Assembly (NCBI RefSeq): GCF_001718795.1
Contig: NZ_CP013437.1
Span: 62,001 to 126,000, forward strand
Reading direction: 5' to 3'
Source of the DNA: Burkholderia latens
GTDB taxonomy: Bacteria; Pseudomonadota; Gammaproteobacteria; Burkholderiales; Burkholderiaceae
DNA length: 64,000 bases
A program made the translations under genes and the position numbers. How positions within the stretch are numbered: the first letter of the stretch is position 1; each line of letters opens with the position of its first letter. The notes below the pieces were generated by a model. It was not told the DNA's origin. It did not search any database and saw only the letters and a program-made list of their open reading frames with translations. Shown in pieces: positions 1 to 64,000 of this stretch.

Positions 1-1
1 C

Positions 2-655
2 GCCTCCGGCGCGCTGCCGCCGGGCTTTCCGGCCGTCGAGATCGATGGCGAGTTCTACTGGGACGGCGGTCTCGTTTCCAATACGCCGCTCACCGAGATC
101 ATCCGCGAAAGCCAGCACAGGGACACGCTCGTTTTCCAGCTCGATCTGTGGAGCGCGCGCGGCAAGTTGCCGGGCGACTTCCTCGATGTCAGCGAACGCA
201 CCAAGGACATTCAGTATTCGAGCCGCACGCGCGCGATCACCGCGTTCATGTCGCAGAACCAGAAGCATGCGCAGATGATCAAGGCACTGCTCGAACATAT
301 TCCCGAACACGTGCGGCTTGCCCACCCGCTGCTGCGGGAGGCGCAGAAGACGGCGGACGGCAGTGCCGTGAACGTGGTGCACCTGATCTACAAGAACAAG
401 ACGTTCGAGGGGCACTACAAGGACTATGAGTTCAGCAAGGACACGATGCGCGAGCATTGGGCGAGCGGTCTCGAGGATATTCGCCGTTCGTTCGGACACC
501 CGGAGTGGTTCGAGATTCCGAGCCGGGAAATCGGCTTCGTCACGCGGGACGTGCACCGCTATCGGCACGACGTCGACGAAGCCGGCAACCTCGGCAGGCA
601 TGCCGCTCCCGCGGAACACCTTGCGCCGGAGAAGGAATCGTCCGTCGCCGGGTAA
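2..655 (+). CDS. Patatin-like phospholipase, 3' part (cut by window edge)
   Basis: Only the C-terminal about 217 residues are present; the reading frame is already open at base 2. The visible part carries the patatin Asp-Gly-Gly active-site motif (WDGGLVSNTP), where the aspartate completes the Ser-Asp dyad. The tail (HPEWFEIP...) is typical of the DUF3734 region found in long bacterial patatin-like proteins. These enzymes hydrolyse acyl esters of membrane lipids. The nucleophile elbow and glycine-rich oxyanion loop lie outside the window. A stop at 653-655 ends the gene, with 175 bp before the next start. Family assignment is firm; substrate and location cannot be judged. Confidence 0.88.
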   Translation, partial: ASGALPPGFPAVEIDGEFYWDGGLVSNTPLTEIIRESQHRDTLVFQLDLWSARGKLPGDFLDVSERTKDIQYSSRTRAITAFMSQNQKHAQMIKALLEHIPEHVRLAHPLLREAQKTADGSAVNVVHLIYKNKTFEGHYKDYEFSKDTMREHWASGLEDIRRSFGHPEWFEIPSREIGFVTRDVHRYRHDVDEAGNLGRHAAPAEHLAPEKESSVAG

Positions 656-830
656 CCCGTATCGACGCCAGCCGCGGGCGAGCCAGGCGGTCGGCCGCGC
701 ACCGGCGACGCGTGACCGGCGGCCCGCCGGCGCCGTTCCCGACTCGCGGTACCGCGCCTGCAGGACCGCTTCAGGCGGCGCAACGACCGATCGTCGAGAT
801 CGCGCATGCGCCCGCCGCAAGGAGAGCACC

Positions 831-1835
831 ATGATGTCGCATGAAATGATCGCGAGGTACGGCACGCTGGTCGTATTCCTGAACGTGCTCGGATCGTCGC
901 TCGGCCTGCCGCTGCCTGCCATTCCGACCTTGGTCACAGTGGGCGCGGGCATCGCGCTCGTGACCCATGTCGCGTCGTCGGCGCTGCTGCATTTCTCGGC
1001 GCTACTGGCCGCCGCCGTGGTTGGCGGCCTGCTCGGCGACCTGGTCTGGTACCAGGGTGGGAAGCGCTACGGCAAGCGCACGCTTCACACCGTCTGCAAA
1101 CTGACGCCGTCGCGCGACGCGTGCGTCCGGACGACCGAGCGCTTTTTCGGCCGCTGGGGCGTTCGCGTGCTCGTGGTCGCGCGGTTCGTACCCGGCCTGT
1201 CGCTCGTGGCCGTTCCGCTTTGCGGCGCGATGGCCGTCAGGTTGCGCGCCTTTGTCCTGCACGATTGCGTCGGCGTCGCGCTGTGGGCGTCGATCGGGCT
1301 GGCAATCGGCACGCTGTTCGCGTCGCAGATCGACGCGGTCTTCGCCTTTGTCGCCCGTCTCGGCTGGCACGTGCTCATCGTGATCGCCATCGCACCGCCG
1401 CTGTATTTCGTGTACGGATATTGCCGCCGGCGAATGCTGGCAAGCGCGCTCGGGAAAGCGCGGATCAGCGCGGGCGAACTGCATGCGCTGCTCGCGAACA
1501 ATCCGCGGCCGGCCGTGATCGATATCCGTTCCGCCGAGCGGAGAATGCTCGATCCGTTCGTCATTCCGGGCGCGGTGATCGGCGATGAACGCAAGCCCCG
1601 CCAGATCATGGAGCGCTATGGCACGAACCGGACGCTCGTCATCTATTGCGCGTGCCCGCACGAAACGTCTGCCGCGTCGGTGGCCAGGCAGTTGCGGCTG
1701 TCCGGCGTCAAGCTCGCCCTGCCGCTCACCGGCGGTATCGATGCGTGGCGCGTCGAGGGCTTCGACGTGGAACCGATGGTCGCGATGAACGACGCGGCAA
1801 TCGGCCCGGAAAAGCAGAAAGCCTTCACGTATTGA
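831..1835 (+). CDS. DedA-family membrane protein with C-terminal rhodanese domain
   Basis: 334 aa. The N-terminal about 200 residues are a DedA/VTT membrane domain: several hydrophobic helices and the conserved FxGR-like stretch around RFVPGLS. After a basic linker (YCRRRM) comes a cytosolic rhodanese domain with the loop IYCACPHE carrying the candidate catalytic cysteine. DedA proteins are linked to lipid flipping and membrane homeostasis; rhodanese domains transfer sulfane sulfur. The DedA-rhodanese fusion is a recurrent proteobacterial architecture. The start is the first of two Met codons after AAGGAG at 819-824. The longer upstream open frame is compositional. It is likely monocistronic. 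Confidence 0.88.
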   Translation: MMSHEMIARYGTLVVFLNVLGSSLGLPLPAIPTLVTVGAGIALVTHVASSALLHFSALLAAAVVGGLLGDLVWYQGGKRYGKRTLHTVCKLTPSRDACVRTTERFFGRWGVRVLVVARFVPGLSLVAVPLCGAMAVRLRAFVLHDCVGVALWASIGLAIGTLFASQIDAVFAFVARLGWHVLIVIAIAPPLYFVYGYCRRRMLASALGKARISAGELHALLANNPRPAVIDIRSAERRMLDPFVIPGAVIGDERKPRQIMERYGTNRTLVIYCACPHETSAASVARQLRLSGVKLALPLTGGIDAWRVEGFDVEPMVAMNDAAIGPEKQKAFTY

Positions 1836-2476
1836 CTCCGTGGCCCCGTGGCGCGCCCAGGTTCCCGGGCAGCGTGGTATCGCACCGTTGGCGGCCTGCG
1901 GGCCGCCGATTCGGCTGGCGACCGACAACACCGCCATGACGCCTTCATCCGCTCGTGCAGCGCGCGCCGGACATTGGTATCGCAACCTTCCCTCCCCCAG
2001 CTTCACGCCTCTTCCCGGTCGCATCCTCGGCAGACCTGACACGGCTTTTTCGATCACAGTTGCGCCATGCGGCGACTGCACCGCTTGTCGCAAACCTGCT
2101 GGCAAGACGACCTGTCGTTCGGATTGCGGGTAACGCGCCCCTTCCGCCGCTGCACGCTTGGCGGGCATATTCCCCGACACAGGCAGTGAGATCGGCGTAA
2201 CGGACAAGCGATGTCAGCACGCTCGAAACGCCATCCGGCGCGTTTCCGTGACGATGAAGGCACGCGCTGGCCTCGAACGGCTTGATCACAGTTGGACGAA
2301 GCGTTTGAAGCACGGGGTGGCGGCTCCCTGCAACGATCCGGCCAGTCGGCCAAATGCGACGGCATGGTGGCCATCATGTTGACGGACACCATGCCGGGAT
2401 CGACGCTCGCTGGTTTGGCATATCCCCCAGCCGCGGAAGCCGGGCGATCGTCGCCGTGCGGTTCCAGCGGCCGCGT
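1836..2476. other. Intergenic stretch, no gene recognised
   Basis: 641 bp between the DedA-rhodanese stop and the convergent MFS stop. Short open frames exist on both strands, but none has a plausible start plus a recognisable protein. I see no clear factor-independent terminator with a T run. Confidence 0.5.
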
Positions 2477-4033
2477 TCAGTGCCCGCCGGCCGCTATCCC
2501 GCCGCCGCTGCCCTTGACCGGCCGGGTGAGCCAGACCAGCGGAATGATACCGACGAAGATGATCGACGACACCCAGAAGATGTCGTTCAGCGCGAGCATC
2601 GCGGCCTGCGCGTTCAGCGAGCGTTCGAAGAAGGCCGTGGCCTGATCCACACCGACGCCGAGCATCGCCTGGAGCTGCGCGACGGCACTCGTGTAGGTCG
2701 GGTTGTTCACGCTCGTTTGCTCGGCGAGCCGCGCATGATGCAGGATCGTCCGGTCGTTCCATCCGGTCGCGATCAGCGACGTGCCGACGCCGCCCGCGAA
2801 CACGCGCACGAAATTCGACAGCCCGGCGGCCGCCGGAATCCGGTCGGGCGTCAGGCCGGACAGGATGATCGCGGTCAGCGGCGTGAAGAAGAGCGCCATC
2901 GGAATGCCTTGCAGCAAGGTCGGCAGCACCAGCGTATACGGGTCGACGCCCGTCGTGTAATGCGAGCGCATGAAAAACACGCCCGCAAAGCCGACGAAGG
3001 CCAGCGTCGCGAGCACCCGCGCGTCCGACTTCGGCATGATCTTCGCCATCAACGGTGCCAGCAGCACGGCGAAGATCCCGAGCGGCGCCGTCACGAGCCC
3101 GGCGTCCACCGACCGATAGCCGAGATAGCCCTGAATCCATTGCGGCAGGATCACGAGGTTCGAGAAGAACACCGCGTATGCAACCGAGATCGCAATCGTG
3201 CCGCCGCGGAAATTGCGCACCGCGAACAGGCGAATGTCGACGATCGGGTTCCGCTCCGTGAGCTCCCAGATCAGGAAAAACACGAAGCTGACGGCGGCGA
3301 TCACGGCAAGCGTGCAGATCACGGGCGAGCTGAACCAGTCGAGATCCTTGCCCTTGTCGAGCATGATCTGCAGCGTCGCGACCCATACGATCAGCGACAT
3401 CAGGCCGACCTTGTCGATAGGAATCTTGCGCACCTGTGTCTCGCGGTCGCGATAGATCATCCACGTGATGCCCGCCGCGAACAGGCCGACCGGAATGTTG
3501 ATGTAGAAGATCCACGACCAGCTGTAGCTGTCGGTGATCCAGCCGCCCAGCGCGGGACCGGCAATCGGGCCGACTGTCGCGGTCATCGACCAGAGCGCGA
3601 GCGCGGTCGAGCTTTTCTCCTTCGGATACGAACCCAGCAGGATCGCCTGCGAAAGCGGAATCAGCGGCCCCGCCACGGCGCCCTGCAGGACGCGCGCAGC
3701 GAGCAGCACGAGCAGGTTCGGCGCGACGCCGCACAGCCACGACGAGAACACGAACAGCACGATCGCGGCCACGAACAACCTGATCTGCCCGACGCGCTGC
3801 GTGAGCCAGCCCGTCAGCGGAATCGCGACGGCATTGGCCGCCGAGAACAGCGTGATCACCCACGTGCCTTCGTCGACGGATACGCCGAGGTTTCCCGAGA
3901 TGGTCGGAATCGCCACGTTGGCAATGGACGAATCGAGCACGTTCATGAACGTCGCGAGTGCGACGGCGAGCGTCGCAAGGACGAGCTTGCCACCCGTCAG
4001 CGGCGGCGGTGCGGGTTGCGTTGAGGAATTCAT
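2477..4033 (-). CDS. EmrB-type MFS drug transporter (DHA2, 14 TM)
   Basis: 518 aa. Inner-membrane H+-antiporter of the DHA2 family, the pump subunit of an EmrAB-NodT type tripartite efflux system. The N-terminus leads into FMNVLDSSIANVAIP, a DHA2 motif (D in TM1), followed by GWLTQRVGQIRLF (loop 2-3 motif A). About 14 hydrophobic segments are readable. The start is the ATG after the basic upstream region; a longer open frame upstream encodes low-quality Arg-rich sequence and was rejected. It is the third gene of a leftward operon after the OMF and EmrA genes, 103 bp downstream of EmrA. Substrates cannot be inferred. There is no MarR-type regulator nearby. Confidence 0.92.
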   Translation of the reverse strand: MNSSTQPAPPPLTGGKLVLATLAVALATFMNVLDSSIANVAIPTISGNLGVSVDEGTWVITLFSAANAVAIPLTGWLTQRVGQIRLFVAAIVLFVFSSWLCGVAPNLLVLLAARVLQGAVAGPLIPLSQAILLGSYPKEKSSTALALWSMTATVGPIAGPALGGWITDSYSWSWIFYINIPVGLFAAGITWMIYRDRETQVRKIPIDKVGLMSLIVWVATLQIMLDKGKDLDWFSSPVICTLAVIAAVSFVFFLIWELTERNPIVDIRLFAVRNFRGGTIAISVAYAVFFSNLVILPQWIQGYLGYRSVDAGLVTAPLGIFAVLLAPLMAKIMPKSDARVLATLAFVGFAGVFFMRSHYTTGVDPYTLVLPTLLQGIPMALFFTPLTAIILSGLTPDRIPAAAGLSNFVRVFAGGVGTSLIATGWNDRTILHHARLAEQTSVNNPTYTSAVAQLQAMLGVGVDQATAFFERSLNAQAAMLALNDIFWVSSIIFVGIIPLVWLTRPVKGSGGGIAAGGH

Positions 4034-4136
4034 CTCGCTTCCAGTCTGAAGTTGCGACTGTGCCGGCGTGTCGAGCCGGCCAGTCGGACGATTGAATCGA
4101 CCGGGGCGCGACAGCGACGCGCACCGGGTCAACGAT

Positions 4137-5456
4137 TCAGCTTGCGCGCTGCGCGGTGTCGCGCGCATCGCGCGCGACCCTTGCGTCGCGCTTGCCGGAA
4201 GCCGCCGGCGCGCCAGTTTGCGCCGCCGCATGCTCGCCGACGACGTTGCGCGCGATGATCTTCTCGATCTCGGCATCCGCCTGTGCGCCGTATTCGGCAA
4301 ACACGTCTGTGCGATACGACGTGTTGATCGCCGCACCGAGCTGCGGGCCCGTGTCGTCGCGCGTATCCACGTCGACATCCATCGACAGTCCGATACGCAG
4401 CGGATGCGCGTCGAGTTCCTTCGGGTCGAGCTGGATGCGCGCGGGCAGGCGCTGAACGATCTTGATCCAGTTGCCCGTTGCGTTCTGCGCGGGCAGGCTC
4501 GCGAATGCGCTGCCCGTACCCGCGGAGAAGCCGACCACGCGGCCGTGATACTTGACCTTTCCGCCGTACACGTCGGCCGTCAGCGTGACGGGTTGACCGA
4601 TGCGCATGTTGCGCAACTGGCTTTCCTTGTAGTTTGCGTCGACCCATACGCCGTCGAGCGGCACGATCGCCATCAACGGCGTGCCGGGCGACACGCGCTG
4701 GCCGACCTGAACCGAACGCTTCGCGACGTAGCCGGTGACGGGCGCGGGCAACACGTTGCGCGCGTAGGCCAGATACGCGTCGCGCACCTTCGACGCGGCC
4801 GCCTGCACGTTCGGGTGCTGATCGATCGTCGTGCGATCGGTCAATGCGCGGTTGGCCTCCGCCTGTCGACGCGCGGCGTCGAGCGCGGCCCGCGCGGCCG
4901 CCACGGTGTCGCGCGCGTGCGCGATGTCTTCCGCTGACACGGCCCCCGTATCGGCAACGGCCGCGCGACGACGCAGGTCGTCCTGGGCACGGACGAGATC
5001 GGACTGCTTCTGCGCGACGTTCGCCGCGTACAGATCGTCGTTCACGTAGAGACTGCTCACCTGGCGCACGGTCTGGCCCAGCGCCGCCTCGGCGTTGCCG
5101 AGCGCGACTTTTGCGTCGGCGGCGTCGAGCGTGACGACAGGATCGCCCGCCTTCACGATCTGTGTATCGTCGGCGTTCACCGCGACGACGGTACCCGCCA
5201 CCTGCGGCGTCAGCTGCACGAGATTGCCGCTGACGTACGCGTCGTCGGTCGATTCGTGGTAACGCGCGAACGTCAGGTAGTACGCGGCGTACGCAATCGA
5301 CGCCGCCACGACCGTCACGCCGAGCAGCGCCAGCAGCAGCCGGCGGCGGCGCGGCGCGTCTTCGCTTGCGACATCGTCGCCGCCCGACGGCGACGTATCA
5401 CGATTCGCGCGGGGGGCGTCGGCCGGCTTGTGTACCGGCGGATCGATTTCGCTCAT
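4137..5456 (-). CDS. EmrA-type membrane fusion protein (HlyD family)
   Basis: 439 aa periplasmic adaptor that bridges the MFS pump and the outer-membrane factor. It has an Arg-rich cytoplasmic start and one TM segment at about 45-65 (LLLALLGVTVVAASIAYAAYY). The signature ESTDDAYVSGN follows, then a split biotinyl-lipoyl domain around a long alpha-hairpin (about 115-215), and a beta-barrel with VDANYKESQLRNMRIGQPV. The start ATG at 5456 has GGAGAATTGAA immediately upstream; the 27-codon extension before it is not protein-like. The C-terminal tail after about residue 375 is long and charged. It lies 34 bp downstream of the OMF gene and is co-transcribed with it. Confidence 0.92.
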   Translation of the reverse strand: MSEIDPPVHKPADAPRANRDTSPSGGDDVASEDAPRRRRLLLALLGVTVVAASIAYAAYYLTFARYHESTDDAYVSGNLVQLTPQVAGTVVAVNADDTQIVKAGDPVVTLDAADAKVALGNAEAALGQTVRQVSSLYVNDDLYAANVAQKQSDLVRAQDDLRRRAAVADTGAVSAEDIAHARDTVAAARAALDAARRQAEANRALTDRTTIDQHPNVQAAASKVRDAYLAYARNVLPAPVTGYVAKRSVQVGQRVSPGTPLMAIVPLDGVWVDANYKESQLRNMRIGQPVTLTADVYGGKVKYHGRVVGFSAGTGSAFASLPAQNATGNWIKIVQRLPARIQLDPKELDAHPLRIGLSMDVDVDTRDDTGPQLGAAINTSYRTDVFAEYGAQADAEIEKIIARNVVGEHAAAQTGAPAASGKRDARVARDARDTAQRAS

Positions 5457-5490
5457 TTCAATTCTCCAGGCAGATTCGATGGATCGCCGC

Positions 5491-7458
5491 TCAGCGCGCG
5501 GCGGCGGCGGGCACGGCCGATACGCGCGCATCGGCATGTGCCGATGTGCCCGCGCCCGCGAATGACGTGTCGACGAAGCCGCCGCCCAAAGCGGACGCGA
5601 GCGCGATCTGACGGTCGCGGCGGTCCATGCGCAGATTCGCGACGCGCTGATCGGCGGAAAGTGCGTTGACGTCGGCGTTCAACACCGTCAGTTGATTCGT
5701 GAGACCGGCCTTGTACTGCGCGAGCGCCAACGCGGCCGCCTTCAGCGCGGCCTGCTGCGCCGTCTGCGCATCGACCAGCTCTGCGTCCGTTGAACGCACG
5801 TCGGCGACTTGCGTCGCGACCTCGCTCAGCGCGGTGACGAGCGCCTGGTTATAGGTCGCGACGGCAAGATCGAAGTCCGCGTAGCGCCCCTTCAGTTGCG
5901 CGCGTAGTGCACCGGCGTCGAAGATCGGCAGATGAATAGCCGGTCCGACCGACGCGGTGCGGCTCGCCGCCGTCAGGAAGCGGCCGAAGCCGAACGCATC
6001 GAGTCCGATCGCGGCGCTCAGGTTGATGTCCGGATAGAACTCGGCCTTCGCTTCCTTCACGCCGTGCGCGAGCGCATCGACACGCCACCGGGCAGCCACG
6101 ATGTCGGGGCGCCGGCTCACGAGATCCGCGGGCAGATTGTCGGGCACGCGTACCTCGTTGCCGGTGCCGAGCGTCGGGCGCCCGATCCCCAGGCCGCGAT
6201 CGGGACCGGCGCCGAGCAGCGCGGCAATCTGGTAGCGCGCCGCGAGGATCCGGCCGTCGAGCGATTTCAGCAACGCACGGCTCGTCGCGAGATTGGCGCG
6301 GGCGGTCTCCCGCTCGACCTGCGTATCGAGCCCGGTCGCGATTCGGTCCGCGGCGATGCGATCGATCTGCTCGCGTTGGGCGATCTCCCGTTGCGCGATG
6401 TCATGCAACAGGAACAGGCGTGCAAGTTCGTTATAGGTGCGTGCGATCGCCGTCGTAAGCGCCAGCCTGACCGCTTCCGCCTCGGCGCGGCTCGCCTGCA
6501 GGCCGGACACCGACGCGCGCAGCGCCTCGCGTTTCTTGCCCCAGAGGTCAAGCTCGTACGAAGCGCCCAGGATGCCGCGGTTCTCCGTCTGCCATGACCC
6601 GCCATACGGCGGCGGCACGAGCGCCGTACCGGAAAACTGCTGGCGGGTGAGGGCGTAGCTGGCATCGACGCGCGGCATCGTCCCCGCTCGCGCGGATTCG
6701 CTGTAGGCCTGCGCGGCCGCCACGCGTGCGCGCGCCTGATCGAGCGTCGGGCTGCGCTCGAGCGCCTCGTCGATCAAGGACTTCAACTGGCCGTCACCGA
6801 ACTGATCGACCCAATCCGCAGTGGGCCAACGGCCTTGCTCGAACGGCAGGCTCCATTGCGTCGCGTAATGCTGCGGATCGGTCATCGCCGCATCGCCGTG
6901 AATGCCGGCGTAGTTCGCGCATGCCGACAACATGCCCGCGACGACCACCGGCACCCCGGTCTTGAGTGTGCGCGACGCATGCCGCCACGCGATCGAAAGC
7001 ATGACCGTCGTGCGTCCCTTCGCGAGCGCGATCAAGGTTCGGATGCCGATCCATGGATTCAGCAAACCGCGGCGCACCTGCTCGCTGTGACCGACACCAC
7101 ACACGCACCAACTGCAGAAGTGCTCGCAGTTGTTCGTCAGAAGCCGATAGCGATCCTCGCCGACGCGCGACCAGGCGCGCTCGACGACAGCGATTCCTGT
7201 ATAGATGGCATCCGGCTCCGCCTGAACTTGGATGGTGTTGCTCGCCGCGAAGCGACGCAATGAGATGCATTCCACCGGAGACCGCCTCGCGGAGCAATCA
7301 AAGCCGCCATAGTGAACAACCAGTCCATCTCCAACGTAGATGCCGTGATGCGCGTACCCGTCGCGCTCGCTGACGAGATGCGCGCCTATGTCGATGTCGG
7401 GTTCCGTACGAATCGGTTCGCGTGAAAGCGTCGGCCAACCGATATTCAAAGTGTCCAT
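5491..7458 (-). CDS. LRAT-domain protein fused in frame to a NodT-type outer-membrane efflux lipoprotein
   Basis: One 655-aa open frame holds two normally separate proteins. Residues 1 to about 148 are an LRAT/NlpC-like thiol domain: histidines in AHHGIYVGDGLVVHYGG (H37/38 and H49) and the nucleophile motif NNCEHF (C111). Residues from M153 (ATG at 7002) read as a complete NodT lipoprotein precursor: basic start, hydrophobic stretch, lipobox MLSAC with Cys180, then two OEP repeats. No stop codon separates them. AAGGGA lies 12 nt before ATG 7002, so separate translation of the OMF (5491..7002, 503 aa) is possible; lipidation would require that start or cleavage. The OMF forms the outer-membrane channel for the EmrA/EmrB proteins encoded downstream. 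Start 7458 is the best Met for the LRAT part. Confidence 0.85.
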   Translation of the reverse strand: MDTLNIGWPTLSREPIRTEPDIDIGAHLVSERDGYAHHGIYVGDGLVVHYGGFDCSARRSPVECISLRRFAASNTIQVQAEPDAIYTGIAVVERAWSRVGEDRYRLLTNNCEHFCSWCVCGVGHSEQVRRGLLNPWIGIRTLIALAKGRTTVMLSIAWRHASRTLKTGVPVVVAGMLSACANYAGIHGDAAMTDPQHYATQWSLPFEQGRWPTADWVDQFGDGQLKSLIDEALERSPTLDQARARVAAAQAYSESARAGTMPRVDASYALTRQQFSGTALVPPPYGGSWQTENRGILGASYELDLWGKKREALRASVSGLQASRAEAEAVRLALTTAIARTYNELARLFLLHDIAQREIAQREQIDRIAADRIATGLDTQVERETARANLATSRALLKSLDGRILAARYQIAALLGAGPDRGLGIGRPTLGTGNEVRVPDNLPADLVSRRPDIVAARWRVDALAHGVKEAKAEFYPDINLSAAIGLDAFGFGRFLTAASRTASVGPAIHLPIFDAGALRAQLKGRYADFDLAVATYNQALVTALSEVATQVADVRSTDAELVDAQTAQQAALKAAALALAQYKAGLTNQLTVLNADVNALSADQRVANLRMDRRDRQIALASALGGGFVDTSFAGAGTSAHADARVSAVPAAAAR

Positions 7459-7912
7459 CGCAAGCCTCCGATTGCGTAGGTGTGCCGCATGTCGCGTCAC
7501 CGAGGGGTTGCCTGCATGCGCAAGCCGAAGATCGGCCCGCACTGCCGTGTCGTCATACTAGGATCCGCACGCATGTGCAGGTAGACCCGCATCGGAACAC
7601 TTTCCCGTTCCTCATCGGCACCAATCGGCTGCACCCGCGGTCGTGCAACGTTCGACGCGAGCGACACCGGCCGTTCTCGCCGCATTGGTGCGTAGCGCGC
7701 AACACCATGCATCCCAGACCGATCTAGTCCGGCGCCCTGTCTTTGCCTAGCATGCAAGAGCGCTGGGGCCATCGTTCGGATGGCGGTCGTGGGGAACGGC
7801 CTGCAGGCAAGCGCTGCACCAATGCGCCGAGTCGCTTCGGGAAACGACGCGCCGCCCCGATACGCAGGGCTCGGAACACTCGCGTCGATCAATACAAGCA
7901 ACCGGGAGGCAT
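7459..7912. promoter_or_regulatory. Divergent intergenic region between LRAT-efflux and Ohr operons
   Basis: 454 bp between two divergent operons, so it must hold both promoters. I could not pick out a convincing -35/-10 pair or a palindromic OhrR/MarR-type operator. No protein-coding frame here looks real. Confidence 0.4.
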
Positions 7913-8413
7913 ATGGAGAACGAGAGGTTGCAACCTCCGCCGTTGACACTGCTCGACAAATACCGCGGGCGAGAATTCGCCGCGCTCTACACGACCACGG
8001 TCACCGTCTCCGGTGGCCAGTCCGGTCATGGCCGCGCATCGGGCGTCGCACGATCCGATGACGGCTGTCTCGCCCTCGATCTGCGATTGCCGACCGAACT
8101 CGGCGGGCCGGGCGGCGGGACCAACCCCGAACAGCTTCTCGCCGCCGGCTACGCCGCCTGCTTTCACGGCGCGCTAAGCCTGATCGCGCAACGCGATCGG
8201 ATCGACATCCGGGAAACGACAGTCGCCGTCGAAGTGGCGTTCGGTCGCGATCCGGTTGATGGCGGCTATGCGCTGACGGCCAACATCACCATCCGCATGC
8301 CGGGCGTGGACCGGCAGGTCGCGGAGCGTCTCGTTCGCGACACGGAGCGCCTGTGTCCCTATTCGAAGATGGCACGGCAGGGAATCTGCAGTGTCGTCGC
8401 CGTGTCGGCGTGA
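7913..8413 (+). CDS. Organic hydroperoxide resistance protein (Ohr/OsmC family)
   Basis: 166 aa thiol peroxidase that reduces organic hydroperoxides. Both family cysteines are visible: GYAACFHGAL (peroxidatic Cys) and CPYSKMAR (resolving Cys), with the Ohr/OsmC fold signature GTNPEQLLAAGYA before the first. It is about 20-25 residues longer at the N-terminus than typical Ohr (LQPPPLTLLDKYRG), yet GGGAGG sits just before the chosen ATG. First gene of a rightward oxidative-defence set, followed 148 bp later by an AhpD-like gene and a cupin. No OhrR repressor gene is in the window. Confidence 0.9.
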   Translation: MENERLQPPPLTLLDKYRGREFAALYTTTVTVSGGQSGHGRASGVARSDDGCLALDLRLPTELGGPGGGTNPEQLLAAGYAACFHGALSLIAQRDRIDIRETTVAVEVAFGRDPVDGGYALTANITIRMPGVDRQVAERLVRDTERLCPYSKMARQGICSVVAVSA

Positions 8414-8561
8414 TTGGTGCCGAAGCGGCAACATAGTGCGCACGTTCCCGGCCCTACCCGCCCGCGGGACCCGCGATTACGATGGTTGCCAGGCAGGTCG
8501 TGCGATGCATCGCCATGCTCACGACCACTCGAGCAGCTTCAACCAATCAGGACAACGGATC

Positions 8562-9041
8562 ATGACGCAACGTATCAATTATTTTCAGCAATCGCCGGAA
8601 CTGACCAGGAAACTCGTCGAACTCGACGGGCTGCTTCAGAAGACGGCGATCGAGGTTCCGGTCCGCGAGCTCGTCGAGATTCGCGCGTCGCAGCTCAACG
8701 GCTGCGCGTTCTGCGTCGACATGCACATCAAGATGGCGAAGATCCACGGCGAGCGCGAACTGCGCGTGCATCACGTTGCGATCTGGCGCGAGTCGCCGCT
8801 GTTTTCGCCGCGCGAGCGCGCCGCGCTCGAATGGACCGAGGCGCTGACGCATCTCTCGTCGCACGGCGTGCCGGACGATCTCTACGAGCGCGTGCGAGCC
8901 CATTATTCCGAGCAGGAACTGTCGGATCTCACCGTCCTCGTGGGTGCGATCAACTGCTGGAACCGGCTGAACGTCGCGTTCCGCATCGTGCCCGGCTCGT
9001 TCGACACGATGTTCGGGCTCGACAAGGCCAACCTGGAGTAA
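8562..9041 (+). CDS. Carboxymuconolactone decarboxylase / AhpD-like alkylhydroperoxidase
   Basis: 159 aa cytosolic protein. The motif NGCAFCVDMH is the AhpD-type CxxC followed by His, which supplies the redox dithiol and proton relay in peroxide reduction. The preceding VRELVEIRASQ matches the conserved glutamate-containing helix. Length is right for the single-domain AhpD/CMD subfamily. ATG at 8562 follows an AGGA-type ribosome site and starts the conserved N-terminus (QRINYFQQSPE). The cupin start lies 4 bp after its stop, so the two are translationally linked. Role in peroxide handling is inferred from the motif and from the Ohr gene upstream. Confidence 0.92.
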   Translation: MTQRINYFQQSPELTRKLVELDGLLQKTAIEVPVRELVEIRASQLNGCAFCVDMHIKMAKIHGERELRVHHVAIWRESPLFSPRERAALEWTEALTHLSSHGVPDDLYERVRAHYSEQELSDLTVLVGAINCWNRLNVAFRIVPGSFDTMFGLDKANLE

Positions 9042-9045
9042 CGAC

Positions 9046-9450
9046 ATGAAACGCATCGTGCTCGCACTTGCACCGCTTGCGTTGTCGCTGCTGATGCCCG
9101 TTCAGCTGGTCGTCGCCGCACCGCAAGCCAAGGTCACGCAACTGACGACGGAACCGTTGCCCGAGTATCCGGGCAAGGAAGTCGAGATGATCGTCGTGGA
9201 TTATCCGCCCGGCAGCGTCGACCCCATCCATCGCCACGACGCACACGCATTCGTCTACGTGCTCGACGGCAGCATCGTGATGGGCCTAAACGGTGGAAAG
9301 ACGGTCACGCTCCACGCCGGCGACACGTTCCATGAAGGCCCGGAAGACGTGCACACGGTCGGACGGAACGCTAGCAGCACGAAGCCGGCAAGATTCGTCG
9401 TGTTCCTGATCAAGAACAAGGGGGCGCCGGTCCTCACTCCGGTGAAGTAG
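9046..9450 (+). CDS. Periplasmic cupin-domain protein
   Basis: 134 aa. Residues 1 to about 24 form a Sec signal peptide ending VVAA. A single cupin barrel follows: motif 1 HRHDAHAFVYVLDG (two metal-binding His) and motif 2 HAGDTFHEGPEDVH. Small secreted cupins of this kind often accompany AhpD-like genes in Burkholderia. Enzymatic activity is unknown; metal binding is inferred from the His residues. GGAGTAACGAC upstream of the ATG overlaps the previous stop, showing coupling. Its last 15 residues occur again at 10908-10955 as a detached duplicate. Confidence 0.88.
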   Translation: MKRIVLALAPLALSLLMPVQLVVAAPQAKVTQLTTEPLPEYPGKEVEMIVVDYPPGSVDPIHRHDAHAFVYVLDGSIVMGLNGGKTVTLHAGDTFHEGPEDVHTVGRNASSTKPARFVVFLIKNKGAPVLTPVK

Positions 9451-9463
9451 TGTAGCCACTTGC

Positions 9464-9486
9464 GCGGCCGGGCAACCCCGGGCCGC
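9464..9486 (+). terminator. GC hairpin after the Ohr-AhpD-cupin operon
   Basis: GCGGCC pairs with GGCCGC, extended by GGG/CCC with one bulged G and a CAAC loop, 14 bp after the cupin stop. There is no T run, so it may be a weak terminator or an mRNA 3' stabiliser. A counterpart follows the duplicated cupin tail at 10971. Confidence 0.45.
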
Positions 9487-9663
9487 GTTGCCAGTTTCAA
9501 GCGAAGCGACGCATTGAATACCTGTCGCCGGGTATTAGGCCGAACTCGACCCACCGTTGATCCACGGATCAGCAACATACTGATTTAACATGATAAATAT
9601 TTGGGGTCGCAGCCAGGAGTTTTGCCGCGCTTAAGATCACCTAACCGGAAAAGCGCACGGGAA

Positions 9664-10308
9664 TCAAAGGCCCCCCGGGAGCCCGTGCTTCGCCACGTAC
9701 GACGGCGACGCGCAAAGCGCCATCTGCATCGGAATCAGCTGCCGCGCAATGATGCTGGAGTCTTCGATGCGGCCATTGCGAAACGCCACGTCGATCCGTT
9801 CCGATACGAGGTCGATCGGCCGGTCGTCGAGCAGCAGATCGAAGACGATGTCGGGGTACGCCTGCGCAAACTTTTCCAGCAACGGCGCAACGATTTTCCG
9901 GCCAAACCCCACTGCTGAGCTGATACGGATCAGGCCGCGCGGCGGCCCCTGCCGCAGCTCCAGCATGTCGTTCATGGCCTCGACGATCTGCGCGACGCCC
10001 TGGTGGCAGTTCTCGAAGAACCGCTGACCTTCGCACGTGAGCTCGGTCATGCGGGTGGTCCGCTGGAACAGCCTCGTGCTCAGCTGCGCCTCGAGCTTCT
10101 GGACGTTCCGGCTCACGGCCGGCCGGCCGACGCCGAGCAGCTCGGCGGCTTTGGTAAAACTGCCCTCGCTCGCCACCGCGACGAATGCAAGGATGCCCGC
10201 GTAGCTGGCGCCGAAGCTCGCCGACAGTGCATCGGCACGACGGGCCAGCTCGCGCCGAACGCCGTGCTCCGCTGTATCCGATTGATTCATTTCCGCTTCC
10301 CCAGACAT
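9664..10308 (-). pseudogene. LysR-type regulator, 3'-truncated
   Basis: About 214 codons. The N-terminal winged-helix DNA-binding domain is intact (FVAVASEGSFTKAAELLGVGRPAVSR), followed by the first half of the effector domain ending QMALCASPSYVAKHGLPGGL and a stop. LysR regulators are normally about 300 aa, so the last about 90 residues (return half of the effector domain) are missing; the break is abrupt, inside the conserved SYL/VAKHG segment. DNA binding may persist, but ligand response is unlikely. Starts at 10308 or 10290 are both possible. It sits downstream of an NmrA-type gene that is truncated at its own 5' end. Confidence 0.75.
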
Positions 10309-10372
10309 GCCGCTCACTCCGATTGCCCTTCGCCGGCATGCGCCGGCGAACAGCTTCACGTGCGAACGGAAA

Positions 10373-10907
10373 TCAGCTTGCCGCGAGCCACCGGTCGAGA
10401 CCGATGCGACCCAGCCGCGCCGGCCCGAGCGGCACCAGCGATTGCGCCTCAACGCGGCCGCCGTAGTAGCGGGCGTCGCGATCGGTCACCACCGTACGCG
10501 TATCGCCGACCGACTTCAGATACCGTGCAACGATCTCCGCGAACGGTGCGCGATCCGGACCTGCGATCTCGACCGTGCCGTTCTGCGGCCCGGCGAGCGC
10601 AGCCTGAGCGACGAGTGCCGACACGTCTTCTGCAGCGATCGGTTGAAACAGGCCGTCGCCGATGCGGACCGTGCCGTCTCGCGTGCTGAAATCCGCGATG
10701 CCGCCAATGAATTCCATGAACTGCGTGGCACGCACGATCGTGTACGGCACGCCCGCTGCGTCGATGGCCTGCTCTTGCGCGACCTTGGCCAGGAAATAAC
10801 CGTTCTCCGGCATCCGGTCGCAGCCGACGATCGACACTGCAACGTGATGGCGCACGCCTGCGGCAACCTCGGCCTTGCCGAGATTGCGTGCCGATGTACG
10901 GAAGAAG
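10373..10907 (-). pseudogene. NmrA-type NAD(P)-binding protein, 5'-truncated
   Basis: Readable protein starts at about ARNLGKAEVAAGVRHHVAVSIVGCDRMPENGYFLAKVAQEQ and runs to a normal C-terminus (LDRWLAAS). This is the distal two-thirds of an atypical SDR (NmrA/YcfA-like): the GYF...K segment and the FIGGIADFST region are present. The N-terminal Rossmann glycine motif, roughly 85-90 residues, is absent. Upstream of about 10907 the frame runs into antisense of a cupin 3' end, so the frame beyond is accidental. No in-place start is convincing. It is probably non-functional; the deletion joins exactly to the cupin relic. Confidence 0.75.
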
Positions 10908-10955
10908 TTCCTGATCAAGAATAAGGGGGCGCCGGTGCTCACACCGGTCAAGTAA
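10908..10955 (+). pseudogene. Detached duplicate of the cupin 3' end
   Basis: On the plus strand these 16 codons read FLIKNKGAPVLTPVK and a stop, identical in protein to the last 15 residues of the intact cupin at 9046-9450 with a few silent changes. The following hairpin (10971-10989) and the later CGGGTATT also recall the sequence after the intact gene. No upstream cupin coding sequence is present. Confidence 0.8.
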
Positions 10956-10970
10956 CACAATCGTTGGCGA

Positions 10971-10989
10971 GGCCCGGCAACGCCGGGCC
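10971..10989 (+). terminator. Hairpin after the cupin relic
   Basis: Perfect 8-bp stem GGCCCGGC/GCCGGGCC with an AAC loop, 15 bp after the relic stop codon. Position and loop match the hairpin after the intact cupin gene. No T run. Confidence 0.5.
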
Positions 10990-11415
10990 GCGTCCGGGTA
11001 TTGATCGAGCCAATGCGGCGCAACTGTGCGCTGCCTGTATGTGCGGAAAGCGCTCAACCGGTCACGCTGCGACTGGCTGTCAGACAGGAATGCATTGATT
11101 TAAAACGACACATGAAAGTGGCGCAAGACAACCCCTCGACAAGGCCGGGGGGCCGCGTAACTGGAAATGCGCATCGGGATCAAAGGCGCCGCCGTTCGCG
11201 CTCATCTTCTCGACGCCCGCAGGATCCCGACGTTCGAGTCAACATTGCCACGTCGTCACGACGCGTATATATGCGTTTCGATCGCGTGTTGATGCTGCGG
11301 GGATCCACCTCGCTCATGCTGGTCAATCCACGCCGCCAAGGTCGAAATCGAAGCGGTTCCGTGCGAACGCGGCCAGTGATCGTCGCTCGCGGGATCCCAC
11401 GCGTCACTGGTCAAA
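10990..11415. other. Intergenic stretch, no gene recognised
   Basis: 426 bp between the cupin relic and the end of the adhesin-export operon. It is less GC-rich in parts. I see no credible coding frame and no clear terminator for the operon that ends at 11416. Confidence 0.45.
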
Positions 11416-12279
11416 TTACGAGTCGGTCAAGCGCGTGTGCTCCCTGAAGTGAATCGCATTGCCCGGCGAATATCCGCGTGTCGCCTGCTGCCGTCCGCGC
11501 GCCGCTTCGTGGTTCGCCAATTCGATCCTCGCCGCCTGCAAATTTTCCCCACACAGCCACTCGCCTTCACATTCGTGCGCCGATTCGGGAGCTGGCACGG
11601 CAAGTGCCACGCTCGCGGGACGCACCGGGCGCGCTACCGCACGTTTGCTCTCGCCGGGTGCCGCCTTCCGCTGATGCGCGCGCGGGCGCCGATCGTCCGG
11701 AAGCACAACAGACCGACCTGACTCCCGTTGCTCCCGGACACCAGCTTGACGCAACGGCTCCGACGCCAGCAACTTCCCCGTTCGAGTATGCTGCTCGTTC
11801 GAATCCGTGTGCGCGCCGGCGACAGCCACTTCGCCCGATGCGCGCAGTGCCAGGGTGTCTGCACGATCTCCGTGTACCACTCCAGCTCCCTGACCGCCCG
11901 GTAGCGCGCTCGAAAAAGCCGCCTTTTTCGACAGCGCCACGGCATCCGGCAGGCTCGTGCCAAACCATACGGCAATTGCCGCACCGAACAGCGCACTGCA
12001 CACCGCAGTGAGTGCGATCCGGCCACCACCGTGTCGTGTGCGCGAGCGGCTCCATGCGAGATTGTCATGCCCGAAGTCCACTGCCCGCCACACGCGCCGT
12101 TTCATGCCGAACCGCTTACTGCTGGGCGTTGACACCCCCGTCGCCAAATGAATCTCGGCTTCGGCCGATCGCACGAATGCAAGGACGGCACCGCGCCGGC
12201 CTCCATACGGTGGCGGCAAATAGGAGGCTGGCCGCGGCGCAGGTGGGGTGAACCAATCCACAGTCGAGTGAATTCTCAT
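11416..12279 (-). CDS. Unknown single-pass membrane protein at the end of the type I secretion operon
   Basis: 287 aa, not recognised. An N-terminal cytoplasmic region of about 85 residues (rich in P, R and S) is followed by one hydrophobic helix (IALTAVCSALFGAAIAVWFG, about 95-115). The rest is a long, low-complexity, probably disordered region rich in Ala, Arg, Glu and Ser, with two cysteines near ECEGEWLCGENLQAARIELANHEAARG. GGAG six nt before ATG 12279 decides the start; a nine-codon extension is open upstream. It lies 57 bp after the TolC-like gene on the same strand, so it may belong to the exporter, but its role is open. Confidence 0.6.
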   Translation of the reverse strand: MRIHSTVDWFTPPAPRPASYLPPPYGGRRGAVLAFVRSAEAEIHLATGVSTPSSKRFGMKRRVWRAVDFGHDNLAWSRSRTRHGGGRIALTAVCSALFGAAIAVWFGTSLPDAVALSKKAAFSSALPGGQGAGVVHGDRADTLALRASGEVAVAGAHTDSNEQHTRTGKLLASEPLRQAGVREQRESGRSVVLPDDRRPRAHQRKAAPGESKRAVARPVRPASVALAVPAPESAHECEGEWLCGENLQAARIELANHEAARGRQQATRGYSPGNAIHFREHTRLTDS

Positions 12280-12336
12280 TGCTTTCTCCGTTGCGCTTGT
12301 CTGCATCTATCGTCGCGCTCGCGTGAGCGGCACACG

Positions 12337-13818
12337 CTAACCTTCCCGAAGCCACTGGACGAGCAAGCCTGCCGATGCGTAGCCGCGCAGCGTAGCGACG
12401 TAGCCATCGAATCGATAGGCCACTTCGCTCACCCGATTGTTGTAGTAATCGCTCTCCGCAATCAGCACGTCGAGCAGCGTGCGCCGTCCAAGGTGATACC
12501 ACTGATCGAAAAACGCCTTGCGCACCCGATCCGACTCCACCGACAGAGCACGGTACTGGTTCGCGCGTGCGCCAAACGACCGGGCGTCCTCGTCCGCAGT
12601 TCGCACTTGATACTCGAGATCGAGACGCGTTTGCTCGACCTGGCGCCACCCGGCCAGCGCCCTGAATGCCGCGGCGTCGGTCGCGGCAGTCGCAGCACCG
12701 CCCGTGAACGCGTTCCAGCTCAACGTCAGCATTGTTTGCCATGGCATCCTGCGCCCCTGCACGTCATGCCCCGTACTGGCGCTGACGACCCAGTTCAGTT
12801 GCGGTTTTCTTGACGCGCGCACCGCGTCGCGATTCATATCGGCAGCCGCAGCCTCCGCGCGCGCCTGCTGAAGTCGCGGATTGTTGTCGAGCGCTGCCAT
12901 CAGGCGCTCGAGATTGGCCGGTTTGAGCGGCCAGGTCGACGTCGCGGGCGTCGGCACGGGCTGCTGTCCCACCAGCTTGCGCAAATTCAGCTCGGCGTCG
13001 CGGCATTTGGCAAGCGCGGCATCTCGACTCGCCTGCGCCTGTAGCAGGTGCGCCTCTGCCTGCGTCAGCTCGCTGGCACGGCCGCGATCGGTCGCAACGA
13101 TAGCCGCGAGCATGCCGACCAGCTGAGTCATCCGATCGACGAACTGCTGACTGAGCGCTGCGATATTGCGTTGTTTCGCGAGTTCCGCGAGCGTGGTCGA
13201 CACCTGATACGCGGAGTCCTCCATTTGCGCGATGTAGCGCTCCTGATTCGCATTCGCGAGCTCTCTGCGGCTCGCGATCTGCTTCGCGTTGCGCCCCCAG
13301 TCAAACAGCGTCGTCGTGAGGTCTGCACTGATCGAGTTGCCCGGATCATATCCATTGCCTGCATTCGAACCGAACTGCATCGAACGCGTCCGGCCGTTGA
13401 GTTGAAGTTGGGGCCAGCGGGCCGCCTTCGCCTGGCTGACGTCCGACTGAGCGGCCTGATACTCCGCATACAGCCCGCGCACCTGCGGACTGACGTCCAT
13501 AGCCGCTTGGGCAGCGGCATAGAGCAACTGCCGTAACTGAGCCTCGGTAGCGAAGGATCGCGCTCCCGTGGCCGGGATCTGCGGGCCGGGAACGGCAGGC
13601 GTTTCTCCCTGACCGGCTTCCTCCGGCATATCGCGCAGCGGCGCGTGGGTTGTCGTTGGGCTCGCCGGCGTCAAGATGACCGGCGGCATGTCGGCTGCCC
13701 TGGCCGGTTGCCATGCGATCGCGGCGATCGGTATCGCGAGTGCGACTACAGCCGACACCGGCACGCGCCGGCGCGCAAACTCGACGCGGGCGCGTGCAAG
13801 ATTTCGACGATCACTCAT
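12337..13818 (-). CDS. TolC-family outer-membrane channel of the type I secretion system
   Basis: 493 aa. Signal-peptide-like start (VSAVVALAIPIAAIAWQPARA), a Pro-rich linker, then two OEP repeats with long helices (VRGLYAEYQAAQSDVSQAKAARWPQ; NPRLQQARAEAAAADMNR) and the terminal segment RRTLLDVLIAESDYYNNR. It would form the trimeric exit duct for the ABC/HlyD pair encoded immediately upstream. ATG at 13818 is 2 bp from the HlyD stop, so translation is coupled. The larger open frame that continues upstream is a shadow of the HlyD gene. Confidence 0.9.
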   Translation of the reverse strand: MSDRRNLARARVEFARRRVPVSAVVALAIPIAAIAWQPARAADMPPVILTPASPTTTHAPLRDMPEEAGQGETPAVPGPQIPATGARSFATEAQLRQLLYAAAQAAMDVSPQVRGLYAEYQAAQSDVSQAKAARWPQLQLNGRTRSMQFGSNAGNGYDPGNSISADLTTTLFDWGRNAKQIASRRELANANQERYIAQMEDSAYQVSTTLAELAKQRNIAALSQQFVDRMTQLVGMLAAIVATDRGRASELTQAEAHLLQAQASRDAALAKCRDAELNLRKLVGQQPVPTPATSTWPLKPANLERLMAALDNNPRLQQARAEAAAADMNRDAVRASRKPQLNWVVSASTGHDVQGRRMPWQTMLTLSWNAFTGGAATAATDAAAFRALAGWRQVEQTRLDLEYQVRTADEDARSFGARANQYRALSVESDRVRKAFFDQWYHLGRRTLLDVLIAESDYYNNRVSEVAYRFDGYVATLRGYASAGLLVQWLREG

Positions 13819-13820
13819 GT

Positions 13821-15068
13821 TCAACGCTCCCGGAACGCTTCGCGAACTTTGAATATCGGCTTCAACAAATAGTCGAGCACTGTCTTTTCGCCGGTACGGA
13901 TATCGACCGTTGCCTGCATCCCTGGAAGTATCGGCAAGCGCTTGCCCGCGATGTGCAGCGCGTTCGTGTCGGTCTCGACCATCAGCCGGTAGTACGTCGC
14001 GTCCGGCCGCCCTGTGGCCGCGCGTTGTTCGTCTTTCACCGTGTCCGGCCCCACGCTGACGACGCGCCCATGAAGTCCACCGTAGATCGCGAAATCGTAC
14101 GCACTGACTTTCACCAGCGCCGGCATTCCGGGACGCAGGAACGCGACATCGGAGGGCTTGATGCGCGTTTCGACCAGAAGCGTGTCGTCGACCGGCGCGA
14201 TTTCCATAATGTGTTCGCCCGGTTGCACGATCGCGCCCGGCGTGTGGATCCGCAGGTTCTTCACGACACCGCGGCTTACTGCGACGATGTCGGTGCGCTC
14301 CAGGACGTCGGCGCGACCGACGAGCGATTCGCTCGTTTGCGCGAGTTCCGGCTCCAGTCGCGTCAGCTCCGCGCCGGCATCTGCCCGATAGCGACTCCTG
14401 CGCTCGACGATTTGAGCGTCGATATCGGCCGCCTGTCGCCGCATGCGCAAGATTTCGACCTCCGAGATCAAGCCTTTCGCCGCGAGCGGCTCCGACATCG
14501 CAAGCTCGCGCGACACGAGCGTCCGGCTCTGCGTCAACGCAGCGACGCTTTCGTCGAGCGCCCGCCGACGAGCACGATAGGCCGCCGTCTCTTGCCGGAC
14601 AAGATCCGGTTCCCGCGCAACTTCGTAGGGAAACGCGAGCGGAATGCCGTATGCCTCGGCGCGCAGCCGAGCGACAGTCGCCTTCAGGCCGACTGCCTTT
14701 GACCGCAATTCGCGATAACTCGATTGCGCGCGGGTCGGATCGATCTTGGCCAACAACTGCCCTTTCTCGACGAGATCGCCCTCGCGTACGGCGATTCGCT
14801 CGACGATCCCGCCTTCCAGGCTCTGTATGACCTGCTCCCGACTCTGAGACACCACGGTCGCGTCCCCGCGCGTAACTTCTTCGACACGCGCGAAGTGCGC
14901 CCATGCCAACCCGATACCGAGCACGGCGGCAACGACGTACAGCACGGACTGAGCACCGGCCGACGAACGCACCAAGAGCGCCTCACGAATGTCGTTCATG
15001 AAAGCCGCGTCCTGTACCAGCAATCGCGGCTCGGTCTTGCGCCGCCGCAACATCGCTCCAACTTTCAT
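13821..15068 (-). CDS. HlyD/LapC-type adaptor of the type I secretion system
   Basis: 415 aa. A short basic cytoplasmic end is followed by one TM helix (VLYVVAAVLGIGLAWAHFA) and a lipoyl half-motif (REQVIQSLEGGIVERIAVREGDLVEKGQLLA). Then come a long coiled-coil (about 110-260), the second half (VVKNLRIHTPGAIVQPGEHIMEIAP) and a beta-barrel. The membrane-proximal SLEGGIV is typical of HlyD/LapC adaptors. ATG 15068 is preferred because GGAGG lies 7 nt before it; ATG 15074 is too close to that site. The start lies just after the stop of the ABC gene (15071-15073). Confidence 0.9.
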   Translation of the reverse strand: MKVGAMLRRRKTEPRLLVQDAAFMNDIREALLVRSSAGAQSVLYVVAAVLGIGLAWAHFARVEEVTRGDATVVSQSREQVIQSLEGGIVERIAVREGDLVEKGQLLAKIDPTRAQSSYRELRSKAVGLKATVARLRAEAYGIPLAFPYEVAREPDLVRQETAAYRARRRALDESVAALTQSRTLVSRELAMSEPLAAKGLISEVEILRMRRQAADIDAQIVERRSRYRADAGAELTRLEPELAQTSESLVGRADVLERTDIVAVSRGVVKNLRIHTPGAIVQPGEHIMEIAPVDDTLLVETRIKPSDVAFLRPGMPALVKVSAYDFAIYGGLHGRVVSVGPDTVKDEQRAATGRPDATYYRLMVETDTNALHIAGKRLPILPGMQATVDIRTGEKTVLDYLLKPIFKVREAFRER

Positions 15069-15070
15069 CG

Positions 15071-17410
15071 TCATGCCTCCGTGGCGTCCGTATCCGCGGT
15101 CGCGGATTCGCCCTCCGTGCCGGCGAGATGCCCGGCCCGCTCGGTCATTCGGGCAAAACGGCCGCGTGCAGGCTCCGGTTCATTTGGCGTGCGCCGTCGG
15201 TCCGGCGTCGACTGCCCCGACAATTCGGCGAGCACGCGAGCCTTCGGCCCGTCCATGACGACTTTCCCGTGATCGACGATCACGATGCGATCGACGAGTG
15301 CGAGCATCGAGGTGCGGTGCGTTACGACCACAAGCGTCTGACCGACCGTCGCTTGCCGCAGGTGTTCGATGAAGAGCGTCTCCGTTTGCGTGTCCATCGC
15401 GCTCGTCGGCTCGTCCAGCAGCAACGCGCGCGGACGCGCGATCAGACTGCGTGCGAGCGCAACAAGCTGCCGCTGGCCGCCCGACAGTTCGCTGCCGTTT
15501 TCGCCGACCGGCAGGTTGACGCCAAGCGGATGTCGCGCGACCAGCTCGCCCAGCCCCGTCAATTGCAACGCCCGGACCAGCTCGTCCGTGGTTGCGTCGG
15601 GCCGCCCGAGCGTCACGTTCTCGCGCAGCGAGCCGTAGAAAAGGCGGCTGTCCTGACTTACATAGCCGAACGTATTACGCCAGTCTGCGGGCGCGATTTG
15701 CTCGGCATCGAGGCCGTCGGCAAGCACCTTTCCATCGGTCGGCCGATACAGGCGAGCGATCAATCGCAGCAGCGTCGATTTCCCGCTGCCGACCCGGCCG
15801 AGTATCGCGACGCGTTCACCCGCGCCTATTTCGACCGACAGGCCCTGCAGTACCGACGGGTTCTGCGCGGCCGCCGACGGATAGGCAAACGACACGTTGT
15901 CGAGCTTCACGTGGCCGGTCAGCGGCGGCCGGGCAAGGTATTCGTGCGCGGCGTCGTGATCCAGCGGCATCGCCATCAGTTCGTTCAGCGATTGCAGCGC
16001 GGCTTTCGCCTGCTGAAAGCGCAATGCCAGCGCCATGATCTGCCCGAGGGGTGCGGTCGCTCGGCCGGCAAGCATCACCGCGCCGATCAGCGCGCCTTGC
16101 GTGAGCGTGCCAGCCCCGATCAGGTAGACGCCCGCGACTACGATTACGACGGTCTGCAGTTGCTGGAGACCCGTCACGATACTCGTCGAGAGGCTCGAAA
16201 GCTGACGCGACTTCATCGACGCCGCCGCCGCCTTCGCGCTGAATGTGTCCCAGCGATGCCGCATCGCGCCCTCACCGCCGACCGCCTTCAGCGTTTCGAG
16301 CCCCTCGATCGATTCGATGAGTACGCCTTGCTTGAGCGACGCTTCCCGAAGGTTCTCGCGCATCGCACGCGCGAGCGGCCACTGCACGAGCAGGCCGATT
16401 CCGACGATGAGCGGGATCATCAGCAGCGGGATCCAGCCGAGCGGCCCGGCAACCGCGAAGATCACGCCGACGAACAGCAGCACGAACGGCAAGTCGGAGA
16501 TCGCGGAAAGTGTCGCGGACGTCGCGAAGTCGCGCACCGATTCGAACTCGCGCAGGCGATGGGCGAACGAGCCGGCCGACGCCGGCCGGCGCTCCATCCG
16601 GATCGCGAGCGCCTGCCTGAACAGCAGGCTGCCGAGCACGAGATCGGCCTTCTTGCCAGCCGTGTCGAGCACGTGCGCGCGCACGTGACGCGAAACCGCC
16701 TCCATCAGCATCGCGAGCGCGACACCGATCGCGAGCGACCAGAGCGTCGCGTATGCCTGGTTCGGCACGACGCGGTCGTACACGTTCATCGTGAAGAACA
16801 CGCTTGCGAGGCCGAGCACGTTGATGAGGAAAGCGCCCAGCGCGGCGCTCGCATAGTAGTTGCGGTAGTGCCAAAGCGTGCGGAGCAACCAGTGGCCTGC
16901 CGGTTCGCCGAGCGGTTCGCCGCCGCGGCTGTCGGACTTCGCGAGCGGCTTGACGAGGATCGCGTAGCCCGAATAGGTGTCGCCGAGTTCATCTTCCCGA
17001 CATTCGACCGGACCCGTGCCGAATTCAGGCGTCATCACCCGGTAGACGATGCGCGGGTCTTTCAGTCCGGACGGACCGGCGCTTCGACCGAGCAAAACGC
17101 ACGCGTCGCTGTTTTTCCGCAGCAGAACGACGGGAAGAAGATGCTCGGGCAATTGCGACAATTTCCGCTCTACCAGCTTCGCACTCAATCCCGCTTGGGC
17201 GAGCAGCTCCAGTGCAAGCGATGGCGTCAATGATGCGGACATAGCCAGTCCTGCCGTCAACGCGTCGCGAGTACGGCCGTGTCCGTAGTAGTCGCAGATC
17301 CAGGAAACGGCATCCAGCAGACTGTCGCGTCCGATCGTTTCGGGCAGAGCTGCATTGCTGTCATGCGTGATATTGCTATAGAAGGTTTGGGTGCTCATAG
17401 CATCGATCAT
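15071..17410 (-). CDS. Type I secretion permease/ATPase, LapB-like
   Basis: 779 aa. The N-terminal about 150 residues are a degenerate C39-like domain without a clear catalytic cysteine context. A six-helix ABC exporter membrane domain follows (about 175-450). The nucleotide-binding domain has Walker A GRVGSGKST, Q-loop YVSQDSRLFYGSLREN, signature LSGGQRQ, Walker B ALLLDEPTSAMD and an H-loop THRTS. This is the LapB-type layout used to export large adhesins with uncleaved C-terminal signals. The charged C-terminal tail is long. Starts at 17410 and 17398 are both possible and neither has a strong ribosome site. Its likely substrate is encoded just upstream at 17718-20555. Confidence 0.9.
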   Translation of the reverse strand: MIDAMSTQTFYSNITHDSNAALPETIGRDSLLDAVSWICDYYGHGRTRDALTAGLAMSASLTPSLALELLAQAGLSAKLVERKLSQLPEHLLPVVLLRKNSDACVLLGRSAGPSGLKDPRIVYRVMTPEFGTGPVECREDELGDTYSGYAILVKPLAKSDSRGGEPLGEPAGHWLLRTLWHYRNYYASAALGAFLINVLGLASVFFTMNVYDRVVPNQAYATLWSLAIGVALAMLMEAVSRHVRAHVLDTAGKKADLVLGSLLFRQALAIRMERRPASAGSFAHRLREFESVRDFATSATLSAISDLPFVLLFVGVIFAVAGPLGWIPLLMIPLIVGIGLLVQWPLARAMRENLREASLKQGVLIESIEGLETLKAVGGEGAMRHRWDTFSAKAAAASMKSRQLSSLSTSIVTGLQQLQTVVIVVAGVYLIGAGTLTQGALIGAVMLAGRATAPLGQIMALALRFQQAKAALQSLNELMAMPLDHDAAHEYLARPPLTGHVKLDNVSFAYPSAAAQNPSVLQGLSVEIGAGERVAILGRVGSGKSTLLRLIARLYRPTDGKVLADGLDAEQIAPADWRNTFGYVSQDSRLFYGSLRENVTLGRPDATTDELVRALQLTGLGELVARHPLGVNLPVGENGSELSGGQRQLVALARSLIARPRALLLDEPTSAMDTQTETLFIEHLRQATVGQTLVVVTHRTSMLALVDRIVIVDHGKVVMDGPKARVLAELSGQSTPDRRRTPNEPEPARGRFARMTERAGHLAGTEGESATADTDATEA

Positions 17411-17717
17411 CAAGCGAGTGCTCGACGATTCAAGTCGAATGCCGCCCGTGTTCGTACGGACGTGATGTTCTAAAAAAACGTTGAATTTGAGAGGGACGGC
17501 ATATCGGGATTCATATGCGTCACATCGGAATCGGATTCGTATCGCGAACCGTTAGCCCCTCGGGCTCGCTTCGCCGCTATTTCGCGCGGTCTGAGCCGCG
17601 CCGTCAGTCATCGTTTCGGACGACGGACGGCGCGCTCAATGCGAAATCGAATCAAAACGGGAAACTACGACGCATCGCATGGCACATGTTTGCGCCATGC
17701 AATGCAATCGGCCAGGT
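17411..17717. other. Spacer between adhesin and exporter genes
   Basis: 307 bp, with a 6-bp GC hairpin at 17584-17601 and, on the minus strand, a seven-T run near 17472. Either could weaken read-through from the adhesin into the exporter genes. No gene is seen. Confidence 0.4.
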
Positions 17718-20555
17718 TTAGACGAGTTGCGTTGTCACGGTGGATTGCACCAGCAGTTCGACGTTCAACGCAGTGTTTTCATAGACGACGTAGGCTGATC
17801 CGTTGACCGCCACCGTCCCCTCTTTCGTCCAGCCCCCCGCTTCCAGCCCGCTCATGTCGGACAAGTCGACGCGGTCGCCGGAATTTCCGTTCACCATTAG
17901 TTGCGTGTGGCCGTCGACAAGGAACAGATCCTTGTGACCCAATTCCAGCACGTCGCTCATCGACAGCTTCAGCGTGTTGTTGCCCGTACCGGTAATGTCG
18001 ATGATCTCGATGGACGAAATCTTGTCGTGACCGTCGACATTAATCAGCTTCGACAGATCCAGCACTTGGCCCGCGCCCGTGAGCTTCAGTGTATCCGTGC
18101 CGGCGCCGCCGTGAATGCCGCTGTTCCCGCCAGAGAAGTAGGAAACGTGATCGACTTGAAATTCGCTGCCATCAGCGGCGCCGTAGTAAGCACCATCAGC
18201 GATGTCAGACACATGCTGCACGTCTGCGGGCGGCACGATTTCGGTGGTCGTTTCCCATTTCGATTTGGCGAAGCTTCCGCCGGAGAAACCGATATTGTCG
18301 ATCCAGAATCCCGGCCCCTCGGCAGGCAGATATGGGCCTCCACCACTCATGCTGAATATAAATGACGAAAACTCGAGGTCATTGGGTAGCACAATATGGT
18401 ACGAATTGATTTCGCCTGCGGCCACCTTGGAACCATCTTTGGTGAGGAAATGCCGATAAACCAGCGATCCTGAGTCATCAAGAAAATCGATTGCATAATT
18501 CCAGTAGATCGAGGAGGTGATGCCTATGTCGATTTTCAAACCCTGGGCATGCGCCCCATCGTTAAGGAAAAATTTCGCCTTGTTAGCAGAGATCAACAAC
18601 CCCGTTTCGCCGACTTCGGGCTTGATTTTTCCCGCAATGGGACTCCCACCGGCCTGCCGGATACCTTGGTCTTTGATGGTTGGATCGAGCGACAACGAAA
18701 AAGCACCGAAATTGATCGGTATTCCACTGGCGCCCAGGTCGCGCGGTTTCTCGCCGTTGAACGTCACATCAACATCAGGCGCGATTGTGCTGAAGCTTCC
18801 GCCGGAGAAACCGATATTGTCGATCCAGAACCCCGACCCCTCGGCAGGCACATATGGGCCTCCACCACTCACGCTCAATATAAACGACGAAAACTCGAGG
18901 TCATTGGGCATCACGATATGGTACGAATTGATTTCGCCCGCGGCCACCTTCGAACCATCTTTGGTGAGGAAATACCGATAAACCAGGGATCCTGTTTCAT
19001 CGAGAAAATCGATTGCGTAATTCCAGTAGTTCGACGAGTTGATGCCTATGTCGATGGTCAATGCCTGGGCGTGCGCTCCGTCATTAAGGAAAAATTTCGC
19101 CTTGTTGGCAGCGATCAACAGTCCTGTTTCGCCCACTTCGGGCTTGATTTTCCCCGCGACGGGACTCCCACCGGCTTGCCGGATGCCTTGGTCTTTGATG
19201 GTTGGATCGAGCGACAACGAAAAAGTACCGAAATTGACCGGTATCCCACTGGCGCCCAGGTCGCGCGGCTTCTCGCTGTTGAAGTCGACAACCTTGAAAT
19301 CAATGCCCGCGTGTGAACCCGCTCCCGCAGTGACCTCCACGTATCGCGTGACCAGGTAATCCGAAATATTCCCGCTGCCATCTACCAGCGCCACGCCGTA
19401 GCTAGCGTGCTCGTCGATCGTCGCGGCAATGTTCGCGGGAATTGCTACCTTCACGCGTCCGGCAGCAATATCCGCTGCCGTGAGCGTGTAAGCGATCCGA
19501 TGATCGCCGATCATCACGTTGACCATGTCGCCCGCCGACATCCCTTTGCCGGCCAGCGATACGTCTATCACGTTCCCCGAGCGTGTCGCCGATGCCGGCG
19601 CGCCGGGCGCAGTCGTATCCAGCTCCACGTCATACGCCTTGAGCGGTCCCGACATGCCATCTGCATTGACTACACGCGTCTGCACGGTCCACTTTCCGGC
19701 GTGCGCGTTCGGATCGATCGCCACCCAGGTACCGTCCGACTTCATCAGCGCGTCTTGCCACGTCTTGCCGCCGTCCGTCGAAACCTGGACTTTCTGCCCG
19801 GCGGGCAACGTCGCGGACAAGCGGCCGCTCAACAAACGTCCGGCCGTCCCGTCGTTAGTCACACGGTCGGCATTGGAACTGCCGCTATCTCGCCCGAGAT
19901 TGTCCAGGATCGCCGTCGCGACCGGCGTCGGCGCCGGCGAGGTTACTGCCTCGACCGTCACCTCATATGCCGCCGATGCAATGCTCGTGTTTCCCGCTGG
20001 ATCCATCGCCGTCACGGTCAGCACATGCTTGCCGCCGGACAGGCCGGACGGCAGCTGGAACGACCACGTCCCATCCTCGTTGGTCGTTACCGTACCCAAT
20101 ACCTTCGTGCCTTCGTAGACGGTCACCTTCGAATAGGCTTCCGAGCGTCCCGACACGACCGGCTGCTTCCCGTCCGTCGCCGTCTCGACCTTCGGTTGCG
20201 ACGGCGGCGTGGTGTCCACCTGGATCCCATATGACGTCGACGGCACACTCAAACCCGCGTCGTTGCTCGCGCGTACGGTCAAGCGGTATTCCCCGTCCGC
20301 CAACGCCTTCGGCAACGTAAAGTTCCACGTACCGTTCGCTGCAACTACTACGGTGCCGACCTCCCGGCCGTCCACCAGGATGTGGATCGTCGAACCTGCA
20401 TCGCCGCGCCCGCTCATCTTCGGACGCGAATCATTGGTCAGACCGCCCTTGGGCACGACGCCGGTGTACGGCGGAACACTGTCCGTTACGCTGTCGATCG
20501 TCGGACGCGACGGCCGCTTTACAGCCCTCGTCATTGCATTGGTAGAAATGCTCAC
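17718..20555 (-). CDS. Type I secreted Ig-like repeat adhesin (BapA/LapA style, small)
   Basis: 945 aa. After a short N-terminal region come bacterial Ig-like domains (about 15-110, 115-205), each with the PGTWNFTLP / DGTWSFQLP pattern and a DTTPPS linker. Further Ig-like segments run to about 410. Two tandem 174-residue modules (about 425-770) follow, then a C-terminal secretion-signal-like region: GGAGTDTLKLTGAGQVLDLS, an IEIIDITGTGNNTL core and a hydrophobic end. There is no Sec signal, which fits export by the ABC/HlyD/TolC genes downstream. The start is GTG at 20555 with AAGGA six nt upstream. It is far smaller than LapA/BapA, and no LapG-type cleavage motif was seen. Confidence 0.85.
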   Translation of the reverse strand: MSISTNAMTRAVKRPSRPTIDSVTDSVPPYTGVVPKGGLTNDSRPKMSGRGDAGSTIHILVDGREVGTVVVAANGTWNFTLPKALADGEYRLTVRASNDAGLSVPSTSYGIQVDTTPPSQPKVETATDGKQPVVSGRSEAYSKVTVYEGTKVLGTVTTNEDGTWSFQLPSGLSGGKHVLTVTAMDPAGNTSIASAAYEVTVEAVTSPAPTPVATAILDNLGRDSGSSNADRVTNDGTAGRLLSGRLSATLPAGQKVQVSTDGGKTWQDALMKSDGTWVAIDPNAHAGKWTVQTRVVNADGMSGPLKAYDVELDTTAPGAPASATRSGNVIDVSLAGKGMSAGDMVNVMIGDHRIAYTLTAADIAAGRVKVAIPANIAATIDEHASYGVALVDGSGNISDYLVTRYVEVTAGAGSHAGIDFKVVDFNSEKPRDLGASGIPVNFGTFSLSLDPTIKDQGIRQAGGSPVAGKIKPEVGETGLLIAANKAKFFLNDGAHAQALTIDIGINSSNYWNYAIDFLDETGSLVYRYFLTKDGSKVAAGEINSYHIVMPNDLEFSSFILSVSGGGPYVPAEGSGFWIDNIGFSGGSFSTIAPDVDVTFNGEKPRDLGASGIPINFGAFSLSLDPTIKDQGIRQAGGSPIAGKIKPEVGETGLLISANKAKFFLNDGAHAQGLKIDIGITSSIYWNYAIDFLDDSGSLVYRHFLTKDGSKVAAGEINSYHIVLPNDLEFSSFIFSMSGGGPYLPAEGPGFWIDNIGFSGGSFAKSKWETTTEIVPPADVQHVSDIADGAYYGAADGSEFQVDHVSYFSGGNSGIHGGAGTDTLKLTGAGQVLDLSKLINVDGHDKISSIEIIDITGTGNNTLKLSMSDVLELGHKDLFLVDGHTQLMVNGNSGDRVDLSDMSGLEAGGWTKEGTVAVNGSAYVVYENTALNVELLVQSTVTTQLV
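18271..19284 (-). repeat. Two tandem 522-bp (174-aa) repeats inside the adhesin gene
   Basis: The segments 18793-19284 and 18271-18762 have the same order of features offset by exactly 522 bp. Both encode EKPRDLGASGIP, LDPTIKDQGIRQAGGSP, KAKFFLNDGAHAQ and GFWIDNIGFSGGSF. The protein copies differ at only scattered positions. The fold is unknown to me; the WIDNIGF ending resembles carbohydrate-binding-like jellyroll modules. Confidence 0.9.
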
Positions 20556-20738
20556 TACTAATCCTTGTGCTGGATACTTCTATTTCGCGTGGAAACGGCG
20601 ACGCAATCAATGCGGCCGTATGCGCTGTTGAAATTGAACGCACGTGCAATATGCAGGTGCGTGCGCGTTCAGTTCGGTCGTAGTCCGGCGTCGGCAAAAG
20701 CATTGGCCTTGCCGGAGCAACGCTGACGCTTGCCGGAC

Positions 20739-21455
20739 TTACTCCGTCGCGAGTCGAATTTCGACTCGGCGGTTTTGTGCGCGTCCTTCTGCAGTGCTGT
20801 TGGTTGCAACCGGATCTGCGGCTCCTCTGCCTTCGGCAATGAACTGTTGGGCCTGCAAGCCGCCGATGCGCAGATAGCTGATTACCGAACGCGCGCGCGC
20901 TTCGGACAGGCGTTGGTTATGCGGGACGGAACCGGTCGAATCGGTGTAGCCGGTGACGGTCACCCGGCGAAACTCGACACCGCCATTCACGCCCAAAAAC
21001 TGATCAAGCGCGCGACGGGCCGTTACGGTCAGTGCCGCGCTGTCGGTCGCAAAATGCGCATTACCTTGCAACAGCACCTGTGGCCGGGATGCGGGTTGCG
21101 GAGCCGGCTGAGGCGGCTGCGGCGGCGGCAGGTGAGCCGCCGGTTTCGGGCTTGGCTTTCCGCACATGAAGTCGATTTCACGCGGATCTTTCAACGCCAC
21201 GCCGTCGCGAACGCGGTCGACCGAATGAAGTTGCGTCATGCCTTTGTCCGTGCAGAACTTTTGTGCCGCCGCGACACACGCATTGCTGCTTGACAGCATG
21301 CCTGCGCATGTCACCCGGTATATCGGCTCCTGTTGCTCAGGCGAACTCAGTGCGCGGATGCTGTACGTCGGCCCGGACTGGGTTGCACATGCGCCCAGCG
21401 CGGCAGCGATCGCACCGAGCATGCACGACCGAAGAACGAGAGATGAAAATTTCAT
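20739..21455 (-). CDS. OmpA-family outer-membrane lipoprotein
   Basis: 238 aa. The signal peptide ends in a lipobox (LGAC, Cys about 23), so the mature protein should be lipid-anchored. The middle part has four or more cysteines (VTCAGML, NACVAA, KFCTDKG, DFMCGKP) and a Pro-rich linker (PPPQPPQPAPQP). The C-terminal domain is OmpA-like and peptidoglycan-binding: FATDSAALT, TGYTDSTGSVPHNQRLSEARA and NRRVEIRL are its three core motifs. OmpA-like genes next to trimeric autotransporters are known in Burkholderia. It may anchor or stabilise the adhesin machinery at the wall; that is inference. It lies between the autotransporter and the secreted adhesin genes. Confidence 0.9.
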   Translation of the reverse strand: MKFSSLVLRSCMLGAIAAALGACATQSGPTYSIRALSSPEQQEPIYRVTCAGMLSSSNACVAAAQKFCTDKGMTQLHSVDRVRDGVALKDPREIDFMCGKPSPKPAAHLPPPQPPQPAPQPASRPQVLLQGNAHFATDSAALTVTARRALDQFLGVNGGVEFRRVTVTGYTDSTGSVPHNQRLSEARARSVISYLRIGGLQAQQFIAEGRGAADPVATNSTAEGRAQNRRVEIRLATE

Positions 21456-21581
21456 GTTGTTTGGACCGTCAGGGTAATAGCTAAAGTGAACAATGAGAGA
21501 GAAAGCGAACCTGGGTCCGGGCAAGACCATGTCACTGCCCGGACCGGCGGCGGAGGCAGGCCTTTCGGCCCGCCTCGGCGC

Positions 21582-24500
21582 TTACCATTGATAGGAGGCA
21601 CCTGCGCCGACGACGTTGCCGCCGCTACTGAGACTCACGCCGGCTTTCATTTTCAGGTTCTCGGTAATACGCGCTTCGCCACCCATCGCGACCGCCTGAT
21701 AACCCTTGTATGAAGCTGCGCCGATACCGAACGAGAGATTCTTGCCCGGGTCCACGCCAGGAATCATCGTCAGTGCCGTTGCTGCCGCGACGCCGGAATA
21801 GGCGTTTCTCGCCATACCGTCGATCTGCCCCTGCATACCGCCCATTGCCCTGTCAAACTGCCCCTTGCTGACGGCGTCCGTAGCCTTGACGCCGTCTGCC
21901 ACGTTGACCAGCCGGCGCGTATGGCCATCCGATCCGATGGACACCGTGTTCGCCTCATTCGCGACCGAGCCCTGACCGATTGCGACTGCATTGCTTGCTC
22001 CGGCGGAGACAGTCGCCCCCTGGCCGATTGCGGTGCCGCCGTTCGACTTGACGCTCGCGTGGGCTCCAACCGCCGTACCATCGTTGACGCCGTTCGCAAC
22101 CTGCGAATTCGAGCCAGCGCTGACGTTGGCGTTACCCGTGCCAGGCTTCGGCGCGACGACATCACCGGCAGTGTCGCCCTTGCCGCCCGTTCCGTCGATG
22201 AGACCATTGCCTACGGCGGCACCGGACCCACCGGGCACTTCCGCAGCGATCACCCGGTCGTGGATCTCGTCCACTTGACCTTGCAGCGCCGACAGCTGGC
22301 CGTAGTTGACGGCGTCATACTGGCTCTTTCCGTCTGCGACATTGGTCAGCGTCACCGGTCCCGACACGACGCCGTTGCCAAGCGTGAGCGATCCGAAATT
22401 CGGTGTGCCATCCGGGTGCTTGTCGTACGCCACGACACCGGCGAGATTGACGCTTTCACCCAGATTGTTCTGAATATTCGTCACTCGATTGTCGATGTCG
22501 GTGAATGCGTCGCCTACGTTGTGATAGGTGTTGCCGCCCACTTCGTACGTCGGCGCGACGATTTCGCCCGTTTGCGGATCAAGCTTCGCCCCACCACCGA
22601 GCGCCGTCGTTACGCCGGTCAACTGACTCACGTTCACTGCGTCGGTCGACGCCACACCTTTCGCTACGTTGTGCAGTGTGACCGGTGCGGTGGCGTCAGC
22701 GCCACCCAGCGTCACCGAGCTGTAGTTCGTTGTGCCATCGTCATGCTTGTCATAGGTGACCGCTGCCAGCAGCGTGCCGTCACCGCCGATCAAACCCGCG
22801 GACTTGAGCTGTCGTACGTTGACCGCATCGGTGTCGTCAGCGCCGTCAGCCACGTTCTTCAGCGTCACCGGCGCCGCTGCGCCCTTGCCGCCGAACGTCA
22901 CTTCCGCATGAGTCTCGTCGTCATATTGAACGGCATTTGCCAGGCTCCGTTGCAACGAGTCGATCTGGTTCGTGTTCTCCGATGTACGGCCGTCAAGATT
23001 CTCGAGCGCGTCGCCGACGTTGTGATAGGTCTCGGTTCCACCATTGGCACCGGCCAGCGTGTACGACGGCGCCGTTATTTTCCCGGTGGCGGTATCGAGC
23101 GCGGCACCTGCTCCGAAATGTTCCGAAACGCTCTTCGCTACGGCGTTCAGCTGTGCACCATTGACTGCGTCCGAGCTGTCCGCTGTGAGCGAGCCGTTAG
23201 CCACGTTGTTGATCAACGTGCCAGTTTTACCGGCCAGCGTTACCTTGTCTTTCGTCGCGCCGTCGTACACCACCGCGTTCTCGCTCGTGCCGCCACCGCT
23301 TGCCGCAGCAGCTTCCAGCGCATCGCCCACGTTTGCGTACTCCTTGCCGTCAACCGTGTACACCGGGGCCTTCACGCCGCCGTCGGTGCCAATTCCGGCT
23401 CCGCCGCCCAGCGCGTCCGTCACGCCCTTGAGCTGGCTCACGTTCACCGCGTCCGTCGATGCGACACCCTTGGCGACGTTGTGCAGCACAGTCGGTACCT
23501 TTGCGCCGGCTCCGCCAAGCGTCACCGATGCAAAGTTCGTGCTGCCGTCGTCCTTCTTGTCGTACACCACCGCCGACAACGACTTGCCGTCTTCGCCGAT
23601 CAGGCCCGATGACTTCAGTTGCGACACGTTCACCGCGTCCATGTCCAGCGTGCCTGCCTTCACATTCGACAGTGTCGTGCCCGTCTTGCCGCCGGCCAGC
23701 GTCACCTTGTCTTTCGTCGTTCCGTCATACACGACCGCCAGCGACTCACCGGTCGTACCGTCGATTACACCGCCATCCTTCAGCGATTCTTCCAGCGCGC
23801 CCAGGCTCTCGTTCGTCGCGAACAGCTGCGCACCGTTCACCGCATCCTTGCTCGTCGACGACAGCGTCCCAGCCTTCACGTTCGTGATCGTCGTGCCCGT
23901 CGTGCCGCCGGCCAGTGTCACCTTGTCTTTCGTCGCGCCGTCGTACACCACCGCCGACAACGACTTGCCGTCTTCGCCGATCAGACCCGACGACTTCAGC
24001 TGCGACACGTTCACCGCGTCCATATCCAGCGTGCCTGCCTTCACGTTCGACAGTGTCGTGCCGGTCTTGCCGCCGGCCAGCGTGACCTTGTCTTTCGTCG
24101 TGCCGTCGTACACCACCGCCGACAACGACTTGCCGTCTTCGCCGATCAGGCCCGATGACTTCAGCTGCGACACGTTCACCGCGTCCATATCGAGCGTGCC
24201 TGCCTTCACATTCGACAGTGTCGTGCCGGTCTTGCCGCCGGACAGCGTCACCTTGTCCTTCGTCGCGCCGTCGTACACAACCGCCAGCGACTCACCGGTC
24301 GTACCGTCGATTACACCGCCATCCTTCAACGATTCCTCCAGCGCGCCCAGGCTCTCGTTCGTTGCAAACAGTTGCGCACCATTTACCGCGTCATTGCTCG
24401 TCGACGACAGCGCGCCCGCCTTCACGTTCGTGATGGTCGTGCCCGTCTTGCCACCGGCCAGAGTCACCTTGTCTTTCGTCGTGCCGTCGTACACAACCGC

Positions 24501-27500
24501 GTTCTCGCTCGTGCCGCCACCGCTCGCCGCAGCAGCTTCCAGCGCATCGCCCACGTTTGCGTACTCCTTGCCGTCAACCGTGTACACCGGGGCCTTCACG
24601 CTGCCGTCCGCGCCAATTCCGGCTCCGCCGCCCAGCGCGTCCGTCACGCCCTTGAGCTGGCTCACGTTCACCGCATCCGTCGATGCGACACCCTTGGCGA
24701 CGTTGTGCAGCACAGTCGGTACCTTTGCGCCGGCTCCGCCAAGCGTCACCGATGCAAAGTTCGTGCTGCCGTCGTCCTTCTTGTCGTACACCACGGCCGA
24801 CAACGACTTGCCGTCTTCACCGATGAGGCCCGATGACTTCAGTTGCGACACGTTGACCGCATCCGTATCCAGCGTGCCTGCCTTCACGTTCGACAACGTC
24901 GTGCCGGTCTTGCCGCCAGCCAGCGTCACCTTGTCCTTCGTCGCACTGTCGTACACCACCGCCGACAACGACTTGCCGTCTTCACCAATCAGCCCCGACG
25001 ACTTCAGTTGCGACACGTTCACCGCGTCCATGTCCAGCGTGCCCGCCTTCACGTTCGACAGTGTCGTGCCGGTCTTGCCGCCGGCCAGCGTCACCTTGTC
25101 TTTCGTCGCGCCGTCGTACACCACGGCCGACAACGACTTGCCGTCTTCGCCGATCAGGCCCGATGACTTCAGCTGCGACACGTTGACCGCGTCCATATCC
25201 AGCGTGCCTGCCTTCACGTTCGACAACGTCGTGCCGGTCTTGCCGCCGGCCAGCGTCACCTTGTCCTTCGTCGTGCCGTCGTACACAACTGCCAGCGACT
25301 CACCGGTCGTACCGTCGATTACACCGCCATCCTTCAACGATTCCTCCAGCGCGCCCAGGCTCTCGTTCGTTGCAAACAGTTGCGCACCATTTACCGCGTC
25401 ATTGCTCGTCGACGACAACGCGCCGGCCTTCACGTTCGTGATCGTCGTGCCCGTCTTGCCACCGGCCAGCGTCACCTTGTCCTTCGTCGCGCCGTCGTAC
25501 ACCACCGCCGACAACGACTTGCCGTCTTCACCGATGAGGCCCGACGACTTCAGTTGCGACACGTTGACCGCGTCCGTATCCAGCGTGCCTGCCTTCACGT
25601 TCGACAACGTCGTGCCGGTCTTGCCGCCGGCCAGCGTCACCTTGTCCTTCGTCGTGCCGTCGTACACCACCGCGTTCTCGCTCGTGCCGCCACCGCTTGC
25701 CGCAGCAGCTTCCAGCGCATCGCCCACGTTTGCGTACTCCTTGCCGTCAACCGTGTACACCGGGGCCTTCACGCTGCCGTCGGTGCCAATTGCTGCACCG
25801 CCGCCCAGCGCATCCGTCACGCCCTTGAGCTGGCTCACGTTCACCGCGTCCGTCGTCGCAACACCCTTGGCGACGTTGTGCAGCGCAGTCGGTACCTTTG
25901 CGCCGGCTCCACCAAGCGTCACCGATGCAAAGTTCGTGCTGCCGTCGTCCTTCTTGTCGTACACCACCGCCGACAGCGACTTGCCATCGTCACCAATCAG
26001 CCCTGACGACTTCAGTTGCGACACGTTCACCGCGTCCATATCCAGCGTGCCCGCCTTCACGTTCGAGAGTGTCGTGCCCGTCTTACCGCCGGCCAGCGTC
26101 ACCTTGTCCTTCGTCGCGCCGTCATACACGACCGCCAGCGACTCACCGGTCGTACCGTCGATTACACCGCCATCCTTCAGCGATTCTTCCAGCGCGCCCA
26201 GGCTCTCATTCGTCGCAAACAGCTGCGCACCGTTCACCGCATCCTTGCTCGTTGACGTCAGCGCGCCCGCCTTCACGTTCGTGATTGTCGTGCCCGTTGT
26301 GCCGCCGGCCAGCGTGACCTTGTCTTTCGTCGCGCCGTCGTACACCACGGCAGACAACGACTTGCCGTCTTCGCCGATGAGGCCCGACGACTTCAGTTGC
26401 GACACGTTGACCGCGTCCGTATCCAGCGTGCCGGCCTTCACATTCGACAACGTCGTGCCGGTCTTGCCCGCCAGCGTTACCTTGTCCTTCGTCGCGCCGT
26501 CATACACCACCGCGTTCTCGCTCGTGCCGCCACCGCTTGCCGCAGCAGCTTCCAGCGCATCGCCCACGTTTGCGTACTCCTTGCCGTCGACCGTATACAC
26601 CGGGGCCTTCACGCCGCCGTCCGCGCCAATTGCTGCACCGCCGCCCAGCGCGTCCGTCACGCCCTTGAGCTGGCTCACGTTCACCGCATCCGTCGTCGCA
26701 ACACCCTTGGCGACGTTGTGCAGCGCAGTCGGTACCTTTGCGCCGGCTCCGCCAAGCGTCACCGATGCAAAGTTCGTGCTGCCGTCGTCCTTCTTGTCGT
26801 ACACCACCGCCGACAACGACTTGCCGTCTTCACCGATCAGGCCCGATGACTTCAGCTGCGACACGTTGACCGCGTCCATATCCAGCGTGCCTGCCTTCAC
26901 GTTCGACAACGTCGTGCCGGTCTTGCCGCCGGCCAGCGTCACCTTGTCCTTCGTCGTGCCGTCATACACGACCGCCAGCGACTCACCGGTCGTACCGTCG
27001 ATTACACCGCCATCCTTCAGCGATTCTTCCAGCGCGCCCAGGCTCTCGTTCGTCGCAAACAGCTGCGCACCGTTCACCGCATCCTTGCTCGTTGACGTCA
27101 GCGCGCCCGCCTTCACGTTCGTGATCGTCGTGCCCGTTGTGCCGCCGGCCAGCGTGACCTTGTCTTTCGTCGCGCCGTCGTACACCACGGCAGACAACGA
27201 CTTGCCGTCTTCGCCGATGAGGCCCGACGACTTCAGTTGCGACACGTTGACCGCGTCCGTATCCAGCGTGCCGGCCTTCACGTTCGATAGCGTCGTGCCA
27301 GTCTTGCCCGCCAGCGTTACCTTGTCCTTCGTCGCGCCGTCATACACCACCGCGTTCTCGCTCGTGCCGCCACCGCTTGCCGCAGCAGCTTCCAGCGCAT
27401 CGCCCACGTTTGCGTACTCCTTGCCGTCGACCGTATACACCGGGGCCTTCACGCCGCCGTCCGCGCCAATTGCTGCACCGCCGCCCAGCGCGTCCGTCAC

Positions 27501-30500
27501 GCCCTTGAGCTGGCTCACGTTCACCGCGTCCGTCGTCGCAACACCCTTGGCGACGTTGTGCAGCACAGTCGGTACCTTTGCGCCGGCTCCGCCAAGCGTC
27601 ACCGATGCAAAGTTCGTGCTGCCGTCGTCCTTCTTGTCGTACACCACGGCTGACAACGACTTGCCGTCTTCGCCGATCAGGCCCGATGACTTCAGCTGCG
27701 ACACGTTCACCGCGTCCATGTCCAGCGTGCCTGCCTTCACATTCGACAGTGTCGTGCCCGTCTTACCGCCGGCCAGCGTCACCTTGTCCTTCGTCGTGCC
27801 GTCATACACCACCGCCAGCGACTCACCGGTCGTACCGTCGATTACACCGCCATCCTTCAGCGATTCTTCCAGCGCGCCCAGGCTCTCGTTCGTCGCAAAC
27901 AGCTGCGCACCGTTCACCGCATCCTTGCTCGTCGACGTCAGCGCGCCCGCCTTCACGTTCGTGATCGTCGTGCCCGTCGTGCCGCCAGCCAGTGTCACCT
28001 TGTCCTTCGTCGCGCCGTCGTACACCACCGCCGACAACGACTTGCCATCTTCACCGATGAGGCCCGACGACTTCAGTTGCGACACATTGACCGCGTCCGT
28101 ATCCAGCGTGCCTGCCTTCACGTTCGACAACGTCGTGCCCGTCTTACCGCCGGACAGCGTCACCTTGTCTTTCGTCGTGCCGTCGTACACCACCGCATTC
28201 TCGCTCGTGCCGCCACCGCTTGCCGCAGCCGCTTCCAGCGCATCGCCCACGTTTGCGTACTCCTTGCCGTCGACCGTGTACACCGGCGCCTTCACGCTGC
28301 CGTCGGTGCCAATTGCTGCACCGCCGCCCAGCGCGTCCGTCACGCCCTTGAGCTGGCTCACGTTCACCGCGTCCGTCGTCGCAACACCCTTGGCGACGTT
28401 GTGCAGCACAGTCGGTACCTTCGCGCCGGCTCCGCCGAGCGTCACCGATGCAAAGTTCGTGCTGCCGTCGTCCTTCTTGTCGTACACCACGGCCGACAGC
28501 GACTTGCCGTCTTCACCGATCAGACCCGACGACTTCAGTTGCGACACGTTCACCGCGTCCATGTCCAGCGTGCCTGCCTTCACATTCGACAGCGTGGTGC
28601 CCGTCTTGCCGCCGGCCAGCGTCACCTTGTCTTTCGTCGCGCCGTCGTACACCACGGCCGACAACGACTTGCCGTCTTCACCGATGAGGCCCGACGACTT
28701 CAGTTGCGACACGTTGACCGCGTCCGTATCCAGCGTGCCTGCCTTCACGTTCGCCAACGTCGTGCCGGTCTTGCCCGCCAGCGTTACCTTGTCCTTCGTC
28801 GCGCCGTCATACACCACCGCGTTCTCGCTTGTGCCGCCACCGCTTGCCGCAGCAGCTTCCAGCGCATCGCCCACGTTTGCGTACTCCTTGCCGTCAACCG
28901 TGTACACCGGCGCCTTTACGCTGCCGTCCGTGCCAATTGCTGCACCACCGCCCAGCGCGTCCGTCACGCCCTTGAGCTGGCTCACGTTCACTGCGTCCGT
29001 CGACGCCGTACCCTTTGCCACGTTGATGATCTGACGCTGAACCGTACCCGAGCCCACAGACAACGCATTACCGCGGTTCGCGACAGCGCCCGAACCCAGG
29101 GCCACGCCACCCGCCGCCGTCGCACTCGCCCCAGCACCGAGCGCCATCGCATCCACGATGTTCACTGCAACCGACGCGCCCGTACCCACGGCGATACCGT
29201 TCACAGCCCCAGCCTGTGCCTTCGCCCCGTCGCCAATCGCAACCGAGCTTTGGCCGAGCGCCCATACCCGATTGTTGCCGAGCGCCACGGCCCTATTCGC
29301 GTTTGCCTTCGCGTTCGAGCCGACCGCAACCGTCTCTGCTCCATTGGTCGTCACACCCGATCCGACTGCAACCGCATACGGTTGATCGGCCCCCGTCTGA
29401 GCACCGCTACCCAACGCGACGGAGTTATCGGATCCGGCGACCGCTTGCACACCCACTGCGAGCGCGTCTCTCCCAGCTGCCACCGACGAAACACCGGCTG
29501 CCATCGCAGTTCCGGAAGTGGCTCCATTGAGCGATGCAACGCTCGGATAATCGCCGTCCTTCCCGATGCCATCGACTGCAACGAAGCTGCCCGGCGTGGA
29601 TTCCACGTTCCGCTGCATCATCCGCTTGCCGACCGAACGCTGCGTCTTGGTGTCGAGTGCGCCGATCGCATCGGCCAATTGCTTCATATTGACCGCGTCG
29701 TTCTCGTCGATCCCGTCGCTGACGTTGACGATTCGGCGCGTTATCGATCCGGTATCGCCGATCGAAACGGTGTTCTCCTGATCAGCCACGGAATTGATGC
29801 CCAGGGCGACAGAATTGAAAGCGCGTGCGCGCGCGCCCGACCCGATCGCCACCGCATTGTCGACCGTCGCGTTCGCATTCCCGCCAATCGCGACACTGTT
29901 CGCACCAAGCGCGTTCGCCTTCATGCCGGACGCCTTTACCTGGATGTACTTCATGGGCAACGTGCCGTCCGACAAGCCGCTTGAAATCTCGTCCTTGATG
30001 TCGTTCAGTCCCTTCGACAATTGCTGTACGTTCACCGCGTCCGTGTCGGCGACACCCTGCGCGAGGTTCTTCAGCGAGACAGGCGAGGTCGAGGCCGTTC
30101 CGCCCAGCGTGACCGTCTTTTTCGTGTCGGAGTCGTACTGGACGGCGTTGCCTGCATTGCCGCCCGCATTCGCCGCCTGGAGAGCCGCGCCGACGTCGTT
30201 ATAGGTCTTGTCGCCGACCTTGTAGGACGGCTTCGTCACGCTCCCGTCTTCGCCGATTCCCGCACCGCCGCCCAGCGCGTCCGTCACGCCCTTGAGCTGG
30301 CTCACGTTCACCGCATCCGTCGTCGCAACACCCTTGGCGACGTTGTGCAGCGCAGTCGGTACCTTTGCGCCGACTCCACCAAGCGTCACCGATGCAAAGT
30401 TCGTGCTGCCGTCGTCCTTCTTGTCGTACGCCACGGCCGACAGCGACTTGCCGTCTTCGCCGATCAGCCCGGACGATTTCAGTTGCGACACGTTAACCGC

Positions 30501-32222
30501 GTCCATGTCCAGCGTGCCCGCCTTCACGTTCGACAGCGTCGTGCCCGTTTTGCCACCGGCCAGCGTCACCTTCGCCTTCGTCGTGCCGTCGTAGACCACC
30601 GCCAGCGACTCACCGGTCGTCTCGTCGATCGCGCCACCGCTCTTCAGCGATTCTTCCAGCGCACCCAGGCTCTCGTTCGTCGCGAACAGTTGCGCACCAT
30701 TTACCGCGTCCTTGCTCGTCGACGTGAGCGTGCCTGCCTTCACATTCGTGATCGTCGTGCCAGTCTTGCCGCCAGCCAGCGTCACCTTCGCCTTCGTCGT
30801 GCCGTCGTACGCCACCGCCAGCGACTCACCGGTCGTCTCGTCGATCACGCCACCGCCCTTCAGCGATTCTTCCAGCGCGCCCAGGCTCGCGTTTGTCGCG
30901 AACAGCTGCGCACCGTTCACCGCGTCCTTGCTCGTCGACGTCAACGTTGCCGCCTTCACGTTCGTGATCGTCGTGCCCGTCGTGCCGCCGGCCAGCGTGA
31001 CCTTGTCTTTCGTCGCGCCGTCGTACACCACCGCCGACAACGATTTGCCGTCTTCGCCGACCAGCCCCGACGACTTCAGTTGAGACACGTTCACCGCGTC
31101 CGTATCCAGCGTGCCGGCCTTCACGTTCGACAGCGTCGTGCCCGTCTTGCCGCCGGCCAGCGTCACTTTGTCCTTCGTCTCGCCGTCGTACACCACCGCG
31201 TTCCCGCCCGCGCCGCCACCGCTGGCCGCCGCGGCCGCCAGCGCGTCGCCCACGTTCGCGTATTGCTTGCCGTCAACCGTGTACACCGGCGCCTTGACGC
31301 TGCCGTCCGTGCCGATCCCGGCACCGCCGCCCAGCGCATCCGTCACGCCCTTGAGCTGGCTTATGTTCGCCGCATCAGTATCGAGGGTGCCCCGACCGAC
31401 GTTGACGATTTGACGCTCGAAACCGACGGTACCCACCGACACCGTCTGATCGCGGTCGCTTTCCGAATACGAACCCAAGGCAACGCTGTCCGCGCCAAGC
31501 GCGCTCGCGCTCATGCCGAGTGCTACCGCGTTCTCTGCCGTTGCGCTCGCCTGCAAGCCATGCGCGATTGCGCCAACCGCCGAAGCGACGGTCGAATCCC
31601 CCAACGCAAGCGAGGATTCCGCGGTTGCCTGCGCCTTGCGGCCCATCGCGTATGCGCCCCAACCGGCCGCCTTCGCCTCATTGCCGACCGCGATCGACGA
31701 CTTGCCGCTCGCGTTGGCAAGCGCGCCCACCGCGATCGCGCCTTGTTCGCCGTTGGCGGATGCGCTGGCACCGACGGCGACGTTGTTGGCCGTCGCGGCC
31801 GCGTTACCGCCTACCGCGACTGCACCGCCAAGCCCCGTCGACGAAGGGTGTGCGCTCGCATTACTGCCGATCGCGATCGATTTCTCGCCGAGCGCCGATG
31901 CGGCGTCCGTCCCGTCGCCAATTGCATCGATCTTGATATAGGCTTTATTGTCAGCCGCTACGCTGCGCGTACCGACGCCGGCAATCGGCGTCGACATCAC
32001 GGATTTTTCCTCCTCTGCGGTTGCCGTCTCTTCCGTCGGGAACTGCAAGGATTCTTCGGAAGGCGTTGCAAATGCCTGGCCGGAAGACGCCGCGATCAAC
32101 GCCAGCGCAACCTTCACTTGCACTTTCCCCGAGGACGATTTCGTGCGCCCATGTGCAATTTCCGATGCCGCACACCAGGTATTGGTGGATGCGTTCCATA
32201 CGACTCGATACGTCTTGTTCAC
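21582..32222 (-). CDS. Giant trimeric autotransporter adhesin (YadA/Hia type)
   Basis: About 3,546 aa. It begins with an ESPR-type extended signal (NKTYRVVWNASTNTWCAASE) and a hydrophobic signal core (VALALIAASSGQAFA). A YadA-like head made of AVAxGxxA heptad-type repeats follows. The very long stalk has DAVNVSQLK neck motifs alternating with VVYDGxTKDKVTLAGG and FATNESLGALEESLK modules, with a second head region near 29.0-29.9 kb. The last about 90 residues are the YadA anchor (AVAMGGEARITENLKMKAGVSLSSGG...ASYQW) that forms the trimeric 12-strand barrel. The start is GTG at 32222 with AGGAA 8 nt upstream; Met starts further upstream precede the ESPR and were rejected. It mediates attachment to host surfaces or matrix and autoaggregation by family. 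Confidence 0.93.
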   Translation of the reverse strand: MNKTYRVVWNASTNTWCAASEIAHGRTKSSSGKVQVKVALALIAASSGQAFATPSEESLQFPTEETATAEEEKSVMSTPIAGVGTRSVAADNKAYIKIDAIGDGTDAASALGEKSIAIGSNASAHPSSTGLGGAVAVGGNAAATANNVAVGASASANGEQGAIAVGALANASGKSSIAVGNEAKAAGWGAYAMGRKAQATAESSLALGDSTVASAVGAIAHGLQASATAENAVALGMSASALGADSVALGSYSESDRDQTVSVGTVGFERQIVNVGRGTLDTDAANISQLKGVTDALGGGAGIGTDGSVKAPVYTVDGKQYANVGDALAAAAASGGGAGGNAVVYDGETKDKVTLAGGKTGTTLSNVKAGTLDTDAVNVSQLKSSGLVGEDGKSLSAVVYDGATKDKVTLAGGTTGTTITNVKAATLTSTSKDAVNGAQLFATNASLGALEESLKGGGVIDETTGESLAVAYDGTTKAKVTLAGGKTGTTITNVKAGTLTSTSKDAVNGAQLFATNESLGALEESLKSGGAIDETTGESLAVVYDGTTKAKVTLAGGKTGTTLSNVKAGTLDMDAVNVSQLKSSGLIGEDGKSLSAVAYDKKDDGSTNFASVTLGGVGAKVPTALHNVAKGVATTDAVNVSQLKGVTDALGGGAGIGEDGSVTKPSYKVGDKTYNDVGAALQAANAGGNAGNAVQYDSDTKKTVTLGGTASTSPVSLKNLAQGVADTDAVNVQQLSKGLNDIKDEISSGLSDGTLPMKYIQVKASGMKANALGANSVAIGGNANATVDNAVAIGSGARARAFNSVALGINSVADQENTVSIGDTGSITRRIVNVSDGIDENDAVNMKQLADAIGALDTKTQRSVGKRMMQRNVESTPGSFVAVDGIGKDGDYPSVASLNGATSGTAMAAGVSSVAAGRDALAVGVQAVAGSDNSVALGSGAQTGADQPYAVAVGSGVTTNGAETVAVGSNAKANANRAVALGNNRVWALGQSSVAIGDGAKAQAGAVNGIAVGTGASVAVNIVDAMALGAGASATAAGGVALGSGAVANRGNALSVGSGTVQRQIINVAKGTASTDAVNVSQLKGVTDALGGGAAIGTDGSVKAPVYTVDGKEYANVGDALEAAAASGGGTSENAVVYDGATKDKVTLAGKTGTTLANVKAGTLDTDAVNVSQLKSSGLIGEDGKSLSAVVYDGATKDKVTLAGGKTGTTLSNVKAGTLDMDAVNVSQLKSSGLIGEDGKSLSAVVYDKKDDGSTNFASVTLGGAGAKVPTVLHNVAKGVATTDAVNVSQLKGVTDALGGGAAIGTDGSVKAPVYTVDGKEYANVGDALEAAAASGGGTSENAVVYDGTTKDKVTLSGGKTGTTLSNVKAGTLDTDAVNVSQLKSSGLIGEDGKSLSAVVYDGATKDKVTLAGGTTGTTITNVKAGALTSTSKDAVNGAQLFATNESLGALEESLKDGGVIDGTTGESLAVVYDGTTKDKVTLAGGKTGTTLSNVKAGTLDMDAVNVSQLKSSGLIGEDGKSLSAVVYDKKDDGSTNFASVTLGGAGAKVPTVLHNVAKGVATTDAVNVSQLKGVTDALGGGAAIGADGGVKAPVYTVDGKEYANVGDALEAAAASGGGTSENAVVYDGATKDKVTLAGKTGTTLSNVKAGTLDTDAVNVSQLKSSGLIGEDGKSLSAVVYDGATKDKVTLAGGTTGTTITNVKAGALTSTSKDAVNGAQLFATNESLGALEESLKDGGVIDGTTGESLAVVYDGTTKDKVTLAGGKTGTTLSNVKAGTLDMDAVNVSQLKSSGLIGEDGKSLSAVVYDKKDDGSTNFASVTLGGAGAKVPTALHNVAKGVATTDAVNVSQLKGVTDALGGGAAIGADGGVKAPVYTVDGKEYANVGDALEAAAASGGGTSENAVVYDGATKDKVTLAGKTGTTLSNVKAGTLDTDAVNVSQLKSSGLIGEDGKSLSAVVYDGATKDKVTLAGGTTGTTITNVKAGALTSTSKDAVNGAQLFATNESLGALEESLKDGGVIDGTTGESLAVVYDGATKDKVTLAGGKTGTTLSNVKAGTLDMDAVNVSQLKSSGLIGDDGKSLSAVVYDKKDDGSTNFASVTLGGAGAKVPTALHNVAKGVATTDAVNVSQLKGVTDALGGGAAIGTDGSVKAPVYTVDGKEYANVGDALEAAAASGGGTSENAVVYDGTTKDKVTLAGGKTGTTLSNVKAGTLDTDAVNVSQLKSSGLIGEDGKSLSAVVYDGATKDKVTLAGGKTGTTITNVKAGALSSTSNDAVNGAQLFATNESLGALEESLKDGGVIDGTTGESLAVVYDGTTKDKVTLAGGKTGTTLSNVKAGTLDMDAVNVSQLKSSGLIGEDGKSLSAVVYDGATKDKVTLAGGKTGTTLSNVKAGTLDMDAVNVSQLKSSGLIGEDGKSLSAVVYDSATKDKVTLAGGKTGTTLSNVKAGTLDTDAVNVSQLKSSGLIGEDGKSLSAVVYDKKDDGSTNFASVTLGGAGAKVPTVLHNVAKGVASTDAVNVSQLKGVTDALGGGAGIGADGSVKAPVYTVDGKEYANVGDALEAAAASGGGTSENAVVYDGTTKDKVTLAGGKTGTTITNVKAGALSSTSNDAVNGAQLFATNESLGALEESLKDGGVIDGTTGESLAVVYDGATKDKVTLSGGKTGTTLSNVKAGTLDMDAVNVSQLKSSGLIGEDGKSLSAVVYDGTTKDKVTLAGGKTGTTLSNVKAGTLDMDAVNVSQLKSSGLIGEDGKSLSAVVYDGATKDKVTLAGGTTGTTITNVKAGTLSSTSKDAVNGAQLFATNESLGALEESLKDGGVIDGTTGESLAVVYDGTTKDKVTLAGGKTGTTLSNVKAGTLDMDAVNVSQLKSSGLIGEDGKSLSAVVYDKKDDGSTNFASVTLGGAGAKVPTVLHNVAKGVASTDAVNVSQLKGVTDALGGGAGIGTDGGVKAPVYTVDGKEYANVGDALEAAAASGGGTSENAVVYDGATKDKVTLAGKTGTLINNVANGSLTADSSDAVNGAQLNAVAKSVSEHFGAGAALDTATGKITAPSYTLAGANGGTETYHNVGDALENLDGRTSENTNQIDSLQRSLANAVQYDDETHAEVTFGGKGAAAPVTLKNVADGADDTDAVNVRQLKSAGLIGGDGTLLAAVTYDKHDDGTTNYSSVTLGGADATAPVTLHNVAKGVASTDAVNVSQLTGVTTALGGGAKLDPQTGEIVAPTYEVGGNTYHNVGDAFTDIDNRVTNIQNNLGESVNLAGVVAYDKHPDGTPNFGSLTLGNGVVSGPVTLTNVADGKSQYDAVNYGQLSALQGQVDEIHDRVIAAEVPGGSGAAVGNGLIDGTGGKGDTAGDVVAPKPGTGNANVSAGSNSQVANGVNDGTAVGAHASVKSNGGTAIGQGATVSAGASNAVAIGQGSVANEANTVSIGSDGHTRRLVNVADGVKATDAVSKGQFDRAMGGMQGQIDGMARNAYSGVAAATALTMIPGVDPGKNLSFGIGAASYKGYQAVAMGGEARITENLKMKAGVSLSSGGNVVGAGASYQW
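23240..31400 (-). repeat. Mosaic tandem repeat array in the autotransporter stalk, with an exact 840-bp core period
   Basis: The same landmark (TTGCCGTC[A/G]ACCG on the plus strand) recurs at 23344, 24568, 25741, 26581, 27421, 28264, 28888 and 31267. Three consecutive spacings are 840, 840 and 843 bp (280-281 codons), and long stretches are base-identical between the 26.6 and 27.4 kb copies. Other spacings differ by whole modules, so frame is kept throughout. Confidence 0.92.
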
Positions 32223-32379
32223 GTAAGCGGTTCCTATTGAGAAGATGACTGGCAAATCGATTGCCGGGATAGCTCGATGCAGCGGCAAAGAGGAGGCGAC
32301 GCATCGTCGGATGCGCGAATTCGCGCAGGCGACAGGCATGCGAGTCACAACGTCTTATTCACGCACACGAAATCTATTT

Positions 32380-32625
32380 AAATCCGCACGGTATCGTGCT
32401 GAAAAAATAATTTAGAATTATATGAGTGCGAAATCGGGTGATGAAATAGGACGATTACCATTTGCATTATTTAGGCGGCTAGTACTCGTCTTATTTATTT
32501 TGGAGATAATTTAACTCAATAAAGCGATTTTCTCGAAGGGGATGGCGTTGAAAAGTTAAATCTCTTTAAACATTTTCCGCCCAAATCACTCATGGCAGAT
32601 TCTTTTATTTAAAGTCTCTTCAACC
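32380..32625 (-). promoter_or_regulatory. AT-rich upstream region of the autotransporter gene
   Basis: A strikingly AT-rich block (AATTATATGAG, TTATTTATTTTGGAG, TTAAATCTCTTTAAAC) in an otherwise GC-rich window, 160-400 bp before the adhesin start. It probably contains the adhesin promoter and is the kind of sequence bound by H-NS/MvaT-type silencers. I could not choose a single -35/-10 pair. Confidence 0.5.
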
Positions 32626-33690
32626 AACGAGTGAGCACGCAGACAACTTGGCTGTCGAGCGCATCGAGCCGTAGTCAGGAGCAGGAAGCTTGGGAAGTGT
32701 TGGCGGAAGGTCCGAGTCGGCGCAGCTCGGCGGCTGCGCGACGCGTAGTGCCGCCCCGTCGATACGAGCGCCAATGATCGGAGTTGCGGTGCGCGTCACG
32801 ATGTATCGCGCACGCCGTACGTCGAAGCGTCCGCTGACTATGCGTCTGTGCCCCCGCGAAACCGGAATCCTCGGCATGGGGCGCCCCGCCGACCAATCCA
32901 CATGTCCCGCGCGTCGATCGACAAGTCGAATGCAGCCAAATCCGCAACCGGGGTCGCCGCAGAGGCAAGGCCGACGCTCGCCACGTCCCGCAACAGCGCG
33001 GGCATGCCGGCGCGCTGCAGCTCGATGTGACTGTGCAGGGGGCAGACCGCGTCGATTGGTCCGGCCGCATCAGCGACTTCATCGCACTGTGGCGATTCTG
33101 TGGGGCCGCGCGACCCGATCGGGTGTGTCCGACCGCCGATCGGTCCGGGAAGTTGCCGCGCATGTCTCTCGTCCACGGTTACTCGACCAACGTGACGCTC
33201 CGCCGCGAATCGCGTGCACGATCGCATCCCGCCGAGACGGTTGACCCGCTTCGGGCGCGCTCCATACCGGCGGATTGGCTCTGGCAACGACGCACGCGTT
33301 CATGACATGGGCTGAATGAAATGAGCGGCGTATCGCTCTCGTCGTCGACGGACGTTCGTCGGCGAAGCAGAAGAGCGCAATCGGCTCCAATACCGGTCTG
33401 GGCCAGGATGTGGCGCACCGGCTCTTCGAACAGGGACGCATCGTCGCGGGAAAATGTCTTCTGCAACCAGCGCCTCCATCACCGCTTCCCGTTCGGCATA
33501 TCGCAGCGCAGCAGGCTGAACGGCCAGATGTTGCATCTCGAAGGCGCGCGCAGTTTCCCGAGATCGCCGCCAACCGAATCCATGATTTTTCGCGAAATTT
33601 CAAGCGGCACGCCAAATCCCGTACGTAAACGACGATTACGCTCAAGAGCAAGCGGCCGGTACGCTGCCCGCAATCCGGTCATGCCGGTCC
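32626..33690 (-). pseudogene. Decayed coding remnants, possibly including a sensor kinase end
   Basis: Protein-like pieces on the minus strand jump between frames. At about 33479-33682 GFGVPLEISRKIMDSVGGDL resembles the G2 box of a histidine-kinase ATPase domain. Around 33390-33466 EDIFPRR / KTFSRDDASLFEEPVRHIL is read in two frames. Segments at 32.65-33.2 kb (GMPALLRDVASVGLASAATP) also look like former coding sequence. No start-to-stop gene is supported. The kinase idea is tentative. Confidence 0.3.
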
Positions 33691-34177
33691 ACGTTTAAGT
33701 GAAACCGTGTCATCGTGCCTTCCGCCGCCCGGGGTCATCCGAAGTATGTGCAACCTTAATTGGTCGAACTTGATCAAGTGTTTCAAATACATGCAGTTAG
33801 AGCCTCATTGTTTTAATTTTGAATGGATTTCCATTTTTCGCACGCCTTGTCATCCGTCATTTCATTTCCTATAAATCACTGGTACCAAATCGATCGAGAA
33901 GAAAACGGCGACACCCGAGACCATTGCGCCAATAGAAGGAATCGAATATTCGGCATTCGTTGATCCCATGCATGCACCGTGGCTTGCCTTCGTGGGCGTG
34001 CCCCTTGGCGTCGCCCCGCGCCGTCATGGTTGATCTGCGATCGCCCACCGGATCCGAACACCATGCAATTCATCGGCATCGCAGCCTTTGACGATGCCGG
34101 CGCGCCATGCGTCCGAAAACGCATGAGGTTGTTCTCGAAGGCACGGGGAAGCATCCAATCTCTTCAAGGTGAGAAAA
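33691..34177. promoter_or_regulatory. AT-rich region upstream of the unknown 146-aa gene
   Basis: Contains a second AT-rich patch at about 33750-33890 (TTTTAATTTTGAATGG, TTTCATTTCCTATAAATCAC). It must include the promoter of the gene at 34178, but no defined elements were assigned. No other gene is seen. Confidence 0.4.
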
Positions 34178-34618
34178 ATGAATCTCAATCCGATCGAAAA
34201 TAAGCCGCACGGGACCTTTGCCGAATTCGCCAATACTGTCCCTGTTTCTGCCAGTGTGGTCGATACGTTCAAAATGGCGCTCTATCACGACGGCGTGCAA
34301 TTGGGCTGGCTCGGCCAAAACAGCGGCGAATGGGCCGTTCTCGTCGATTCCGCCGCGAAAGCGTTGATGCTCGAACAATACCCCTATAACGGCGTGACGT
34401 ATTACCGGATCCGCGGCACCAGTCGATATATGTCCGTCAGCAACAATGCCTATGTCGGTTTCTATAACTGGATCGGCGCGCGCGGATGGACGCGCCAGGG
34501 CTCGATTCTGGTTTCCGATTTCAATCACCAGAAGCTGTCGCTCTATTCCAAGGACAACGCGTATCTATATGCGTGGGACGCGTACACCGTGCTCGATGTG
34601 AAGTTCGACGAGCAATAA
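34178..34618 (+). CDS. Unknown 146-aa beta-rich protein next to a patatin-like lipase
   Basis: Not recognised. No signal peptide or TM helix. After about 25 residues the sequence alternates hydrophobic and polar residues with many aromatics: FKMALYHDGVQLGWLGQNSG, YYRIRGTSRYMSVSNNAYVG, FYNWIGARGWTR, KLSLYSKDNAYLYAWDAYTV. The roughly 40-residue periodicity of Y/W-containing strands suggests a beta-trefoil or similar beta-barrel, as in lectins and some pore-forming or carrier proteins. AAGGTGAG precedes ATG 34178. A patatin gene follows 139 bp later on the same strand. Base composition is less GC-rich than the neighbours, hinting at acquisition. Function is open; a binding or partner protein of the lipase is only a guess. 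Confidence 0.75.
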   Translation: MNLNPIENKPHGTFAEFANTVPVSASVVDTFKMALYHDGVQLGWLGQNSGEWAVLVDSAAKALMLEQYPYNGVTYYRIRGTSRYMSVSNNAYVGFYNWIGARGWTRQGSILVSDFNHQKLSLYSKDNAYLYAWDAYTVLDVKFDEQ

Positions 34619-34757
34619 CAACCGGCGCGTCGCCCATTGGCTTCAATTTGTGGCGCCGACGCAGTGCAACAAGCGGGTGCCCCATCGGTGATGCGGGTGG
34701 GCTGCCCGCCGCGTTGCGCCATTCATGTTCATTTCACAATCGAAACGGGGAAACACG

Positions 34758-35747
34758 ATGGCCTTCAAGATTCTCAGTTGCGACGGCGGCGGTATCCGGG
34801 GATTGATCACCGCCCTGCTCATCCAGGATCTCGACCGGCGCAGCCGGATCATTGCGAGCGCTGACGGCTTCGCGGGCACGTCGACGGGCGGCTTGATCGC
34901 CCTGGGGCTGGCGCGCGGCGTATCGATTTCAGAGATCGTCGATATCTACAGGACGAAGGGTTCGGTCATCTTCCGGGAAAACGGCGCATGGCTCGCGCAG
35001 AAGCAAGCACTCGAACAGGACGCGGTGCTCGCTGGGCCGGGCGTGTTCCAGTGCCAGTATGTCAACACCGGGCTGCAGGATGTTGCCAAGTCGCTGGTCG
35101 GCAACGGGAAGCTGGCCGATCTGCCGCGCTTCGTCGCGATCAATTCTGCGCGCCTGTGGGATCCGCCAACCAAGAGCTGGGCTCCGTGCACCTTCTCGAA
35201 CGGAAACGGCAACGCCTATCGCAATGTGAGCCTGTTCGATGCTGCACTCGCCACGTCGGCTGCACCGACTTATTTTCCGCCGTACGAAATCGCCGGGCTC
35301 GGCTATTTCGCCGATGGCGGCGTGTTCGCGAACAATCCGTCCGTGTCCGCCATTGCCGAGGCGCTGGGCACCGGTCGCGCAGGCACGCTGGATGATGTGC
35401 GCCTGCTGTCGCTCGGCACCGGAACCAGCCCCGCAGGCATTCCTCCGAACGCGATCGGCAACCCGTTGACCTGGGGCGTCTCGAAATGGCTGTTGCCGTT
35501 CGAAAGCGGAAGCGTACCGGCAGCGGCCCTGCTCGGGCTAACGATGGATACGACGGCGACGATCGCCGCACAACAAGTCGGGCAGATACTGAACAAGAAC
35601 TACCAGCGCGGGAATTTCGTCCTCGGTCAACCCGTCGGCCTCGACGACTGGGAAAAAACTCCGATACTGGAGAAGGAAACCCAGGCGTATATGAGAACTG
35701 CCGAGTGGGAACGTGTTTGCCAGTGGGTCGCGCAATTCTGGCGCTGA
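34758..35747 (+). CDS. Patatin-like phospholipase
   Basis: 329 aa. The complete catalytic set is visible. Oxyanion loop CDGGGIRG lies at about 8-15, the nucleophile elbow GTSTGG (Ser about 41) follows, and ADGGVFANNPS carries the dyad Asp. The fold core is compact, with no extra domain, signal peptide or TM segment. Such enzymes cleave acyl chains from phospholipids, either as secreted toxins or in cell-internal defence and turnover. GGGGAAACACG precedes the ATG at 34758. The short 11-residue upstream extension was rejected because it lacks a ribosome site. Its partner may be the unknown protein 139 bp upstream. No CD-NTase, VgrG or immunity gene is adjacent, so a defence or effector role is not supported by context. 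Confidence 0.9.
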   Translation: MAFKILSCDGGGIRGLITALLIQDLDRRSRIIASADGFAGTSTGGLIALGLARGVSISEIVDIYRTKGSVIFRENGAWLAQKQALEQDAVLAGPGVFQCQYVNTGLQDVAKSLVGNGKLADLPRFVAINSARLWDPPTKSWAPCTFSNGNGNAYRNVSLFDAALATSAAPTYFPPYEIAGLGYFADGGVFANNPSVSAIAEALGTGRAGTLDDVRLLSLGTGTSPAGIPPNAIGNPLTWGVSKWLLPFESGSVPAAALLGLTMDTTATIAAQQVGQILNKNYQRGNFVLGQPVGLDDWEKTPILEKETQAYMRTAEWERVCQWVAQFWR

Positions 35748-36255
35748 TTGCGCACCGATTGCACGGGTTCATCGCGATGCTTCCGCTCGCTTGCAGACAG
35801 GCGGGCGGACACTACGCGATCGTCGGCATGCCGCGCTGGGACAGAAGGAAATCATTGCACGGCAGCGTCCTTCGATGACCGATGCATGTGCGTGACTCGT
35901 TTCATCCTCGCGCGCACGCGCTCCCCGCGCCCGTATTCGGGCGCACGGCGCGCGTGTTCGATGCCGGTGTCGCCATCCCGATTGTGGAACCGACGGAAGC
36001 GCTTCCCTCCACTGCGCGGCACGTGCCGCCAGCCCGCGACCTGCTTGTGCCGGCATCGCCCATGATCCCGCCGCCGCGGATGGCGGGCCTGTTCCGGTCG
36101 ATTCAGCCGACGACTGGAGCGCATCGACGCCGGCGCGCAAGCCCGACCGGGCGCGCCCCTCGGCGACGCACTCAGGTGCAGGCGACGCCGGACGTTCGAT
36201 CACGGTCCGCCCGTCTTGGAGTCGGTGCAAGCCCGGGCCGCCGATGTGACCCGCA
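35748..36255. other. Gene-poor stretch
   Basis: 508 bp after the patatin gene. Open frames on both strands are Arg/Ala-rich compositional shadows. Nothing recognisable apart from the LysR remnant that begins at 36256. Confidence 0.45.
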
Positions 36256-36420
36256 TGTCGATCAACGTGCGGGACGCGGCCGACAGGCGGCGATGCGGCG
36301 CATACACGACGGAAAACGGACGTGTGCGGCCCACGGAGGGGCGGCACTTTGACGAGATGTCCGGCGCTGAGCCGCCCCTGAACGATGAAGTCATAGGTCT
36401 GGCAGATACCGGCGCGCAGC
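36256..36420 (-). pseudogene. LysR C-terminal remnant, frameshifted
   Basis: On the minus strand GICQTYDFIVQGRLSAGHLVKV (about 36326-36410) continues in another frame as RTRPFSVVYAPHRRLSAASRTLIDM (about 36256-36328). Together these match the end of LysR effector domains (GICQ...L..G.LV.VLP...RPFSVVYAPHRRLSAA.RTLIDM). A frameshift lies near 36328. No N-terminal domain is present upstream. Confidence 0.65.
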
Positions 36421-36479
36421 CGGGCACTGTCGCGCGCACGCCGGGAATGCGCGTGCGTGCCAACCCGCATCGATGCATG

Positions 36480-37367
36480 TCAGTGCTGGATTCCCCAGCG
36501 GCGCACCGTCACGCGCTCGAGCGTATCGAACACGACGTGCTCGACCAGCAGTCCGATCACGATGACCGCCGCGAGACCTGCAAACACGCGATCGGTATAC
36601 AACTCGTTGCGGTTCTGGAAGATGTACCAGCCGAGCCCGCCCTGCCCCGCGCTCGCGCCGAACACGAGTTCCGCCGCGATCAGCGTGCGCCATGCGAACG
36701 CCCAGCCGACGCGCAGCCCGGACAGGATCGACGGCAGCGCGGCCGGCACGAGAATCAGCGCGATTTGCCGCAGCCCGGTGAGGCCATAGTTCCGCCCGGC
36801 CATCTGCAGCGTCGCCGGTACGCCGGCGAAACCCGTATACATGCTGAGCGCGAGCGGCCACAGCACCGCGTGCACGAGCACGAACAGCAGGCTGCCGGCG
36901 CCGAGGCCGAACCACAGCAGCGCGATCGGCAGCAATGCGATCGACGGCAGCGGGTTGAACATCGACGTGAGCATCGACAGCACGTCACGGCCGATGCGCG
37001 TCGATACCGCGACCGACGTCAGCGCGAACGCGAACAGCACGCCGAGCGCATAGCCCCGCAACAGCACCGACATCGAAATGCCCGTCTTCACCAGCAGTTC
37101 GCCCGACGCGATGCCCTGCACGAACGCCGCGAGCGTCGCGCCGAAAGTCGGCACGAGCAGATCGTTCGCGACGATGCGCGCGACGATCTCCCACGCGGCG
37201 ATCAGCACCAGCGCGATCAGCGCGCGGCGAAACACGCTCGAACCGACGACGCGGCGCGCGAGCGGTGCAGGCACTTCACGTTCGGCCTCGGGCAGCGCGT
37301 CGAGTGTGTGCACGTATTCCGCTCGCACCGGCGGCAGCGGCGGGATGGCAGGATCGATCGCGTTCAT
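36480..37367 (-). CDS. ABC permease, sulfonate/taurine type
   Basis: 295 aa inner-membrane subunit. A cytoplasmic N-terminus of about 55 residues precedes about six TM helices. The coupling-loop signature PLPSIALLPIALLWFGLG and the EAA region (AGRNYGLTGLRQIALILVPAALPSILSGLRVG) that docks on the ATPase are clear. The start at 37367 overlaps the ATPase stop by four bases (ATGA). Last gene of the leftward TauD-SBP-ATPase-permease operon. Substrate class (sulfonate, taurine or nitrate-like) is inferred from the dioxygenase in the same operon. Confidence 0.9.
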   Translation of the reverse strand: MNAIDPAIPPLPPVRAEYVHTLDALPEAEREVPAPLARRVVGSSVFRRALIALVLIAAWEIVARIVANDLLVPTFGATLAAFVQGIASGELLVKTGISMSVLLRGYALGVLFAFALTSVAVSTRIGRDVLSMLTSMFNPLPSIALLPIALLWFGLGAGSLLFVLVHAVLWPLALSMYTGFAGVPATLQMAGRNYGLTGLRQIALILVPAALPSILSGLRVGWAFAWRTLIAAELVFGASAGQGGLGWYIFQNRNELYTDRVFAGLAAVIVIGLLVEHVVFDTLERVTVRRWGIQH

Positions 37368-38299
37368 GATGAGGTGACCTGGACGGCCGGCGCTGGCGCC
37401 GTTTCGCTCGCGACGTCGGTAGCGAACAGCAGATGATGGATGCGTGCGACGGTTGCGCGGAAGTCGCCGCTGCCGACGCTGTCGAGCGAGTGATCGTGGC
37501 TGTTGAGCTCCGCACGCACACGGCCGGGATGCGGCGACAGCAGCAGGATCCGGTTGCCGACCACGAGCGCCTCCTCGATCGAGTGCGTGACGAACAGGAG
37601 CGTGAAGCGGAATTCGTCCCATAGACGCAGCAACTCCTCCTGCATCTTGCGGCGCGTGAGCGCGTCGAGCGCGGCGAACGGTTCATCCATCAGCAGCACG
37701 CGCGGCTGCATCGCCAGCGCGCGCGCGATCGCGACGCGCTGCTTCATCCCGCCGGACAGCGTATGCGGATACGCATCGGCGAATGCGGCGAGCCCGACCT
37801 TGTCGAGATAATGCAGCGCGCGCTCGCGTGCTTCCGCGCGCGACAGCTTCGCAGCCGCGCGCAGCGGGAACGCGACGTTCTCGACGACCGTCTTCCACGG
37901 CGGCAACTGGTCGAACTCCTGGAACACGACGATGCGGTCGGGGCCCGGGCCGTGCACCCGCCGGCCGTCGAGCGCGATCGAGCCCGATACGGGCTCGATA
38001 AAGCCGGCGATCGCCTTCAGCAACGTGGATTTGCCGCAACCTGACGGGCCGAGCAGCACGAAGCGGTCGCTGCCGTACACGTCGAAACTGACCTGGTGGG
38101 TGGCGCGAACGATCCGTTCGCCGGTCCGGTATTCGAGGCTGACGCGATCGATCGCCAGCAGGCGTTCGCTGTGCGTGCCAGCCGCGCCGGCTTGCGGCGC
38201 CGATGCGACGCGTGCATCGGTGACGCGATGAGCGGCCGGGATGGCCGTGCCGCGCGCGGGATACGGCGGCAAGCCGACTCGGGGAGATGTGGCGTTCAA
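37364..38299 (-). CDS. ABC ATPase, sulfonate/taurine type
   Basis: 311 aa from the chosen start. Walker A GPSGCGKST, Q-loop VFQEFDQLPPWKTVVENV, signature LSGGMKQR, Walker B VLLMDEPFAALD and H-loop THSIEEA are all intact; this subfamily (TauB/SsuB/NrtD) powers sulfonate-type importers. The start is uncertain: no ATG lies in a sensible place. TTG 38299, with AAGAG 9 nt upstream, gives a normal short leader. GTG 38476 would overlap the preceding gene by 44 bp and add an Arg-rich segment. The start codon of the permease gene overlaps its stop. Confidence 0.88.
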   Translation of the reverse strand: MNATSPRVGLPPYPARGTAIPAAHRVTDARVASAPQAGAAGTHSERLLAIDRVSLEYRTGERIVRATHQVSFDVYGSDRFVLLGPSGCGKSTLLKAIAGFIEPVSGSIALDGRRVHGPGPDRIVVFQEFDQLPPWKTVVENVAFPLRAAAKLSRAEARERALHYLDKVGLAAFADAYPHTLSGGMKQRVAIARALAMQPRVLLMDEPFAALDALTRRKMQEELLRLWDEFRFTLLFVTHSIEEALVVGNRILLLSPHPGRVRAELNSHDHSLDSVGSGDFRATVARIHHLLFATDVASETAPAPAVQVTSS

Positions 38300-38432
38300 G
38301 GTCGAAGCTCTTGCAGGTAAAGCATCAACATACGGCGACGCGGCGCGCGACCCAACCAACGATTGCGCATATCGAAACCGCGCCGGCGCATAAGCATCGA
38401 TCGCGACGCGCGAACGCCCGTGGCGGCGTCGA

Positions 38433-39488
38433 TCAGCTGCCGCCAGCCGTCGCCGGATCCTCGAAGAAGTAGTCACGCCACGACTTCGGCTCGTTGCGGA
38501 TCGCGCCGGTGCGATACATGAACTGCGCGAGCTTCAGCGTGTTCTGCGGCGCCGTCTTGAACTGCACCTGCGGATTGCGCAGGATTTTTACGAGCAATGC
38601 ACGATCGATCTTCGAACCGTTCACGCGAACGTACGTGTCGGCCGCGCGCTCCGGATCGGCCGTGATCTGGCGCGCGGCTTCGGCAAGCGCGGAGACGAAC
38701 GCGCGGTAGGTCTTCGGGTTCTCGTCGCGGAATTTCTCGGAGGCATACAACACCGTCGCGGAGCTGGGGCCGCCGAGCACATCATAGGAATTCAGCACGA
38801 TGTGCGCATTCGGATTGCCGACGAGTTCCTGGTCCTGGAACGGCGGATTGCCGAAGTGGCCGGTAATCACGTTGCTGTTCGCGAGAATCGCGGCCGTTGC
38901 ATCCGGATGCGGAATCGCCTGCGTGAACGCATCGAGCTTGTCGAACTGCCTGTCGCCCCACTGTTTCGCGGCGGCGTACTGCAACACACGCGACTGCACC
39001 GACACGCCGACGGCCGGCACCGCGATGCGGTCCTTCGCGCTCAGGTCGGCGATCGTCTTCACGTTCGGGTTGATGCTGACGAGGTAGTAGGGGAAATTGC
39101 CGAGCGACGCGACGCCCTTCACGTTCTGCCGGCCGTGCGTGCGGTCCCACACGGTCAGAAGCGGGCCGACGCCCCCGCCGGCGATATCGACCGCACCGGA
39201 CAGCAGCGCGTCGTTCACGGCCGCGCCGCCGGACAACCGTACCCAGTCGACCTTGATGTCGACGCCGGCTTTGCGTCCTTCCTTCTCGATCAGTTGCTGG
39301 TCGCGTGCAACGTTCAGCATCAGATAAACGACGCCGAACTGCTCCGCGATGCGGATGCGGCCTTCCGCATGCGCGGCTTGCGGCGTGCCGGCAACGGCGC
39401 AGGCCAGCGCGACGGCGAGCGTGGCGGCTAACGCGCGGCGCGCGGACACGATCATGCGGCGCAGGGCCGGCGAATGCGGAAGCGACAT
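38433..39488 (-). CDS. Periplasmic substrate-binding protein of sulfonate/taurine-type ABC importer
   Basis: 351 aa. The signal peptide has a basic start (RRMIVSARR), a hydrophobic core and an end near AAHAE. The mature part is a two-lobed NMT1/SsuA-like binding protein: IRIAEQFGVVYLMLNVARDQQLIEK, LSGGAAVNDALLSGAVDIAGGGVG and the hinge region VPAVGVSVQSRVLQYAA. It binds the substrate in the periplasm and delivers it to the permease. ATG 39488 is chosen because the signal peptide follows directly. It sits 56 bp after the dioxygenase gene. The exact ligand is unknown. Confidence 0.9.
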   Translation of the reverse strand: MSLPHSPALRRMIVSARRALAATLAVALACAVAGTPQAAHAEGRIRIAEQFGVVYLMLNVARDQQLIEKEGRKAGVDIKVDWVRLSGGAAVNDALLSGAVDIAGGGVGPLLTVWDRTHGRQNVKGVASLGNFPYYLVSINPNVKTIADLSAKDRIAVPAVGVSVQSRVLQYAAAKQWGDRQFDKLDAFTQAIPHPDATAAILANSNVITGHFGNPPFQDQELVGNPNAHIVLNSYDVLGGPSSATVLYASEKFRDENPKTYRAFVSALAEAARQITADPERAADTYVRVNGSKIDRALLVKILRNPQVQFKTAPQNTLKLAQFMYRTGAIRNEPKSWRDYFFEDPATAGGS

Positions 39489-39544
39489 CGAAACTCCGGT
39501 GGTATCCAGTGGAAAAATGACGCAGCGGCACGACCGCGCGGCAC

Positions 39545-40468
39545 TCAGAACGGTGCGTCGCCCTCGACCGTGGTGCGATACAGCTTGCGCCGAAGATGGT
39601 CTGGCGTGCCGGCCGCGAGGTGCATCAGCGAGCGGTTGTCCCAGAACACGAGGTCGCGATCGCGCCATTGATGGCGATACAGCTGCTCGGCGCGCACGCT
39701 ATGCGCGAACAGTTCGTCGAGCAGCGCGCGGCTCTCGTCTTCCGGCACATCGACGATGCGCGTCGTGAAATGCTCGCTGACGAACAGCGCCTTGCGGCCC
39801 GTTTCCGGATGCGTGCGTACGACCGGATGCACGACCGCCTTGACCTGCGCGATCTGCTCGGGCGAAAGGTTCGGCCGCCACGGGCTGCGCGCCTGCAACT
39901 CCGCATAGCGCGCGAGGTACGTATGCTCGGCGCGCCGCCCTTCGACCGCGCGGCGCAGGTGCGCGGGCAGCGTGTCCCATGCGAGATGCATGTTTGCGAA
40001 CAGGGTGTCGCCGCCTTCGGGCGGCAGTTCCTGCGCATGCAGCAGCGAGCCGAGGCTCGGCCTTTCCTTGTACGACAGGTCGGAATGCCAGAAATGGCCG
40101 GCGTCGCCGAGTCCGATCGGCTTGCCGTTCTCGACAATGTTCGACACGATCAGCACTTCCGGATGCCCGGCCAGGGCAAATTGATGCAGCACGTGGGTCT
40201 GCAACGGGCCGAAGCGGCGGCTGAACGCAATGTGTTGTTCCGGCGTGATGCGCTGGTCGCGAAACACGAGTACGTGATGGTCGAGGTGCGCGCGATGGAT
40301 GCGCGCGAAACCGGCCGCGTCGAGCGGTTGCGACAGGTCGAGTCCCACGACTTCGGCGCCGAGCGGCGCGTCGAACGGAACGATGTCGAACCGCTGAGCG
40401 CTGGCGTCGGGCGCAGGCCGGGGGCCGGCGGACGCCGACGCGGGGGCGTGGATGGCGGAAGTCGTCAC
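39545..40468 (-). CDS. TauD-type alpha-ketoglutarate-dependent dioxygenase
   Basis: 307 aa. Fe(II)/alpha-ketoglutarate dioxygenase that by family hydroxylates the carbon next to a sulfonate or sulfate ester, releasing sulfite or sulfate. The metal motif HSD is in GHFWHSDLSY; the distal His is in NRSLMHLAAG; the 2-oxoglutarate-binding Arg is in RRKLYRTTVEG. The start is GTG at 40468 with AAGG 7 nt upstream. First gene of the operon with the ABC importer, so imported compounds are probably desulfonated here as a sulfur source. Regulation by sulfur starvation (CysB-like) is expected but no site was identified. Confidence 0.9.
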   Translation of the reverse strand: MTTSAIHAPASASAGPRPAPDASAQRFDIVPFDAPLGAEVVGLDLSQPLDAAGFARIHRAHLDHHVLVFRDQRITPEQHIAFSRRFGPLQTHVLHQFALAGHPEVLIVSNIVENGKPIGLGDAGHFWHSDLSYKERPSLGSLLHAQELPPEGGDTLFANMHLAWDTLPAHLRRAVEGRRAEHTYLARYAELQARSPWRPNLSPEQIAQVKAVVHPVVRTHPETGRKALFVSEHFTTRIVDVPEDESRALLDELFAHSVRAEQLYRHQWRDRDLVFWDNRSLMHLAAGTPDHLRRKLYRTTVEGDAPF

Positions 40469-40644
40469 GGTACAGCCTTGATTCGGTAAAAATGCGAATC
40501 TACGAGTGTGCGCCGGACAGCGTCAACGAAGCGATTCCGATACGTTTATCTGCTGCAGCGATAAGGATCGCTGTTCGGGCGCCAGGCTCGCCCGGCGGAC
40601 CATTCGCGCTTCCCATCCGTGATCCTGCCCCGCGCGCCGCCGCG

Positions 40645-41649
40645 CTACGGCTGCCCGCCGCCTCCCGACGCACCGTAGATCTGTCCGGTCACGTAACTTG
40701 CCCGTGCCGACGCGAGCTCGACATAGATCCACGCGAGTTCGGCCGGCTGGCCGGGCCGCCCCATCGGCACTTGCTGGCCGAACGTCTCGACGTTCTTCTC
40801 GGTTTGACCTCCGCTCACCTGCAACGGCGTCCAGAACGGGCCGGGCGCGACGCCGTTCACGCGAATCCCTCGCCGGATCATCTGCTTCGCGAGGCCCTTC
40901 GTGAAGTTCGCGATCGCGGCCTTCGTCATCGCGTAGTCGAGCAGATTCACGGAAGGCTCGTACGCATTCACCGACGTCGTGTTGACGATCGCCGAGCCGG
41001 GCGGCATGTGCGGAATTGCCGCGCGCGTGATCCAGAACAGCGCGTACAGATTGGTGCGTAGCGTCCAGTCGAAGTCCTCGGTGCTGATGTCGAGAATCGA
41101 GTCGTGACTGTGCTGGCGCGCCGCGTTGTTCACGAGGATGTCGAGTCCTCCCAGGGCCGCGACCGCCCGCTCGACGAGCGCGTTGCATGCGCTTTCGGTG
41201 CGGATGTCGACCGGTAGCGGGACGGCCTTGCGGCCCGCGCTGCGGATGTATTGCACGACTTCGCGCGCGTCGGGTTCCTCGTCCGGCAAATACGCGATCG
41301 CGACGTCCGCGCCTTCCCGCGCAAACGCGATCGCGGCCGCGCGCCCAATGCCGGAATCGCCGCCGGTGACGAGCGCCTTGCGACCGTCGAGCCGGCCGCT
41401 GCCGCGGTAGCTGCGCTCGCCGTGATCGGGGCGCGGCGTCATGCGACCGGCAAGCCCCGGCCACGGCTGGTGCTGCTCGGGAAACGGCGCGTGCGGATAC
41501 AACGTGCGCGGATCGTGCGGGGCCGTGTCGCCGCCGTCGGACGCGCCACCGCCTTGAGCAACCGCCGGAAGCGCCACGCCGGCGACGAGGCTCGCACTTG
41601 TGCCCTGCATCCATTTGCGGCGGGATTCGGATATTTCGTCTGATGACAT
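40645..41649 (-). CDS. YghA-like short-chain dehydrogenase with a Tat-like leader
   Basis: 334 aa. After a leader of about 34 residues comes a conserved YghA-type lead-in (PFPEQHQPWPGLAGRMTPRPDHGERSY). The Rossmann SDR domain follows: ALVTGGDSGIGRAAA (cofactor), VNNAA, TTSVNAY (Ser) and YAMTK (Tyr-x-x-x-Lys catalytic). The leader reads SRRKWMQG, a hydrophobic stretch and AVAQG, that is, twin arginines, h-region and an A-x-A-like end. GGAGCCATTC precedes the ATG. E. coli YghA as I remember it starts without such a leader, so periplasmic location is a real possibility. The substrate is unknown; aldehyde or quinone detoxification is typical for the group. Confidence 0.88.
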   Translation of the reverse strand: MSSDEISESRRKWMQGTSASLVAGVALPAVAQGGGASDGGDTAPHDPRTLYPHAPFPEQHQPWPGLAGRMTPRPDHGERSYRGSGRLDGRKALVTGGDSGIGRAAAIAFAREGADVAIAYLPDEEPDAREVVQYIRSAGRKAVPLPVDIRTESACNALVERAVAALGGLDILVNNAARQHSHDSILDISTEDFDWTLRTNLYALFWITRAAIPHMPPGSAIVNTTSVNAYEPSVNLLDYAMTKAAIANFTKGLAKQMIRRGIRVNGVAPGPFWTPLQVSGGQTEKNVETFGQQVPMGRPGQPAELAWIYVELASARASYVTGQIYGASGGGGQP

Positions 41650-41739
41650 GAATGGCTCCGATGTGGGCGCGAACCGGGCGGGGCCCGGTTGCGCGAGGAC
41701 AGGAAAGCGAACGAGCGGGCCGCGCTGCCCCGCCCGCCG

Positions 41740-42018
41740 CTAGAGCGGCCGCGGCCGATTGCCCGAATCATCCGGCGCATCGTGCCCGTCGGGCCGGGCT
41801 TTGCCGGCCGGATCTCGCACCTCGGTCGCGCGCGGATCGTCGGGCACGACCTTGCGCGCCTGGTCATCCGGAATCGACTCGAGTTCGCCGCCGCCCGGCG
41901 CGTGGCCGGCGCGCGTGGGCGAGTCGGCTGGTATCGGGCCGCGCCGCTCCGGCGAGTCGGCCGATTCGCGCGGCTCGACGTGCGCTGCGGTGTCTTTCGG
42001 TTGACGCGTTTTCGTCAT
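41740..42018 (-). CDS. Small hydrophilic disordered protein
   Basis: 92 aa, not recognised. No TM or signal peptide. Very rich in Pro, Asp, Arg, Glu and Ser (PERRGPIPADSPTRAGHAPG; IPDDQARKVVPDDPRATEV), so probably disordered. It begins MTKTRQPKDTAAH after GGGAG 9 nt upstream. It lies 90 bp downstream of the SDR start region, transcribed the same way, and could be the first gene of an operon with the SDR. Similar charged small proteins occur at 44679 and 59422. Confidence 0.6.
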   Translation of the reverse strand: MTKTRQPKDTAAHVEPRESADSPERRGPIPADSPTRAGHAPGGGELESIPDDQARKVVPDDPRATEVRDPAGKARPDGHDAPDDSGNRPRPL

Positions 42019-42356
42019 GGTGGTGCACTCCCTGTATTGCGGTTTGGCTGCGTAGCACGACGCCGGAACGGCCCGCGTGAAAACGGCCGCGGCGAACTTC
42101 GATCCCAGCAACCGACATGCCGTCGGTCGCGCGCGACGCACGCGTATCCGCGTATCCATTCGGCGCCACGCTTGCAGAATTTACAAAGCCTGCACCGCGC
42201 AACGCCGCCCGCGTGCCCCGCGGATGCACGGGTCGCGCCCGCCCCGCAAGGCCATCGGCCCGGATTGGCGAGCGGCACGCGTCTTGCTGCTGTCGGCCCG
42301 GATATGGCGGTGGCCCCGACCGACGGCCGCCGGCGGCACCGTATGGTCGTGAGCCT
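42019..42356. other. Divergent intergenic region upstream of the sensor kinase
   Basis: 338 bp between the small leftward gene and the rightward kinase. Promoters for both must lie here; no defined motif or further gene was identified. Confidence 0.4.
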
Positions 42357-44603
42357 ATGAAAACTGCCTCTCCCCTGCTGGAATCGGCGCCGCTGCGGGC
42401 CGATCACTTCGTGCAGTTCTACGAGTCCGGTGAGCAGCTCGTGGCGGAAGTCGCGTCGTTCGCGGTCGACGCGCTGTCTGCGGGCGGCAGCGCGATCGTG
42501 ATCGCGCGGCCGGACCGGCTTGCTGCAGTGCACGAGCGCCTCGGCGCGTCGCTCGACGACGCAGCCCGCGGCCGCATCTTCATGTCGAGCGCGCAGGAAC
42601 TGCTCGACAGCTTCATGGACCGCGATCTGCCCGACCCCGTGCGCTTTCACCGGTCGGTCGGCACGATCGTGGAGACGGCCGTCCGCGCCGGGCGGCCCGT
42701 CCACGCGTTCGGCGAAATGGTGGCACTCCTCTGCGCGCAGGACCGCTATGCGGGCGCGTTGCGGCTCGAAGCGCTGTGGAACGAGTTGATCGAGCAGTAC
42801 CGCTTCTCGCTGTACTGCGGCTATCCGCACGACGCGTTTCCGAGCGCCGAGCAGTCGGAGATGTTCCGCCATGTGTGTGCGCTGCATCGCCGCATCCTGC
42901 CCGCCGCGTCGTTGCGCAGCGACGAAAACGAACTTCACCTGACGCTCGCGCTGTCGCAGCAGCGCTCGCGCGCGCTGTCGGACGAGATCCGCCGTCGCGA
43001 GGCCGCCGAACAGCAGCGCAACGGCGTGCTCATGCATACGCCGTTGCCGATCGCGCTGCTGTCGGGTTCGGCGCACCGGGTCGTGCTCGCAAACCATCGT
43101 TTCTCCGCGCTGTGCGGCCGCACCGACATCGTCGGCCAGCCGCTGACGGAGGTGTTGCCCGGCGGCGATACGCCCGCGATCATGCGGGCGCTCGAAGCGG
43201 CGCGCGTGCACGGCCGCTCGACGACGATCGGCGAGCACCGCGACCGGCCGCGACCCGACGGCGCGGATAGCGCCGAGAACGCGCGCGTGTATCGGCTGCA
43301 CTTCAATCCGCAGCCGCTCACGGACGGGCTCGGTGTGATCGTCAGCGCGGTCGAGGTGACCGAGCACGTCGCCGCGCGCGAGAAGCTCGTCGCCGCGAAC
43401 ACCGAGCGCGACCGGCTGCTCGGCGAGCTGCGCGACGCGAACCAGGCGAAGGATCAGTTTCTTGCCGTACTCGGCCACGAGCTGCGCAATCCGCTGACGC
43501 CCATCTCGCTCGCGCTGGAGTTGATTCGCAACCACGACGGGCACGCGACTCCGAACGAAATCGCGATCATCCAGCGGCAGCTCGATCACATGGTCCGGCT
43601 GATCGACGACCTGCTCGACGTATCGCGCATCACGCGCGGCAAAATCACGCTGAAGAAGGAAGCCGTGCGGCTCGCGGACATCGTCGACCGCGCGGTCGAG
43701 GTCGCAAGCCCGCTGCTCGAGCAGCGCCGCCATCGGCTGCGCGTCGATACGGATCCGGACGCCCGTTGCAACGGCGATCCGATGCGCTTGTCGCAGGCCG
43801 TCGCGAACCTGCTGACCAACGCCGCGAAATACACGACGCCGGGGGGCGACATCACGGTGCGCGCGACGCGCGGCGCGGACGGCACGGCGCTCGTCGAAGT
43901 GTGCGACAACGGCGTCGGCATTCCTCCCGATCGCCTGGACAGCATCTTTGAACCGTTCTACCGAATCGACGGCGAAGCGAAGCAGCCGCATGGCGGCCTC
44001 GGCATCGGCCTCGCGCTCGTACGCAGCCTCGTGAATCTGCACGGCGGCACGGTGCGCGCGGACAGCTCGGGCCCGGGGTGCGGCAGCACGTTCACGATCG
44101 CGCTGCCCGAGTACCGGCCGAAACCGGTTACCGGCAGCGCGCCACCGACGCCGCCGAGCATCGGCGTGATGCCGCCGGGCACCGGCCGCCGCGTGATGCT
44201 GGTCGACGACAACGAGGATGCCGCGTCGACGCTCGCGCAATGGCTGCGCGACGCCGGTCACGACGTGGCCGTCGTGCACGATCCGGTGACCGCGCTGGCC
44301 GCCTATCGCGCATATCGCCCCGACGTCGCGATCCTCGATATCGGACTGCCGGTGATGGACGGTTACGAACTGCTGCGGCGGCTGAAAGCGATCAACGAAG
44401 TCACGCCGTGCACGTTTCTCGCGCTGACCGGTTACGGGCGCTCCGCCGATCGCGAGCGCTGCCTCGCGACCGGGTTCCTGCAGCATTTCGTGAAGCCGGT
44501 CGATCCGGCCGCGCTGCACCTCGCGATGAGCCGGTTGATGCCGGGCAGCGACGGGCACGAACGCGATGGGCGCGATGGCGCGGGCGCGGAAGCCGGACGC
44601 TGA
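42357..44603 (+). CDS. Hybrid sensor histidine kinase with N-terminal MEDS domain and C-terminal receiver
   Basis: 748 aa, soluble. Residues about 14-185 match the MEDS (DcmR-type sensory) domain: RADHFVQFYESGEQLVAEVASFAVDAL and GGSAIVIARPDRLAAV. A PAS-like region spans about 225-345. The HisKA box FLAVLGHELRNPL has the phosphorylated His at 374. HATPase boxes follow: NLLTNAAKYT (N), DNGVGIP (G1), GGLGIGLAL (G2). The receiver has MLVDDNED, phospho-Asp 661 in AILDIGLPVMDGYE, and the conserved Lys in FVKPVDP. No TM helix and no separate regulator gene nearby: an orphan hybrid kinase, probably feeding a phosphorelay. ATG 42357 starts the MEDS lead-in; a longer Arg-rich frame was rejected. Confidence 0.92.
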   Translation: MKTASPLLESAPLRADHFVQFYESGEQLVAEVASFAVDALSAGGSAIVIARPDRLAAVHERLGASLDDAARGRIFMSSAQELLDSFMDRDLPDPVRFHRSVGTIVETAVRAGRPVHAFGEMVALLCAQDRYAGALRLEALWNELIEQYRFSLYCGYPHDAFPSAEQSEMFRHVCALHRRILPAASLRSDENELHLTLALSQQRSRALSDEIRRREAAEQQRNGVLMHTPLPIALLSGSAHRVVLANHRFSALCGRTDIVGQPLTEVLPGGDTPAIMRALEAARVHGRSTTIGEHRDRPRPDGADSAENARVYRLHFNPQPLTDGLGVIVSAVEVTEHVAAREKLVAANTERDRLLGELRDANQAKDQFLAVLGHELRNPLTPISLALELIRNHDGHATPNEIAIIQRQLDHMVRLIDDLLDVSRITRGKITLKKEAVRLADIVDRAVEVASPLLEQRRHRLRVDTDPDARCNGDPMRLSQAVANLLTNAAKYTTPGGDITVRATRGADGTALVEVCDNGVGIPPDRLDSIFEPFYRIDGEAKQPHGGLGIGLALVRSLVNLHGGTVRADSSGPGCGSTFTIALPEYRPKPVTGSAPPTPPSIGVMPPGTGRRVMLVDDNEDAASTLAQWLRDAGHDVAVVHDPVTALAAYRAYRPDVAILDIGLPVMDGYELLRRLKAINEVTPCTFLALTGYGRSADRERCLATGFLQHFVKPVDPAALHLAMSRLMPGSDGHERDGRDGAGAEAGR

Positions 44604-44678
44604 GCGCGGCACGCAGCATGCTCGAACGCGGTATGCCGGCCGCGTGCCGGCGCCTTTTCGACACCGAGGAGCATGCTC

Positions 44679-44819
44679 ATGAGCCCGACGAACACCGGCA
44701 ACCCGACACCGGATCCGGACGCGACCGATCAACCGGACACGCCGGACATCCCGCAGCCGCCGCAGCGCGAACACCTGCCCGACCTGCCGGACCCGACCGA
44801 AGTTGGGGAAGACGGGTAG
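44679..44819 (+). CDS. Small Pro/Asp-rich protein (46 aa)
   Basis: A short frame downstream of the kinase. GAGGAG lies 7 nt before the ATG at 44679. The protein (MSPTNTGNPTPDPDATDQPD..., ending TEVGEDG) is almost entirely Pro, Asp, Thr and Glu, acidic and disordered. It is 75 bp after the kinase stop, same strand, so it may be co-transcribed. I do not recognise it. The good ribosome site and clean codon use support it being real. Confidence 0.55.
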   Translation: MSPTNTGNPTPDPDATDQPDTPDIPQPPQREHLPDLPDPTEVGEDG

Positions 44820-44966
44820 CGTTGTTGCAGTGTTCTCAACGCAGGTCAGTTGGAGCCGGATGCACCGCTCGTCCCTGCGCCGGCCGGTGGCATGCCCCGC
44901 ATCGAAAGACGCGGGGCCAGTCCGCGTTGTCGCCGGCATGCGCGGTCATGTCAGCCCGTGCTTGCG

Positions 44967-45236
44967 TCATCGCGTGCGGCGCTTCTCGTGCGCGATCTCG
45001 CTGGCCGGGATCGCGCCGGTGTCCTGGAGCGGGTCGCCCGGGATGCGCCGCTTCGCGGACTGAGCGATCGGCCCGTCCGCCGCCGCTTCGGCACCGTCGT
45101 CCTCGCTGCTGCGCTGCGCATCGATCTGCCGCTCCGCCTGCAGCCAGTATTCATCGGCACGGCCGTCCGGCGAGCCGTCGGCCTGCCACAGCCGGTACGC
45201 GCGCTCCCTGATCTGCGTTTCCCTGTCTTCATTCAT
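44967..45236 (-). CDS. DUF2934 family protein
   Basis: 89 aa. The N-terminal about 40 residues (REERAYRLWQADG-like; here TQIRERAYRLWQADGSPDG and ADEYWLQAERQI) are the DUF2934 helical motif found in small bacterial proteins of unknown function. The remainder is charged and disordered. GGAGTAACGAC precedes the ATG. It lies 28 bp downstream of the CBS-pair gene, same strand, so it is probably co-transcribed. The window context is stress-related. Confidence 0.8.
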   Translation of the reverse strand: MNEDRETQIRERAYRLWQADGSPDGRADEYWLQAERQIDAQRSSEDDGAEAAADGPIAQSAKRRIPGDPLQDTGAIPASEIAHEKRRTR

Positions 45237-45264
45237 GTCGTTACTCCGTATCTATCAGCGGCAA

Positions 45265-45690
45265 TCACCGATCGGGGCGCGACGGCGCCGACACCGCACC
45301 GAGTGTCGATGAAATACCGCCGTCGGCGGACGTGGCGAGATCGCCGAGCGCGACGATGCCCACGAGCCGTTTCTCGCGATCGACGACCGGCACGCGTCGG
45401 ATCTGCGCATCCTCCATCTTTTTTTGTACGGCCGAGATGTCGTCGTCCTCGTAACACCAGTTCGCTGGTCCGCTGACCACGCCCTCGATCGGCTCGTCGG
45501 GCCGCACGCCCATCGATACCGCGCGCACGACGATGTCGCGGTCCGTCAGCATGCCGATCAGTCGCGTGCCGTCGCATACGGGCAGCGATCCGACGTTCAA
45601 ATCGTCCATCAGCTTCGCCGCTTCGCGCAGGCTTTGCGTCGGCGCGATGGTCGCGGCATCGCGTGTCATCACTTCAGCTACACGTGTCAT
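45265..45690 (-). CDS. CBS-domain pair protein
   Basis: 141 aa made of two CBS motifs in tandem: residues about 8-60 ([22 protein letters not shown] ... [13 protein letters not shown]) and about 72-130 ([21 protein letters not shown] ... [10 protein letters not shown]). Stand-alone CBS pairs bind adenosine nucleotides (AMP, ATP, SAM) and act as energy or stress sensors. AAGGAGCGAAAC precedes the ATG. It is flanked by MgtC-like (81 bp upstream) and DUF2934 (downstream) genes on the same strand. Partner protein unknown. Confidence 0.92.
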
Positions 45691-45771
45691 GTTTCGCTCC
45701 TTGGTAAGCCGCCGGGGCGGCCCGCTGCACGAGCATCGCGCGTTCCGGCTGCCGCGCGGCCGGTTCGCCCG

Positions 45772-46482
45772 TCAGTTCTCGGTCGAGCAGCGCACCGACG
45801 TCAAGCCCGCCGTTTCGACGATCCGCATCAGTTGCTTGAGCATCGCGTCGCCGGTCGGCGCTTCGCGCCATTGCACGAACAGTTCCTCCTCGCGCATCGC
45901 ATGCGCAGCCGTTTCGCGAAAACCGCGCGTGCGGCACGTGAAGCCGGCATCGCGCAGCCTGTCGGTCAGCTGTTCTCGTGCGGCCGCGCCGCGCGGATAT
46001 TCGACCGTGACCAGCGCGTTCCTCGTGCGCCGCAAGCGCTGCTCGACGAACCGCAGCGGCCAGACGACGAGCAGCGCGAGCCCCAGCCCCAGCGCACCGA
46101 GCAGCAGTTGGCCGCCGCCGATGCACAACCCGATGACCGTCACGAACCATAGCGTCGCGGCCGTGGTCACGCCCGATACCAGCCCGTCGCGATGCAGGAT
46201 CGCGCCGCCGCCGATAAAGCCCATCCCGGTCAGGATGCCCAGCGGCAATCGCATCAGGTCGAGCACCGAGAACGCGCCCTCCGGCTTGCCGGCCTGCAGC
46301 AACAACGCGTTGACCTGCAGCATCGACAGGCACGCGGCAAGACAGACGAGGATCGTCGTGCGCAGGCCGGCGGTCTTGCCGGACTCGCTGCGGTCCAGTC
46401 CGATCACCCCGCCCGCGACCAGCGCGAGCACGATCCTGACGAGAACCTCGTTCCACTGAAGTGCAACCGGCATCGGCCCCAT
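45772..46482 (-). CDS. MgtC/SapB-family membrane protein
   Basis: 236 aa inner-membrane protein. The N-terminal about 140 residues hold five hydrophobic helices with the family signature GLDRSESGKTAGLRTTILV and LPLGILTGMGFIGGGAIL. A cytosolic ACT-like C-terminal domain follows (about 150-236: LVTVEYPRGAAAREQLTDRLRDAGF). MgtC proteins are linked to Mg2+-limited growth and virulence through effects on ATP synthase and membrane potential. GGGAGG five nt before ATG 46482 decides the start. Upstream lies the HipBA control region. Confidence 0.9.
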   Translation of the reverse strand: MGPMPVALQWNEVLVRIVLALVAGGVIGLDRSESGKTAGLRTTILVCLAACLSMLQVNALLLQAGKPEGAFSVLDLMRLPLGILTGMGFIGGGAILHRDGLVSGVTTAATLWFVTVIGLCIGGGQLLLGALGLGLALLVVWPLRFVEQRLRRTRNALVTVEYPRGAAAREQLTDRLRDAGFTCRTRGFRETAAHAMREEELFVQWREAPTGDAMLKQLMRIVETAGLTSVRCSTEN

Positions 46483-46830
46483 GTGCGCCTCCCATGCAAA
46501 TGGTGGTGTGCGGTTCGTCGCGGTACCGCCGCGAACGATGCTTGCGCGACGCAAGGTGCGCGCCTGCTTCTCGCCCGCGGGGCACGACGCCGGTGAAGGG
46601 GCGCGCGTCACCGTGTAGCGCGGGGGCGCGGATTGTAGAAAAGTGGCAGGCGCGTGCCGGCGCGGCTCGTCACACCACTTCGACAAGCGAACAGGGGCGC
46701 CCCCAACACTGGCTAGCGCTGTCTACACACAGCCGGAAAACATCATCGCAGCTGCTGCGCTGAAACACGTCGCGAGCAAACACGCGAGAGGCGGCGGCGT
46801 GCTCTGCGCACGATGCCGGTTCCTGCTGCG

Positions 46831-47003
46831 CCGTATCCGAGCGAATACGGGCGGCGCGTTGAGTGGCGATTTCCATGTGTTCAGTTCCCGATCGGGTACG
46901 GAGTTACATGGAAGTCGCTAAAATTGTCGCCCCGTTCCTGATCGGATACGAAACCGCGTTCGCGCGGGCGAGTTGTGCCATACTGTTTCCGGTCAGATAC
47001 GAA
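46831..47003 (+). promoter_or_regulatory. HipB operator-like site array upstream of hipBA
   Basis: Three direct 19-bp sites: GTTCCCGATCGGGTACGGA (46884-46902), GTTCCTGATCGGATACGAA (46934-46952) and GTTTCCGGTCAGATACGAA (46985-47003), spaced 50-51 bp. Neighbouring copies share 15-16 of 19 bases. A fourth, inverted relative is CCGTAT-N8-ATACGG at 46831-46850. The last site ends 14 bp before the hipB start. E. coli HipB binds TATCC/GGATA-containing operators, so autoregulation is a direct prediction. Confidence 0.7.
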
Positions 47004-47017
47004 GCACGGAGAACATC

Positions 47018-47302
47018 ATGTCGGAGCCGCTGTCCGTCGACACGATCGGCGCGCTCGCTCACCTCATCCGCGCGGCACGGCTTCAGCAGGGCTTTACGCG
47101 CGATGAACTGGCGAACGCAACCGGGCTGTCGCCGAAATTCATCAGCCAGGTGGAAGCCGGCAAGCCAACCGCCCAAATCGGCAAGGTCATGCTGCTGCTC
47201 GGCGAACTCGGCGTGCGGCTGTACGCGGAATCGTCGGTCGAGATTTCGGAGGCCACCGCGCTGAAGGCGGCGCAACGACGCAGGAGCAGCCATGGCGGCT
47301 AG
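47018..47302 (+). CDS. hipB: HipB-type antitoxin / transcriptional repressor
   Basis: 94 aa, with an XRE-type helix-turn-helix: LIRAARLQQGFTRDELANATGLSPKFISQVEAGKPTAQIGKVMLLLGELGV. The C-terminal arm is basic. By family it neutralises HipA and represses the operon by binding its promoter. GGAG 6 nt before ATG 47018 decides the start over the in-frame upstream Met. It overlaps hipA by 11 bp, which implies translational coupling. Repeated operator-like sites lie directly upstream. Confidence 0.9.
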   Translation: MSEPLSVDTIGALAHLIRAARLQQGFTRDELANATGLSPKFISQVEAGKPTAQIGKVMLLLGELGVRLYAESSVEISEATALKAAQRRRSSHGG

Positions 47303-48596
47303 AACGCTGATCGCGTCCGCGAACGGCGTGCGCATGGGCACGCTGACCGACGACAAAGGGGTCTGGTCGTTTGCATACGACCCGCAATGGCTCGCGTCGC
47401 CGGCAGCGTATCCGCTGTCGCCCGCCTTCGCGCTGCGGGCAGAGCCGCTTACCGACTCGTCGACCGATCGCCCGGTGCAGTGGTTCTTCGACAACCTGCT
47501 GCCCGAGGAAGGCATGCGCACGTCGCTCGCGCGCGAGGCGAGGGTCGATGCCGCCGATGCGTGGGGCTTGCTCGCGTACTTCGGCCGCGAATCGGCCGGC
47601 GCGTTGACGCTGCTGGCGGAAGGCGAGCACGAAGCGCCGGGCGGCCTGCAGCCGCTGGCGCTCGACGAACTCGAACGGCGGATCCGGGCGATGCCCGAGC
47701 GCGCGCTGACGGCGACCGCGCCCAAGCGCATGTCGGCCGCGGGCGCGCAGCAGAAGCTGCTGCTGGTGCTGCGCGGCGACGCGCCGGACTACGCGCTGTA
47801 CGAGCCGGTCGGCAGCGAGCCGTCGATGCACCTGCTGAAGCCGGACATGCGCGCGGCAGGCTACCCGCATTCGGCGATCAACGAGTTCTTCTGCATGACG
47901 CTCGCGAAGAAGATGGGGCTCGACGTGCCGGACGTGCACTTCCTGCGTGCGCCGTCCGCGTGTTACGTGATCGACCGGTTCGATCGCAACGTCGCGTCGG
48001 AACCCGCGGCCCGCCTTCATACGATCGACGCGATGCAACTGCTCAACTACGACCGCGGCTTCAAGTACCAGCGCGCGAACGCGCAGGAACTCGCGCGCGC
48101 GATCGAGCGCACGAGCACGCGTGCGCTCGCGCGTCTGGCGGTGTTCCGCTGGACCGTGTTCAACGTGGTGGTCGGCAACGCCGACGCGCATCTGAAGAAC
48201 CTGTCGTTCTTCGTCGATGCGCGCGGTTACCGGCTCGCGCCGTTCTACGACATCGTCAGCACGGTCGTGTATCACACGCCGACACACCGGCCCGATCACC
48301 GCGGCGATCACTGGCCGCACTGCGAACTGACGATGCCGCTCGGGAATGCGACGCGGTTTGCCGATATCGACGTGAATGCGCTCGTTGCATTCGGCCAGGC
48401 GCTCGGGCTCAGGGAGAAGGCGGCCATCAGCGAATTGCAGCGCTTTCTCGAGCCGCTCGATCGTCACGTCGACCAGACGCTCGATGAAGTGCGACACATC
48501 GCGCATCCGGACGCCGGGGAAATGCGGTTGCTGAATTCGATCGTCGCGATGCCGATCGCGGAAATGGGGCGCGCTCTGCGAACGACGCGGGGGTGA
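47292..48596 (+). CDS. hipA: HipA-type serine/threonine kinase toxin
   Basis: 434 aa. It contains the HipA N-terminal beta-domain (FDNLLPEEGMRTSLARE), the P-loop-like region SAAGAQQKLLLVL, and the catalytic loop VVGNADAHLKNLSF with an Asp and the metal ligands, followed by YDIVS. In E. coli HipA phosphorylates glutamyl-tRNA synthetase and causes growth arrest and persistence. All kinase motifs appear intact. Length is normal. The ATG at 47292 lies inside the end of hipB. The region downstream holds a decayed HlyD-like gene, so the module borders genomic debris. Confidence 0.92.
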   Translation: MAARTLIASANGVRMGTLTDDKGVWSFAYDPQWLASPAAYPLSPAFALRAEPLTDSSTDRPVQWFFDNLLPEEGMRTSLAREARVDAADAWGLLAYFGRESAGALTLLAEGEHEAPGGLQPLALDELERRIRAMPERALTATAPKRMSAAGAQQKLLLVLRGDAPDYALYEPVGSEPSMHLLKPDMRAAGYPHSAINEFFCMTLAKKMGLDVPDVHFLRAPSACYVIDRFDRNVASEPAARLHTIDAMQLLNYDRGFKYQRANAQELARAIERTSTRALARLAVFRWTVFNVVVGNADAHLKNLSFFVDARGYRLAPFYDIVSTVVYHTPTHRPDHRGDHWPHCELTMPLGNATRFADIDVNALVAFGQALGLREKAAISELQRFLEPLDRHVDQTLDEVRHIAHPDAGEMRLLNSIVAMPIAEMGRALRTTRG

Positions 48597-48599
48597 CCG

Positions 48600-49135
48600 G
48601 CGATGCGCGGGGCAATTCAAGGGAAACGCAAGGCCGTGACCGACGGGCAACGCGTGGCTCGTGGGGACGGTTCTCTATACGAAGTCGACCGAACTGCGGA
48701 GTTCTGCCCAGGGGCCGCAGCCGGGCTGCGCGGATCGAGCGAGCTCGCCAACGCAAGTCGTCCCTGCTGCAGGAGATTGACAAGACCCGTGCGCTGCAGC
48801 GGGACGAACGCGAAACGCCGCAGGCGAGGCTAGTGAGCCTGAGCGCCGAGTTGGCGCGTCTTGATGACGAACTTGCCAGCCAGCGAGAGCGCGAGCGCGT
48901 GTCGATCGCTGCAGTTGGCGCTGCACGCTACCGCCGTCTGCTTGCACTGGACTACATTTCGACGGACCGGCTCCAGCAACGGCAGGCCGATCAATTTGGC
49001 CAACAGTCGAAGCTGCTTGGCTTGCAACGCGACCGCAGGACCATTTCGCAGGCGCTCAAAGAAGCAGGAAATGGACTTTCCGGGCTCGCGCTCGGGCATC
49101 AGAACCCGCTGTCGCAGACTAGGCGGAGAACCTGA
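48600..49135 (+). pseudogene. HlyD-like (CvaA-type) adaptor fragment, frameshifted
   Basis: Starts mid-protein: VTDGQRVARGDGSLYEVDRT in one frame (about 48635-48700). It then continues in another frame as RKSSLLQEIDKTRALQRDE ... SLSAELARLDDELASQRERERV ... RRLLALDYISTDRLQQRQADQ ... GLSGLALGHQNPLSQ. This is the coiled-coil hairpin of a bacteriocin-type (CvaA/RaxA) membrane fusion protein. Both ends and the TM helix are missing and a frameshift lies near 48700. No transporter partner is nearby. Confidence 0.75.
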
Positions 49136-49262
49136 TGGGGCAAATCCGTCTACGCAATGCATTCGCATTACGCTCATCGGGATAAGTATTCTTATCAGAA
49201 TAGCTCTATTGACGAACGAAACTCGGGCGCACCGAACAACGCCGCACGGCAACCGGCGCGCG

Positions 49263-49475
49263 TCATCGCCCGATCGGCAGCCCCGTCGGCTCGATCCATC
49301 CGAGCTTGTACGCGATCAGCAGCGACAGGAACAGCGTGATGGACAGCCCGACGCGCGCGGCGAGCGACCATGCCATCCGCTTGCTCTTGCCGCGGTCGTG
49401 GTTCATGAAATACAGCGCGAAAATGAGGCTTCCGATGATCAGCACGAAAGCCCCGGAAACCAGCACAATCTTCAT
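49263..49475 (-). CDS. Twin-transmembrane protein (DUF2909 family)
   Basis: 70 aa. Two hydrophobic helices (LVSGAFVLIIGSLIFALYFM and LSITLFLSLLIAYKLGWI) flank a short basic loop (RGKSKRMAWSLAAR). The ending WIEPTGL is typical of DUF2909, a small inner-membrane family often found near cytochrome oxidase genes in beta-proteobacteria. No oxidase gene is seen here. The start overlaps the stop of the 116-aa gene by four bases (ATGA). Confidence 0.85.
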   Translation of the reverse strand: MKIVLVSGAFVLIIGSLIFALYFMNHDRGKSKRMAWSLAARVGLSITLFLSLLIAYKLGWIEPTGLPIGR

Positions 49476-49822
49476 CGTTGATGCTCCTTGAGGCCCGCAT
49501 CGGCCCTCAGCAGTTCGGCGAGCTGGCGCCGCTCGGCAGCAACGTCGGCGACGCCGGTGGCCGGCCAGTCGAGCGCGACGCCATTGCCAAGCGAATCGCG
49601 CACGAGCGTCTGGTAACGCCGGTCGCTGATGCGCCCTTCGTCCATCGCGTCCGCGATCTCATGTCGGAACGGTAGCGGAAAGCTCGCGTATCCGCGCGAC
49701 AGCGCCGCATATTGGCGCGCGTCGATTTCCTTCGACGACGGCACGACCGCCCACACGACGACGGCAACGATGGCTGCGAACGGGATCGCCGTATAACGGA
49801 GGACGAACTTGATCGGGGTCAT
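49472..49822 (-). CDS. Unknown 116-aa membrane-anchored protein
   Basis: One N-terminal helix (VLRYTAIPFAAIVAVVVWAVV, about 7-28) is followed by a soluble, mainly helical domain (KEIDARQYAALSRGYASFPLPFRHEIADAMDEGRISDRRYQTLVRD). It is probably anchored in the inner membrane with the domain outside. I do not recognise the family. It is translationally coupled to the DUF2909 gene and its upstream region carries two palindromes. ATG 49822 is preferred over the Arg/Cys-rich extension. Confidence 0.7.
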   Translation of the reverse strand: MTPIKFVLRYTAIPFAAIVAVVVWAVVPSSKEIDARQYAALSRGYASFPLPFRHEIADAMDEGRISDRRYQTLVRDSLGNGVALDWPATGVADVAAERRQLAELLRADAGLKEHQR

Positions 49823-49947
49823 GGCATGGATATCGACGTGGTGGCGTACTGACGACGAACAGGCGCCGTATTGAACCGGAAGCAGCCGGCAACCGGTTGC
49901 GCGGGCAATGCCGCGAACCGCGACAGCGGGCTCCGGCGGCATGGGCG

Positions 49948-50001
49948 ATATTGTACTCAAAGCACAATATGGCTAACAGCGCATGATAATGGCATTATCA
50001 T
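49948..50001. promoter_or_regulatory. Two palindromes between the DUF2909 operon and the YoaK-like gene
   Basis: ATATTGT-N9-ACAATAT at 49948-49970 and ATGATAAT-GGC-ATTATCAT at 49983-50001, both perfect in their arms and only 12 bp apart. They lie in the divergent interval, AT-rich against a GC-rich background. They look like dimeric repressor sites (MarR- or Fur/Zur-like geometry) for one or both promoters. Confidence 0.6.
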
Positions 50002-50164
50002 GATTCACGGCCAGCAAGCTGCCCGGCCTCTTTGGCCCTTTTTGACGTCTTTGGGTCTATTTGCCGCCGGCCCGGATGCGGCCGCCAGACACGAGCGTCT
50101 GCCGCCCTGCCCGCGCGGGTAGTTCACCGATCCGGCGATTGAGCGAAACCGAAAGCGAAACCTT

Positions 50165-50920
50165 ATGCCAGCGCAGTACTTTCGAAGCCTGACCGGAAAA
50201 CACCGCAGCGCAACCGCGAATCGTCAGCTCGGCTTTTCGCTCGCCTTCGTCGCCGGCGCGGCCAACGCCGGCGGCTTCCTCGCGGTCCGGCAATACACGT
50301 CGCACATGAGCGGCATCGTATCGGCAATCGCCGACCAGACGGCGCTCGGCGACATCCCGCTCGCGCTGGCCGGCGTCAGTTCGCTCGCGTCGTTCCTCGT
50401 GGGCGCCAGCTGCTCGGCAATCCTCGTCAACTGGGGGCGCCGGCGCGGGCTGCACAGCCAGTTCGTGCTGCCGCTGCTGGTGGAAGCGGTGCTGCTGCTC
50501 CTGTTCGGTCTGCTCGGCAGCCACCTCGCACTGTGGGAGACGTTCTTCGTGCCGGTCACGGTCACGCTGCTGTGCTTCATCATGGGGTTGCAGAATGCGA
50601 CGATCACGAAGCTGTCGGGCGCGGAAATCCGCACGACGCACGTGACGGGCATCGTCACCGACCTCGGCATCGAGCTGGGCAAGTTGTTCTATTGGAACCG
50701 GACGGCCCTCGACGTGGACGCGCACGCAGTGATCGCCAATCGTTCGAAATTGCGGATTCACGCGACGATGCTCGCGTCGTTCTTCGTCGGCGGGCTCGCC
50801 GGAGCGATCGGCTTCAAGCATGTCGGCTATGTGTCGACCGTACCGCTCGCCGCCGTGCTGGTAATGCTCGCCGCCATGCCCGTGATCGACGACGTGCTCG
50901 CGTGGCTCGAACGGCGTTAG
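50165..50920 (+). CDS. YoaK-family (DUF1275) membrane protein
   Basis: 251 aa. About six hydrophobic helices with the DUF1275 landmarks: FVAGAANAGGFLAV at the start, YTSHMSGIVS, MGLQNATITKLSGAEIRTTHVTGIVTDLG in the middle and GGLAGAIGFKHVGY near the end. Function is unproven in the family; some members are near transport or stress genes. The ribosome site is weak (GAAAG). It probably shares a control region with the divergent DUF2909 operon. Confidence 0.9.
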   Translation: MPAQYFRSLTGKHRSATANRQLGFSLAFVAGAANAGGFLAVRQYTSHMSGIVSAIADQTALGDIPLALAGVSSLASFLVGASCSAILVNWGRRRGLHSQFVLPLLVEAVLLLLFGLLGSHLALWETFFVPVTVTLLCFIMGLQNATITKLSGAEIRTTHVTGIVTDLGIELGKLFYWNRTALDVDAHAVIANRSKLRIHATMLASFFVGGLAGAIGFKHVGYVSTVPLAAVLVMLAAMPVIDDVLAWLERR

Positions 50921-50968
50921 TGAGCCCGCACCCTTGTCGCCGCGACGCTGCGCCGAAAGCCGATGAAT

Positions 50969-50974
50969 TATAAT
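50969..50974 (+). promoter_or_regulatory. -10 element (TATAAT) upstream of the RHH gene
   Basis: Consensus TATAAT inside an AT-rich run, 32 bp before the ATG of the ribbon-helix-helix gene. The -35 region is not obvious. Confidence 0.45.
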
Positions 50975-51006
50975 TTGATTAACATATCGACCCACCCCGC
51001 CTGACG

Positions 51007-51192
51007 ATGGAAACCAAAACCGCCCGCCTCACCGTTCTGATCGATCCCGCGAAGAAAGAAGCGTTCGAAATGCTGTGCGCGGAGCAGGATCTCACGCCGT
51101 CGCAAGTCGTGCGTCAATTGATCCGCGAATATCTCGACAAGCACGGCGTCACGTACAAGACGAAGAGCGCGCTCGGCAAGCGGGTGAGGTAA
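51007..51192 (+). CDS. Ribbon-helix-helix (CopG/Arc-type) DNA-binding protein
   Basis: 61 aa. ARLTVLIDPAKKEAFEMLCAEQDLTPSQVVRQLIREYLDKHG is a complete RHH fold: a beta-strand with alternating residues and two helices. Such proteins bind DNA as dimers, commonly as antitoxins or plasmid-type repressors. No toxin-like gene is adjacent on either side, so it is more likely a stand-alone regulator. The tail TYKTKSALGKRVR is basic. Confidence 0.85.
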   Translation: METKTARLTVLIDPAKKEAFEMLCAEQDLTPSQVVRQLIREYLDKHGVTYKTKSALGKRVR

Positions 51193-51226
51193 CGGTTCGG
51201 ACAAGCGCGGGCGCGCACCGGCGCCG

Positions 51227-52063
51227 TCATGCGCATATTTCCCATCGGGGATGTTCACGCGTGCGCCAGACCAGCCGCGCGGGATCGATGCACTCCCCTG
51301 CCTTCATGCGGCGGGCCGTCGACGCGAGTTTGAGCTCGCCGGCCGACGCGAACCCGAGCGCACGCTCGAGCAGGATGCGCAGCGGCGGCAAAGGATTGCC
51401 GTTTTTCCACGCGAACGCGATGAAGTTGTTGTCGTCGCCGCACGGCACGAGCGCATAGGAATCGTCGAACACCGCGTGCAGCTGTTCGAGATGACGCTGC
51501 AGCGCCGGATCGTCGTCCATGAAATTGATCGCGAGCACGCCCGTCTCGCTCAACCGTGCACGGCACGCGTCGAGGAACGCGGTGCCCGTGCAGCGACCCG
51601 GCGTGCCGTCGGCAACAAACGCGTCGTGCAGAATCACGTCCGCCCGCACCGCCGGGGTTGCGACGTAGTCCGCGCCGTCCGCGCACACCACCGCGAACCG
51701 CGCGTCGTCCTGCGGAATCCGGAACACGTCGCGCAGCGCGATCACGTCCGGGTTGATTTCGACCGCGTCGATCGCGGTGTCCGGCAGGTGCCGATAGCAG
51801 TACTTCGCGAGCGATCCGCCGCCGAGCCCGATCATGCAGATGCGCGACGGCGCCGGCTGCAGCAGCAGGAAACCCATCATCACGCGCGTGTAGCCGAGTT
51901 CGAGCCGCACCGGATCCTTCCGCGACATGAAGCTCTGCGTGCCGAGGTGATCGAAATGCAACGACACCGCGTGCTTTGTCTCGAGCACGAACGGACGGCC
52001 GTCGTTCATCGGCGTCGCCAGGAAACGCAGGAATGCATCATACGATGTTCGATCCTCGCTCAT
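51227..52063 (-). CDS. Spermidine synthase-like / methyltransferase-fold protein
   Basis: 278 aa. It has a Rossmann methyltransferase core: RICMIGLGGGSLAKYCYRHLPDTAIDAVEINPDVI (motif I and acidic end of beta-2), VVCADGADYV, and DVILHDAFVADGTP, where polyamine synthases have the catalytic Asp. The preceding LGYTRVMMGFLL matches the substrate-loop region of bacterial SpeE-like proteins. True spermidine synthase activity is not certain; many such homologues are of unknown function. The start ATG at 52063 has no strong ribosome site. Confidence 0.85.
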   Translation of the reverse strand: MSEDRTSYDAFLRFLATPMNDGRPFVLETKHAVSLHFDHLGTQSFMSRKDPVRLELGYTRVMMGFLLLQPAPSRICMIGLGGGSLAKYCYRHLPDTAIDAVEINPDVIALRDVFRIPQDDARFAVVCADGADYVATPAVRADVILHDAFVADGTPGRCTGTAFLDACRARLSETGVLAINFMDDDPALQRHLEQLHAVFDDSYALVPCGDDNNFIAFAWKNGNPLPPLRILLERALGFASAGELKLASTARRMKAGECIDPARLVWRTREHPRWEICA

Positions 52064-52105
52064 GTTCGGCAGCCCGGTCGATCGGAAAGTCAGTGGAACC
52101 GCGCG

Positions 52106-52456
52106 TCAGACCTTCTTCAGGTAGCAGGCCTTCAGCATGAAGCCGCCCTGGTCGGTCTTGCAATCGACTTCATGATCGCCGCCGACGAGTCGGATGCTCT
52201 TGACCTTCGTGCCCATCTTCAACGTGATCGACGAGCCCTTCACGCGCAGGTCCTTGATCAGCACGACCGAATCGCCGTCCGCCAGCACGTTGCCGTTCGC
52301 GTCCTTCACGACGTCGCCCGCCGGTTCCTCGCCCGCTTCGGCGCCGGCCGACCATTCATGGCCGCAGTCCGCACACACGGTGAGCGTGCCGTCCGGGTAG
52401 GTGTTTTCCATCGCGCATTGCGGGCAGGCGGGGGCGGCGTTCATTGCAGCATCCAT
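52106..52456 (-). CDS. YjdM/PhnA-type zinc-ribbon protein
   Basis: 116 aa. The N-terminal zinc ribbon has two CxxC pairs (CPQCAMENTYPDG and CADCGHEW). The C-terminal PhnA domain (VKDANGNVLADGDSVVLIKDLRVKGSSITLKMGTKVKSIRLV) is an SH3-like barrel ending KACYLKKV. Once named alkylphosphonate uptake protein; the real role is unclear. ATG 52456 and ATG 52444 are both possible; the conserved part starts at the second. A divergent promoter region with the HPr-like cluster lies upstream. Confidence 0.92.
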   Translation of the reverse strand: MDAAMNAAPACPQCAMENTYPDGTLTVCADCGHEWSAGAEAGEEPAGDVVKDANGNVLADGDSVVLIKDLRVKGSSITLKMGTKVKSIRLVGGDHEVDCKTDQGGFMLKACYLKKV

Positions 52457-52569
52457 TCGGTGGGGGTTCAGGTCAATCGATAAAAAAATGCCGGGCGCGC
52501 CAGCGCGTCGCCCGGACCGCGTGTCGCGCGCCCCGTCGGGGTTCCCCCGGGCCGCGCGTCATGCACACG

Positions 52570-52612
52570 GCATTATAATGCAATACACATAATGTTGCCG
52601 CCGTATTATAAT
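52570..52612. promoter_or_regulatory. Overlapping divergent promoters
   Basis: Rightward: TACACA (52584-52589), 17-bp spacer, TATAAT (52607-52612). Leftward, the palindrome GCATTATAATGC (52570-52581) supplies a TATAAT on the minus strand for the yjdM gene. The two AT-rich boxes share ATTATAAT and could also be operator half-sites. Confidence 0.55.
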
Positions 52613-52667
52613 TGCGCACTTTCGATGGTTCGCCGGACTTGACGGCGGTTTCGTTGAGGATGTCGAC

Positions 52668-52802
52668 ATGTTCGAGCTGAATAAAGCGCTGGCGGCGTGC
52701 GACCACCGTGCTGCACGCCGCCAGCGCGCCGCCCGGCGCGCGCTCCCGGCAGGCCGGTTGTCTGCCGCGGATCGCCGTTCCAGCGACTTTCCACGAGACT
52801 GA
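52668..52802 (+). CDS. Candidate small Arg-rich protein (44 aa)
   Basis: A frame with GAGG 8 nt before the ATG, about 50 bp after a consensus-like promoter. The protein begins MFELNKALAACDHRAARRQR and stays Arg/Ala-rich to the stop 8 bp before the HPr-like GTG. Codons 7-20 form a 15-bp hairpin. It may be a real small protein, or a leader peptide whose translation opens or closes the hairpin ahead of the next gene. Confidence 0.4.
   Translation: MFELNKALAACDHRAARRQRAARRALPAGRLSAADRRSSDFPRD
52686..52727. other. 15-bp perfect inverted repeat (strong hairpin)
   Basis: GCGCTGGCGGCGTGC at 52686-52700 pairs perfectly with GCACGCCGCCAGCGC at 52713-52727 around a 12-nt loop. On the minus strand it is followed by TTTATT. 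It sits in the leader of the HPr-like gene, so attenuation or mRNA stabilisation is more likely than simple termination. Confidence 0.7.
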
Positions 52803-52810
52803 TCCGCATC

Positions 52811-53074
52811 GTGGCAACCGTCGTCTACGTTGAAATCGGCCGCGCATGGAACCGCAGCCGCGCAAGCGCGGCCCGCGATGCGCTCGTCGCGGCGGCGCGC
52901 CGCTTCGAAAGCGACATCCTGCTGCACGCGAACGGCCTCAGCGGCAGCGCGAAAGACCCGAGCGCCGTCGCGGCGCTGCAGTTGCACGGCGGCACGTCCG
53001 CGCAGATGCTCGCCGCCGGCCCTGACGAAGGCAGCGCGCTCCAGGCGCTATTGCCGTTGCTGCAAGCGGGCTGA
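52811..53074 (+). CDS. HPr-like protein lacking the phospho-histidine
   Basis: 87 aa from the GTG at 52811. The sequence follows the PTS HPr fold: strand ATVVYVEIG, helix SAARDALVAAARRFESDILL, then NGLSGSAKDPSAVAALQLHGG and GPDEGSALQALLPLLQ. In catalytic HPr the first loop reads LGLHARAS with the phosphorylated His; here it is RAWNRSRAS, with no His in the first 30 residues, and the regulatory Ser46 region is SAKDPS. It therefore cannot carry phosphate from EI and is probably a regulatory or degenerate paralogue. It follows a candidate small ORF and a strong hairpin. Confidence 0.7.
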   Translation: MATVVYVEIGRAWNRSRASAARDALVAAARRFESDILLHANGLSGSAKDPSAVAALQLHGGTSAQMLAAGPDEGSALQALLPLLQAG

Positions 53075-53139
53075 CGCTACGTCGCCCGATCCCGCGGTCT
53101 CGTGCCGTTCACCCTGAATCACCACTCCCGGAGGAAGCA

Positions 53140-53361
53140 ATGAACGACAACGTCACGCCCAACACTCCCAATCTGTCGGCCTCCGCGATCTGGGCGCTCG
53201 AGCGGCTCGCCGACGTGCGCTACGGCCGTGACGCGCCGGCGCTCGGCTGGTCGGTCCAGCAGGAACTCGTCGGCGCGGGCTTCGTCAGCCATGCGGGGAA
53301 CGGCCGCTCCGGCGCGTCGATCACCGCGCACGGGCGCAGTTTCCTCAAGAGCCGCAAGTAA
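53140..53361 (+). CDS. Unknown 73-aa protein
   Basis: Soluble, not recognised. ASAIWALERLADVRYGRD and VQQELVGAGFVSHAGNGRSGASITAHGRSFLKSRK suggest two helices and a small beta-wing, reminiscent of a compact winged-helix but too short to call. GGAGGAAGCA immediately before ATG gives a very good ribosome site. It lies 65 bp after the HPr-like gene on the same strand. Confidence 0.65.
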   Translation: MNDNVTPNTPNLSASAIWALERLADVRYGRDAPALGWSVQQELVGAGFVSHAGNGRSGASITAHGRSFLKSRK

Positions 53362-53683
53362 CGGCGTAGCAACACTGTCGCGATACCGCGTGGCACGAAG
53401 CACGCGGCCGTGTCAGATGCTTTCAGGACGCACGCCGTCGCCAGCCGGACGTGCGCGCATTGTTTGGCAGCGTGCGCGCAAGCAGCGCCGAATCGGGCAA
53501 GCGCACACGCGACCGTTCGGGCCATTCGATTTCCAGCGTCGTGTCGGCGCCGGCCACCGGTGCGCGCCCGATCCCCCGCTGCACGCGGGGCTTTGCGGCC
53601 GCACCGCGATTTCCGCGGTATCGTACGGCACCCTTGGGCGGCGCCGCGCGCCGCATTCGTCACCCTTCCCGATGGAGCGCCCG
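53362..53683. other. Intergenic stretch, no gene recognised
   Basis: 322 bp between the 73-aa gene and the GNAT gene. No convincing frame, terminator or promoter was identified. Confidence 0.4.
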
Positions 53684-54244
53684 ATGTCCTCCCGCGCACT
53701 GCCGCCCGTCACGTCCCCGCCGGTGCTCGACACCCCGCGTCTGATTCTCGAAGGCCATCCGCTCGGCGGCTTCGATGCGCTCGCCGCGATGTGGGCCGAG
53801 CCGACCGTCGTCGCGCACATCCTTAACGGCAAACCGTCCGCGCCGCGCGAATCGTGGATGCGCATGCTCGCGTATCGCGGGCTATGGCCGCTGCTCGGCT
53901 ACGGCTACTGGGCGATCCGCGAGAAGGCGTCGGGCCGCTATGTCGGCGACCTCGGTTTCGCCGACTTCCACCGCGCAGTCGAGCCGTCGATTCGCGGCGT
54001 GCCGGAAGCCGGCTGGGCACTCGCAACCTGGGCGCACGGCAAAGGCTATGCGACCGAGGCGCTGTCGCGCGCACTCGACTGGCTCGATGCGCAGAACCGG
54101 TTCGAGCGCAGCGTGTGCCTGATCGCGCCGACCAACGTCGCGTCGATTCGCGTCGCGGAAAAGGCCGGCTATGCGGATCCCGTACACGTTCGCTTCAACG
54201 ACGCCGATTCGCTGCTGTTTTCTCGCGCGTGCCGGACGGCGTGA
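53684..54244 (+). CDS. GNAT acetyltransferase (RimJ/RimL-like)
   Basis: 186 aa. DTPRLILEGHPLGGFDALAAMWAEPTVV is the typical RimJ/RimL lead; YWAIREKASGRYVGDLGFADF follows. The acetyl-CoA-binding segment is WAHGKGYATEALSRALDWL, and NVASIRVAEKAGY is the C-terminal signature. It acetylates an amino group on a protein or small molecule; substrate unknown. GGAG 6 nt upstream favours the ATG at 53684 over 53672. It is convergent with the NodT gene, 32 bp apart. Confidence 0.92.
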   Translation: MSSRALPPVTSPPVLDTPRLILEGHPLGGFDALAAMWAEPTVVAHILNGKPSAPRESWMRMLAYRGLWPLLGYGYWAIREKASGRYVGDLGFADFHRAVEPSIRGVPEAGWALATWAHGKGYATEALSRALDWLDAQNRFERSVCLIAPTNVASIRVAEKAGYADPVHVRFNDADSLLFSRACRTA

Positions 54245-54276
54245 TCGTTCCGGCAGCGCCCGCGGCCTTACGATCG

Positions 54277-56067
54277 CTATTGCACGCGGTTCGTCACGGC
54301 GGCCTCCGATGACGGAGACGTCACCGCGCTGACCGCATCCCCATCCGCGTTCGCGTTCGACGGCGAGCCGGTCTGCCACCCGCCACCGAGCGCCTTGTAC
54401 AGCGCGACCAGATCCGTCGTCGTCTGCAACGCGCCCTGCACGGCCTGCTGGCGCCCTTCCGACCATTGCCGCTCGGCGTCGAGCACGTCGAGGAACGGCG
54501 ACAACCCCTTCCTGTAGCGGTCGCGCGCGAGGTCCAGCGCGCCCTGCTCGGCCCTCACCGCATCGTCGAGCGCGGTTGCGCGCATCTGGTCGGTGCGGTA
54601 CACGGCCAGCGCATTGTCGACATCGCGCAGCGCGACGAGCACGGCCTGCCGGTACGCAAGCGCGGCTTCGGCTTGGCGCGCCTGCGACAGCCGCAGGTTC
54701 GATACGAGCTGTCCGCCGGAGAAAATCGGCAACGAGACGGCGGGACCGAACGAATAGAACAGATGCGACCAGTGCGCGAGTTCGCGCACGTGCGACGCGC
54801 GCACCCCGACCTGCCCGGTCAGCGAAATGTCCGGATAGAACTGCGCGACCGCGACGCCGACGTCGGCCGTCGCCGCATGCAGCTCGGCCTCCGCGCGGCG
54901 GATGTCCGGCCGCCGGCGCGCAAGCGTCGACGGCAGCCCGACCGGCACGGTGGGCGGCACGTCCGGCAACGCGTGCGGTGCGTCGAGCCAGTCGTCGAGC
55001 GCGCCCGGCGCACCGCCGACCAGATACGCGAGCCCGTTGCGCAGCAGCACGATCTGCTGATCGAACTGCGGCAGCTGCGCGCGGATCTGCGCGAGCCGCG
55101 CGTCGGCGCTGCGCACGTCGAGGTCGCTTGCAAGGCCGTGCGCGGCCTGCTCGCGCGTGAGGTCGAGCAGTTCGCGCTGCGCGCGCTGCAGGTCTTCCGC
55201 GAGCGAGCGCTGCGCTTCGGCGCCACGCAGTTGCAAGTACGTCTGCGCGACTTCCGCCTCGAGCGACAGCAACGCATCGTCGCGGCCCGCGACCGCGGCA
55301 CTCGCCTGCGCATCGGCCGATTCGACCGAGCGGCGCACGCGGCCGAACAGGTCGAGCTCCCACGATGCGTCGAAGCCGGCCTGCCACAGATTGACCGGCG
55401 CTTCGAGCGCGTCGATCGCGCCGCGCGCGCTCCGCTGTACGCTCGCGCCGGTGCCCGGGCCGAAGCGGTCGAGCGGCGAGCCCGGCGCGCCGAGACGATC
55501 GACGCGCTGGTCGAGACCCTGATCCTCGATGATGCCTTTGAGGCCGAGCTGTTCGCGCTGGTAGCTCGCGCTCGCGCGCACGTTCGGCAAACCCTGCGCG
55601 GCGGCCGCGCTCACCTGCGCCCGCGCCTGCGCGATGCGCAATACGGCGGCCCGCACGTCGAGGTTGTCGTGCGCCGCACGCTCGATCAGCCGGTCGAGCA
55701 GCGGATCGCCGAACGCACGCCACCAGCGCGGGTCGGGATCGGCGCTCGTCACCGGCGACGAGCGCGCGAGGGCCGCGGGTGTCGCCGTGGCCGACGCAGC
55801 GCGGGCCGGAAGCGCCGACGCAGCCGACGACGTCGAAGATGCGGATTTCGCCGAGGCAGCCGAACCACCTGATGTCGCCGACGCCGCGCCCGCGGTCGCC
55901 ACGTCATGCCAGTTCGCCGGCACGTCGGCATGCGGCGGCTTGAAATCCGGCCCGACGGTGCACCCGGCGGCCACCGCAAGCACCGCACACGCCGCGCCAA
56001 CCGCCGCGACACCGCGCGCTGGCATCCGCTGTCGGCGCAAGCCGGGCCTTCGGCGCATCGTCGTCAT
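54277..56067 (-). CDS. NodT-type outer-membrane efflux lipoprotein (second system)
   Basis: 596 aa. Signal peptide and lipobox end at GCTVGPDFKPP, typical for NodT/OprM lipoproteins. A low-complexity Ser/Ala stretch (about 55-105: ASATSGGSAASAKSAS...) is unusually long for the family. Two OEP repeats follow, with DPRWWRAFGDPLLDRLIERA, ASWELDLFGRVRRSVE, RRPDIRRAEAELHAATADVGVA and FPSGG-like PIFSGGQLVSNLRL. The C-terminal tail is again disordered. The start at 56067 is 2 bp from the MFS stop, so expression is coupled. It is the exit channel of the second tripartite pump. Confidence 0.92.
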   Translation of the reverse strand: MTTMRRRPGLRRQRMPARGVAAVGAACAVLAVAAGCTVGPDFKPPHADVPANWHDVATAGAASATSGGSAASAKSASSTSSAASALPARAASATATPAALARSSPVTSADPDPRWWRAFGDPLLDRLIERAAHDNLDVRAAVLRIAQARAQVSAAAAQGLPNVRASASYQREQLGLKGIIEDQGLDQRVDRLGAPGSPLDRFGPGTGASVQRSARGAIDALEAPVNLWQAGFDASWELDLFGRVRRSVESADAQASAAVAGRDDALLSLEAEVAQTYLQLRGAEAQRSLAEDLQRAQRELLDLTREQAAHGLASDLDVRSADARLAQIRAQLPQFDQQIVLLRNGLAYLVGGAPGALDDWLDAPHALPDVPPTVPVGLPSTLARRRPDIRRAEAELHAATADVGVAVAQFYPDISLTGQVGVRASHVRELAHWSHLFYSFGPAVSLPIFSGGQLVSNLRLSQARQAEAALAYRQAVLVALRDVDNALAVYRTDQMRATALDDAVRAEQGALDLARDRYRKGLSPFLDVLDAERQWSEGRQQAVQGALQTTTDLVALYKALGGGWQTGSPSNANADGDAVSAVTSPSSEAAVTNRVQ

Positions 56068-56069
56068 CG

Positions 56070-57662
56070 TCAATGCCCTCCCGCGCCGCGTGCTGCCTTC
56101 ACCGGCGAGAACAGGAACGTCAGCGGAAGGCTGAGCGCGCAGAACACCGCGAGGATCGCGAACACGTCGATATACGCGAGGATCGTCGCCTGCGAGACGA
56201 AGGTTTCGTACAGGCGGCCGGTCGCGGTCTGCAGCGCGGCCGGCGGCGGCACGCCCGACAGCGCGCCGACCGTGCGCGCGTTCTCGTGCAGCGCGTCCTG
56301 GAAGTTCTGCGACAGCGGCGACATGTGCGTGGACAGGTGCGCCATCCGCGCCTGCGTGCGCTCGCGGATCAGCGCGGTCGACACCGAGATGCCGATCGAG
56401 CCCGCGACGTTGCGAAACATCGTGAACAGCGCCGATGCATCGTCGTTGAGCCGCTGCGGAATGGTCAGATACGCGAGCGTCGTAATCGGCACGAACATGA
56501 AGCCGATCGCGAGCGACTGCGCGCAACGGATCATCACCAGGTGCTTGTAGTCGATGTCCGGCACCAGCATGCGCGAATAGATCAGCGCCCCCGACAGCAG
56601 CACGAAGCCGAATCCGACCAGATAACGCGTCTGCACATGCGGCATCAGCCGGCTCACGAGCGGGATTTCCATCGTGATCAGCAGCGCGCCGGGCGACAGC
56701 ACGAGGCCTGCGAGCGTCGCCGTATAGCCGAGATGCTGCTGCGCAAGCTGCGGCACGATCACCGCGCTGCCGTACAGCACGGCCGCGAACGTCGCGATCG
56801 TCACGCAGCCCAGTGCGAAGTTGCGGTCGCGCAGGCACGACAGGTCGACGACCGGCTTTCTCGTGCGCAGCAGCCACAGCGTCGCGCCGATCAGCCCGAG
56901 CGCGGACAGCACCGCGAAGATGCGGATGAAGTTCGAGCCGAACCAGTCCTCGTCCTCGCCGCGATCGAGCATCACCTGCAGGCAGCCGAGCCCGATCGCG
57001 ATCAGGCCGATGCCGACGTAGTCGACCGAAATCCCGCGTCCGGCGCCGCGCCGCCACGGCGGATCCTCGACGAGCTGCATCACCGCGAGCACGGTCAGCG
57101 CGCCGATCGGCACGTTCAGCAGGAACACCCAGCGCCACGAGAAATGATCGGTGATCCAGCCGCCGAGCGTCGGCCCGAGCACCGGCGCGACGACGATCGC
57201 CACCGCCGAGATCGAAAACGCGCGATTGCGCTGCTCGGGCGGAAACGTGTCGAGGATGATCGACTGCTGGTTCGGCTGCAGCCCGCCGCCGAACAGGCCC
57301 TGCAGCACACGAAACACGATCAGTTCGCCGAGATTGGTCGCGATTCCGCACAGGAACGAGCACACGGTGAACGCGGCGATGCACAGCACGAAGTAGCGCT
57401 TGCGCCCGAGCAGGCGCCCGAGGAATCCCGAGATCGGCAGCACGATGCCGTTCGCGACGAGGTACGACGTGAGCGTCCAGGTCGCCTCGTCGTAGCTCGC
57501 GGACATCGTGCCGGCGATGTGTGGAAGCGCGACGTTGACGATCGTCGTGTCGAGCACCTCCATGAACGCGGCAAGCGTGACCACGATCGCGATGACCCAC
57601 GGGTTCGCGGCAGGCCGCCATGCGCGGCCGGACGAGCGCGACCGATCGGCCGGCCGGCTCAT
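56070..57662 (-). CDS. EmrB-type MFS drug transporter (second system)
   Basis: 530 aa, DHA2 family with about 14 TM helices. Landmarks: FMEVLDTTIVNVALPHIAGTM in TM1, SGFLGRLLGRKRYF (motif A), LQGLFGGGLQPNQQSIILD and GPTLGGWITDHFSWRWVFLLNVPIG (motif C region). It exports amphiphilic compounds using the proton gradient together with the EmrA-like adaptor and the NodT channel. ATG 57662 is chosen; the frame continues upstream only as a shadow of the adaptor gene. Spacing to the NodT gene is 2 bp and to the adaptor 89 bp. Confidence 0.92.
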   Translation of the reverse strand: MSRPADRSRSSGRAWRPAANPWVIAIVVTLAAFMEVLDTTIVNVALPHIAGTMSASYDEATWTLTSYLVANGIVLPISGFLGRLLGRKRYFVLCIAAFTVCSFLCGIATNLGELIVFRVLQGLFGGGLQPNQQSIILDTFPPEQRNRAFSISAVAIVVAPVLGPTLGGWITDHFSWRWVFLLNVPIGALTVLAVMQLVEDPPWRRGAGRGISVDYVGIGLIAIGLGCLQVMLDRGEDEDWFGSNFIRIFAVLSALGLIGATLWLLRTRKPVVDLSCLRDRNFALGCVTIATFAAVLYGSAVIVPQLAQQHLGYTATLAGLVLSPGALLITMEIPLVSRLMPHVQTRYLVGFGFVLLSGALIYSRMLVPDIDYKHLVMIRCAQSLAIGFMFVPITTLAYLTIPQRLNDDASALFTMFRNVAGSIGISVSTALIRERTQARMAHLSTHMSPLSQNFQDALHENARTVGALSGVPPPAALQTATGRLYETFVSQATILAYIDVFAILAVFCALSLPLTFLFSPVKAARGAGGH

Positions 57663-57751
57663 CGGCGGCCCTCGCGCAAACTGGCCGGCATGCGGATGTC
57701 GGGCATCGGATCGCTCCGGTGAAAGCAGGCAGCCGCGCGGCGGCCCGCCGG

Positions 57752-59239
57752 TTATTTCAGATGCACGGTCGGGACGGCTGACAAGCCGAGACCGAGCGGC
57801 GGATCGTTCGGCAGCGTGCCGTCGAGCACGATCTTCACGGGTACGCGCTGCACGATCTTCACGAAGTTGCCCGTCGCGTTCTCGGCCGGAAACGCGGAGA
57901 AGCGCGAGCCGCTGCCGAGCTGGATGCTGTCGACGTGGCCGTGCAGGTCGAGGTCGGGATACGCGTCGACCGATACGTCGACGCGGTCGCCGATTCGCAT
58001 CCGTTCGAGTTGCGACTCCTTGAAGTTCGCGGTGATCCACACGCGCGGCGTGACGATCGAGAAGATCGACGCCCCGGCCTGCAGGTACGACCCGAGCTGC
58101 ACGTTGCGTCGCGTGACCCAGCCGTCGGACGATGCGCGCAGCTCGCAGTACGACAGGTTCAGATTCGCCGTATCGAGCTGCGCGCGCGCCTGCAGCACCT
58201 GCTGACGACGCTCCTCGACGGCCGTTTCGGCCTGGCGGATCTGCTGCGGCACGAGGCTCGCGGTGCGCGCCTGCGCCTGGGCCATCGCGACGTTTGCATC
58301 GGCGCTCGCGCGCTGCGCGTCGGCCGCATCGATCGCTTGCTGCGACGTCGCGCGCGCGTCGACCGCGCGTTGCCGCTCCTGTGCGGCGAGCGCCTGCCGG
58401 TACGCGGCTTCCGCCGATTCGATCTGCGCACGCGCCTGCCGGTACTGCGCCGGGTACTGCACGCGCGCGATGTCGAGCTGCACGCGCGACGCGTCGAGCT
58501 GCGCCTGTGCGAGGCCGAGCTGAGCACGCGCGGCATCGACCTTCGCGCGATAGTCGCGCGGATCGATCTCGAGCAGCACGTCGCCGCGATGCACGAACGT
58601 GTTGTCGTCGACCACGAGCCGTGTCACGTAGCCGGACACGTGCGGCGCGACGGCCACCGCGTTGCCGTCGGTGTACGCGTCGTCGGTGCTTTCCTGGTTG
58701 CGCGTCATGAGCCACCACACGAGGCCAGCGATCACCAGCACGACCGCCACCGCGCCGAGGATGATCAGCGGTTTCTTGCCAGGCCGCTTGCGTTCGCCTT
58801 CGTCGCCGTCACCATCGCCATCGCCATCGCCGCCGGTGCGGCCGCCGCGATCGTCGTGCGGATGGCCGTCGCCTCCGCCGCCGCCCGGCGCGTCGGTGTC
58901 GCGCTCGTCGTGGCTGCCTGGTCCGGCGCTGCCGCCGCTGCCGACATCGCCGCCGCCGTCGCCGGCGCGGGCGAGCGCCACGCGGGGCGCAAGTCCGGCC
59001 TCCGATCCGCCGACCGACAACTCCGGCTGCACAGCCAGCGCGAAGCACGCGGCGAAATCGCTCCCCCACACGGACACCCGCGCACCGCGCCGCCGCTGCG
59101 TACACGCGTGCACAAGCATGCGGTGCAATCGCTCACGAATGGACAACGGGGTAAGCGGCCGGGCAATAAACCGCCGATCATCCTCGGCGCCGTGGCCGTC
59201 GTGCGGGTGATCGTAGGGCAACAGGGTCGTATCGGGCAT
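57752..59239 (-). CDS. EmrA-type membrane fusion protein (second system), unusual leader
   Basis: 495 aa from ATG 59239. The part from about residue 150 on is a standard EmrA: TM helix KPLIILGAVAVVLVIAGLVWWLM, ESTDDAYTDGNAVAVAPHVSGYV, split lipoyl halves around a long coiled-coil, and ITANFKESQLERMRIGDRVDV. The first about 150 residues are odd: a His/Asp/Gly-rich segment with GDGDGDGDGDEGERKR and a stretch (GHGAEDDRRFIARPL) that is the antisense reading of an inverted copy of the TM-coding DNA. GAGAAAG lies 9 nt before ATG 59239, but a later start near 58990 cannot be excluded. First gene of the second efflux operon. Confidence 0.82.
   Translation of the reverse strand: MPDTTLLPYDHPHDGHGAEDDRRFIARPLTPLSIRERLHRMLVHACTQRRRGARVSVWGSDFAACFALAVQPELSVGGSEAGLAPRVALARAGDGGGDVGSGGSAGPGSHDERDTDAPGGGGGDGHPHDDRGGRTGGDGDGDGDGDEGERKRPGKKPLIILGAVAVVLVIAGLVWWLMTRNQESTDDAYTDGNAVAVAPHVSGYVTRLVVDDNTFVHRGDVLLEIDPRDYRAKVDAARAQLGLAQAQLDASRVQLDIARVQYPAQYRQARAQIESAEAAYRQALAAQERQRAVDARATSQQAIDAADAQRASADANVAMAQAQARTASLVPQQIRQAETAVEERRQQVLQARAQLDTANLNLSYCELRASSDGWVTRRNVQLGSYLQAGASIFSIVTPRVWITANFKESQLERMRIGDRVDVSVDAYPDLDLHGHVDSIQLGSGSRFSAFPAENATGNFVKIVQRVPVKIVLDGTLPNDPPLGLGLSAVPTVHLK
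58726..59215. repeat. Imperfect inverted repeat (about 64 bp arms, 363-bp spacer) within the EmrA leader
   Basis: The TM-coding sequence on the minus strand (58726-58789) has a near copy in opposite orientation at 59153-59215. The plus strand there translates as KRPGNKPPIILGAVAVVRVI, against KRPGKKPLIILGAVAVVLVI for the gene. Counting by eye, roughly nine in ten bases match. The spacer holds the Gly/Asp-rich leader. Confidence 0.85.
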
Positions 59240-59421
59240 CGGGTCGCTTTCTCGGGCAAGGGCCGAGCCGCATCGCATGCTTCGGCCTCGACGGTGCGTG
59301 CGAGCAAACCGCGCGCCCGGCGGCGCCTCGCGATGACGCGGGCGGCCCCGAATCCCCGCGCACCGATGGCACGGCCGATGCGCCGCACGGGATCCACGCA
59401 TGACGAAAGGAAACCGCACCT

Positions 59422-59640
59422 ATGATCCGCTCGACGTCCCTCGACACCGATTCGCAAGAAGAAGACCGTGGCGACAGCACGCCCGGCCCCGAAGGCAAGC
59501 GCCGCGACACCGGCACGCCGCCGCCGCGCAGCGCGCGCGATCCCGCAGAGGGCAAGCCGTCCGCACCCGACGACATCCGCCCGGCGCCGCCAACCGGCGA
59601 ACCGCCGGCGCGCGAACGTGAACGCGGCGATTCGCGCTGA
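59422..59640 (+). CDS. Small Pro/Arg/Asp-rich disordered protein
   Basis: 72 aa: MIRSTSLDTDSQEEDRGDST followed by Pro-rich, charged sequence (PPPRSARDPAEGKPSAPDD; PAPPTGEPPARERERGD). No hydrophobic core. AAGGAAACC lies somewhat far (about 9-11 nt) from the ATG. Not recognised, but its style matches the proteins at 41740-42018 and 44679-44819. It starts divergently from the efflux operon and precedes the Mn catalase gene by 270 bp. Confidence 0.5.
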   Translation: MIRSTSLDTDSQEEDRGDSTPGPEGKRRDTGTPPPRSARDPAEGKPSAPDDIRPAPPTGEPPARERERGDSR

Positions 59641-59910
59641 CCGCACATTACCGCCGCGGCCCGCGCGGCAGCCTGCGCGCGCCCGCGGCAGAAATGACAA
59701 CGCGTTGAAAAATCGCGGGCAGTCGTGCCGCCCGCGGCAAGGACGATGCACGGCAGTAGCGCGGCCGCGCACACGCGCAGCGAGCGCACTTCCCATCCGC
59801 GCTCCAGCGGTTCACGCCGCGCATTGGTATCGCACCCACCACTACTACAGGCGCGCCCCGTGCTCGGTCCTCCGTCGCAGGTGCCATCAACTTTTTCACA
59901 CGGAGGTTTC

Positions 59911-60822
59911 ATGTTCATCCACAACACACGGCTTCAGTACACGGTGCGCGTCGACGCACCGAACCCCGGGCTCGCGAACCTGCTGCTCGAACAGTTCGGC
60001 GGGCCGCAGGGCGAACTCGCCGCCGCGATGCGCTACTTCACGCAGGCAATCACCGAAGAGGATCCGGGCCGCAAGGACATGCTGTTCGACATCGCGACCG
60101 AGGAATTGAGCCACCTCGAGGTGATCGGCTCGCTGGTCGCGATGCTGAACCGCGGCGCGAAGGGTGAACTCGCCGAGGCGGTCGACGAACAGGCCGAGCT
60201 GTACCGCAAGCTGCACGGTGCAGGCAACGACAGCCACGTGACACAACTGCTGTACGGCGCCGGTTCGCCGCTGACGAATTCGGGCGGCGTGCCGTGGTCG
60301 GGCGCGTACATCGACACGATCGGCGAACCGACGGCCGACCTGCGCTCGAACATCGCGGCCGAAGCGCGCGCGAAGATCATCTACGAGCGGCTGCTCAACG
60401 TGACCGACGATCCGGGCATCCGCGACGCGCTCGGTTTCCTGATGACGCGCGAGGTGTCGCACCAGAAGTCGTTCGAGAAGGCGCTGTACGCGATCACCGC
60501 GAACTTCCCGCCGGGCAAGCTGCCGCCGGTCGAGCCGTACGACCGCGTGTACTTCCGGATGCAGGACGGCGAACCGGTGCCCGGCCCGTGGAACCGCGGA
60601 GATTCGCTGTCGTTGCGGCGCGGCGAGCCGGCCGTCGACGGCGGTGACGGCGCCGCGAAGGGCGCGGTCGAGCCGCAACAATCGGAGGCACTCGAAGCGA
60701 TGACGCGCCGCCTCGCATCCGACCCGCGCTGCGATCCGGTGACGGGGGCCGAACTCGGCGCGGGCGCACCGCGCGACAGCACTGCAGCGTCTGCGGCCGG
60801 CACGCCGCCCAAGAAGCCTTGA
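59911..60822 (+). CDS. Manganese catalase (non-heme)
   Basis: 303 aa. Dimanganese catalase that disproportionates hydrogen peroxide. The four-helix-bundle ligands are visible: GPQGELAAAMRYF (Glu), IATEELSHLEVIG (Glu and His), NIAAEARAKIIYERLL (Glu) and LMTREVSHQKSFEKAL (Glu, His). Then come GKLPPVEPYDRVYFRMQDG and a long disordered tail beyond about 240. CGGAGG 4-5 nt before ATG 59911 is a strong ribosome site. Family members are often stress-induced in stationary phase; the neighbours here suggest the same. Confidence 0.95.
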   Translation: MFIHNTRLQYTVRVDAPNPGLANLLLEQFGGPQGELAAAMRYFTQAITEEDPGRKDMLFDIATEELSHLEVIGSLVAMLNRGAKGELAEAVDEQAELYRKLHGAGNDSHVTQLLYGAGSPLTNSGGVPWSGAYIDTIGEPTADLRSNIAAEARAKIIYERLLNVTDDPGIRDALGFLMTREVSHQKSFEKALYAITANFPPGKLPPVEPYDRVYFRMQDGEPVPGPWNRGDSLSLRRGEPAVDGGDGAAKGAVEPQQSEALEAMTRRLASDPRCDPVTGAELGAGAPRDSTAASAAGTPPKKP

Positions 60823-61009
60823 GCGCGGCCCATCGGCAGCCGCGGCGCGCGCGCCGCGTGCGCCGCAGCCCGCCAACGCGTCACCGCCCGTTCCGACGCA
60901 CCGCGGCAACGCCGCTGCTGCCGGCAGCCGATGCGCCAGCGCATGGCCCGGCGGCTGGCCGGCTGCGCGACCGCGATGCGCGCGGGCACACCGGTTGCTG
61001 TATGTCGTC

Positions 61010-61519
61010 ATGGACCTCGCCCTGCTCCGCCGCCTACCCGGCATGACACTACCCGATCCATCCGACTTCCCCGTTCGCGCGGTGCCGCTGGCACCGCTGG
61101 TGAAGGAACGCGCGACGATCGTCTGTCACCGCAACAACCGCGTGCTGCTTGTCGCACGCCGGCCGTCGTCGCGCTGGACGCTTCCGGGCGGCGTGATCCG
61201 GCGCGGCGAGTCGGCGCTCGACGCCGCACATCGCGAACTGCAGGAGGAAACCGGGCTCGTCGATCTCGAACTCGCTTATTTCTTCTACGTCGACGGCAGC
61301 GTGAAGCGTCATCACGTATTCGTCGCGAGGCTGCCACCCGACCAGCATGCGTGTCCGGGCCGCGAGATCGCGCTGTGCCGCTGGGTTCATCTCGATGCAG
61401 TGCGGCGCTGGCCGGCGAGCGCGCCGACGCAGCGCATCGTGCAGACGATCTCGAACCTGATCCGCGCGCAGGCCGCGCGCGGCGCCGACGCGGTCACGCG
61501 TCCGTCGGCTTCCCGCTGA
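61010..61519 (+). CDS. NUDIX hydrolase
   Basis: 169 aa. The NUDIX box is complete: GGVIRRGESALDAAHRELQEETGL (GX5EX7REUXEEXGU). The flanking WTLP before it and HHVFVARLP after it fit the fold. It hydrolyses a nucleoside diphosphate derivative; substrate unknown. ATG 61010 is chosen; TTG 60995 and ATG 61043 are alternatives, none with a strong ribosome site. Its 3' end overlaps the convergent DUF1641 gene by 26 bp. Confidence 0.9.
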   Translation: MDLALLRRLPGMTLPDPSDFPVRAVPLAPLVKERATIVCHRNNRVLLVARRPSSRWTLPGGVIRRGESALDAAHRELQEETGLVDLELAYFFYVDGSVKRHHVFVARLPPDQHACPGREIALCRWVHLDAVRRWPASAPTQRIVQTISNLIRAQAARGADAVTRPSASR

Positions 61520-61976
61520 GCGTCGTGATCGGCGCCTCGGGTTCGCGCGCGAGGCCCTGAGCGAATACCTTCAGCCCTTCGAGCAGCGGCGTCAGCGCAT
61601 CCCACAGCGCTTCGTCGTGCAGCAGCCGGTACACGCCGCGCACGCCGGGCGCCGCATGCTCGTGCTCGGACGGTTTCCACGCGCCGACGTGACGCAGCGC
61701 GTCTGCGGCCGCGAACATCGTCTTGCCGAACTGCTCGGGCGGGATGCTCGACAGCGCCATCACCAGCATCGCGAGGTTCTGCACGCCGGTCTGTGTGCCC
61801 GGTTTGTCGAGCGCGCCGACCAGCACTTCGGCGATACGTGCGTTCGCGCTCACGACATCGTTCGCGAAGCGCAGGAAGCCGTGCCGGTGCAGGCTGCCGA
61901 GCAGGCGTTCGAGCGCATCGTGCGCATCGGGCTCCGTCTGGGGAGGCGTCACATCGTGGGGCAGGCGTTCGGCCAT
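61494..61976 (-). CDS. DUF1641 protein, formate-dehydrogenase partner
   Basis: 160 aa. DALERLLGSLHRHGFLRFANDVVSANARIAEVLVGAL and a C-terminal GLKVFAQGL segment match DUF1641. The same two-gene arrangement (molybdoenzyme followed by DUF1641) is seen for Bacillus YjgC/YjgD. Start and stop overlap with the dehydrogenase gene (TGATG), so the two are co-translated. The protein is helical and soluble; a chaperone or subunit role is inferred. Confidence 0.85.
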   Translation of the reverse strand: MAERLPHDVTPPQTEPDAHDALERLLGSLHRHGFLRFANDVVSANARIAEVLVGALDKPGTQTGVQNLAMLVMALSSIPPEQFGKTMFAAADALRHVGAWKPSEHEHAAPGVRGVYRLLHDEALWDALTPLLEGLKVFAQGLAREPEAPITTLSGKPTDA

Positions 61977-64000
61977 CAGCTTTTCTCCGGATGAGGCGCC
62001 GCGTCGGGCGGCGCAACGTAGTCGGGTCGCGACCATTTGGCCGCGGCGTCGATGCCCGCGTTCGGCGTGCGTGCGCCGTAGCGGAAATTGCCGGCCGGCA
62101 ACGGCCGTGCGTCGCGCGGACGCGGCAGCACGTCGAGCCGCACGGCGAGCTCCTTGTACGCGGGCGTGTTGACGTCGGGATCGTGGTGTTCTCCCGTCAG
62201 CTCGTTCGCGCCGGGCTTGCCCTGGTGAATCGGCAGAAACAGCGTGTTGCCGCGCACGCGATCGGTGACGAGCGCGATCATCTCGGCCGAGCCGCGCCGC
62301 GACGTGAGGCGCACCCACGTGCCGTCCTCGATTCCGCGCGCGGCCGCGACCTCGCGGCTCACCTCCACGAACCATTCGGGCGACAGCCCCCACAGCCGTC
62401 CGCCGCGGCCGCTCTGGTTCGTCGACTGGAAATGTTCGAGCATCCGTCCGTTGTCTGCGAGCAGGTCGTATTCGTCGTCGGCGTCCTCGGCGGGAGGCTG
62501 CCATTTGACCGGATGCAGTTTCGCGCGGCCGTCCTCCGTGTGGAAACGCTCCGTATAAAGCAACGGCGTGTCCGTGCCGTCGGCGCGCACCGGCCACACG
62601 AGCGACTGCCAGCCTTCTAGGCGCGCATAGCTGACGCCGGCGAACATCTCGGCAATGCCGGCTACCTCGTCCATGATCTGCGACGGATGCGTGTAACCCC
62701 AGTCATGGCCCATCCGCGCCGCGAGATCGGTCAGGATGCGCCAGTCGGGACGGCTGTTGCCGAGCGGCGGCATCACCTCGTAAAAGCGCTGGATTCTCCG
62801 TTCGGTATTGACGAACGTGCCGTCCTTTTCGACGCTCGGGCAGCCGGGGAGCACGACGTCCGCGAATTCGGCGGTGCGGCTCATGAAAATGTCCTGCACC
62901 ACGAAGAAGTCGAGCTGCGAGAACGCGCGGTGTACGTTCTCGGAATCGGCGTCCGAGAACGCCGTTTCCTCGCCGATCACCATCATCGCCTTCAGGCGCC
63001 CTTGCGCGGCCTGCTCGACCATCATGAAATTGTCCTCGCCGATCGTCGACGACAGCGCCCCCGGCTCGACACCCCACGCGCGCGCCCATTTGTCCCGCAC
63101 CGCGTCGTCGGTGACCTTCTCGTATCCCGGATAGACGTTCTTCAGGCAGCCGAAGTCGCTCGCGCCCTGCACATTGTTGTGGCCGCGCATCGGATAGCCG
63201 CCGGTGCCCGGCCGGCCGTAGTTGCCGGTCACGAGCAGCAGGTTCGACAGCGCCGTGCTCGCGTCGGCGCCGTGACTGTGCTGCGTGATGCCCATTGCCC
63301 AGACGATGCAGACGCTCGGCGAGCGCCCGATCATGTCGGCCGCTTCGACGAGCTGCTCGCGCGCGATGCCGGTCGTTTGCGCGGCGAATTCCATCGTGAA
63401 CGGTTCCAGCGACGCGCGGTAGTCGTCCACGCCGTTGACCCGCGCGGCAAGGAAATCGGTATCGGCGAGCCCGTGGTCGAACGCGTAGCGCGCGAATGCC
63501 GACGCCCATACGAGATCCGTGCCGGTGCGCGGGCGCAAGTGCAGATCGGCGCGCTCCGCCATCTCGTGGCGGCGCGGATCGACGACGATCAGCCGCTGGC
63601 CGCGCAGCTTGCGCGCGGCTTTCAGGCGCGACGCGATCACCGGGTGACATTCCGCGGTATTGCTGCCGACGATCACGATCAGGTCGGCCGCCGCGAGATC
63701 GGCGATCGTGCCTGCGTCGCCGCCGTAGCCGACCGTGCGGAACAGCCCCATCGTCGCCGGGTTCTGGCAGTAGCGCGACGAATTGTCGACGCTGTTGGTG
63801 CCGATCACGAGCCGCGCGATCTTCTGCGTCAGATACGCCTCTTCGTTGCTCGCCTTGCTCGACCCGATGAAGCCGATGCTGTCGGGGCCGTGTGCGGCGC
63901 GGATTTCCAGCAGCCGTCGCGCGACGACGTCGAGCGCCTCGTCCCACGACACTTCGTGAAAGCGGCCATGCTCGCGCACGAGCGGCGTCGTGAGCCGCTT
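61976..64000 (-). CDS. Formate dehydrogenase-like molybdopterin oxidoreductase, 3' part
   Basis: The last about 674 residues are inside the window; the 5' end is beyond 64000. The sequence enters at KRLTTPLV, the usual point after the Fe-S domain. SSRYCQNPATMGL is the metal-ligand region, with Cys in place of selenocysteine. GSNTAECHPVIASRLK, VDPRRHEMAERADLHL, MGITQHSHGADASTALSNLLLVTGNYGRPGTG and RGHNNVQGASDFGCLKNVYPGY are typical of FdhF/YjgC-type enzymes. The C-terminal molybdopterin dinucleotide-binding domain is intact. It probably oxidises formate in the cytosol. Electron acceptor and subunits are not visible. Confidence 0.9.
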   Translation of the reverse strand, partial: KRLTTPLVREHGRFHEVSWDEALDVVARRLLEIRAAHGPDSIGFIGSSKASNEEAYLTQKIARLVIGTNSVDNSSRYCQNPATMGLFRTVGYGGDAGTIADLAAADLIVIVGSNTAECHPVIASRLKAARKLRGQRLIVVDPRRHEMAERADLHLRPRTGTDLVWASAFARYAFDHGLADTDFLAARVNGVDDYRASLEPFTMEFAAQTTGIAREQLVEAADMIGRSPSVCIVWAMGITQHSHGADASTALSNLLLVTGNYGRPGTGGYPMRGHNNVQGASDFGCLKNVYPGYEKVTDDAVRDKWARAWGVEPGALSSTIGEDNFMMVEQAAQGRLKAMMVIGEETAFSDADSENVHRAFSQLDFFVVQDIFMSRTAEFADVVLPGCPSVEKDGTFVNTERRIQRFYEVMPPLGNSRPDWRILTDLAARMGHDWGYTHPSQIMDEVAGIAEMFAGVSYARLEGWQSLVWPVRADGTDTPLLYTERFHTEDGRAKLHPVKWQPPAEDADDEYDLLADNGRMLEHFQSTNQSGRGGRLWGLSPEWFVEVSREVAAARGIEDGTWVRLTSRRGSAEMIALVTDRVRGNTLFLPIHQGKPGANELTGEHHDPDVNTPAYKELAVRLDVLPRPRDARPLPAGNFRYGARTPNAGIDAAAKWSRPDYVAPPDAAPHPEKS

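What the first reader, a model, noticed from the sequence alone, without database searches (positions are those of the whole stretch)
5491..7458. LRAT-type thiol domain fused in frame to a tripartite-efflux outer-membrane lipoprotein
A complete LRAT/NlpC-like domain (His pair plus NCEHF cysteine) runs without a stop into a NodT lipoprotein, whose own Met, signal sequence and lipobox sit internally at residues 153-180. Either the ancestral LRAT stop codon was lost and the lipoprotein is made from an internal start, or a new bifunctional product exists. LRAT-fold enzymes act on acyl groups, so a lipid- or acyl-modifying activity tied to an efflux operon would be new to my knowledge.
Basis: partly seen in the sequence, partly recalled or inferred. 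Interest (0 to 1): 0.75.

Follow-up and report, generated by a model that had tools for sequence, protein, structure and literature searches.

The report
Acyltransferase-headed efflux lipoprotein, one conserved gene
A fatty-acid-handling enzyme domain is joined in one gene to the signal sequence and body of an outer-membrane efflux channel; the joined form is kept in a group of related bacteria, and a similar plan (enzyme first, then an internal export signal, then an exported protein) appears with several other partners.

Summary
One 655-codon frame (5491-7458, minus) carries an LRAT/PLAAT-type domain with intact His-His-Cys residues, a linker, an internal lipoprotein signal (Cys180) and a NodT channel; emrA and emrB follow. 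The fused frame is in 13 loci read as DNA (9 of the Burkholderia clade including the window, 4 of other Burkholderiaceae) and 16 protein clusters. LRAT and NodT are under purifying selection; the linker drifts in sequence, yet shows no stop or gap in seven species. The LRAT start has a strong ribosome site in 9 of 9 Burkholderia-clade loci. The ancestral NodT ATG survives in 11 of 13 fused loci, mostly with weak sites; the window has lost it but has another ATG with a moderate, distant site, so separate NodT synthesis is not excluded. LRAT domains are also followed in frame by signal peptides and exported proteins in other records (caspase-like, PagL, cytochromes). Best reading: one precursor, exported at its internal signal and cut there, leaving LRAT on the cytoplasmic face of the inner membrane. 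No experiment was done; the substrate is unknown.

The parts
5491..7458 (-). Fused LRAT-NodT coding frame, 655 aa plus stop
7465..7469 (-). GGAGG ribosome-binding site of the LRAT start
   Evidence: present in 9 of 9 fused Burkholderia-clade loci
7093..7395 (-). LRAT (PLAAT-like permuted NlpC/P60) domain, residues 22-122; H37/H38, H49, C111
7003..7092 (-). Linker, residues 123-152; shortened by 47 codons relative to the 702-aa forms
   Evidence: codon alignment
7006..7008 (-). Site of the ancestral NodT start codon (29 codons before Cys), now ACG
7015..7020 (-). AAGGGA, a possible ribosome site for the internal ATG (pairing -5.0, spacing 11)
6922..7002 (-). Internal lipoprotein signal peptide, Met153 to residue 179, lipobox LSAC
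5494..6921 (-). NodT outer-membrane factor, mature from Cys180 (cleavage inferred)
4137..5456 (-). emrA, periplasmic adaptor next in line
   Evidence: start inferred from the conserved GGAG..ATGAGCGAAATC
2477..4033 (-). emrB, DHA2 MFS permease next in line (start inferred from the listed frame)
7594..7611 (-). Inverted repeat GGAAC-8-GTTCC upstream, possible operator

Best explanation
The gene makes one precursor from the LRAT start codon. SHOWN by sequence: no stop or frameshift, an LRAT domain under selection, a strong LRAT ribosome site, conservation. INFERRED: the LRAT domain has no signal of its own, so it folds in the cytoplasm. The internal lipoprotein signal engages Sec; Lgt modifies and signal peptidase II cuts at Cys180. 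NodT goes to the outer membrane to serve EmrAB, and the LRAT domain stays on the inner face of the inner membrane, held by the signal peptide remnant or linker, much as PLAAT enzymes are held by a C-terminal membrane helix (recalled). Its likely chemistry is thiol acyl transfer or phospholipase A on phospholipids or on the pump's substrate; that step is a guess. Internal initiation may add free NodT.
For: Fused in 7 of 65 Burkholderia genomes, plus the window and a B. pyrrocinia plasmid annotated as one CDS, plus 4 other Burkholderiaceae loci. The 9 Burkholderia-clade fusions and two LRAT-loss remnants form one clade, 100/99. dN/dS in 7 species: LRAT 0.23, NodT 0.15, linker 1.06. Linker: 0 gaps in 150 nt in 7 species (before that script stopped); 3.8-4.0 stop gains expected without selection, P(none) about 0.02; the region upstream of the same genes has many indels. 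GGAGG at the LRAT start 9 of 9 (-9.5 kcal/mol) against -3.0 at the ancestral NodT ATG in the 7 that keep it. L199: LRAT core missing in frame; its best start candidate for NodT is the LRAT ATG (-4.2) against a GTG (-2.2) and a TTG (-3.3). LRAT-signal-exported protein recurs: 27 of 32 hand-picked fusions outside the clade pass a strict signal test, against 0 of 61 interior windows and 6 of 75 solo LRAT proteins; 10 of 12 LRAT-caspase proteins have no Met in the 45 residues before the signal core, and 2 of 12 have a lipobox instead of an AXA-like site.
Against: No protein data. The ancestral NodT ATG survives in 11 of 13 fused loci. In the window a new ATG has pairing -5.0 at spacing 11, L001 has a TTG at -5.7, L125 an ATG at -7.9; 11 of 13 fused loci have some internal ATG, GTG or TTG with pairing of -4.5 or better, including L192 with -11.9, though most lie over 40 codons before the Cys. 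A 150-residue cytoplasmic domain before a signal may slow export. The linker's amino acids are not conserved. LRAT is absent in G036 and its core in G017, so it is dispensable there. P of 0.02 is modest alone. Seven relatives keep the genes separate.
Confidence: 0.55

Rival explanations
1. Two products: LRAT translation runs through, but functional NodT comes mainly from an internal start, and the fusion only couples their translation.
For: Ancestral NodT ATG kept in 11 of 13 fused loci; its ribosome site (-1.9 to -3.0) is about as weak as in the separate genes (-2.4 to -3.1). Stronger internal sites within 35 codons of the Cys in the window (-5.0), L001 (TTG, -5.7) and L125 (-7.9).
Against: Window: ancestral ATG is ACG; L001: TTG. 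L199 most likely reads NodT from the LRAT start, although a weak GTG is possible. Coupling alone would not need an open, in-frame linker.
Confidence: 0.3
2. Uncleaved bifunctional protein: LRAT stays attached to NodT, as a signal-anchored inner-membrane protein or otherwise.
For: Continuous frame; no cleavage has been shown.
Against: Lipobox found in 16 of 16 clusters of this clade; NodT works in the outer membrane, which a folded LRAT domain could hardly reach. Lipobox and AXA-like sites interchange in the caspase fusions, which suggests cutting.
Confidence: 0.1
3. Chance open frame or error with no biological meaning.
For: Chance frames of this size occur in this DNA; linker dN/dS is 1.06.
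Against: 13 fused loci without stop or frameshift; LRAT dN/dS 0.23 with no other stop in which LRAT could end.
Confidence: 0.05

Closest known systems
PLAAT/HRASLS and LRAT enzymes (human PLAAT3 4fa0/7zom, HRASLS2 4dpz)
   Same: Same permuted NlpC/P60 fold (4fa0: Foldseek E 7e-8, TM 0.80 by target) and His-His-Cys residues; recalled: membrane-held by a C-terminal hydrophobic helix
   Different: Here the hydrophobic segment after the domain is a predicted cleavable signal peptide of another protein
LnsA of the S. aureus lipoprotein N-acylation pair LnsAB (PMC7387801; abstract passage and other passages seen)
   Same: A permuted NlpC/P60 protein, with PLAAT/HRASLS among its best matches, that acts on lipoproteins
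   Different: LnsA is predicted to have its own signal peptide and needs LnsB; here LRAT has no signal of its own and is fused in front of a lipoprotein
EmrAB-type MFS tripartite efflux with a NodT/OprM-type lipoprotein
   Same: Gene content nodT-emrA-emrB and family matches
   Different: No LRAT head in the usual systems (recalled); 20 of 30 NodT loci examined had no LRAT match
Bradyrhizobium fbcH cytochrome b/c1 polyprotein cut at an internal signal peptide (recalled; not found)
   Same: Bacterial precursor cut by signal peptidase into two functional proteins
   Different: Different proteins; signal peptidase I rather than II

Membership tests
LRAT-like permuted NlpC/P60 enzymes | Profile match above the curated cut-off | tested here: met
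   78.2 bits against 24.3
LRAT-like permuted NlpC/P60 enzymes | His-His ... NCEHF cysteine | tested here: met
   H37/H38, H49, C111 invariant in 27 rows
LRAT-like permuted NlpC/P60 enzymes | Fold | tested here: met
   AlphaFold2 core, blocks of mean pLDDT 67-95; the ten matches with E <= 0.001 are PLAAT/HRASLS/LRAT structures
LRAT-like permuted NlpC/P60 enzymes | Acyltransferase or phospholipase A activity | not testable with these tools
   needs enzyme assay
NodT outer-membrane factor lipoprotein | TIGR01845 match above cut-off | tested here: met
   389.6 bits against 210.05
NodT outer-membrane factor lipoprotein | Signal peptide with lipobox | tested here: met
   LSAC at 177-180, internal, by pattern and hydropathy only
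EmrAB tripartite operon | EmrA and EmrB genes on the same strand next door | tested here: met
   EmrB passes the DHA2 efflux cut-off (TIGR00711, 472.5 against 230.2); EmrA's best matches fall below the cut-offs (PRK15136 440.3 against 563; TIGR00998 371.6 against 390.8)
Signal-peptidase-cut bacterial polyprotein | One frame with an internal signal peptide between two domains | tested here: met
Signal-peptidase-cut bacterial polyprotein | Demonstrated cleavage into two proteins | not testable with these tools
   needs proteomics
LnsA-type lipoprotein N-acylation | Own signal peptide | tested here: not met
   No hydrophobic stretch before the LRAT domain, by eye on the translation
LnsA-type lipoprotein N-acylation | LnsB partner | not tested
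   LnsB was not searched for

The most novel reading that the evidence does not exclude
A general, undescribed protein plan: a cytoplasmic PLAAT-like thiol acyltransferase placed in front of a Sec signal peptide, so that the signal peptide of the exported partner doubles as the enzyme's C-terminal membrane anchor and signal peptidase releases the pair in equal amounts on opposite sides of the membrane. Partners include NodT channels (of more than one type), PagL, caspase-like proteins, cytochromes, epoxide hydrolases and lipoproteins. The LRAT enzyme would condition membrane lipid, or the cargo, at the site of export.
Probability: 0.4. Interest if true: 0.85.

Novelty: new variant of a known kind. 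Interest (0 to 1): 0.7.

Why it matters
Bacterial LRAT proteins have little known function (recalled; PMC7387801 says the functions of the related bacterial YaeF/YiiX-like permuted enzymes are poorly understood, passage). A conserved physical link to an efflux channel, and links to other exported proteins through a signal peptide, give a handle on where they work and with what. It would also add a kind of bacterial precursor cut into two proteins by signal peptidase, and it shows that annotation as plain 'efflux transporter outer membrane subunit' can hide an enzyme.

Tried and rejected
Chance frame or sequencing error: rejected by conservation. A general LRAT-efflux link across all LRAT proteins: rejected; of 53 loci of other LRAT types only 2 had even a distant EmrB-like match within 6 kb, so the link belongs to the METL-type subfamily. 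Fusion confined to one genome: rejected. Lipoprotein N-acylation as in LnsA: kept only as a lead, wrong topology. Linker as a conserved functional peptide: rejected, dN/dS about 1. LRAT-caspase genes in 399 Burkholderiales genomes: no listed match spans both parts (earliest start at residue 89 of 471, with a stop inside, at most 4 candidates scored per genome, limit 1e-40), so that set rests on protein records. A class-wide search with a PagL-type LRAT gave 3 of 369 genomes. Literature: LRAT with NodT 0 papers; the listings showed no such fusion in titles or abstract starts; only open-licence PMC papers are held.

The signal test used fusions picked by hand. P0022 and P0170 (no signal) were but not among the 48; P0144 and P0151 lacked the searched motif; glycine-rich LRAT proteins without a second domain (such as P0165-P0168, P0171-P0174) and P0024 were left out of both. 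Five of the 48 failed the strict test (P0019, P0143, P0145, P0147, P0148); all five pass a looser one. Met was scored, not GTG/TTG. The search listed 120 of 257 matches.

Full report
What is there. The minus-strand frame 5491-7458 encodes 655 residues without a stop. Residues 22-122 match LRAT (PF04970) and 172-627 match NodT (TIGR01845). H37/H38, H49 and C111 are invariant in 27 aligned sequences. The nearest solved structures are human PLAAT/HRASLS enzymes, by sequence (4dpz, E 6.6e-9) and by fold of an AlphaFold2 model of residues 1-185 (mean pLDDT 73.7; 4fa0, E 7e-8). By eye there is no hydrophobic stretch before the LRAT domain, and the signal is internal, ending in the lipobox LSAC at Cys180. 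EmrA- and EmrB-like genes follow. A public cluster of 9 sequences, identical over residues 1-200, is labelled Burkholderia pseudomallei by its source; I take that only as a label.

It is conserved. In the Burkholderia genus search, 30 of 65 genomes have some LRAT match and 7 of 65 have this fusion. With the window and a B. pyrrocinia plasmid copy annotated as a single CDS that is 9 loci. The protein search lists 16 fused clusters of this kind, P0002-P0017, of 643 to 702 residues.

Relatives show the history. Seven loci (L121, L122, L186-L190) keep LRAT as its own gene, ending with TAG or TAA after codon 166, then nodT-emrA-emrB. In 5 of 7 the two genes are in frame with no other stop. L192 has a glutamine codon at the stop's place. 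Five loci have LRAT-emrB-nodT-emrA (L131, L194-L197). One locus fuses LRAT to a different NodT, 38% identical (L127). A tree of 42 NodT proteins puts the 9 Burkholderia-clade fusions and two LRAT-loss remnants in one clade (100/99); the fused label needs 4 changes on the tree and at least 3 by strongly supported branches. By hand tally, 28 of 35 METL-type LRAT loci from sampled genomes have a NodT, EmrA or EmrB relative within about 6 kb, against 2 of 53 for other LRAT types (distant EmrB matches). The 7 without: two each in G004 and G296, one each in G336, G242 and G069, the last on a 4.3-kb contig.

Translated as one unit. In the 7 Burkholderia-clade species with the 702-residue form, dN/dS is 0.23 in LRAT, 0.15 in mature NodT, 0.47 in the signal peptide and 1.06 (0.76-1.52) in the linker. 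LRAT is therefore selected as protein, and its frame has no stop other than NodT's. The linker has 78 variable sites of 150 and no gap (printed before that script stopped). From its codons, 3.8-4.0 stop gains are expected without selection; P(none) is about 0.02, modest alone. The 250 bases upstream of the same genes show many indels in the 9 aligned loci. The one large linker change is a 47-codon in-frame shortening shared by the window and L001.

Start sites. GGAGG stands six bases before the LRAT ATG in 9 of 9 Burkholderia-clade loci (-9.5 kcal/mol), stronger than in the separate-gene loci (-1.8 to -5.8). At the ancestral NodT ATG, kept in 11 of 13 fused loci, the best pairing is -1.9 to -3.0, about as in the separate genes (-2.4 to -3.1). 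Against a clear-cut picture: in the window that ATG is ACG, but a new ATG two codons later has -5.0 at spacing 11; in L001 it is TTG with -5.7; L125 has an ATG 34 codons before the Cys with -7.9; and 11 of 13 fused loci have some internal ATG, GTG or TTG at -4.5 or better, L192 even -11.9, though most lie over 40 codons before the Cys. I had no control for how often such sites occur by chance. In L199 the LRAT core is missing and METLN is joined in frame to the NodT signal; its candidates are this ATG (-4.2), a GTG 22 codons before the Cys (-2.2) and a TTG (-3.3), so NodT most likely reads from the LRAT start. In L198 only a remnant, the linker and NodT remain, so LRAT can be lost.

A wider plan. 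Three protein searches return LRAT domains followed in frame by other exported proteins. Pfam confirms LRAT first and then PagL, epoxide hydrolase, cytochrome c, cytochrome P460, caspase, glycoamylase, AlgH-like, thioredoxin-like or alpha/beta hydrolase domains in 9 of 10 proteins tested; in the tenth, P0057, the EipA match is just below cut-off. Other NodT proteins occur too (P0018, P0020, P0107, P0146, P0164). A strict signal test on hand-picked fusions finds a signal in 43 of 48 (27 of 32 outside P0002-P0017), against 0 of 61 interior windows and 6 of 75 solo LRAT proteins. Two further fusions had none, P0022 and P0170. The 12 LRAT-caspase proteins are the cleanest: 10 have no Met in the 45 residues before the signal core, and P0156 and P0160 carry a lipobox where the others have an AXA-like site. 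These are mostly metagenome protein records; I could not read their DNA, and GTG or TTG starts are not excluded.

How it probably works. One precursor is exported at the internal signal, cut at Cys180, and leaves LRAT at the inner face of the inner membrane. The precedent I recall is the fbcH cytochrome b/c1 polyprotein; my search did not find it. Xu et al. [quoted passage not shown] LnsA, a permuted NlpC/P60 protein, is needed for lipoprotein N-acylation in S. aureus (PMC7387801, passages), but it is predicted to have its own signal peptide. PMC12994826 (passages) places LRAT among permuted lipid-acting NlpC/P60 clades. The substrate here is unknown; modification of the pump's substrate or of nearby phospholipid fits the LRAT-first gene orders best.

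What remains open: whether the precursor is really cut, how much free NodT is made, and what LRAT does. I found no paper describing an LRAT-NodT fusion (and the listings); the library holds open-licence papers only.

Noticed in passing
window 7594-7611 (-): Inverted repeat GGAAC-gggaaagt-GTTCC with a TAGTAT box about 34 bases on. In one search it is seen in the 6 of 9 loci whose 250-base upstream stretch reaches it, with one-base departures in L001, L002 and L003; a possible operator.
   Followed up: partly
window 7913-9450 (+): Divergent frames that by comparison with the annotated B. pyrrocinia plasmid look like an Ohr-type peroxiredoxin, a carboxymuconolactone decarboxylase-like and a cupin gene; the plasmid has the same three, also on the strand opposite to the efflux operon.
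   Followed up: partly
window 12337-14904 (-): An 855-codon open frame whose C-terminal part looks like a TolC-type protein but whose first part overlaps an HlyD-like frame: a likely chance N-terminal extension, a useful contrast to the LRAT-NodT frame.
   Followed up: no
L121, L122, L186-L190, L200, L201: The stretch before separate nodT genes, around CTGATAGGCCAGAAAATG, is strongly conserved at the DNA level with or without an LRAT gene upstream.
   Followed up: no
P0129, P0136, P0154-P0163: LRAT-signal peptide-caspase protein records, some named as Burkholderiales MAGs, in which AXA-like and lipobox sites interchange.
   Followed up: partly
L123, L124, L126: METL-type LRAT genes lie about 1.8 kb from a convergent EmrA-like gene and a distant NodT, a further efflux neighbourhood.
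   Followed up: no
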